DNA from: a virus
Virus record (IMG/VR): IMGVR_UViG_3300006751_000097
Span: 1 to 27,385 of that record
DNA: 27,385 nt
Strand: one strand, 5' to 3'
Both the position numbers and the translations under genes were made by a program. Shown in pieces: positions 1 through 27,385 of the stretch. Position 1 is the first letter of the stretch. Each line of letters opens with the position of its first letter. Under the pieces are notes generated by a model, which saw only the letters and a program-made list of their open reading frames with translations, did no database searches and had not been told where the DNA came from.

Positions 1-171
1 GCTACTGCTGCTTATTATGCTGCTGCTGCTTATTATGCTGCTGATGCTGCTGATGCTGAGGCTTCTTATGCTGCTTATGCTGCTGCTGATGCTGCTGATT
101 TTGCTGCTGATAATGAAACAAAACAAAAGATCATGGATTATGCTACTAAGTTATCGGAGGAGAAATTATGA
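1..171 (+). CDS. C-terminal end of an Ala/Tyr/Asp-repeat phage protein (5' truncated by window edge)
   Basis: Frame 1 is open from the first base and ends at TGA 169-171, so this is the tail of a longer gene starting before the window. The first 36 codons are almost only GCT, TAT and GAT, giving runs of AA-Y and AA-D, followed by a normal polar end (FAADNETKQKIMDYATKLSEEKL without the repeat). Ala-Ala-Tyr/Asp helical repeats ending in a short amphipathic tail occur at the C-terminus of a family of phage and bacterial hypothetical proteins, some labelled Imm5-like; I recall this rather than computed it. Its stop overlaps the next start (ATGA at 168-171), so the two are translationally coupled. 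The Leu/Met-rich reading in another frame is a shadow of this repeat. Function unknown. Confidence 0.7.
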   Translation, partial: ATAAYYAAAAYYAADAADAEASYAAYAAADAADFAADNETKQKIMDYATKLSEEKL

Positions 172-341
172 GAGAGCCAGAACAAACTTGCCCAAAAATA
201 GATCAGGTAATTAAAGAAAACGAATCAATACAAAGCGGTGTCGGTGAAATTATTGAAATTGCTACTTCTATCGACAGTATTGTAGCAGATATTAATTACG
301 AAATGGAGTGGTTACGGACAGCTAACGAAGAATTAAGGTAG
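168..341 (+). CDS. Small conserved phage protein, apparently cut short by an in-frame TAG
   Basis: ATG at 168 has a strong upstream GGAGGAG (157-162 region) and overlaps the previous stop. The 57-residue product begins MREPEQTCPKIDQVIKEN and ends EMEWLRTANEELR before TAG 339-341. Many small phage proteins of this type share a CP-ID-VI start, a central helix and a motif of the form AN-x-x-LR-x-WG (from memory). Here the codons directly after the TAG read WGNYWKNQYEELEKEDDKNV and stop at TAA 402-404, exactly continuing that motif with the TAG in the place of the single residue between LR and WG. The full ancestral frame is therefore 168-404 (78 codons). One G-to-T change in GAG gives TAG. Whether it is a nonsense mutation, read-through or an error cannot be told here. 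Function unknown. Confidence 0.65.
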   Translation: MREPEQTCPKIDQVIKENESIQSGVGEIIEIATSIDSIVADINYEMEWLRTANEELR

Positions 342-396
342 TGGGGAAATTATTGGAAAAATCAGTACGAAGAATTAGAAAAAGAGGATGATAAAA

Positions 397-687
397 ATGT
401 TTAACCCGAAGACAACAAAAGGGAAGTGGATTATCGACGACGGAATCATTAAATCATTAGATAATGAAGTAATAGCAAATGCGAATCAGACCCACATTTA
501 TAATGCAAAAGCAATCGTAGCAGTCCCAGAGCTATTAGAGGTTTACAAGGCTGCAAAAGAATATATGACGTTTCATAAGGAAGAGGACCACACTCGATGC
601 CGCATTAATTTAGACATTGCAATAGAAAAACTAGAGGAGAGGCATTGTAAGTCAATTAAGGATGTTGAAAATAATGAGAGAGTTTAA
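397..687 (+). CDS. Small phage protein with the NAKxIxAxPELLE motif
   Basis: The frame is open from ATG 388, but ATG 397 is the better start: AGAGG at 383-387 lies 9 bases before 397 and directly abuts 388. The 96-residue product starts MFNPKTTKGKWIIDDG and carries NAKAIVAVPELLEVYKAAKEY followed by a C-terminal helix with conserved-looking LDIAIEKLEE. This matches a very common class of small phage proteins of the pattern NARLIAAAPELLEAL (recalled, function unknown), in which a beta N-terminal half precedes that helix. It overlaps the end of the read-through frame of the upstream gene and its own 3' end overlaps the YopX gene by 14 bases, as expected in a tightly packed early operon. Confidence 0.75.
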   Translation: MFNPKTTKGKWIIDDGIIKSLDNEVIANANQTHIYNAKAIVAVPELLEVYKAAKEYMTFHKEEDHTRCRINLDIAIEKLEERHCKSIKDVENNERV

Positions 688-1048
688 GTTTAGGGCGTGG
701 GATATCGAAAATAAGAGAATGATTTATGGGCAAACTCCTGATAGTCCATCCAGTTCCTGGATATTAGCCTTACCAGATGAGGGGTTTTTAAAGATGCAAT
801 ACACAGAACTTAAAGACAAGGATGGGAAAGAGATTTACGAGGGGGATATTGTTTCTGTAACGGGGAACCAAATATTTGAGATTGGTAATTTTTTTAGCGA
901 AAGGAATATACGACTCGTTGAGTTCAATAACGAAAAAGCTAGTTTTGGTTGGAGTATAAGCGGACTTATGTTCTGTAAGGGCGCTCAATCTTCACTTGAA
1001 AGCATCGGAAATAAATACGAAAACCCAGAGTTATTGGAGGAGAAATAA
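674..1048 (+). CDS. YopX family protein
   Basis: The 124-residue product begins MREFKFRAWDIENKRMIYG and contains QYTELKDKDGKEIYEGDIV and a C-terminal IGNKYENPELLEEK. These three blocks (KFRAWD, QYTGLKDKNGKEIYEGDIV-like, and IGNIYENPELLE-like) are the signature of the YopX family (PF09643), common in phages and plasmids with no established biochemical role. An upstream in-frame ATG at 662 would add four residues, but the AAGGA at about 658-662 is correctly spaced only for 674, and family members begin MREIKFRAWD. The stop TAA overlaps the next start (TAATG). The 3' end carries a 45-base segment that is repeated at the end of the following gene. Confidence 0.92.
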   Translation: MREFKFRAWDIENKRMIYGQTPDSPSSSWILALPDEGFLKMQYTELKDKDGKEIYEGDIVSVTGNQIFEIGNFFSERNIRLVEFNNEKASFGWSISGLMFCKGAQSSLESIGNKYENPELLEEK

Positions 1049-1063
1049 TGAAAGAATGTGTTA
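1019..1063 (+). repeat. Gene-junction direct repeat, copy 1
   Basis: GAAAACC, one variable base, then 37 identical bases (1027-1063) covering the end of a coding region, the GGAGG ribosome-binding site, the TAATG junction and the first codons of the next gene. Copy 2 is at 1273-1317, with one mismatch in 45. Confidence 0.9.
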
Positions 1064-1302
1064 TTACATTGGCAGATGAGTATTGGAGGGAAGAATATGG
1101 CGAAAATTTTAATTCCGTTAAGAGAAGAAACCCGCTTGCGTACAATATTGAAAGGATCGATCCTATCAATAAGGACGCAGATATCTGGGAAAGTGAGGGG
1201 CTATTACATGTAGATAATTATATGTATGTGTATACCTATCCACTAAAATATGTCAATCGGTACACCGTCAGGGAAAACCTAGAGTTATTGGAGGAGAAAT
1301 AA
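1048..1302 (+). CDS. Hypothetical small phage protein
   Basis: ATG 1048 follows GGAGG (1036-1040) with good spacing and overlaps the YopX stop as TAATG. The 84-residue product is polar and aromatic-rich (WREEYGENF, MYVYTYPLKYVNRY). The last residues, ENLELLEEK, nearly equal the ENPELLEEK end of the YopX protein, and the DNA of the two ends plus the following start region is repeated almost exactly (1019-1063 and 1273-1317). I recognise no domain. The shared end suggests that the gene boundary was formed by recombination or tandem duplication rather than that the two proteins are related, since the rest of the sequences do not resemble each other. Confidence 0.65.
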   Translation: MKECVITLADEYWREEYGENFNSVKRRNPLAYNIERIDPINKDADIWESEGLLHVDNYMYVYTYPLKYVNRYTVRENLELLEEK

Positions 1303-1317
1303 TGAAAGAATGTGTTA
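1273..1317 (+). repeat. Gene-junction direct repeat, copy 2
   Basis: Second copy of the 45-base junction repeat, 254 bases downstream of copy 1. It gives the upstream protein the ending ELLEEK and supplies a duplicated start that reads MKECV. Confidence 0.9.
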
Positions 1318-1358
1318 GGTTGAAAAATAAAATAAAGGAGTTAAAAAAATGGATTTAA
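1302..1358 (+). CDS. 18-codon ORF, probable remnant of a duplicated gene start
   Basis: ATG 1302 has the same GGAGGAGAAATA leader as ATG 1048 and starts with the same residues, MKECV, before diverging (RLKNKIKELKKWI) and stopping at TAA 1356-1358. It overlaps the start of the next gene at 1349. It is most simply the 5' stump left by a repeat-mediated deletion or duplication. With a good ribosome-binding site it may still be translated and could act as a leader peptide for the gene at 1349, though nothing shows this. Confidence 0.35.
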   Translation: MKECVRLKNKIKELKKWI

Positions 1359-1777
1359 ATCATAGTAGCTTTTTTGAGCGAGATAACGAGAAGGAATATG
1401 TCAATGTTCCACTGAAAAATCAGTTATGCAAGATTGAAAGCATTATTATTTCTAATAATAATGAGCCTTTAGTCAATCGGTTTGGCAATAAAATCGCTAA
1501 AATAACTTTTAAGATTGTTAAGGGCGAACATTTGAATAAAATCAGTGTCCAGGAATTCAATACGGATGTGACCACGGGTTACGATGGGACAGAATATACA
1601 CCTAGCTTATTGAGGTATCTCATTTTAAACACTGGTTTTTCTGTTGAAGAGGAAGCAGGAAAAAAAATAATTCCTGAAAAGTGGTACGACGAAATTGTAG
1701 GAAAAAATGTTATTGTGAATTTTAAACAATCGCCAGGGGGCTATGTTTCAATCCAAAATACACAATCAGAAATTTAA
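1349..1777 (+). CDS. Hypothetical protein, possibly an OB-fold/DUF669-like ssDNA-associated protein
   Basis: ATG 1349 is preceded by AAAGGAG with about 8 bases of spacing. The 142-residue product has a middle section (IESIIISNNNEPLVNRFG, then KIAKITFKIVKGEHLNKISVQEF) that resembles the beta-rich pattern of phage DUF669-type proteins, in which a core binding domain changes over to an FxI/V-x-x-G strand pair, and a C-terminal GKNVIVNFKQSPGGYVSIQN. Such proteins are often encoded beside recombination or replication genes, and a RusA-type gene follows nearby. The resemblance is weak and the family call is an inference; otherwise it is an unrecognised soluble early protein. Confidence 0.55.
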   Translation: MDLNHSSFFERDNEKEYVNVPLKNQLCKIESIIISNNNEPLVNRFGNKIAKITFKIVKGEHLNKISVQEFNTDVTTGYDGTEYTPSLLRYLILNTGFSVEEEAGKKIIPEKWYDEIVGKNVIVNFKQSPGGYVSIQNTQSEI

Positions 1778-1779
1778 GT

Positions 1780-1815
1780 CCTATCATTGCCAAAGGGGGG
1801 GGTGACAACGATAGG
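1780..1815 (+). terminator. Intergenic hairpin with an eight-G loop
   Basis: CCTATCATTG (1780-1789) and CAACGATAGG (1806-1815) pair over 9 of 10 positions (one A-C mismatch). The loop contains G8 (1795-1802) followed by TGA. It lies in the 75-base gap after the gene ending at 1777. There is no U-tract, so it is a stable mRNA 3' structure or regulatory hairpin rather than a classical intrinsic terminator. A hairpin with a similar loop sits at 26968-27013. Confidence 0.5.
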
Positions 1816-1852
1816 GGGAGTGAGAGTTTATTATAGTTAAGGGGATTAATCA

Positions 1853-2263
1853 ATGCGAATATTAAGTTTAGTTTGGTTTTTTTTAGTTTGGTCATGTTTT
1901 TTTTGTTTTTTAATTTTAATTGTTGATGTCAGAGGGCTCGAAATTCAAAGAGTGAATAGTGTGCGTGACGGTGCAACTATTTTTGTCGATTTAAAAAATT
2001 GCGAAAATGATATTTTTTGTAAAAATATAGCGATACAACTTTCAGGGATTGATGTCCCCACCAACGAAAAAAAGGAAAACAGGGAAAAGGCGGTTGCGGC
2101 TAGGAATTATTTATCAGAAATAATTAACAAGGCCGTTTATTTGGAATTAAAAAACTGTGACAGGGATGTTTTATTTAGACTTAACTGTGAGATTCGAGCA
2201 AATGGGTTAAGTGTGAGCGAAATAATGATATCTACAGGCCACGCCAGATATTATAATGATTAG
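1853..2263 (+). CDS. Membrane-anchored staphylococcal-nuclease-fold protein, key catalytic residues changed
   Basis: The 136-residue product starts with a hydrophobic anchor or signal (residues about 5-26, rich in W, F, L, I) and then matches the layout of phage and bacterial thermonuclease-like proteins: VRDGATIFVDL, a Cys pair (NCENDIFC), IAIQLSGIDVP, a Glu/Lys/Ala-rich helix, VYLELKNCDRDVLFRLNCEI and a C-terminal MISTGHARYY. In the active family the matching segments read DGDT, VRI-x-GIDTPE and R-DKYFRI. Here the metal-binding Asp of DGDT is Ala, the Arg of VRI is Gln and the catalytic Glu after TP is Thr; only the second Arg appears kept. It is probably not an active nuclease. Ribosome-binding site AAGGGG. 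It ends in TAG four bases before a TAA. Confidence 0.75.
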   Translation: MRILSLVWFFLVWSCFFCFLILIVDVRGLEIQRVNSVRDGATIFVDLKNCENDIFCKNIAIQLSGIDVPTNEKKENREKAVAARNYLSEIINKAVYLELKNCDRDVLFRLNCEIRANGLSVSEIMISTGHARYYND

Positions 2264-2292
2264 AAATAAACTAACAAAGGAGGCATATAAGC

Positions 2293-2612
2293 GTGAAATC
2301 AATAAAATTTGTGGTTCCAGGCAAGCCAGTTCCATACGTAAGAACAACCCAGAAACAAAAGTATTACGACAAGCAGTGGGCGAGATACAGCGCATATTGC
2401 CTCATTGTACAAATTTCTTATTTCCTGGCCGTTTTGGAATCGAAATATGCGTCGTTGGTTATATGCGGGGGGACGTCGATAATGTCGGCAAAGGAATCCT
2501 TGACGCGTTACAGAGCACAGCTTATGGCAATGATCGGGACTGCGACGACTTCCGCTCATATCGAGATCATAATTACAGCAGGAAAAAAACAAAAGGAGCA
2601 GTAAATGACTAA
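2293..2612 (+). CDS. rusA: RusA-type Holliday junction resolvase, reading frame broken (-1 change needed)
   Basis: A near-perfect AAAGGAGG (2276-2283) lies 9 bases before GTG 2293, so translation should start there in frame 1: the N-terminus (V/M)KSIKFVVPGKPVPYVRTT fits the start of RusA proteins. The active-site half is in frame 3: GRFGIEICVVGYMRGDVDNV, then GKGILDALQSTAYGNDRD, carrying the GDVDN pair of Asp, the Lys of NxxK and a further Asp of NDRD. Moving from frame 1 to frame 3 between about 2395 and 2425 (a -1 step or one missing base) gives a single 106-residue protein, close to normal family length. Both frames stay open for the whole interval, so no stop marks the break. No good slippery heptamer is in frame, so a one-base deletion or sequence error is likeliest. 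RusA cuts four-way junctions in phage DNA. Confidence 0.75.
2582..2608 (+). repeat. Gene-junction repeat encoding KGAVND, copy 1
   Basis: Poly-A tract with ACAAAAGGAGCAGTAAATGA, spanning the end of the resolvase frame, the ribosome-binding site AAAAGGAG and the next start. Copy 2 is at 2971-2999, differing by two inserted A. Confidence 0.8.
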
Positions 2613-3015
2613 ATTTAAATCACAAGTAATATCATCTTATTTTAATTATATTGAACTAGAACAAATCCCTTTTGTAGCGCTAGAAAGCATAATAAAAGCT
2701 GTTAACCGTAACGAAATATCCCCTCCGAGCTTGGAATTTAACTTATCTGATGTTGTCAGAAATTATCTACTTGAGGAAAATAAAAATGAAGACCCCTTAA
2801 ATCATGCCTTAGGTGTGAGAGTTGGAGATATCGATGGTTTATATGACATAAAAAAAGACATTGCTATGGTTAAAGAGAGAATGGAATTTTTAGTCAAGAA
2901 TTTTAGAGACCCAGGAAAAGAAACATGGAATATGGATTTGTATATGGATGAGACATTTGCAAGTACAACTGAAAAAAAACAAAAAGGAGCAGTAAATGAT
3001 AGAATTTATCAATAA
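2605..3015 (+). CDS. Hypothetical acidic phage protein
   Basis: ATG 2605 follows AAAAGGAG with 6 bases of spacing and overlaps the end of the resolvase frame. The 136-residue product is soluble, largely helical in appearance (VISSYFNYIELEQ, VALESIIKAVNRNE, DIKKDIAMVKERMEFLVKNF) and has no membrane segment or recognised motif. The final KKQKGAVNDRIYQ repeats the C-terminal KKTKGAVND of the preceding frame because the DNA at the two gene junctions is duplicated. Its last 20 bases overlap the following gene. Confidence 0.6.
   Translation: MTKFKSQVISSYFNYIELEQIPFVALESIIKAVNRNEISPPSLEFNLSDVVRNYLLEENKNEDPLNHALGVRVGDIDGLYDIKKDIAMVKERMEFLVKNFRDPGKETWNMDLYMDETFASTTEKKQKGAVNDRIYQ
2971..2999 (+). repeat. 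Gene-junction repeat encoding KGAVND, copy 2
   Basis: Second copy of the junction element, again carrying the AAAAAGGAG ribosome-binding site and the following ATG (2996). Confidence 0.8.
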
Positions 3016-3565
3016 CCTTTGTACTCAACCCCTTTCCTTATCCAGTATTGGCTTTGCGATTTGTTTGCCCGTATTTATTTTTATTGCTTGGGTACTATTG
3101 ACATATTTCAACGACGAAATACCAGTTTTGAGGGGGTGGCCTACATTAAGCTACAACATAGAAAAGATTTATTCTGTGACATATCTACCAATAACTGGGA
3201 CAATATTTTTAATTTCATTAAAAATGTTAAAGATCATTGATTGGTCATGGATTTATATAACAATTTTGTTTTGGGGACCTTTTCTTCCTTTGCATCTATT
3301 TTGTATGTTTTTTTGGCTTGTGTTTGGTCCTTATGACTTTTACTTAACAAGGAAAAAACAAAAAATGGAGTATGAAAAATATGGTATACAAGTCCCTCAC
3401 GAGTTGTTGGCGCTTGTAAATCAAGACCTTGTACAAGTAAAACACCCTATATCAGGTCATTACGTTAAATTTTACCGTAGTAGAGGTCAATTTTTAAGGC
3501 ATAAAAGCAGTTCTGGTCCGTATAATAGAATTCCTATAATTAAAGAATGCGACGGGTCGGCATAA
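2996..3565 (+). CDS. Integral membrane protein with three predicted TM segments
   Basis: ATG 2996 uses the ribosome-binding site carried by the KGAVND junction repeat. The 189-residue product has hydrophobic segments at about residues 18-38, 60-79 and 84-110 (the last may be a long or paired helix rich in F, W and L), then a basic, soluble C-terminal half (FYLTRKKQKMEYEKYG, HPISGHYVKFYRSRGQFLRH). The arrangement fits a small phage inner-membrane protein with a cytoplasmic tail. Phage early membrane proteins often act in superinfection exclusion, but nothing in this sequence identifies such a role. No family recognised. Confidence 0.65.
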   Translation: MIEFINNLCTQPLSLSSIGFAICLPVFIFIAWVLLTYFNDEIPVLRGWPTLSYNIEKIYSVTYLPITGTIFLISLKMLKIIDWSWIYITILFWGPFLPLHLFCMFFWLVFGPYDFYLTRKKQKMEYEKYGIQVPHELLALVNQDLVQVKHPISGHYVKFYRSRGQFLRHKSSSGPYNRIPIIKECDGSA

Positions 3566-3571
3566 TTTAAA

Positions 3572-3772
3572 ATGAAAGCAACGGAAATTAACATTAAATT
3601 AGCATTAAAGACTGGTGAGGGCATGGCGACAGTTCTTAATCGTGTGATTGCGTGTATTCGATCTGGCCATTATCACGGTAAAACTGTATCGCCCGCGACA
3701 TTTGAAAAGAACGGGTATAATTTTTCGTATACCATAGAAGACAAGGAATACGAAAAAATCGACTTTAAATAA
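3572..3772 (+). CDS. Small hypothetical protein
   Basis: ATG 3572 lies six bases after the preceding stop but lacks a clear ribosome-binding site; an internal ATG at 3623 preceded by GGTGAGGG is an alternative giving 49 residues. The product (66 residues) is basic at its centre (RVIACIRSGHYHGKT) and ends with an aromatic acidic stretch (NFSYTIEDKEYEKIDFK). No family recognised. A TATAAT within its coding sequence (3716-3721) lies upstream of the next gene. Confidence 0.45.
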   Translation: MKATEINIKLALKTGEGMATVLNRVIACIRSGHYHGKTVSPATFEKNGYNFSYTIEDKEYEKIDFK

Positions 3773-3783
3773 GTAAAAAAAAA

Positions 3784-3796
3784 GGGGGGGGTAATG
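3784..3796 (+). promoter_or_regulatory. G8 ribosome-binding site at the 3794 start
   Basis: Eight G in a row (3784-3791) preceded by A-rich sequence, then TA and ATG 3794. The distal part of the G-run would pair with the anti-Shine-Dalgarno CCUCC with one G-U wobble; the proximal G would only serve as spacer. Confidence 0.6.
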
Positions 3797-3976
3797 AAAA
3801 TAAGCCACGGAAATAATTTTAATTATGATCCTGTGTCATTTAAAGAAAAAATGATCGTAATTATCAGAAAAAACAAACTCGATGTGAGAAAATTAAAAAA
3901 TAACAAGAAGGTGTACAGAACGTTAAGTAATTCAGATTGGCTGAGTCATGGCATAGGGCATCATAGACCAGGGTGA
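3794..3976 (+). CDS. Small basic hypothetical protein
   Basis: Sixty residues, Lys/Arg/Asn-rich (MIVIIRKNKLDVRKLKNNKK) with a C-terminal SDWLSHGIGHHRPG. The G8 tract directly before the start supports translation. Small size, charge and position just before the modification/packaging genes are all that can be said; no family recognised. Confidence 0.5.
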   Translation: MKISHGNNFNYDPVSFKEKMIVIIRKNKLDVRKLKNNKKVYRTLSNSDWLSHGIGHHRPG

Positions 3977-4001
3977 TAGAATTTAATTTAGAGGGGTAAA
4001 A

Positions 4002-4757
4002 ATGACTAAAAAAATAGAGTTCAAAACAGAAAAACGTAAAATTTCAGAGTTAAAGGGGTGCGATTACAACCCGAGACAGCTAACTAAAAAGCAATATAGC
4101 GACCTAAAAAAGAGCATTATCAAATTTAATTATGCTGAAATAGCACTAATTAACACAGACAATACAATCGTTGCTGGGCATCAACGGTTAAAAATATTAG
4201 AAGAAATAAAAGGGGCGGATTATGTCGTAGATGTACGTGTGCCTAACCGTGAGTTCACTAAAGAGGAATTTGATGAATATCTGATACGGTCTAACAAGAA
4301 TACAGGCGAGTGGGACTGGGATATGCTCGCTAATAATTTTGATACGGGCAATTTAAAGGCATGGGGGTTCGAAGATTCTGAATTCGGGTTTACGGCTCAT
4401 GACCAAGATAAATACACCGAAAAAATAGAAACACCTACGTATAACCCCACGATGGTAGTTAAGCCTGGCTTAGATACATTATGTGCGACCGAAAAAAGGG
4501 ATGTTTTAGTCGAAAAAATTAATAGATCAAAAATACCTAAAAAAGAGAGGGATTTTTTAATTTTGGCGGCGGAAAGGCACTTGATGTTCGATTATGAATT
4601 AATCGCGGAATATTACGCACATTCTAATAACGAGGTGCAATCATTGATGGAGGATTTAACTTTGGTCATAATCGACTTTAATAAAGCGATTGAACAAGGA
4701 TACGTGACTATGAACGAAAGTATATTAGCTCAGTACGAGAACGATAATGCTGAATGA
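4002..4757 (+). CDS. ParB/sulfiredoxin-fold (ParB N-terminal domain) phage protein
   Basis: ATG 4002 follows GAGGGG. The 251-residue protein has a ParB-like N-terminal domain: ISELKGCDYNPRQLTKKQ (about residues 14-31, with the NPR motif at 23-25), LKKSIIKFNYAEIALINTDN, and the conserved IVAGHQRLKIL (GHQR at 59-62). A linker with EWDWDMLANNFD and LKAWGF is typical of the phage subfamily. The C-terminal half (ERDFLILAAERHLMFDYELI, then EYYAHS and LMEDLTLVIIDFNKAIEQGY) matches the conserved tail of phage ParB-like proteins found just upstream of terminase and near DNA-modifying enzymes. Such domains act as CTP-dependent DNA binders or nuclease/NTPase-like modules in other contexts; the phage role is not established. 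It overlaps the glycosyltransferase gene by 11 bases, suggesting joint function. Confidence 0.88.
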   Translation: MTKKIEFKTEKRKISELKGCDYNPRQLTKKQYSDLKKSIIKFNYAEIALINTDNTIVAGHQRLKILEEIKGADYVVDVRVPNREFTKEEFDEYLIRSNKNTGEWDWDMLANNFDTGNLKAWGFEDSEFGFTAHDQDKYTEKIETPTYNPTMVVKPGLDTLCATEKRDVLVEKINRSKIPKKERDFLILAAERHLMFDYELIAEYYAHSNNEVQSLMEDLTLVIIDFNKAIEQGYVTMNESILAQYENDNAE

Positions 4758-5613
4758 TTTTGCGGTTTTTATATTATCTAATGGCAGGGCTAATAGGGTA
4801 ATAACGTATAATACATTGCGTAGATGCGGGTACACAGGCTTAATCTATATCTTAGTTGACGATGAAGACGCAGAAATTAACGAATATAAAAAAAAATATA
4901 AAAGCCAAGTTGTTGTATTTTCTAAAAAGAAAGCTATCGAAATAACAGATAGTGGCGATAATTTCAGGAAGCGTAATTCTGTTGTATTTGCTCGTAACAT
5001 TAATTTTGAAATTGCCAAAAAAATGGGGATCAAATATTTTTTACAACTGGACGACGACTATTCATCCTTCGATTATACTTTTAATTCTCAATTTCAATAC
5101 ATAACTAAAAAAACTAAAATAATTAAAATGGATGTAATTTTTAAAATATTTTTAAATTTTTTAAAAAGCACAAAAATTACAACGATAGCATTCGCGCAAG
5201 GGGGTGATTTTATTGGTGGGGTTAATTCAACGGTTTCTAAGCTATATTTAAGAAATAAAATGAGCCGAAAGGCGATGAATAGCTTTTTTTGTGCAACAGA
5301 TCGACCCTTTAAATTTTCGGGCCGTATCAATGAGGATGTTAATACTTACGTTATGATGGGAATGCGAGGGCACTTATTTTATACCTATGGAGGCATTAGA
5401 CTTAACCAATTACAGACACAGGCTAACGAAGGGGGGCTGACTGATATATATTTAGACTTAGGCACTTATGTTAAGTCGTTTTATTCTGTGATATATGCCC
5501 CGTCGTGTGTTGGCATTGCGAGAATGGGCGTTAAAAACAAACGGATACATCATATCGTCAAATGGAGGTTTGCTGTACCTAAATTTTTAAATGAAGAAAT
5601 TAAAAAATTATAA
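4747..5613 (+). CDS. TET-associated-type glycosyltransferase (TAGT/GREB1-like), candidate DNA base glycosylase
   Basis: The 288-residue protein has a GT-A-like layout: FAVFILSNGRANRV at the N-terminus, YILVDDEDAEINEY (about 34-47), a RN-x-x-F segment (NSVVFARNINFEIA), and a DxD-type LQLDDDYSSF (100-108). Further on are FIGGVNS (155-161), RINEDVNTY (193-201), TQANEGGLTDIYLDLGTYVK (224-243) and RIHH (266-269). This order is that of the phage/GREB1 glycosyltransferases described as TET-associated (TAGT), which are predicted to add sugars to hydroxymethylated bases in phage DNA. No TET/JBP dioxygenase or hydroxymethylase is in the window, so a base substrate would have to be made elsewhere in the genome or by the host. 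The start overlaps the ParB-like gene and has no strong ribosome-binding site, fitting translational coupling. Family call confident; substrate is inferred. Confidence 0.82.
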   Translation: MLNDFAVFILSNGRANRVITYNTLRRCGYTGLIYILVDDEDAEINEYKKKYKSQVVVFSKKKAIEITDSGDNFRKRNSVVFARNINFEIAKKMGIKYFLQLDDDYSSFDYTFNSQFQYITKKTKIIKMDVIFKIFLNFLKSTKITTIAFAQGGDFIGGVNSTVSKLYLRNKMSRKAMNSFFCATDRPFKFSGRINEDVNTYVMMGMRGHLFYTYGGIRLNQLQTQANEGGLTDIYLDLGTYVKSFYSVIYAPSCVGIARMGVKNKRIHHIVKWRFAVPKFLNEEIKKL

Positions 5614-5735
5614 AAAACTTTTCACTATTTTAATAAAAAATATAAGTGTTTTTTGAGGGGAAATTAATAAAAAAAGATATGAGCAAATATAAAAAAATTA
5701 AGTTGACAAAGTTTACACATAAAAAAGGGGAAAAA

Positions 5736-6104
5736 ATGGGAATAACTAACAAAAAAATAATAGAGGCATTTCAAAATACAGGGGGTATCGTATCCAAGGC
5801 CGCTATAAAATTGGGCGTGTCGCGTCAAGCAGTATATAGCCGAATCCAAAAGTCAGAAGAGCTTGCGAAAGAACAGCAATCAGCTAAAGAGACAGCACTT
5901 GATCTTGCAGAAGATAAGTTGCTGTCGAATATTAAGGCTGGCGACAACACGTGTATTATTTTCTTTTTAAAAACACAAGGGAAAAAGAGGGGTTACGTCG
6001 AAAAGCAAGAAGTAGAACAGAGCGGAAGTTTGAATCTCAATTCAAGGCCTCAAATAATTTTCAATGACCCGCCGATGCCGAAGGTTAAGCCACCTAAAAT
6101 TTAA
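5736..6104 (+). CDS. terS: Terminase small subunit
   Basis: The frame is open from 5646, but ATG 5736 with AAAAAAGGGG five bases upstream is the plausible start, giving 122 residues beginning MGITNKKIIEAFQNTGG. Residues about 15-37 (GGIVSKAAIKLGVSRQAVYSR) form a helix-turn-helix for binding the packaging site on DNA, followed by a helical oligomerisation region (AKETALDLAEDKLLSNIKAGD) and a segment IIFFLKTQGKKRGY that is common in phage HTH-type small terminases. The Pro-rich end (NDPPMPKVKPPKI) would contact the large subunit. It lies six bases upstream of the large terminase gene. The 122-base gap before it holds no convincing promoter. Confidence 0.85.
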   Translation: MGITNKKIIEAFQNTGGIVSKAAIKLGVSRQAVYSRIQKSEELAKEQQSAKETALDLAEDKLLSNIKAGDNTCIIFFLKTQGKKRGYVEKQEVEQSGSLNLNSRPQIIFNDPPMPKVKPPKI

Positions 6105-6110
6105 AACAAA

Positions 6111-7364
6111 ATGGGGGAAAACGTAATAAATCTAAGTAGCAAATATAAGCCGTTGTTCAAGGTCATAGCGGACGACAATATACGCTATGTTCTTATGGAA
6201 GGGGGCAGGGGAAGCGGTAAATCTGTTGCTCTTAGTACCTTTCTTAACCATTTAACGTTTGATGCAAAAAATAAGATATTATTTACACGGTACACAATGG
6301 CATCGGCAGGGACATCGATCATCCCTGAATTTAGGGAAAAAGCGGAATGGTTGGGTAATGAAGATTCGTTTATTTCTACTAAAAGCGAGGTGATTAATAA
6401 AATAACAAATTCAGAAATTATATATCGAGGATTAAAACCTTCTTCAAATACAGCTAATTCTGCCTTAAAATCCGCGAACAACGTCAATATACTAGTACTC
6501 GAAGAGGCACAAGAATGTGCAGATCATGATTTGTTTGAGAGGGTCGATTTTTCTATACGAACAAAGCATAGAAAGAATCTAATAGTGATTGTTTTGAATC
6601 CTATCGATAAGGGGCATTGGATATTTAAGCGATTTTATGATGATAGGGGCAATCGAAGGCGCACCGACACCCTTTATATCAAATCATCGTATCTCGACAA
6701 CTTAAATAATCTTGACGATTCATTTGTAAATATGGCCGAAGAAATGAAAGAATCGAACCCTCGAAAATATGACAATATTTTTATGGGTAATTGGTTATCA
6801 GATGTCCAGGGTGCGTTATGGACATTTAAGATGCTCGATAAGGCAAGAGAGCCACGCAAACTAGGACCATACAAGCGGATTGTTGTTGCTATTGACCCAG
6901 CGGTATCATCGAAAAGGACAAGCGACGAGACAGGAATTATTGTTAGTGGTATAGATACGTTAGACAATCTGATAGTTATCGATGATATCAGTGGGCGATA
7001 TACACCGAACGAATGGGGAAATAAGGCGTTAAACGCGTATTACAAATATGAAGCAGATTGTATGCTAGGTGAGGTCAATAATGGAGGTGATTTGATCGAA
7101 TCAAACATCAAAAACCTAGATCAAAACGTTAAATTTAAGCAGGTGAGGGCGACGCGCGGTAAAATATTGAGAGCCGAGCCGATAGCAGGTCTATACGAAT
7201 CTAATAAGGTATATCACGTAAAAAGATTCCCTGAACTCGATGAACAAATGACCTCGTACACGGGTGATGGTGACGTATCGCCTGATCGTCTCGATGCATT
7301 GGTCTGGTCGCTTACCGAATTAAGCGAACGAAAAAGTGCATTAACGCACTGTATAGTGGTATAA
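6111..7364 (+). CDS. terL: Terminase large subunit (PBSX-like/Terminase_3-type)
   Basis: The 417-residue motor/nuclease shows Walker A GGRGSGKS (31-38), Walker B ILVLEEAQE (127-135), a coupling motif VLNP (161-164), and a C-terminal RNase H-like nuclease with Asp262 in VVAIDPAVSSKRTSDETG, Glu321 in LGEVNNGG and the paired Asp in SPDRLDALVWSL (391-402). The segment GKILRAEPIAGLYESNKVYH is also typical. It translocates DNA into the prohead and cuts it. No ribosome-binding site precedes ATG 6111; coupling to the small subunit is the simplest explanation. Oddly the first codons contain GGGGGA, so a start a few codons later (for example ATA 6126) cannot be excluded. The stop TAA is part of a TATAAT that may be a promoter for the portal gene. 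Confidence 0.95.
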   Translation: MGENVINLSSKYKPLFKVIADDNIRYVLMEGGRGSGKSVALSTFLNHLTFDAKNKILFTRYTMASAGTSIIPEFREKAEWLGNEDSFISTKSEVINKITNSEIIYRGLKPSSNTANSALKSANNVNILVLEEAQECADHDLFERVDFSIRTKHRKNLIVIVLNPIDKGHWIFKRFYDDRGNRRRTDTLYIKSSYLDNLNNLDDSFVNMAEEMKESNPRKYDNIFMGNWLSDVQGALWTFKMLDKAREPRKLGPYKRIVVAIDPAVSSKRTSDETGIIVSGIDTLDNLIVIDDISGRYTPNEWGNKALNAYYKYEADCMLGEVNNGGDLIESNIKNLDQNVKFKQVRATRGKILRAEPIAGLYESNKVYHVKRFPELDEQMTSYTGDGDVSPDRLDALVWSLTELSERKSALTHCIVV

Positions 7365-7365
7365 T
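7357..7365 (+). promoter_or_regulatory. Candidate extended -10 (TGGTATAAT) upstream of the portal gene
   Basis: Perfect TATAAT (7360-7365) with an upstream TG one base away, overlapping the terminase stop codon and 34 bases before the portal start. No good -35 is visible, as is allowed for extended -10 promoters. Confidence 0.4.
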
Positions 7366-7398
7366 TAGACTTATATAGTTGAACTGGGGGGGGGTAAA

Positions 7399-8706
7399 TT
7401 GTTCAATAAATTACTTAATTTCATTAAAAAAAGCAGCGCCACGAGCCTGGCATACAATAGCTTGGTCGGGCAGAGTGCATCATACGACAATGAATTCGAT
7501 AGAAAGAAGATGCAGACAGAGGGCTACGAACAGAACATCGTTGTGTATCGTTGCGTGAACATGATAGCAGAAGAATTGGCGAAAGTGCCTTTTGTTTTAT
7601 TCCAGAACGAAAAGAAAATTGACTCACATCGGTTACTTAACCTATTGTCGAAGCCTAACCCGATGCAGTCCAAGACTGAATACTTTATCGATGTTATATC
7701 GCAAAAATTGATTACGGGTAATGCCTACATTGAAGCGGCGGGGACAGAGGAAGTGAACAACACCCCTCTTTTTCTTTATTCGCTAAATCCTGAAAAAATT
7801 GAAATTAAACACGGGGTTAATTCGATCCCTCACAGCTACGAATTTAAAGATAATGGGCGTTCGATAATTTTTCCTGTAAGCGTAACGGGTGAATCTAACA
7901 TCCTACACCTCAAATCGTTTAGTGCTTCGAATATTTTTTATGGTTTTTCGCCTATTCAGGCAGCCGCATACAATATAGATCAATTAAATTTCTCTAATAA
8001 ATGGAATAACAACATATTCAAAAACGGGTGTAATCTGGGTGGAGTATTCGAGACAGGGGACTTAACGCCCGATCAAGTCAAAGATTTGCAATCGTCACTT
8101 CAAAAATTCAGAGGTGCCGAATCTAAGCGAGACATAATCTTGCCGTCGGGCGTTAAGTATACGCAGATGGGGCTAACCCAAAATGATATGAATTTTGTCG
8201 AAGGAATTAAAACGTCCGCCCAATTCATTGCCTTCGCTTACGGCGTACCTTACGACCTAGTCAATACAGATCAAGCGAAATATGAGAATCTGGAAAAGGC
8301 GAAAGAGCTGTTATGGGATAACGCCGTTAAGCCTAACTTAGAACATATCATCACTGAATTAAATGCTTGGCTTGTCCCTCGGTTTGGCGTGGGTTTAAGG
8401 TTGGGTTATGATGAGGATGCCGTAGAAGCCATAGTCACTAAGCGAGCTAGAAAACGGAAGAGTTTAGATGAAATATCGTATATGACCACCAATGAAAAGA
8501 GGATGGCTATGGGACTTGAAGAATTAGAGGGTGGTGACGTCTTACTTACTGAAATGAATAAAATACCCCTCTCACAAGTAGGAATTGGTTATGATGAGGT
8601 TATGCCAGACACCCCCAAATCCTACCAGAAAGAATTGATAAAAAAGGGTTTCGACGAAAAACAAGCCGAAGTTCTATCGAGGTTAGTATATGACCATAGC
8701 GACTAG
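7399..8706 (+). CDS. HK97-type portal protein
   Basis: The start is TTG 7399, four bases after a run of nine G (7386-7394); no nearby in-frame ATG fits better and the protein begins (M)FNKLLNFIKK. The 435-residue product has family hallmarks: YEQNIVVYRCVNMIAEELA (43-61), SKPNPMQSKTEYF, LITGNAYIEAAG, LYSLNPEKIEIKHG, LHLKSFSASNIFYGFSPI, NNNIFKNGCNLGGVFE and a C-terminal AFAYGVPYDLVNTDQAKYEN. It forms the dodecameric channel for DNA entry and exit. Its 3' end overlaps the minor head gene by 17 bases, and the frame ends in three consecutive TAG triplets (GACTAGTAGTAG). Confidence 0.95.
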   Translation: MFNKLLNFIKKSSATSLAYNSLVGQSASYDNEFDRKKMQTEGYEQNIVVYRCVNMIAEELAKVPFVLFQNEKKIDSHRLLNLLSKPNPMQSKTEYFIDVISQKLITGNAYIEAAGTEEVNNTPLFLYSLNPEKIEIKHGVNSIPHSYEFKDNGRSIIFPVSVTGESNILHLKSFSASNIFYGFSPIQAAAYNIDQLNFSNKWNNNIFKNGCNLGGVFETGDLTPDQVKDLQSSLQKFRGAESKRDIILPSGVKYTQMGLTQNDMNFVEGIKTSAQFIAFAYGVPYDLVNTDQAKYENLEKAKELLWDNAVKPNLEHIITELNAWLVPRFGVGLRLGYDEDAVEAIVTKRARKRKSLDEISYMTTNEKRMAMGLEELEGGDVLLTEMNKIPLSQVGIGYDEVMPDTPKSYQKELIKKGFDEKQAEVLSRLVYDHSD

Positions 8707-9487
8707 TAGTAGCGATAAGGCACGTGAAAAAAGACGATTCAGCCGTTTAATTGATATTGTTTCGATTAAATATTCAAACAAAATTAGAAAATCGATTAAA
8801 AAGGCGATTTTTAATGCGTCTAAAGTGTATTCCGAACGAGGACATTTAACGTTAGGGTTAATGGACTATCATCGGCGAGAGCTACGGGCAATAGCTTTTC
8901 AGATGTATTCTACATCTATTGATTTAGCTAGCGAGCGACAATTTCAGTCGATCAAAAGTGTTTTTAATTTACAAATAGAAAAAAAGGATGCGGCTACGAA
9001 TTTCCATCAGCTCGCATTTGATTTTATCATGCAGAATGGAATGAAGTTAGCGAAACAAGTCACAGAAACAACGAAAAAAAATGTACTGGGTGCCATCTTA
9101 CGATCACAGCAAGAGGGCTTGTCAGTGGACGAGACGGTGTCTGTTATTAGGGACAGGGGGGACATATTAAGTAGATCAAGGGCAATAACAATAGCTGTTA
9201 CTGAAACACATAACGCCTTGTCATGGGCGAAGCACGAATCAACCAAACAAATTTCAGAGGAACTAAACCTAGTGCTTCATAAAGAATGGGCGGCGGTAGA
9301 GGATGGCAGGACACGCCCTAGTCATGCATCGGCAGATGGTCAGCGGGTCGATATGGACGACAATTTTATCGTAGGTGGCGAAGCGATGAAGTATCCAGGT
9401 GACACAAATGCCAGCGCTGCTAATACAATAAATTGTAGATGCACGGAGACGTATGTCGAAGACAAAAAGCCAAAAAGGAGTGTTTGA
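8690..9487 (+). CDS. Mu gpF-like minor head (head morphogenesis) protein
   Basis: 265 residues. The N-terminal two thirds are helical and basic. The C-terminal domain (about 165-255) has the complete Mu-F signature: ITIAVTETHNALSWAKHEST, HKEWAAVEDGRTRPSH (197-212), DGQRVDMDDNFIVGGEAM, YPGD (235-238) and INCRC (247-251). The gene follows the portal gene, as usual, and the protein is expected inside or at the portal vertex of the prohead. It begins within the portal coding sequence (ATG 8690). It may also come with DNA into the host; that is known only for a few relatives. Confidence 0.9.
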   Translation: MTIATSSSDKAREKRRFSRLIDIVSIKYSNKIRKSIKKAIFNASKVYSERGHLTLGLMDYHRRELRAIAFQMYSTSIDLASERQFQSIKSVFNLQIEKKDAATNFHQLAFDFIMQNGMKLAKQVTETTKKNVLGAILRSQQEGLSVDETVSVIRDRGDILSRSRAITIAVTETHNALSWAKHESTKQISEELNLVLHKEWAAVEDGRTRPSHASADGQRVDMDDNFIVGGEAMKYPGDTNASAANTINCRCTETYVEDKKPKRSV

Positions 9488-9488
9488 G

Positions 9489-9578
9489 ATGGGATTTAAA
9501 GATTATTCAGAGGTTGATTCTAATACTATTAACAATTTTTATAAATATATTATTAGTATCGGCGGTTGGTTCATATAA
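9489..9578 (+). CDS. 29-codon ORF between head genes
   Basis: ATG 9489 follows AAAAAGGAG at about 9473-9480 and the preceding TGA, and the stop overlaps the next start as TAATG (9576-9580). The product MGFKDYSEVDSNTINNFYKY plus nine residues ending GGWFI has no recognised motif. The strong ribosome-binding site and coupling argue that it is translated. Confidence 0.4.
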   Translation: MGFKDYSEVDSNTINNFYKYIISIGGWFI

Positions 9579-9721
9579 TGGGATTATTTGATTTAGTTGG
9601 CGATTTAGTTAGTTTACCTGTATCAATCGCGAAAGATGCTACTGGAATAAAGACATCTAAAGGAACTAATACAGGTGAGAATATAGAAGAAATAATCGAC
9701 GATCTCACTGGTTGGATGTAA
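9578..9721 (+). CDS. Small conserved head-region protein (MGLFDLVGDLVSLPV type)
   Basis: 47 residues beginning MGLFDLVGDLVSLPVSIAKD and ending NIEEIIDDLTGWM. Short phage proteins with this amphipathic GLF...D-V-SLP..AKD start and an acidic end are often found between portal-region genes and the capsid genes (from memory). Coupled to the upstream tiny ORF by TAATG. The N-terminal 20 residues could form an amphipathic helix. Function unknown. Confidence 0.5.
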   Translation: MGLFDLVGDLVSLPVSIAKDATGIKTSKGTNTGENIEEIIDDLTGWM

Positions 9722-9739
9722 TTTTAAAAGGGGGAAACA

Positions 9740-10390
9740 ATGGAAAAGAAAGAAGTATTAAATTTAGGGTTTGAAATAAAAGAAATTAAAGACGACTGTA
9801 TGAATTTTATTGCTTACGGAAGCACAACAGGTGTCAAGGATAGAGATAACGACATTATCGAAAAGGGTGCATATTCGAACATCATCAAAAAGGCAGAACA
9901 AACAGGGAAATACCCAAAACTACTGTATCAACACTCGCGCCATGATGTAATTGGAGTCATAGAAGAACTTAAAGAGGACAACAAAGGACTTCTTGTTACG
10001 GGGCGATTCATTGATACCACAAAAGGCAGAGACGCCTATACAGAAGTTAAAGAGGGTGCTATTGATAGCATGTCGATTGGTTTTATAATTGGCGATTTTA
10101 AGTTAAATAGTGAAACTGGTGTGCGTAACATTCTAATAATCAAAGAGTTGCCAGAAATTTCTTTTGTAACTTTTCCAGCTAACGAACAGGCCAACGTAGT
10201 ACAAGTGAAGCGATTAGATGGTACAATAGATGTTAGAGAGCTCGAAACGTACTTGCGAGGAGTATTTTCGAGAAATGAGGCGAAAGCTATCATTGCGGGG
10301 GGGGTACCCACACTCAAACAGCGAGATGCTGAATCATCCAAAGAAATAGAAGCGTTAAACGAAATGTTGATTTTACTCAAATCAATTTAA
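9740..10390 (+). CDS. HK97-family prohead protease
   Basis: 216 residues. The U35-type serine protease signature is complete: His65 in LLYQHSRHDVIG, Ser112 in AIDSMSIGF (108-115) and Glu139 in IIKELPEISFVTFPANEQA. The N-terminal GSTTGVKDRDNDIIEKGAY is also typical. It matures the prohead by cutting the capsid delta domain and then itself. Ribosome-binding site AAAAGGGGG. Unusually the coding region contains a run of eight G (10297-10304) coding for A-G-G-V in the C-terminal tail, downstream of the catalytic domain; slippage there would only alter the last 30 or so residues. Confidence 0.95.
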   Translation: MEKKEVLNLGFEIKEIKDDCMNFIAYGSTTGVKDRDNDIIEKGAYSNIIKKAEQTGKYPKLLYQHSRHDVIGVIEELKEDNKGLLVTGRFIDTTKGRDAYTEVKEGAIDSMSIGFIIGDFKLNSETGVRNILIIKELPEISFVTFPANEQANVVQVKRLDGTIDVRELETYLRGVFSRNEAKAIIAGGVPTLKQRDAESSKEIEALNEMLILLKSI

Positions 10391-10414
10391 AAAATACATT
10401 AAGGGGGACAAAAA

Positions 10415-11686
10415 ATGTCAGACGAAGTTACTAAAATACAAAATGAAATTAAAGAAGAAATTAAAGTGCTTGTTTCTAACGTGCAGGCGGAGGTTTCTAA
10501 AACGACTAAAGAAACAGTCGATCAAAAAGCAAAGCTAGGGGCTATGGAAGCTAAATACACCGAATTACACGATAAATTGTCAGAAATTGAAGTCGATAAC
10601 CAACAATTAAAACATCTTCAAAACCAATTTAAAAATTCTGACTCCAATCAAAAAGAAAAACAAGAAAAAGCAATCAAATTAGAAAAAAAATGTTTTAGCG
10701 ATTTTCTTAAAGTTGGAGTACAAAAAGAATCTTTTAGTACCTATATGCCACGTTCTGATTCTGGGCGAGAACTTAAAGAGTTACGCACGGATATACAAGA
10801 GTTTGGTGGGTATCTCGTAGGAACTCAATACGGGTCAATATTAGAGTCCAATCGTTCTGAATTGGGATCAATAGCACAAGATTGCAACGTTGTTACGTTG
10901 TCTGCAGGGGTTAATTCGATAGAATATCCATTAGATGACGACGATATAATTCAGCCGACTAATGTAAGAGAAGGCGGAGGAACGTCAACGACTGCAACAG
11001 AAAAAATCTCTAATGTAGAACTTAAGGTCAACGACCTTATGCGTAAAGTCACCTTGACGACCTCTATTCTGGACGACGGAATTACTAACGTTGAGCAATG
11101 GATTGCTCGAAAAGTAGCGCGAGGATTCGCATTAAAAGAAGAAGCGCAGATACTATCGGGTACAGGCGTTAATCAGGCGAAGGGTATTTTAACTTACACG
11201 GCCGATGCGTCTACATCCTACGGGGCGTATACCAGGGATCGTATCCAGCATATTACTTCTGGGGCTGGAGATGATATTGATTCTGACACTGGGCTTGATA
11301 GCTTAATCGAATTATTGAAGGCGTCGTATTCTTCTAATGCGAAAATGTACATGCATTCGACAACAGCATTCAGGTTGCTAAAACTAAAAGATTCGGACGG
11401 CCGTCCATTGCTTGATCCGGACTATTCCAAAAATCCTAACGGAAAAATGGTTTATCGTGGTTATCCAATTTCGGTACAACAGTCGATGCCTGTAATTGCA
11501 GCTAACGTATTCGCTATCGCGTTTGGCGATCTTAAGGAAGCGTACACAGTCGTGCGTAAAAATGGATTCAAGATAATTAAAGACATTTACACTGATGACA
11601 ACAATGTGATAGTCAAAACAAGTCAACGATTCGGCGGTGCGGTTACTAATTTCGAAGCTGTAAAAGTAATGAAGGTAGCGACCTAA
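10415..11686 (+). CDS. HK97-fold major capsid protein with N-terminal delta-like domain
   Basis: 423 residues. Residues 1 to about 95 are a charged coiled coil (IQNEIKEEIKVLVSNVQAEV and on) acting as internal scaffold, followed by KKCFSDFLKVG, the usual area of protease cleavage. The mature part has GGYLVGTQYGSILESNRSEL, the A/P-domain stretch and GFALKEEAQILSGTG followed by QAKGILTY, all typical of the HK97 family, and KMVYRGYPISVQQSMP near the end with AFGDLKEAYTVV. It assembles the icosahedral shell. It is 24 bases after the protease, with AAGGGGGAC as ribosome-binding site. Whether it crosslinks like HK97 cannot be judged. Confidence 0.95.
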   Translation: MSDEVTKIQNEIKEEIKVLVSNVQAEVSKTTKETVDQKAKLGAMEAKYTELHDKLSEIEVDNQQLKHLQNQFKNSDSNQKEKQEKAIKLEKKCFSDFLKVGVQKESFSTYMPRSDSGRELKELRTDIQEFGGYLVGTQYGSILESNRSELGSIAQDCNVVTLSAGVNSIEYPLDDDDIIQPTNVREGGGTSTTATEKISNVELKVNDLMRKVTLTTSILDDGITNVEQWIARKVARGFALKEEAQILSGTGVNQAKGILTYTADASTSYGAYTRDRIQHITSGAGDDIDSDTGLDSLIELLKASYSSNAKMYMHSTTAFRLLKLKDSDGRPLLDPDYSKNPNGKMVYRGYPISVQQSMPVIAANVFAIAFGDLKEAYTVVRKNGFKIIKDIYTDDNNVIVKTSQRFGGAVTNFEAVKVMKVAT

Positions 11687-11711
11687 TTTTTAAAAAAAAG
11701 GAGTTAAAAAA

Positions 11712-12155
11712 ATGAATTCAAAAATCTATACAGACGTTAAATATCAACAAATCATTGATCCAGCCACGGTCACAGCAGACGCTACGAGCGCGACTATCGA
11801 CCTTGACGGATATGATTCGGTTTGTTTACTGGCGAACATTGGTGAGTCTGCTGACACACTGTCAAGTTCAGTTAAGATTGAATTAGAGGCCGAAGAATCG
11901 GTAGATAATTCTACATGGACAGATGTTGCAGATACACACCTAACGAATTATGTTGCTGGCACGAATGACGGAACCTTCGGTGTTATTGATGATGCAGCCG
12001 AAGACGACGCACGATATATTTGCGGATATACCGGCATTAAAAGGTATCTTCGTGTAATCGTGAATGTGACAGGGACGCACACTAATGGCACTCCAATATC
12101 TGTTAGTGCAGTGTTTGGAAGTCCAAGAGTAGCGCCCGTTAATACAGCAACCTAA
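11712..12155 (+). CDS. Putative head decoration/auxiliary protein
   Basis: ATG 11712 follows AAAAAGGAG. The 147-residue product is beta-rich and low in charged Lys: IDLDGYDSVCLLANIGESAD, SSVKIELEAEESVDNSTWTD, and IKRYLRVIVNVTGTHTNGTP followed by an SAVFGSPRVAPV end. This pattern (YDSVTFV..G.S.DTL..SVKFEL..SDD...W, then KRYVRV) occurs in proteins directly downstream of HK97-type capsid genes in many proteobacterial phages, usually as hypothetical proteins. A role on the capsid surface is inferred from position and composition. The mRNA after it forms a strong hairpin. Confidence 0.65.
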   Translation: MNSKIYTDVKYQQIIDPATVTADATSATIDLDGYDSVCLLANIGESADTLSSSVKIELEAEESVDNSTWTDVADTHLTNYVAGTNDGTFGVIDDAAEDDARYICGYTGIKRYLRVIVNVTGTHTNGTPISVSAVFGSPRVAPVNTAT

Positions 12156-12168
12156 AGGTTAAAAAAAC

Positions 12169-12195
12169 AGGGTAGGGGGGTCGGCTCCCTACCCT
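12169..12195 (+). terminator. Strong hairpin after the capsid/decoration genes
   Basis: AGGGTAGGG (12169-12177) and CCCTACCCT (12187-12195) form a perfect 9-bp stem with a 9-base loop (GGGTCGGCT). It is followed by TTGGGGGTTTT, an interrupted T-tract, so it may be a partial terminator or a block to 3' decay that raises capsid mRNA relative to downstream genes. The GGGGG directly after it serves as ribosome-binding site for ATG 12208. Confidence 0.65.
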
Positions 12196-12207
12196 TGGGG
12201 GTTTTAA

Positions 12208-12438
12208 ATGAAAAAAATAAAAGTTTTAAAAAATTTCAAGGGATCAAACGATGGTTTTAATGTCATAGAATTTCTAAAAGGTGATTTTTATAAAATTTCA
12301 GATGATTTATATAATAGCCTAAAAGAATCGAATTATTTTTCTTTAGCAGAAGCAACGGGAAAAAAAGTAGTCTCTGATAATTTTTACGAAAAAAAAGTAG
12401 TTTCGCACAAAAACAAAATAAAGAAAAAACAGAATTAA
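12208..12438 (+). CDS. Small capsid-linked hypothetical protein
   Basis: 76 residues: MKKIKVLKNFKGSNDGFNVI followed by EFLKGDFYKISDDL, then a Lys-rich tail with a repeated KKVVS (GKKVVSDNFYEKKVVSHK). The beta-barrel-like pattern VLKDFKGS-DG-x-V-x-x-F-x-KG is common in short proteins encoded next to phage capsid genes (recalled), of unknown function. It uses GGGGG downstream of the 12169-12195 hairpin as its ribosome-binding site, so translation may depend on how that RNA folds. Confidence 0.6.
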   Translation: MKKIKVLKNFKGSNDGFNVIEFLKGDFYKISDDLYNSLKESNYFSLAEATGKKVVSDNFYEKKVVSHKNKIKKKQN

Positions 12439-12472
12439 ATATGTTTATAGATACTTTGAAGGTGGAATAATA

Positions 12473-13114
12473 ATGAGCATATACTCGCGGTTAAAATTAC
12501 ATACAGCACCATCAATCGAGCCTGTTACACTTGCAGAAACTAAGGCTCACTTACGGGTCGAGAATTCAGCAGATGACACCATCATTGGGAATTTAATTAC
12601 ATCGGCAAGGCAGATGGCCGAACAGTATACGGCGATGTGCTTCGTGGATACGACCTGGGATTTGTTCATGGACGAATGGCCTGCCGCATATAACGATCCG
12701 TGGTGGAATGGCGTGCGCGAGATACCCATCGGTTATTACAATAAGAATTCATATATTGAGATTCCTATCGCACCGCTACAGAGTATTACGCACATTATGA
12801 CCTATGACAATTCTGATACAGCAACAACGATAGCCTCTACAGAGTATCAGGTGTCTACGTACTCAGGAATTAACCCGAAAAGAGGAAAAATAACATTACG
12901 TGATGGCGCTATATGGCCGAGTTTTGACCGAAATGCGGACGGTATAGAAATTAGATTTGTATGTGGGTTTGGAACGGCAACAACAGATGTACCCGAGACA
13001 ATACGACAGGCATTGCTAATTGATATTGCTTTTCGATACGAAAATAGGGGCGACGGTAATATATCTGAGAATTCAAAAAAATTACTATCCCAGTACCGGC
13101 CAATAATCCTATGA
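12473..13114 (+). CDS. Head-tail connector protein, HK97 gp6-like
   Basis: 213 residues beginning MSIYSRLKLHTAPSIEPVTL, then AETKAHLRVENSADDTIIGN and LITSARQMAEQYTAMCF, the helical start of gp6-like adaptors (PF05135). The middle contains YIEIPIAPLQSITHIMTYDN, and the end has IRFVCGFGTATTDVPETIRQ ALLIDIAFRYENRGD (pattern G.g...vP..I..A.l......y..R). It forms the ring under the portal. GGTGG precedes ATG 12473. The 3' end overlaps the next start by 4 bases. Confidence 0.9.
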   Translation: MSIYSRLKLHTAPSIEPVTLAETKAHLRVENSADDTIIGNLITSARQMAEQYTAMCFVDTTWDLFMDEWPAAYNDPWWNGVREIPIGYYNKNSYIEIPIAPLQSITHIMTYDNSDTATTIASTEYQVSTYSGINPKRGKITLRDGAIWPSFDRNADGIEIRFVCGFGTATTDVPETIRQALLIDIAFRYENRGDGNISENSKKLLSQYRPIIL

Positions 13115-13446
13115 TCGGAAAACTTAAAGATCGGATAGAAATATTAAATAAAACAGAGTCTATCGGGGATGCTGGCGAGGCCACCGATACATGGTCTCTT
13201 TCCGTTACGGTATGGGCGTGGGTTAGACAGATTTACCCGTCTTTTGCAATCGATGACGGAAATAGGAAAAACGAGAAACATTACGATATCATTATCCGAA
13301 AAAATCAAAATATAGATATAACCTCAAAAATTAGATACAACGGGCAGTATATGAGGGTCGATAGTTTCGCGGAAGTCGATAATATAGAGGAATTCTACAT
13401 AATTAAGTGCGCGCAATCGATTAATGAATTAGTAAGCGTTAATTAA
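13111..13446 (+). CDS. Head closure / head-tail joining protein (Phage_H_T_join-like)
   Basis: 111 residues starting MIGKLKDRIEILNKTESIGD, followed by AGEATDTWSLSVTVWAWVRQ, then KHYDIIIRKNQNIDITSKIR YNGQYMRVDSF (the two pieces adjacent) and YIIKCAQ at the end. This is the small beta-barrel adaptor family (PF05521/SPP1 gp16-like). ATGA-type overlap with the connector gene. It seals the portal-connector after packaging and offers the tail docking site. Confidence 0.9.
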   Translation: MIGKLKDRIEILNKTESIGDAGEATDTWSLSVTVWAWVRQIYPSFAIDDGNRKNEKHYDIIIRKNQNIDITSKIRYNGQYMRVDSFAEVDNIEEFYIIKCAQSINELVSVN

Positions 13447-13452
13447 GTACGG

Positions 13453-13458
13453 TATAAT
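13453..13458 (+). promoter_or_regulatory. Candidate -10 element before the 13497 gene
   Basis: TATAAT preceded by CGG (no TG) in the short gap after the head-tail joining gene, 39 bases before ATG 13497. No clear -35 at 15-19 bases. Confidence 0.25.
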
Positions 13459-13496
13459 TTGTTGAGATTTTAAGATTTTAAGGGGGACGAAAAAAT

Positions 13497-13671
13497 GTCA
13501 GAACAGAAAATAATCAAAAAAATAATAGGGAATAAAGAGTTCCAGGACATATCTAACTATTGCGAATCTTTATCGGTACCATACAAATTGTTAAGACCTA
13601 TATTAGCGTATATCGAGGCTATTCCCGATGTCGATGAAAACAAAAACAAAAATAAAAATAAAAAATCTTAG
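13497..13671 (+). CDS. 57-residue hypothetical protein between neck genes
   Basis: ATG 13497 follows TTAAGGGGGACGAAAAA, a good ribosome-binding site. The product runs MSEQKIIKKIIGNKEFQDIS NYCESLSVPYK (adjacent) and ends in a Asn/Lys repeat (DENKNKNKNKNKKS is close to the actual end), stopping at TAG 13669-13671. The last 44 bases overlap the next gene in another frame; the A-rich overlap codes for a Lys-rich end in one frame and a Lys-rich start in the other. Position suggests a neck or tail completion accessory; no family recognised. Confidence 0.55.
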
Positions 13672-14095
13672 TCGATTAGAACGCAAGCTCTTGCGGATAC
13701 CGTCCGATGTCTTGAAGCCGTTGAAACGTCAATTATTTTTATCTGCTAATTCAGTTAGCACGACGGCGATAAAAGGTATTCAAGGGGGAAGCAGAACAGG
13801 TGTAATCTATTATCGAGGCGGTAAATCTGCTCAACGTTCTGGACCAGGTGAATATCCTAAAACAGATCGTGGGGGCTTAGTTAGTAGTATATTCGTTAAG
13901 CCTATCAAGTCTATAGGGGGTCTCGGCTACGCGGTAGGAACGAAACTTAAATATGCGATTGGGTTAGAGTTTGGGAAAAGAAAGATGGCCGCTCGCCCGT
14001 GGTTATTCCCCTCATTTAAATCGAACGTTAAAGAAATTAAAAGAGACATTAGAATCGCATTAAATAAGGTTCTGAGGAGTTCTGCGAGAAGATGA
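13628..14095 (+). CDS. HK97 gp10-like neck/tail completion protein
   Basis: 155 residues. After a basic start, the family pattern appears: LERKLLRIPSDVLKPLKRQL, IKGIQGGSRTGVIYYRGGK, RSGPGEYPKTDRGGLVSSI FV, GGLGYAVGTKLKYAIGLEFG and KMAARPWLFPSFKSN. These blocks (SxPGEpPx-x-tGxLxxSI, YaxyLEfGt-x-x-x-aRPf-xPa) define the HK97 gp10 family (PF04883). GAGG at 13615-13618 is 9 bases from ATG 13628. The protein acts at the head-tail interface. The stop overlaps the next start (ATGA). Confidence 0.92.
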   Translation: MSMKTKTKIKIKNLSRLERKLLRIPSDVLKPLKRQLFLSANSVSTTAIKGIQGGSRTGVIYYRGGKSAQRSGPGEYPKTDRGGLVSSIFVKPIKSIGGLGYAVGTKLKYAIGLEFGKRKMAARPWLFPSFKSNVKEIKRDIRIALNKVLRSSARR

Positions 14096-14517
14096 CAGGT
14101 TTTAATATATATGAAGTTCAAAAGGCGGTGACAACGGCTTTAAAAGACAATTCAACATTGACGGGAATGTTGGGGAATGGGGTCAATGGCATTCGGGACA
14201 ACGTAGCATCCGCCAAGGGCTTAATTTTCCCATATCTCGCATACACAGACATACAGGCCGAGTCTTTGGATACTACGAGTAGCCAAGGCTCCATTATATA
14301 TATAACCATCACGGCCTTCACTAAAACAGGCAATAAAAAAGAAGCCAGCGACATTATGAAAGCATTACATACCAGCTTGCACCGCTCGGATTTAATCGTT
14401 ACAGGATTTGGTTATGCCATGAGCCGATGGGATGGGTTCAGCACAATCATGCAAGAAGATGTGAACGCCGATATGTTTAGTGGTATAATTAGGTTTAAGA
14501 TAACGCTCGGCGTTTAA
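14092..14517 (+). CDS. Tail completion/terminator protein (DUF3168-like)
   Basis: 141 residues: EVQKAVTTALKDNSTLTGML at the start, IFPYLAYTDIQAESLDTTSS in the middle, then IYITITAFTKTGNKKEASDI MKALHTSLH and a C-terminal SGIIRFKITL. The order (short helix, beta YP-Y-x-x-x-G, I-x-I-x-x-x-x-x-x-G-x-K-E-a, I-x-x-A-L) is that of the DUF3168 tail-terminator fold. Coupled to the gp10-like gene by an ATGA overlap. A TGGTATAAT near its 3' end lies 47 bases before the tail-tube gene. Confidence 0.85.
   Translation: MTGFNIYEVQKAVTTALKDNSTLTGMLGNGVNGIRDNVASAKGLIFPYLAYTDIQAESLDTTSSQGSIIYITITAFTKTGNKKEASDIMKALHTSLHRSDLIVTGFGYAMSRWDGFSTIMQEDVNADMFSGIIRFKITLGV
14481..14489 (+). promoter_or_regulatory. Candidate extended -10 (TGGTATAAT) before the tail-tube gene
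   Basis: TGG followed by perfect TATAAT inside the DUF3168-like gene, coding for S-G-I-I, 47 bases before ATG 14536. Identical nonamer to that upstream of the portal gene. Could be chance codon use. Confidence 0.3.
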
Positions 14518-14535
14518 ATAAATAGGGGGGAAATT

Positions 14536-14967
14536 ATGACGAACAAAGCAAATGGGGACGATTTTAAGGTGTATATCGGGTCGGTTGGGTCTGGTACACT
14601 GCTTGCTCACGTAACGAGCGTGGGATTTTCAAGCTCACGCGATATAGTTGACGTTACCGATAAAGATTCGAGCCAGAAAAGGGAACTTTTAGGGGGGAGC
14701 GGGAAGCTAACTAAAACGTTATCAGTTCAAGGCTTTTATTCAGATTCGGCGAGTAGGACTACACTTCAAACAAATCATGACGCGGGAACTAAAGACGACT
14801 ACTATTTAGTTTACCCGTTAATGGATAGCGGGAATAGCACCGCGAAAACAGAGGCTTTCGAAGCGGTTATTTCTCAAATTGAAGCGGGTGGGGAAGTGGC
14901 AGGCGAAATGACATTTAGTGCGACATTTGAAGCGAGCGGAGCGGTAACAACTGTTGCTGAATCGTAA
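14536..14967 (+). CDS. Major tail (tube) protein
   Basis: 143 residues beginning MTNKANGDDFKVYIGSVGSG, followed by LLAHVTSVGFSSSRDIVDVTDK and SSQKRELLGGSGKLTKTLSVQG. The C-terminal third reads FEAVISQIEAGGEVAGEMTFSATFEASGAVT when joined; this end (I-x-x-x-E-x-x-G-E-x-x-x-F-x-x-x-x-x-x-S-G) is characteristic of TP901-1/GTA-type tail tube proteins. It stacks as hexameric rings to form the tail tube and should be highly expressed; GGGGGG precedes ATG 14536 and a possible promoter lies just upstream. Confidence 0.9.
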   Translation: MTNKANGDDFKVYIGSVGSGTLLAHVTSVGFSSSRDIVDVTDKDSSQKRELLGGSGKLTKTLSVQGFYSDSASRTTLQTNHDAGTKDDYYLVYPLMDSGNSTAKTEAFEAVISQIEAGGEVAGEMTFSATFEASGAVTTVAES

Positions 14968-14969
14968 TA

Positions 14970-15281
14970 ATGTCACGTCCGAATTTTAAACTTTCTGTAG
15001 ATTCGAAAACTTACAATATTGAACCGTCTTTCAGGTTGCATGACGAAATAGAAAATGCATTAGACATGTCATTGTATGATTTAATAACGAAAGATGAATC
15101 GTTAAAAATTGGTGATCTTTTTAATTTCTACAAAGCGTTGCCATGCAAGGACTATTCTTCGGATGACCAGCTAAAAGAATGGCTTTCAGTAAATCGCAAT
15201 GAGGCAAATAGCCAATTTTCGAATTTTATTCTTTTTTTACTTATGCCTGAAAAGCAAGAGGAAGCCGTAAAAAAAAAATAA
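14970..15281 (+). CDS. Tail assembly chaperone, short form (G-like)
   Basis: 103 residues starting two bases after the tail-tube stop. The product is acidic and helical (RLHDEIENALDMSLYDLITK and on), size and place matching lambda gpG-like chaperones, which coat the tape measure protein during tail assembly. The frame ends with GTA and three AAA codons followed directly by TAA (15279-15281), placing a run of ten A (15269-15278) at the end, where a fraction of ribosomes can slip to the -1 frame and make the long form. No clear ribosome-binding site apart from the end of the tail-tube gene, so coupling is likely. Confidence 0.85.
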   Translation: MSRPNFKLSVDSKTYNIEPSFRLHDEIENALDMSLYDLITKDESLKIGDLFNFYKALPCKDYSSDDQLKEWLSVNRNEANSQFSNFILFLLMPEKQEEAVKKK

Positions 15282-15481
15282 ATGGTAATCCTGTATACCA
15301 GCGGTACAGAGAATATTATAAATTTATGCTTTTTCATTTGAAATGGTCGCCACGGGACATTAAAGATGCGACATTATACGACCTTAATCTAGCGTGTGAA
15401 GCCTGTAACGAATTTTACGGTGCAGAAAATAAAACAGACTTGACGAAAGAAGACATCGAAAGATTGAAAAAATTAAAATAG
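14970..15481 (+). CDS. Tail assembly chaperone, long form by -1 frameshift (GT-like)
   Basis: After slippage on A10 (15269-15278) the -1 frame continues as KKINGNPVYQRYREYYKFML, then FHLKWSPRDIKDATLYDLNL and ACEACNEFYG, ending in RLKKLK at TAG 15479-15481. The total is 170 residues. The added domain is unsupported by any start with a ribosome-binding site, is rich in aromatic and helical residues and fills the whole gap before the tape measure gene, exactly as in lambda G/GT and many siphophages. A weak hairpin TGGTA/TACCA (15283-15287 with 15296-15300) starts four bases after the slippery run and might help. The TAG happens to be in frame with the tape measure ATG at 15494. Confidence 0.85.
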
Positions 15482-15493
15482 GATATTAAAAAA

Positions 15494-16960
15494 ATGGCAA
15501 AATTAGATAGTTTAGTCGTCGAAATTAAAGCAGACTTGACCGATATTCGTAAAAATATGAAAAATGCGGTTAAAGCGACGCGACAATCATCTAAAAAAAT
15601 GACAGATAGCAATAAGCTATTAGCAACTGGATTTAATAAGGTTCGTATAGCGGCTATTGCTGCTGCGGCAGGCATTATATATATGGGTAAGCAGACATTA
15701 AATGAGGTCGACCGTATCCAGAAGTTAGGAATAAGGCTTGATGAGACAACCGAAAATCTTAGTCGCATGAAATTCGTCGCAGAGCAATCAGGAATCGAAT
15801 TCAATACGCTTGCTATGGCCTTTCAGCGGATGCAAAGACGGGTAGCCGAGGCCGCTAAAGGGACGGGGGAAGCTAAAGACGCCCTGAAAGAATTAGGGTT
15901 AAGCGCTAAAGATTTAAATCAATTAAGTGTATCTGAGCAGTTCATGAAGGTTACAGAGGCAATGAACGAAGTCAAAAATGGGTCAGAAAAAACACGTTTA
16001 TCAATGAAATTATTTGATTCTGAGGGGGTTGCGTTGATTCAGATAATGAACCAAGGAACACAAGCTATAAATAAATTAGCGAAAGCGACCCCAAATGTAA
16101 TCACACAGAAAGACGCTGATAGGATAGCTACATTTAATGATAATATGAATGTCTTAAAAAAGAATATCCAAGGTTCAATTATCCCGATGCTTTCTAAAAT
16201 GGCTAAAAAAGTAAATAAAATTTTTGAAGTATCTGACAAAATCAAAAAAAATGAACTTGAAAACAAAATAGAATCCACAAAAGAAAAAATACGGGCTTTA
16301 GATAATCAGCTAAAAAAATTAAACGCCACTAACAACGAGAGCTCAGAATCAGTGCATATGTTTATCAAGTCCGTTAAAGACTCGTTTGTTGCATTGGGAG
16401 GTGGAAAACCACAGCAAGAAGAGTATATAACTGATATAGAAAGAACAAAAACTGCGTTGAGTAACGCAAGGAAAGAGCTAGAAGGGCTACAAAATTTAAA
16501 TGTTGGTGATGGGAGCGTTTTTAAGGCAGCCAATTCCGATGCTGCCGTGGTAGATATTAAAAAAGTGGAAAAGCAAGCAAAGGAATCTAGCACTACAATT
16601 AAAGACGCTATGATCGGAGCTACAGATCAATGGTCTTCTCGATTAACTGATGCGATTGTCGATGGGGGTAACATGTTTGAGTCTTTAGCAGATATAGCGA
16701 AAAGGACAGCGGTCGAAATGATGATAACAAACCCTTTTATCAGTGCGCTACAAGGCGGAATTAATAATCTTATGACGCCGAGTCCTACGTCCGGTCTTTC
16801 GAAAGGTACAAATGGAATGACCATAAACACATACAATACATTTAACCCGAATGTAGCGGCCTCTGTTCGCGCTGAAATAGCGACGGCAGCGCCACATATA
16901 CAAGCGGCATCGATCGCGGGGGTACAAGCCGCATTGAGCAACGGAAAAATGAGGGTTTAG
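15494..16960 (+). CDS. Tail tape measure protein (short)
   Basis: 488 residues. It starts with a helical region (LDSLVVEIKADLTDIRKNMK), a hydrophobic patch (VRIAAIAAAAGIIYMG, about 51-66), and the typical tape-measure block LNEVDRIQKLGIRLDETTEN, SRMKFVAEQSGIEFNTLAMA and MQRRVAEAAKGTGEAKDALK. A charged coiled coil follows (about 250-370), then a C-terminal section with FESLADIAKRTAVEMMITNP FISALQGGINNLM, also standard. It fixes tail length; 488 residues would give about 70 nm. AGGAT overlapping the preceding TAG serves as ribosome-binding site. The last residues (RAEIATAAPHIQAASIAGVQ) also recur in phage tape measures. Confidence 0.92.
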   Translation: MAKLDSLVVEIKADLTDIRKNMKNAVKATRQSSKKMTDSNKLLATGFNKVRIAAIAAAAGIIYMGKQTLNEVDRIQKLGIRLDETTENLSRMKFVAEQSGIEFNTLAMAFQRMQRRVAEAAKGTGEAKDALKELGLSAKDLNQLSVSEQFMKVTEAMNEVKNGSEKTRLSMKLFDSEGVALIQIMNQGTQAINKLAKATPNVITQKDADRIATFNDNMNVLKKNIQGSIIPMLSKMAKKVNKIFEVSDKIKKNELENKIESTKEKIRALDNQLKKLNATNNESSESVHMFIKSVKDSFVALGGGKPQQEEYITDIERTKTALSNARKELEGLQNLNVGDGSVFKAANSDAAVVDIKKVEKQAKESSTTIKDAMIGATDQWSSRLTDAIVDGGNMFESLADIAKRTAVEMMITNPFISALQGGINNLMTPSPTSGLSKGTNGMTINTYNTFNPNVAASVRAEIATAAPHIQAASIAGVQAALSNGKMRV

Positions 16961-16969
16961 TGCTATAAT
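16961..16969 (+). promoter_or_regulatory. Candidate extended -10 (TGCTATAAT) before the distal tail gene
   Basis: Directly after the tape measure stop; TGC then perfect TATAAT (16964-16969), 24 bases before ATG 16994. The resulting leader would be about 18 bases long and would consist largely of the G8 ribosome-binding site (16983-16990). No -35 consensus seen. Confidence 0.4.
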
Positions 16970-16993
16970 AAAAAACTAAAAAGGGGGGGGTAA

Positions 16994-17593
16994 ATGCCGT
17001 TATCAATACCAGCAGTTCCAGGTTTCATTTCGAGTCGATTCTACATTCAGAATAACACTCAAATTTTCAAATCTTCGTTAAACGGACAAATTCAGCGAAG
17101 AACCTTGTCGGGCTCCTATTGGATGGCCGAGTATTCGTTACCGCCAATGTCACGGTCAAATTGGTCTGCATGGCAAGCCTTTTTCAATGAACTTCAAGGG
17201 CGAAGGAATACGTTTAATGGATTTTGTCCCGATTCTAAAACCACACAAGGCACGTCTACAGGAACGCCAGTTGTTAAGGGCGCGAGCCAAACGGGTAATA
17301 GTGTTATTACCGATGGATGGACTATATCTACAGCCATTTTAAAGGCGGGTGATTTTATTAGTTTCGGCGGCGAACTGAAACAAGTTAGTTCAGATGTTAG
17401 TAGCGATGGTTCGGGTAATGCGACAATTACCTTTCAGCCAGGAATAAGAACAAGTCCCAGTGATAACGCTCCAATCACAATCAATAATACAACGTGCGAA
17501 ATGATATTAATCGGGAATGATATTAATTTCAGCGTCGGGATTGACAGGGTGTCGGAGCCTTTGACCTTCGCTGCAATGGAGGTTATCAGTTGA
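16994..17593 (+). CDS. Distal tail protein
   Basis: 199 residues: a beta-rich N-terminal part with FKSSLNGQIQRRTLSGSYWM and YSLPPMSRSNWSAWQAFFNE followed by LQGRRNTFNGFCPDSKTTQG, and a C-terminal insertion domain WTISTAILKAGDFISFGGEL then KQVSSDVSSDGSGNATITFQ PGIRTSPSDNAPI. This exact order (SPLTGQVQRRE, lPpm...AW.AFl..L.Gr.gtF.gfDPd, L.aGDyf..g..L..v..dv.SDa.GnatltF.P.LR.sP.d...v) is known from siphophages with J-like tips, where the protein occupies the Dit position. Ribosome-binding site is G8. Confidence 0.8.
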   Translation: MPLSIPAVPGFISSRFYIQNNTQIFKSSLNGQIQRRTLSGSYWMAEYSLPPMSRSNWSAWQAFFNELQGRRNTFNGFCPDSKTTQGTSTGTPVVKGASQTGNSVITDGWTISTAILKAGDFISFGGELKQVSSDVSSDGSGNATITFQPGIRTSPSDNAPITINNTTCEMILIGNDINFSVGIDRVSEPLTFAAMEVIS

Positions 17594-18177
17594 CCCGCTC
17601 CATTAATTCAAGTGGAATATCTAATATTACAGGGGGTGATGTATACCCGATATACCTTGTTGCTTTAAACTTCACGGAACCTGTATATGTCCATTCTGAC
17701 GTTGGTATCATTAGTCACACGCCACCATTTTTAAGTGAGTCTGTTAATTATGTTGGTGTAGGTAATCTGGGTAGCGTATCAGAAATACCCGAAACAACTC
17801 AGATTCAAGCTAATATGATAGATTTAACGTTGTCGGGTATTAATCCGAATTTAATAAGTACCGCAATTCAAACGGATTATCAGGGTAAGGATTGCAGCGT
17901 CGAAATAGGGTTGCGGGATAAAATGGAGAATGGGGGAAATATATTAGACACTATCGTCATATTCAGTGGCTTTATTGATAATCTGAGCCTTAACCTAAGC
18001 CAAACTGCGACAATCAAGGTAACGGTCGTCGATAAATTGGTTCGGTTTGACAAGGCAAGTAACCGCCGTTTCAATCACGCTGACCAACAAAAAGAATACC
18101 CGACAGATGATTCATTCCTATATCAGGACTCGTTGAAAGAACAGTTACTAGTCTGGGGCGGTACCCGAAGTGTTTAA
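17590..18177 (+). CDS. DUF2163-like tail hub protein
   Basis: The start is TTG 17590 overlapping the previous TGA; GGAGG (17578-17582) lies 7 bases upstream. The 195-residue product has IYLVALNFTEPVYVHSDVGI, VNYVGVGNLGSVSEIPETTQ IQANMIDLTLSGINP and TAIQTDYQGKDCSVEIGL, then SGFIDNLSLNLSQTATIKVT VVDKLVRFDKASNRRFNHAD QQKEYPTD and LLVWGG at the end. This matches the DUF2163-like family encoded between distal tail and NlpC/P60 genes in phages and gene transfer agents, thought to form the tail hub. Coupled by TTGA overlap. Confidence 0.85.
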   Translation: MTRSINSSGISNITGGDVYPIYLVALNFTEPVYVHSDVGIISHTPPFLSESVNYVGVGNLGSVSEIPETTQIQANMIDLTLSGINPNLISTAIQTDYQGKDCSVEIGLRDKMENGGNILDTIVIFSGFIDNLSLNLSQTATIKVTVVDKLVRFDKASNRRFNHADQQKEYPTDDSFLYQDSLKEQLLVWGGTRSV

Positions 18178-18577
18178 TTCAGATCAATTTTATGGGTATA
18201 TCGAAAAAAATAAAAACCGAGAATTCAAATATGGGGTGTGGGATTGTTTTACGTTTGTCGGGGGTTACTGGGATCAGCGTTCTGGAAAGGAATTTTTTCC
18301 CCATTTCAAAAACAGGTATTTGACCTTTAGAGGATATAGACGAGTTTTGAAAAATGAAGGATATTCATCGCTTTTAAATTTGATGCAAAATAATTATGGC
18401 GAAGTGGGTACCGAACTATGCAATCGTGGCGATGTTGTTGTCTATCGAGATTGCCTGGGCTTGTGTGATGGCGTTGATAGTATATTTTTAGGGCGAGGTC
18501 GAGGACGAGATTATAGTTTTATTTCAACAAAAAAATGTACGGCATTTGACGTTTGTGGGACTCATAATAATGGGTAA
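18170..18577 (+). CDS. DUF6950/NlpC-P60-like tail protein
   Basis: The start is GTG 18170 inside the end of the hub gene. 135 residues. The segment EFKYGVWDCFTFVGGYWDQR carries the Trp-Asp-Cys typical of phage DUF6950 proteins, which are probably degenerate NlpC/P60-type domains at the tail tip; GYRRVLKNEGYSSLLNLMQN and LCNRGDVVVYRD (RGDVV motif) are also conserved in that group. A His/Asn partner as in true NlpC/P60 peptidases is not obvious, so cell-wall hydrolysis is uncertain. It sits between hub and J-like tip, like lambda gpK. Unusual richness in GRGRGRD near the end. Eight bases overlap with the tip gene start chosen here. Confidence 0.78.
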   Translation: MFNSDQFYGYIEKNKNREFKYGVWDCFTFVGGYWDQRSGKEFFPHFKNRYLTFRGYRRVLKNEGYSSLLNLMQNNYGEVGTELCNRGDVVVYRDCLGLCDGVDSIFLGRGRGRDYSFISTKKCTAFDVCGTHNNG

Positions 18578-21500
18578 CGTAATAGACGATATTTCAAATG
18601 ATGAATTCCTAAGAACAGCCGCTATTTTAGGTGCGACTATAGCGTCAAATGCCATAGCACCTGGGTCGGGTACATTTGTTGCGTTAGGGCTTAGTGCATT
18701 ATTACAACCCGATATAGAATCGTTAGAAATTGATTCTATAAAAAAACAGTTTAGCGGCCTAAAAACAAACACTATCGACAATTTATCCCCGCGTAAAATC
18801 GTGTACGGTCAAAGAACTGTCGGCGGTTCGGTGTTCCATCGGAACACAACAACAAGGGTCGATTACGAACCGATTGAAAGTGACCAGTCAAATGAGTATC
18901 TTCACCAATTCATTGCGATGGTAGGCCACGAATGTGATTCTATGGAGTCCTGTTTTATAAATAATACGCCTGTTACCTTAGATCACAACAACCTGGTTAA
19001 CGAGGAAAAGTTCCGCTCCCCTATTGTTATATCGGGCGAGGAAGTCACACCCAAGATAGACTCATTCCAACCTCCGCCTTCATGGGGGAATGAATTTTGG
19101 CCTTATTCCTGGTTTGACCTATGGAATAAAGATTATTTCATTCTAAATGAAGGGAATATATTAATTAAAGGTCTGCCCGCCAATACGACTTATGATTTTA
19201 CTGGGCAGATAATGACTATCGAAGGGTACACAGAATTTGATTTTAACGAGGATATGGATGTCGCAGCAACGAGATGGGATAATGGATTAGACGACATAGG
19301 ATATTCTAAACTGGAAAACCCGAAAAATGATTTATTTGAGTTTACAATCATAAACTCATTTACTTCAGACTCAGAAGGAAGAGCGACTGTTGTTGTATCT
19401 CATCAGCCACTATTCAATGTTCTCTGGGATATACCAGACTCAGATTCATTTAGTCCGTTCCTGCGACACGGGGTGGCGATTTTTCACGCGCCAGCGGATA
19501 GATACAAAATATGCCCCCGCGTATTCTTTGAGGTTAACGTGGGCTACACAAAGTCAATACGTGTACTCACTAACTTAGGGACAACAACACAAGATGCCTC
19601 ATACGACGCTAATATCTCAGAAGTATATAAGGGGCTTGATTTTGAACTGAATACAGGCGACCCATTCTGTGCTGGAAACTGTTATCTATACACCACAGCC
19701 AGGTATCACCCTGACATTTTCTCTAATATTGGCATTCCTCAGTTTCAAGCCAAAATAAAAGGTAAAAAAGTATACGATACTCGAACCTCAACAACAGCAT
19801 GGAGCCAAAACCCAACACTCATATTATATGATTACTTGACCAATTCGCGCTATGGGCTAGGTGTCACATCTTCGGAAATAGACGTAACTACATTTAATGC
19901 GGCTGCTAACGTCTGCGACGAAGACGTTACAATAACAGATCAATCAACTCAAAAAAGATATGCCTGTGATCTCGTTTTGTTCATGGACGCAGATCATCGC
20001 TCAAATATTCAAAACATACTAGCCACGATGGCAGGTTCTCTTGTCTATACAGAGGGCAAGTATCGAGTATACGCCGGGGCGTGGAATACGCCCACAATAA
20101 AGATTAACGAATCTTGGCTTAACGGGGGAATTAATGTAGTTCCCAAGGAATCGAAACGTGATCTGTTCAATACTGTAAAAGGACTGTACGTAGATACTAC
20201 TGCACAAGACGACTATAACGAGTTCCCTATCGTAACAGATTCAGATTATGTTGAGGCTGATAATGGCGAAGAACTTATAGCAGATTTACAATTTCTAGGC
20301 GTTACGAATGTAGAAAGGGCGCAGCGGTTAGCGAAGATATATTTACAACGGCATCGTTATTCAGAAATAATTACAATGAACTGCAACTATCAGGCGATGC
20401 AGTTATCTGTTATGGATACGGTCTATTTTACAAACGATATTCTTGGATACAGCAATAAATCATATCGAGTTATCGGGTGGACTTTTAATCAAAATGGCGA
20501 TGGCGTTGATTTAACGTTACGCCATGAGACGGCGGATGTCTATGCCTGGACAGATACAGAAGCGACTATACCAACTCCCGCAACCAGCTTGCCTCTACCG
20601 GATTACAACCACGTTCAAATTCCAGGTTCGCCAGTAATAACAGAAGAAATATATAGCACGTCCGACGGATCAGGCGTTAAAACAAAAGCGATTATTAATT
20701 TTTCAGGTAGTGCAGACGCCTTTATCAGCACCTATCAACTCGAATATAAATTAGTGTCGGGGGTAGGCTATAACGTTATGGGTCGTACACAGTCAACGAG
20801 CTTTGAAGTTGCCGATATTAAGGCGGGTAAATACGAGTTCAGGGTGAAGGCGATTAACTCATACGGCGTAAGCTCTGCTTATTCTAGCTCGATCAAAGAG
20901 ATTATAGGACTATCAACACCGCCGGCAGACCTTACGGGTTTTTCGATAAATGTTATTAATAATAACGCTCACCTATCCTGGGATCAGGCGACAGATTTGG
21001 ACGTTAAAATTGGCGGGAAAATATTAATTAGACATACAGCCGACACGTCAAGTCCAAGTTGGGGCAGTTCAATCGATATCATTCCCGCTGTTGGCGGTAA
21101 GGCAACGAGTGTAGTTTCGCCTTTATTAACTGGCTCTTACCTAATAAAAGCGGTTGATAGCTCTAATAACCAGAGCTTAAATGCCGCTATATTAAGTGTA
21201 ACGGTACCGAATATGACAAATTTAAACGTCGTCGCGACTCAAAATGAACACACTGCATATTCAGGCACTAAAACAAATATGGCTGTAATAGATAACACGT
21301 TGAGATTAACGGCGGTTGACCTATGGGACGACATCACTACAAATTGGGACGATATGACGGCTTCATGGGATATTGCAGGTGGGAATGGCATTAATCTTAG
21401 CGGAAGTTATGAATTTTCATCATACACTGACCTAGGCAAGGTTCATACTAGCAGAGTGTCCATTTCACTTGATTGGTCTCAATACGAGGAGGGGAACCTA

Positions 21501-21986
21501 TGGGACGATATTACTACAAATTGGGATGATATGACGGGCTTATGGGACGGCGATGGACAATCTGTTGTGAACATCATCCCTTATATTTCTACTACTAATG
21601 ATGACCCTGGGGGAACCCCGACATGGAGCGATTGGGCTAGGTTTTATGTCGGTGACTTTGTCGCGAGAGCGGTTAAATTTAAGATCGAGGTAGTAAGCAC
21701 CCAAAATAATTTCAATGTTCTTATTAATACATTAAGCGCGAGCGTAGATATGCCTGATCTAGTAGATAGTGGGTCAGTTAGTACAGGGACAGGGGGTGAC
21801 ACGACCGTTAATCTAACCGCTAATTATTTTTCGACCCCACATATAACAGGGACTATCGTTAATGGTGCGTCTGGTGATTACATCGCCATACTTAACCAAA
21901 CAGCGACAAGTTTCGACGTTAGCGTGTATAATAGTAGTAACGCGCGAATCGTTAAAACTATCGTGTGGATGGCTAAAGGGTATTAA
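18570..21986 (+). CDS. J-like tail tip / host specificity protein
   Basis: ATG 18570 gives 1138 residues starting MGNVIDDISNDEFLRTAAIL; a TTG at 18546 would add eight residues but is less likely. The start AILGATIASNAIAPGSGTFV resembles the membrane-like segment before the tip domain, followed by LSPRKIVYGQRTVGGSVFHR, HQFIAMVGHECDSMESCFIN and, further on, NPTLILYDYLTNSRYGLGV and LATMAGSLVYTEGKYRVYAG, all conserved in TipJ proteins of siphophages. Fibronectin III-like domains occupy the later part (SSAYSSSIKEIIGLSTPPAD), then two LWDDITTNWDDMT repeats and the family C-terminus HITGTIVNGASGDYIAILNQ ending VWMAKGY. It contacts the host receptor; the C-terminal half should be host-specific. Confidence 0.93.
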   Translation: MGNVIDDISNDEFLRTAAILGATIASNAIAPGSGTFVALGLSALLQPDIESLEIDSIKKQFSGLKTNTIDNLSPRKIVYGQRTVGGSVFHRNTTTRVDYEPIESDQSNEYLHQFIAMVGHECDSMESCFINNTPVTLDHNNLVNEEKFRSPIVISGEEVTPKIDSFQPPPSWGNEFWPYSWFDLWNKDYFILNEGNILIKGLPANTTYDFTGQIMTIEGYTEFDFNEDMDVAATRWDNGLDDIGYSKLENPKNDLFEFTIINSFTSDSEGRATVVVSHQPLFNVLWDIPDSDSFSPFLRHGVAIFHAPADRYKICPRVFFEVNVGYTKSIRVLTNLGTTTQDASYDANISEVYKGLDFELNTGDPFCAGNCYLYTTARYHPDIFSNIGIPQFQAKIKGKKVYDTRTSTTAWSQNPTLILYDYLTNSRYGLGVTSSEIDVTTFNAAANVCDEDVTITDQSTQKRYACDLVLFMDADHRSNIQNILATMAGSLVYTEGKYRVYAGAWNTPTIKINESWLNGGINVVPKESKRDLFNTVKGLYVDTTAQDDYNEFPIVTDSDYVEADNGEELIADLQFLGVTNVERAQRLAKIYLQRHRYSEIITMNCNYQAMQLSVMDTVYFTNDILGYSNKSYRVIGWTFNQNGDGVDLTLRHETADVYAWTDTEATIPTPATSLPLPDYNHVQIPGSPVITEEIYSTSDGSGVKTKAIINFSGSADAFISTYQLEYKLVSGVGYNVMGRTQSTSFEVADIKAGKYEFRVKAINSYGVSSAYSSSIKEIIGLSTPPADLTGFSINVINNNAHLSWDQATDLDVKIGGKILIRHTADTSSPSWGSSIDIIPAVGGKATSVVSPLLTGSYLIKAVDSSNNQSLNAAILSVTVPNMTNLNVVATQNEHTAYSGTKTNMAVIDNTLRLTAVDLWDDITTNWDDMTASWDIAGGNGINLSGSYEFSSYTDLGKVHTSRVSISLDWSQYEEGNLWDDITTNWDDMTGLWDGDGQSVVNIIPYISTTNDDPGGTPTWSDWARFYVGDFVARAVKFKIEVVSTQNNFNVLINTLSASVDMPDLVDSGSVSTGTGGDTTVNLTANYFSTPHITGTIVNGASGDYIAILNQTATSFDVSVYNSSNARIVKTIVWMAKGY
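21320..21370 (+). repeat. WDD repeat in the tail tip gene, copy 1
   Basis: 51 bases coding for LWDDITTNWDDMTASWD; about 6 differences from copy 2 at 21497-21547, mostly at third positions. It reflects repeated beta-sandwich edges in the C-terminal region of the tip protein. Confidence 0.85.
21497..21547 (+). repeat. WDD repeat in the tail tip gene, copy 2
   Basis: Codes for LWDDITTNWDDMTGLWD, 59 residues after copy 1. Confidence 0.85.
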
Positions 21987-22000
21987 TTTAGGGGGACAAA

Positions 22001-22252
22001 ATGACTAAGAAAATAGAAGATTACAAAAAGGAACGCGGAAAGTTAATAGACTCAATCCAAGTTAAATCCAAAGATATAAAAAAAACAAAATCAGAATTAA
22101 AGAATAAAAAATCAACAGTTGTAGATTCGAAAAAGATGACTGATAATATTTATTTTAATCAAAAAATGATAAAAGAATTAGAATCTCTAAATGATTTTGA
22201 TTCTTATGATATCCAAAAGCTAGAATTAATTAAAAAAGAGGTGGTAAATTAA
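22001..22252 (+). CDS. Small Lys-rich coiled-coil protein
   Basis: 83 residues, strongly charged and probably one coiled coil or hairpin (MTKKIEDYKKERGKLIDSIQ, KSKDIKKTKSELKNKKST). GGGGG precedes ATG 22001, 14 bases after the tip gene, and the stop is directly followed by the tail fibre ATG (TAAATG). Its place between tip and fibre suggests a fibre-attachment or chaperone role, by analogy only. No family recognised. Confidence 0.65.
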   Translation: MTKKIEDYKKERGKLIDSIQVKSKDIKKTKSELKNKKSTVVDSKKMTDNIYFNQKMIKELESLNDFDSYDIQKLELIKKEVVN

Positions 22253-23548
22253 ATGTCACAACATGATTATAACGTAGCCAACCAAGCCTTAAATGTCGCG
22301 AGAACCGACGTAAACAATGCACTTGCGTCTATTTTATCTAATAATAGTGGGTCGAGTGCGCCTACAACAACAGACGCCTACATGGGGTGGGCTGATACCT
22401 CTAATAGCGTATTTAAGCATCGGAATAGTGCCGACAATGACTGGATCACAACCTTCAAATTAGATGGTGTGCAACAATATGCAAGTGGCAGTACAGCCGC
22501 CTTGCCCGCATTTTCAAAAGCGGACGACGTAAACACTGGTATCTACTTCCCCGCAGCCGATGAGATAGCTATATCCGTTGGCGGTGCTGAAGCAGTGCGG
22601 GTGGATTCAGACGGCAACGTGGGGATTGGGACGAGTAGTCCAAATGATAAATTAGATTTAAATTTAGGAAATGTAGCAGGTAACTATATCCGATTTGGAG
22701 GTACAAATCGCAACAATAATGGACTTAATAAACTTTTGAAATTTCATCATGGCTATTGGGGAGGGGCGCAAGAAGTTGCTTCTATTGGGGTTTTAACCAC
22801 GAGTTCAACTGGCGGAAGTGGTACTGGTAATGGAGACCTTGTATTTTATACGGGGTCATCTGGTGATGGTGATGCAGGGTCAACAAGTGCAGAACGCATG
22901 AGAATCGACTCTGCAGGCAACGTTGGGATTGGTATGAGTGATCCAATTTTTCCGATACAAGTCAAGGGTTCTGTTCAGACGGGTGTAGCATCAACGATTG
23001 CTAGTTTGGTGATACCAGATACAACTGGTAATCGAGGTGGATACAGTATCCATAATGACTCTGGGGGACTAATTGGAGGTATTGTAGGAGAAATTGTTAC
23101 GGGTGGGACATATCCCACCTCCGTTGGTAAAATAGATATTTTTGTTCAAAATGGGGGAGGCACGACCAAAGTAATAACGGCAAATTCGTCTGGCAAAGTC
23201 TACATGCCGAGTTTGGGGACGAGTGGGACAAGCGCTGCCTCCATATCAATTACATCATCAGGCGAACTATTCGAGGATACATCATCATTGCAATTTAAAG
23301 AAAAGGTCGAAAACATTAAAATAGATACGAGTAAGTTATTTGATATTAAACCCCGAACGTATATTAGAAAATCATCAGGTTTGGAGGAGGTAGGCTTAAT
23401 TGCGGAGGAACTAGTCGAACTATTGCCGGAATTTGTGGGTTTTAAAAATGACGTTCCTTACTCAGTAAACTATCAAAAGTTAGTTGTTCCTATCATCGCT
23501 GAATTGAAAAAATTAAGGGACAGAATATCGAATATAGAAAAAAAATAA
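22253..23548 (+). CDS. Tail fibre with S74 intramolecular chaperone (self-cleaving) domain
   Basis: 431 residues. The N-terminus (SQHDYNVANQALNVARTDVN) and WADTSNSVFKHRNSADNDWI form the attachment domain common to such fibres. Then come fibre-type repeats with AFSKADDVNTGIYFPAADEI and VRVDSDGNVGIGTSSP, repeated as MRIDSAGNVGIGMSDP. From about residue 343 the Peptidase_S74 chaperone follows: DTSSLQFKEKVENIKIDTSK with the Ser/Lys dyad near S345 and K349, then FDIKPRTYIRKSSGLEEVGL IAEELVELLPEFV and a coiled-coil end. It trimerises the fibre and then cuts itself off. It ends two bases from the stop of the convergent lipoprotein gene. Confidence 0.92.
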   Translation: MSQHDYNVANQALNVARTDVNNALASILSNNSGSSAPTTTDAYMGWADTSNSVFKHRNSADNDWITTFKLDGVQQYASGSTAALPAFSKADDVNTGIYFPAADEIAISVGGAEAVRVDSDGNVGIGTSSPNDKLDLNLGNVAGNYIRFGGTNRNNNGLNKLLKFHHGYWGGAQEVASIGVLTTSSTGGSGTGNGDLVFYTGSSGDGDAGSTSAERMRIDSAGNVGIGMSDPIFPIQVKGSVQTGVASTIASLVIPDTTGNRGGYSIHNDSGGLIGGIVGEIVTGGTYPTSVGKIDIFVQNGGGTTKVITANSSGKVYMPSLGTSGTSAASISITSSGELFEDTSSLQFKEKVENIKIDTSKLFDIKPRTYIRKSSGLEEVGLIAEELVELLPEFVGFKNDVPYSVNYQKLVVPIIAELKKLRDRISNIEKK

Positions 23549-23550
23549 AA

Positions 23551-24462
23551 TTATGGGTTTATGTCTAATAATTCAAAATAGGCTTTCCCGTTGTTGCCGA
23601 CATCATACCGATCAAAATCAAACACAGCATTATTGCCGTCAACCTCTACCCATTGGTTAAAGGGACTCAGGGGGGTGTTAATAATAACTGTTTGTCCCTG
23701 TGGTACGGTGTAGGTTGAATATACATTGTTTTCGTCAACCCCATGGCCTAATAGTCTAATGTTAAGATCGACGTTTCCTACATTTCTAATATTAACACCT
23801 TGGTTGTAAGTCCAAAATATATCCCCTCTTGCGATACCCCCATAAACTCCCGATGTTGTGGTATCCCCTACGCTAATATCCTTCGTGGTTCCACCTACGA
23901 TAAGTTCGAAGGCCGCCACCTTCGCATTAAAAGTAAGCTGATAGGTTGATGATATAGTAGCTTCCCCCTCTGTTATCCCTGTTACGTTAAAAGTGGGCAA
24001 ATGCTCGCCCATGGTTAAGATATCAACGTAACCAATACCATTGATAGCTACCCCATGTTCAATCCCAATGTCGAAAAGTTCAAAGCTAGCGGAATCCCCA
24101 CCATCTAAAACCTGAAAAGTGCTAGGCGTGAACGTAAGATAATTACTTGATGACGTTATACTTATATTATTGATGGCCTCGTCACCGCTATTCCCTATCA
24201 GAAAACTAATAGTGCGACTGGCCTTCAAATTTCCTATTCCGTATGTCTTCTGAACACCATTAGATACAACCGCCTGAGATCGAGCAATATTGTTAGCTGT
24301 TTCTGTTATCCCTTGTGTCTGAGCGCGTACAATAAATGCCCCCGTTGAAGCAGGTTCTGTATCGGATGAGTTGCCAAGACCAACCACATTTTTAAGGGTG
24401 GAACATCCCCCCATGAAAATAAAAGTGAGTAAAACAACTGCGATTTTTGAATAATTTTCCAT
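23551..24462 (-). CDS. Beta-rich lipoprotein, only minus-strand gene (probable moron)
   Basis: 303 residues. The N-terminus MENYSKIAVVLLTFIFMGGC has a short basic start, a hydrophobic core and a lipobox-like MGGC with the lipidated Cys at 20. The mature part is Gly/Ser/Thr/Asn-rich with alternating hydrophobics, consistent with two Ig-like (ASH/choice-of-anchor-like) domains: GIGNLKASRTISFLIGNSGD through VLDGGDSASFELFD, and VNIRNVGNVDLNIRLLGHG through YTVPQGQTVIINTPL. It has its own ribosome-binding site (AAAGGAG 8 bases before the ATG) and its own promoter, faces against all other genes and is flanked by the tail fibre and lysis genes. This is the layout of phage morons expressed from a prophage or early in infection, for example lipoproteins that block the phage receptor. 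The actual role is unknown. Confidence 0.85.
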   Translation of the reverse strand: MENYSKIAVVLLTFIFMGGCSTLKNVVGLGNSSDTEPASTGAFIVRAQTQGITETANNIARSQAVVSNGVQKTYGIGNLKASRTISFLIGNSGDEAINNISITSSSNYLTFTPSTFQVLDGGDSASFELFDIGIEHGVAINGIGYVDILTMGEHLPTFNVTGITEGEATISSTYQLTFNAKVAAFELIVGGTTKDISVGDTTTSGVYGGIARGDIFWTYNQGVNIRNVGNVDLNIRLLGHGVDENNVYSTYTVPQGQTVIINTPLSPFNQWVEVDGNNAVFDFDRYDVGNNGKAYFELLDINP

Positions 24463-24492
24463 CTCTAACTCCTTTTTTCGTTGTGTAAATGA

Positions 24493-24523
24493 ATTATATC
24501 ATGATTTTATAGGCTATTCACAA
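24493..24523 (-). promoter_or_regulatory. Promoter of the lipoprotein gene (divergent pair, minus strand)
   Basis: Read on the minus strand: TTGTGA (complement of 24518-24523), a 19-base spacer and TATAAT (complement of 24493-24498) preceded by TGA, an extended -10. Transcription would start about 24 bases before the lipoprotein ATG. The spacer is longer than ideal but the extended -10 is perfect. Confidence 0.65.
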
Positions 24524-24544
24524 CGCTGTATTTAATGATATAAT
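24517..24544 (+). promoter_or_regulatory. Promoter of the lysis operon (divergent pair, plus strand)
   Basis: TTCACA (24517-24522, five of six to TTGACA), 16-base spacer, then TATAAT (24539-24544) preceded by TGA. Transcripts should begin near 24551. The -35 elements of this and the minus-strand promoter overlap by five bases. Confidence 0.65.
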
Positions 24545-24550
24545 AAATTG

Positions 24551-24646
24551 CGTCAGGGGAGGTTTTATTTCGTTAATAAAACTGTCGCCACGGCTATCTA
24601 CTGCGGAGTGCTAGGGGGTATGCAGTAGTAGGGGGGGGTATATTCT
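24551..24646 (+). promoter_or_regulatory. Structured 5' leader of the lysis operon
   Basis: About 95 bases without a gene between the likely transcription start and ATG 24647. It holds two hairpins: GTTTTATT/AATAAAAC (24562-24569 with 24575-24582, 5-base loop) and CTACTGC/GCAGTAG (24598-24604 with 24622-24628, 17-base loop), then G8 (24631-24638) as ribosome-binding site. The sequence TAGGGGG-TAT occurs in the second loop and again, with G8, at the ribosome-binding site. A role in delaying lysis gene translation is conceivable but inferred. Confidence 0.5.
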
Positions 24647-25102
24647 ATGTTAATTTCGGAAAAAAGTAATTTTTTTAAAAAACATGAAATTAGAGTGTCG
24701 TCAAAATTTCCTGATTTAGCGTCGCGGATACAGCTCAAAGCCAAGCATGTAGATATAGCTGCATTATTAGTCGACTCCGTATTGCATCCGCTACGTGTTC
24801 GTTTCGGCGCCTGTTCAATCGATTCATGGTTGCGCAGCGAAGAGCTGAATAGGCAGGTGGGTGGATCGAAAGACAGTGACCATCTTCACGGAAATGCGGT
24901 AGACCCGCGGTTTAACAATAACATCGACCCGTTAGCGGTTTTCAAGTACATATACGAATCTAAAATGCAAACACGGCAATGCATTATATATATGTATAAA
25001 AAGCCAATACAATTACACGTATCAATTAATATCCCCGGTCGAGAATATAAAAATGACTTTCTCTTATCGTATGAACCGGGCAAATATGATTTTTATGATT
25101 AA
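24647..25102 (+). CDS. M15-family peptidase endolysin
   Basis: 151 residues. The M15A-type zinc site is visible: GGSKDSDHLHGNAVDP with His79 and Asp86 (pattern S-x-H-x-x-G-x-A-x-D), and His124 in IQLHVSI. The preceding LVDSVLHPLRVRFGACSIDS and WLRSEELNRQVGG correspond to the conserved pLR..fg..i..S..RS.elN..vGGs block. The enzyme would cleave peptide bonds in peptidoglycan cross-bridges. No signal peptide, so it needs a holin. First gene of the lysis cassette, behind its own candidate promoter and a G8 ribosome-binding site, which lies 8 bases from the ATG. Confidence 0.9.
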   Translation: MLISEKSNFFKKHEIRVSSKFPDLASRIQLKAKHVDIAALLVDSVLHPLRVRFGACSIDSWLRSEELNRQVGGSKDSDHLHGNAVDPRFNNNIDPLAVFKYIYESKMQTRQCIIYMYKKPIQLHVSINIPGREYKNDFLLSYEPGKYDFYD

Positions 25103-25481
25103 ATTTTTATTTACATTTTTAAAAGAAATTATTAAGATTACAACTCAATATCCTGTTATTCGAGGCGTATTAATGAAAGCAATTCTATCATCGCGAATTA
25201 AAAAAGCGCTTAAACAAAATCCTATTACCACTATCCAAAATATAAAAGATAGCGGGAACTTAAGGAATATTGTAACACACTCTATTTCTGAAATAGTTGA
25301 CGCAGAAGATATCAACCTCACCCTTAAAAATATAAATAAGGACACCGTCTTTTTTAAGGGGGTTTCCATTTCGAAAAAAAATGACGATTTTAAATTGAAA
25401 ATTGGCGATAATACAGTGAATTATAATTTGAAAACAAAAAAAATTCACTGGCCAGACTATAGCGCCATCTGTAATAAGTAA
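25086..25481 (+). CDS. Hypothetical lysis-region protein with N-terminal hydrophobic segment
   Basis: The frame is open from 25053; ATG 25086 or 25095 (131 or 128 residues) are the likely starts, overlapping the end of the M15 gene, with GGGCAAAT upstream. The start MIKFLFTFLKEIIKI could be a signal anchor or amphipathic helix. The rest is Lys/Asn/Ile-rich, with a beta-like C-terminal half (VFFKGVSISKKNDDFKLKIG, TVNYNLKTKKIHWPDYS). No family recognised. Place between endolysin and other lysis genes suggests an accessory such as an endolysin regulator or spanin-like protein, without direct support; no lipobox is present. Confidence 0.5.
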   Translation: MIFMIKFLFTFLKEIIKITTQYPVIRGVLMKAILSSRIKKALKQNPITTIQNIKDSGNLRNIVTHSISEIVDAEDINLTLKNINKDTVFFKGVSISKKNDDFKLKIGDNTVNYNLKTKKIHWPDYSAICNK

Positions 25482-25482
25482 G

Positions 25483-25965
25483 ATGATTAAAATACATTTT
25501 TATTCCGCGAAGTGGTATTTGCCGCTTGGCACACTAATCAAAACTAAGACAAATAGCAGATTCTCTCATTGTGCGATTGAATTACCTCACGACAATATTA
25601 TACGGCACTCGCGCATTGGTAGCGGGGTTACTCATGATTTAATTCATTACACCAGGCCAACGAAAACCTTGTTTCTACCTTTTGATGAAAAATCAAAAAA
25701 GGGAAAGGATTTTATTAAACTTTTAGGCTCGAAGGAAGGGTGCGGATACGATTATTTAGCTTTATTTTTCGGTTGCTGGGGAAAAAAAATACACGACAAA
25801 GATCGCTATTTATGTTCGGAATTCTGCTCGTTATATATAACGGAATACTTGAATATTGTACCTGACATTAAGACTATCTTTGTACCTAAAGATTTATATT
25901 TGTTTTTACGGGGTTATATCAAAGGATATAATCAGATCAAGAATCATGCAGACAACGAGGGTTAG
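25483..25965 (+). CDS. YiiX/YebB-like permuted NlpC/P60 (papain-like) enzyme
   Basis: 160 residues beginning MIKIHFYSAKWYLPLGTLIK, with SRFSHCAIELP (His29 in the SHxAI motif) in the N-terminal third and RYLCSEFCSLY (Cys111, CSEF motif) in the C-terminal half. A His-first, Cys-later order with GCGYDYLALFF between them is that of circularly permuted NlpC/P60 proteins of the YiiX/YebB type, which include amidase- or acyltransferase-like enzymes. FPxDL-type end (FVPKDLYLFL) is also shared. Many phages carry such a gene in or near the lysis cassette. Substrate (peptide, lipid or cell wall) is unknown. Starts one base after the upstream TAA. Confidence 0.8.
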   Translation: MIKIHFYSAKWYLPLGTLIKTKTNSRFSHCAIELPHDNIIRHSRIGSGVTHDLIHYTRPTKTLFLPFDEKSKKGKDFIKLLGSKEGCGYDYLALFFGCWGKKIHDKDRYLCSEFCSLYITEYLNIVPDIKTIFVPKDLYLFLRGYIKGYNQIKNHADNEG

Positions 25966-26167
25966 AGTAGCAGAGACACTTGTTACCCTGATTCATGACA
26001 ACATATCTAACGTTATGCTCATAGTAATTGCTACGAATTCATATAATATCCCCTTAATAACATCAATCAAATTATGGATACTGGGACAATCGCTTAATGT
26101 AACATTCAGCTATACCCGTAGATATTTATTTTCGAAATACGATTCCAAATTAAATCGGGTTTTTTAA
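25946..26167 (+). CDS. Small hypothetical protein before the holin
   Basis: ATG 25946 overlaps the end of the preceding gene by 20 bases and the frame ends with TAA at 26165-26167, overlapping the holin ATG as TAATG. The 73-residue product (MQTTRVRVAETLVTLIHDNI and on) is basic with a hydrophobic middle (NVMLIVIATNSYNI and ITSIKLWILG). It fills an otherwise empty 200-base gap, and coupling at both ends supports it. The frame is open further upstream but only inside the other gene. No family recognised; a small membrane-associated lysis protein is possible. Confidence 0.45.
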   Translation: MQTTRVRVAETLVTLIHDNISNVMLIVIATNSYNIPLITSIKLWILGQSLNVTFSYTRRYLFSKYDSKLNRVF

Positions 26168-26556
26168 TGTTGTTTTCGAAAATCATTAGTGCAGGTGCGG
26201 GCGATTTGGTCAAAAGTGTAGGGGGCGTTTTAGATTCTTTAACGACAACTGAAGAAGAAAAACTCGATGCCGAGCGAAAAATTAAGCAGTTAATATGCGA
26301 TCACGAAGAAAGAATGCAACAGAATGTAACTGACAGATGGTCAGCCGATATGAAGTCTGACTCGTGGCTATCTAAGAATATCCGACCGCTAGTCTTGATT
26401 TTTCTCGTCGTTTCTACTGTTTTATTAATATTCATCGATTCGGGATTAATTAAATTTCACGTTAAATCTTCGTGGGTTGATCTATTGCAGTTAGTATTAA
26501 TCACTGTTATAGGTGCTTACTTTGGCGGGCGAAGCCTGGAAAAAGTTAAAAAATGA
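26167..26556 (+). CDS. Holin, gene-transfer-agent 3TM type
   Basis: 129 residues. AGDLVKSVGGVLDSLTTTEE EKLDAERKIKQL at the N-terminus (an amphipathic, charged helix) and SDSWLSKNIRPLVLIFLVVS form the signature of the GTA_holin_3TM family (PF11351), with the W-x-x-K/R-N-x-R-P motif before the first clear membrane segment (about 73-91) and a second at about 104-120 ending in FGGRSLEKVKK. It would make the inner-membrane lesion that releases the endolysin. Coupled to its neighbours on both sides (TAATG and ATGA). Confidence 0.9.
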   Translation: MLFSKIISAGAGDLVKSVGGVLDSLTTTEEEKLDAERKIKQLICDHEERMQQNVTDRWSADMKSDSWLSKNIRPLVLIFLVVSTVLLIFIDSGLIKFHVKSSWVDLLQLVLITVIGAYFGGRSLEKVKK

Positions 26557-26963
26557 AAGAGGCGGACGCCAGCTTCACTAATCTGCTGGTGTCTGTAACT
26601 AAGCTACAGTCGGACGTTCAATATATCATCGGAGTGGTCAATCAGAGCAAGACCGAATGGCACGAACACCGAAAATTAGGCATCAGTCATTACATGACTA
26701 ATAGCACAGCGCAACTGAAAGAAATTAACGAAGATTTAGCAACAATTAAAAAAGATATAAAAAAAAATAACGAGGCTTACGATGACTTGTCCAACAAAAT
26801 CAAATGGATTAATTTCGAATTGAAAAGTTACCGCTGGTCAGCCTTGTTAATATTTATTTTAGCTTTATTCATTCGAGCCAGGTACATAACCTTCCATATT
26901 GAGGCCGAAAAAATAATCCCTCTTTTTAGTTTTTATGGGTCGGATATTTTTTTCGTTTCGTAA
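26553..26963 (+). CDS. Coiled-coil protein with C-terminal membrane segment, lysis accessory
   Basis: 136 residues. The N-terminal half has SDVQYIIGVVNQSKTEWHEH, the middle a coiled coil (LKEINEDLATIKKDIKKNNE), and residues about 95-108 (WSALLIFILALFIR) a single membrane helix, followed by a 28-residue tail. The build (soluble coiled coil then TM) resembles XhlA-type lysis proteins, though the tail after the TM is longer. It starts within the holin stop (ATGA) and is the last gene of the cassette. Antiholin, holin partner or spanin-like function are all possible. Confidence 0.65.
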   Translation: MKEADASFTNLLVSVTKLQSDVQYIIGVVNQSKTEWHEHRKLGISHYMTNSTAQLKEINEDLATIKKDIKKNNEAYDDLSNKIKWINFELKSYRWSALLIFILALFIRARYITFHIEAEKIIPLFSFYGSDIFFVS

Positions 26964-26967
26964 ATAC

Positions 26968-27013
26968 AAAAGGCTCACCGTCGAGGGGGGAGGTGACAAA
27001 TTATGAGCCTTTT
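26968..27013 (+). terminator. Large hairpin at the end of the lysis operon
   Basis: AAAAGGCTCA (26968-26977) and TGAGCCTTTT (27004-27013) form a perfect 10-bp stem with a 26-base loop holding GGGGGGAGGTGACAA; an inner CACC/GGTG pairing is an alternative. The arms end in A4 and T4, so it can work as a bidirectional terminator for the late operon. A small ORF has its start in the right arm. Confidence 0.65.
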
Positions 27014-27053
27014 ATATAAGTTATCGAAAAAAATAAAAAAAAATTTCAGTTAA
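27003..27053 (+). CDS. 16-residue basic peptide ORF in the terminator hairpin
   Basis: GGGGGGAGG (26985-26993) lies 9 bases before ATG 27003, an excellent ribosome-binding site. The peptide MSLLYKLSKKIKKNFS is basic and amphipathic. The A of the ATG is the last loop base and the TG pairs in the stem, so translation would compete with hairpin formation. It may be a real small gene or a coincidence of a G-rich loop. Confidence 0.3.
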   Translation: MSLLYKLSKKIKKNFS

Positions 27054-27086
27054 TTTAAAAATATAAAAGGGAGCACCATTTCACAA

Positions 27087-27275
27087 ATGCAGAATGGAAT
27101 TAAAAAAAATAAAAAAAAACGTTCTTTCGGATCAGCAAAAGGAGAATTTAAATTAAAAGAATCTTTTAATGCCCCAGTAGGGGCGTGTAATTTTTATGAC
27201 AATATAATGACTAAATTAAAACATGTTAAACCAGGAAAAAAATTCACTAGAAACGAGATGAATGACAGAAAATAA
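27087..27275 (+). CDS. Small basic hypothetical protein
   Basis: 62 residues: a very Lys-rich start (MQNGIKKNKKKRSFGSAKGE) followed by a more structured GACNFYDNIMTKLKHVKPGK KFTRNEMND. GGGAG at about 27069-27073 lies 13 bases upstream, longer than usual. The second half looks like a small conserved domain, with a motif of the type VKPGKxFTRxE as in short DNA- or RNA-binding phage proteins, but I recognise no family. It is the first gene after the late-operon hairpin and may open the next transcription unit. Confidence 0.5.
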   Translation: MQNGIKKNKKKRSFGSAKGEFKLKESFNAPVGACNFYDNIMTKLKHVKPGKKFTRNEMNDRK

Positions 27276-27303
27276 AGAACATTAATCTTTTTGCAAATTT
27301 AGG

Positions 27304-27357
27304 AACGTGATCACCCTATTTTAAAGAGTATTAGGGAACCACAAAAACACGTTTTTT
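27304..27357 (+). terminator. Possible terminator at the window end
   Basis: AACGTG (27304-27309) can pair with CACGTT (27348-27353), enclosing an inner CCCTA/TAGGG stem (about 27314-27318 with 27332-27336), and a T6 run (27352-27357) follows. The internal loops are large, so the structure is weak. Nothing else is visible in the last 110 bases. Confidence 0.25.
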
Positions 27358-27385
27358 GAGGCTAAATTTTAAATATAGCGGGACA

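Follow-up and report, generated by a model that had tools for sequence, protein, structure and literature searches.

Two opposed promoter-like sites lie between a lipoprotein gene and the lysis operon in a 27,385-nt sequence of an uncultured phage (IMG/VR record IMGVR_UViG_3300006751_000097, positions 1 to 27,385, called the window below). The question raised by this locus is whether the two sites form a switch between a quiet (lipoprotein-on) and a lytic state, as proposed in a first-pass annotation, or are promoters of a common type. The pair is probably real and of the ordinary kind rather than a quiet/lytic switch. The best reading, which is considered likely, is that of two ordinary host-sigma70-type promoters placed back to back, one serving a moron-like lipoprotein unit and the other the start of the lysis operon. 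The feature would be of a known kind, and a clean example, kept in one relative, of opposed extended -10 promoters between a phage lipoprotein gene and a lysis operon. No paper on a divergent promoter of the phage lipoprotein/lysis type was found in searches of an open-access library.

Gene arrangement around the promoter pair

The late operon of the window (terminase, portal, capsid, tail and fibre genes) is read rightward and ends at 23548 with the tail fibre gene (22253-23548, + strand). The stop of the fibre gene lies 2 bp from that of the convergent lipoprotein gene (23551-24462, - strand), which encodes a protein of 303 aa and is opposed to the fibre gene in the list of open reading frames. 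A divergent intergenic region of 184 bp (24463-24646), delimited from the same list and the sequence, separates the lipoprotein gene from the endolysin gene (24647-25102, + strand). The endolysin, a peptidase M15 (PF08291, phrog_894), is encoded by the first gene of the lysis operon, and the holin gene (phrog_3427; 26167-26556, + strand) follows in the same operon, downstream of the endolysin and further small genes. No terminator candidate was found on the + strand from 20000 to 27168 in the terminator scan, so late transcripts may run antisense through the lipoprotein gene into the lysis genes.

Thirty proteins of the window and its relatives, which included a subset of the window reading frames, were scanned against PHROGs in three sets of 10. 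Neither an integrase nor the phage repressor for which the first-pass annotation had proposed a search was found among these 30 proteins from incomplete records, and no regulator gene flanks the promoter pair, the neighbours of which are the lipoprotein and endolysin genes. The only recombinase among the scanned proteins is a DNA invertase in the relative G001 (L094:16171-16722, - strand; phrog_125, E = 2.9e-73), which suggests that an invertible DNA segment exists in this group of phages. The G001 contig ends inside a tail gene, before the region considered here, and is without the promoter DNA, the M15 gene and the gene of a 160-aa lysis-operon protein.

The lipoprotein gene was identified in two other contigs. 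The close relative G002 (contig IMGVR_UViG_3300038433_000808, which also appears as loci L002, L003, L085, L089, L091, L093 and L096) covers the whole region. In the distant relative G003 (contig IMGVR_UViG_3300027801_000484, locus L004), the lipoprotein shows 50% identity, and its gene is opposed to the end of a fibre gene and divergent from a lysis-type gene. The latter is an open reading frame of 140 aa (L004:7367-7789, - strand) that resembles an NlpC/P60 hydrolase by eye, and an M15 search of G003 was negative. The lytic enzyme thus appears to have been exchanged beside a retained divergent lipoprotein gene, although the NlpC/P60 likeness (as opposed to M15) was judged by eye. The layout of fibre gene, opposed lipoprotein gene and rightward lysis gene is found in all three lipoprotein-carrying contigs (window, G002 and G003).

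The two promoter-like sites and their conservation

The first-pass annotation described ATTATATCAT (24493-24502) and ATGATATAAT (24535-24544) as exact inverted copies that contain two -10 elements, and both the letters and the coordinates proved correct. The extended -10 element TGATATAAT occupies 24493-24501 on the - strand in the lipoprotein arm and 24536-24544 on the + strand in the lysis arm, and the sigma70 consensus of an extended -10 (TGnTATAAT) is matched exactly at both sites. The 10-bp inverted repeat therefore amounts to little more than one extended -10 consensus present twice, and its ungapped extension gives 15 nt at 87%. The overlap of the two -35-like hexamers was also described correctly, since they have five bases (24518-24522) in common within TTCACAA (24517-24523). 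The hexamer TTCACA (24517-24522, + strand) is separated from the lysis -10 by 16 bp, a spacing that falls within the 16-18 bp of a -35 and is kept in L002, whereas TTGTGA (24518-24523, - strand) is 19 bp from the lipoprotein -10, or 20 bp in L002. The description of the pair as mirrored is thus valid for the 10-bp arms but not for the spacers.

An extended -10 element can dispense with a -35. Because the spacing of its -35-like hexamer is 19 bp in the window and then 20 bp in the relative, the lipoprotein promoter is probably of the extended -10 type and has no true -35. The hexamer TTCACA probably serves the lysis promoter alone as its -35, the shared box being used by one promoter. Transcription starts are predicted from the positions of the -10 elements, 7 bp past each, at 24551 (+ strand) toward the lysis genes and at 24486 (- strand) toward the lipoprotein gene.

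A promoter scan of the whole 27.4-kb window (scores of at least 10, spacers of 15-19 bp) listed 24 promoter-like hits. The + site (TTCACA-16-TGA-TATAAT) has 11 of 12 hexamer matches and a score of 12, the highest of the 24, and is the top of 19 sites in the interval 20000-27385. The - site has a score of 11 and is tied with two sites without TGn. A perfect TGnTATAAT is present in only these two of the 24 listed hits. All sites were scored against the sigma70 consensus, recognition of the promoters by the host polymerase being assumed.

Scores as high as those of the + and - sites were reached in 0.1% and 1.0%, respectively, of 1000 shuffles of the 184-bp intergenic region, and a divergent pair of TGnTATAAT elements 20-60 bp apart was found in one of 500 dinucleotide shuffles; these frequencies apply to a pair that had already been picked out from the sequence in the first-pass annotation. 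The window has seven perfect inverted repeats of 10 bp whose gap is at most 40 (mean 1.45 and largest value 6 in 40 shuffles). The motif TGnTATAAT occurs five times, compared with a shuffle mean of 2.6. The three other copies are all on the + strand (7357-7365, 14481-14489 and 16961-16969), end 34, 47 and 25 bp upstream of gene starts, respectively, and are found in every relative covering them. Together with the copy at 24536, the four + strand copies all have the next start within 103 bp, as do 15% of positions (0.0005 if independent), where the gene starts used were the authors' selection from the list of open reading frames. The copies at 7357, 14481 and 16961 may represent further late promoters of this kind, of low strength.

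Comparison of the region in related phages, which had been suggested as a check, gave complete identity of the element blocks and their adjoining bases in L002 (44 of 44 positions). This figure comprises the leftward -10 arm (10/10) and seven bases downstream (7/7), TTCACAA (7/7), and the rightward -10 arm (10/10) and ten bases downstream (10/10). The two spacers are identical at 11 of 14 positions (with one gap in addition) and at 9 of 11 (20 of 25 together, with five changed), and the lysis leader at 59 of 92 aligned bases. Owing to the gap, the leftward spacer is 20 bp rather than 19 bp in L002, and the rightward spacer is still 16 bp. Conservation sits on the promoter elements, which is the pattern expected of promoters, and selection on the two promoters is likely on the evidence of this relative; the comparison covered one close and one distant relative. 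When viral contigs were scanned with a promoter pattern, only the contig of L002 matched. The corresponding gap of G003 contains TTTACA-17-TATAAT twice in the lysis direction, and 2.1% of shuffles reach that score. The leftward candidate of G003 is weak (score 9), and 22.6% of shuffles reach a score of 10 or more.

Polymerase competition and alternative readings

In the preferred reading of two ordinary promoters, TTCACA-16-TGaTATAAT would start an mRNA near 24551 that carries a structured leader of roughly 96 nt followed by the lysis operon. This promoter would be a local start that supplements read-through from the late operon. In the other direction, a promoter of the extended -10 type, with at most a poor -35, would start a lipoprotein mRNA with a short leader near 24486. 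The first-pass annotation stated that RNA polymerase can bind only one way at a time. This statement is acceptable insofar as the geometry, with predicted starts about 65 bp apart, implies that the footprints of polymerases on both promoters would overlap, and a strong promoter could lower the other; exclusion of one by the other is unsupported. Competition between the promoters would be at most partial, without an all-or-none switch. Whether competition between polymerases matters for promoters so arranged could be tested simply with this pair.

A first alternative, regarded as improbable, is that only the lysis promoter is real, whereas the lipoprotein promoter is incidental and the lipoprotein mRNA has another start or is not made. 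Such a reading would fit the - site, the -35-like hexamer of which is out of register in both phages, and the unremarkable leftward site of G003. It does not fit the identity of the extended -10 arm and its seven flanking bases in L002 (17/17), nor the lipoprotein gene itself, which is intact in three contigs, needs some promoter and is preceded in the window by a good ribosome-binding site (GGAGTTAG).

The mutual-exclusion switch of the first-pass annotation, in which a polymerase bound one way blocks the other and lipoprotein-on and lysis-on are alternative states, is equally improbable. The -35-like boxes overlap in the window, and a five-base overlap of TTTACA and TTGTAA in TTTACAA is also present in G003, but the overlap in G003 lies in very AT-rich DNA, where the leftward score is common in shuffles. 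The lipoprotein -35 is out of register (19 bp, then 20 bp), the promoters are without an adjoining regulator, and late read-through is not blocked by any + strand terminator candidate between 20000 and 27168. The switch is unsupported and was rejected as the best reading.

Known divergent promoters are also informative on this point. Five bidirectional promoters of E. coli are reported to show no competition at basal activity, competition being seen only after a strong increase on one side (PMC12825309), which argues against a switch. Their divergent sigma70 starts, clashing footprints and possible competition when one side is strong are shared with the present pair. However, they have tighter overlap, one common symmetrical -10 and starts 10-23 bp apart, whereas the -10 elements here are separate and the predicted starts are about 65 bp apart (PMC12825309). 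The Pc and Pr promoters of pLS20 resemble the present pair in being overlapping and divergent, with one polymerase at a time. The switch of pLS20 is reported to work through the regulator Rco, which is made from one promoter and has opposite effects on the two, together with very unequal promoter strengths and DNA looping (PMC4207663). No regulator acting oppositely on two promoters was seen here among the 30 scanned proteins from incomplete records.

The suggestion that the inverted repeat could be an operator, with ATTATATCAT/ATGATATAAT bound by a repressor of phage or host origin that turns off both promoters, is slightly less probable again. The arms are 100% conserved in L002, and the window contains 16 sequences that match ATGATATAAT at all positions or at all but one, compared with 6.7 in shuffles and 7.3 when the motif is permuted (16 is reached by 25 of 1000 permutations). 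However, the arms coincide with the extended -10 elements, which already account for the repeat and explain its conservation, and some of the one-mismatch copies lie inside genes or at start codons (e.g., 2996). The operator was rejected as the best reading on the grounds that the arms are extended -10 elements, that their spacing is off by one base in L002, and that no repressor was found among the 30 scanned proteins. As doubtful as the operator is a lysis-timing device, in which a constitutive sigma70 lysis promoter would be held down early by polymerase on the opposed lipoprotein promoter and by the structured leader (with its covarying hairpin and G-run ribosome site) and released as late transcription passes through the region, and which, if true, would couple an early exclusion lipoprotein and late lysis through one 184-bp DNA element.

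Lipoprotein unit, lysis leader and other sites

The lipoprotein carries a signal peptide with a lipobox (...MGGC) recognised by eye, and a hydrophobic N-terminus followed by Gly-Cys is found in all three homologues. No family was detected in PHROGs or Pfam at E 0.001, and no credible one in Pfam or NCBIfam at E 10. The predicted structure (mean pLDDT 43.6) was too poor for use. A profile search returned only the two already known contigs from viral contigs and none from genome contigs.

The cultured distant relatives CRP-831 and HTVC202P have no opposed gene between the tail proteins and the M15 peptidase, and for this reason the lipoprotein unit looks like an insertion. It resembles a moron in that it is opposed to the late operon, has its own promoter-like site and is absent at that place from these two relatives. 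The comparison is incomplete because no convincing terminator of the lipoprotein gene was found, the sole candidate being a weak stem within the end of the gene (23639-23624). In phage lambda, the bor gene lies beside the lysis genes. An independently promoted Salmonella prophage gene that is antisense to lytic genes has been reported in a transcriptome study, which calls such a region characteristic of morons (PMC7067206). The present unit is like the moron loci STMMW_20121 of prophage ST64B and lambda bor in having a (here putative) promoter of its own opposite the late operon, and bor likewise encodes a lipoprotein, located in the outer membrane (PMC7067206). Unlike those loci, it is accompanied by no lysogeny genes recognised in the scanned proteins, and its product, without a family match, is not recognisably Bor.

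Superinfection exclusion by the lipoprotein is only a guess by analogy. An envelope lipoprotein encoded convergently to the fibre gene may act at the receptor as an exclusion factor, and it is the position beside the fibre gene that led to the comparison with exclusion lipoproteins. Many phages are reported to express exclusion proteins early, and T5 Llp is likewise a phage-made lipoprotein, called small, compared with 303 aa here (PMC9586334, PMC12685063). The comparison with T5 Llp and Rtp45 drew on their published descriptions (PMC9586334, PMC12685063) and on the family searches, in which no family was detected.

The predicted lysis leader contains two candidate hairpins on the + strand. 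The first (H1, 24559-24583) has the core GTTTTATT/AATAAAAC, was recognised from RNA folds and as an inverted repeat, and has a longer stem in L002. The second (H2) was recognised by comparison of the window with L002 and has a 7-bp stem (24598-24604 with 24622-24628). Seven of its bases differ in L002, where 7 of 7 pairs are kept and 3 of 7 are changed on both sides. A random-substitution null gives 0.0016 for this covariation, whereas a two-row shuffle control equals the observed value in 68 of 500 cases, the comparison being one of two sequences. In the best predicted fold of the window the register of H2 is shifted by three bases, which makes the covarying register an alternative there. The leader folds with ordinary energies in the window (z = -1.3) and L002 (z = -1.5), and that of L004 forms a different, stronger hairpin (z = -4.1). 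These results do no more than suggest an RNA element ahead of the lysis gene, with a hairpin that possibly covaries. No Rfam match was obtained at gathering scores, and one match was at chance level (E = 1.7).

A run of eight G (24631-24638, + strand) occupies the Shine-Dalgarno position of the endolysin gene. Runs of 6-9 G are found at the ribosome-binding position at 3784, 7386, 14525, 16983 and 24631 (all + strand). The + strand contains 14 runs of six or more G (mean 5.3 and largest value 14 in 200 shuffles) vs one run of six or more C. The run at 7386 is G9 in the window and shorter in G001. In this little-studied phage group, lysis may be subject to translational control, as hinted by the hairpin in the leader and the runs of G at ribosome-binding positions.

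A search of viral contigs with the holin yielded 598 loci, the best 80 of which (L005-L084) show 67-77% identity. The other 13 window proteins were not found by tblastn in these best 80 loci, save for a weak M15 piece in L068, which indicates that the holin travels separately. On this sequence evidence the holin is widely exchanged, and the 80 loci were dropped from the comparison of homologous regions. In genome contigs the holin was detected at 28 loci from many phyla, and no host was assigned from them.

Downstream, an inverted repeat (AAAAGGCTCA/TGAGCCTTTT, 26968-27013) surrounds an ATG and a purine-rich stretch that resembles a ribosome-binding site; the repeat is also terminator-like. 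Elsewhere in the window, the protein encoded at 4747-5613 matches phrog_842, labelled beta-glucosyl-HMC-alpha-glucosyltransferase (E = 4.4e-70), and its gene adjoins a ParB-like gene.
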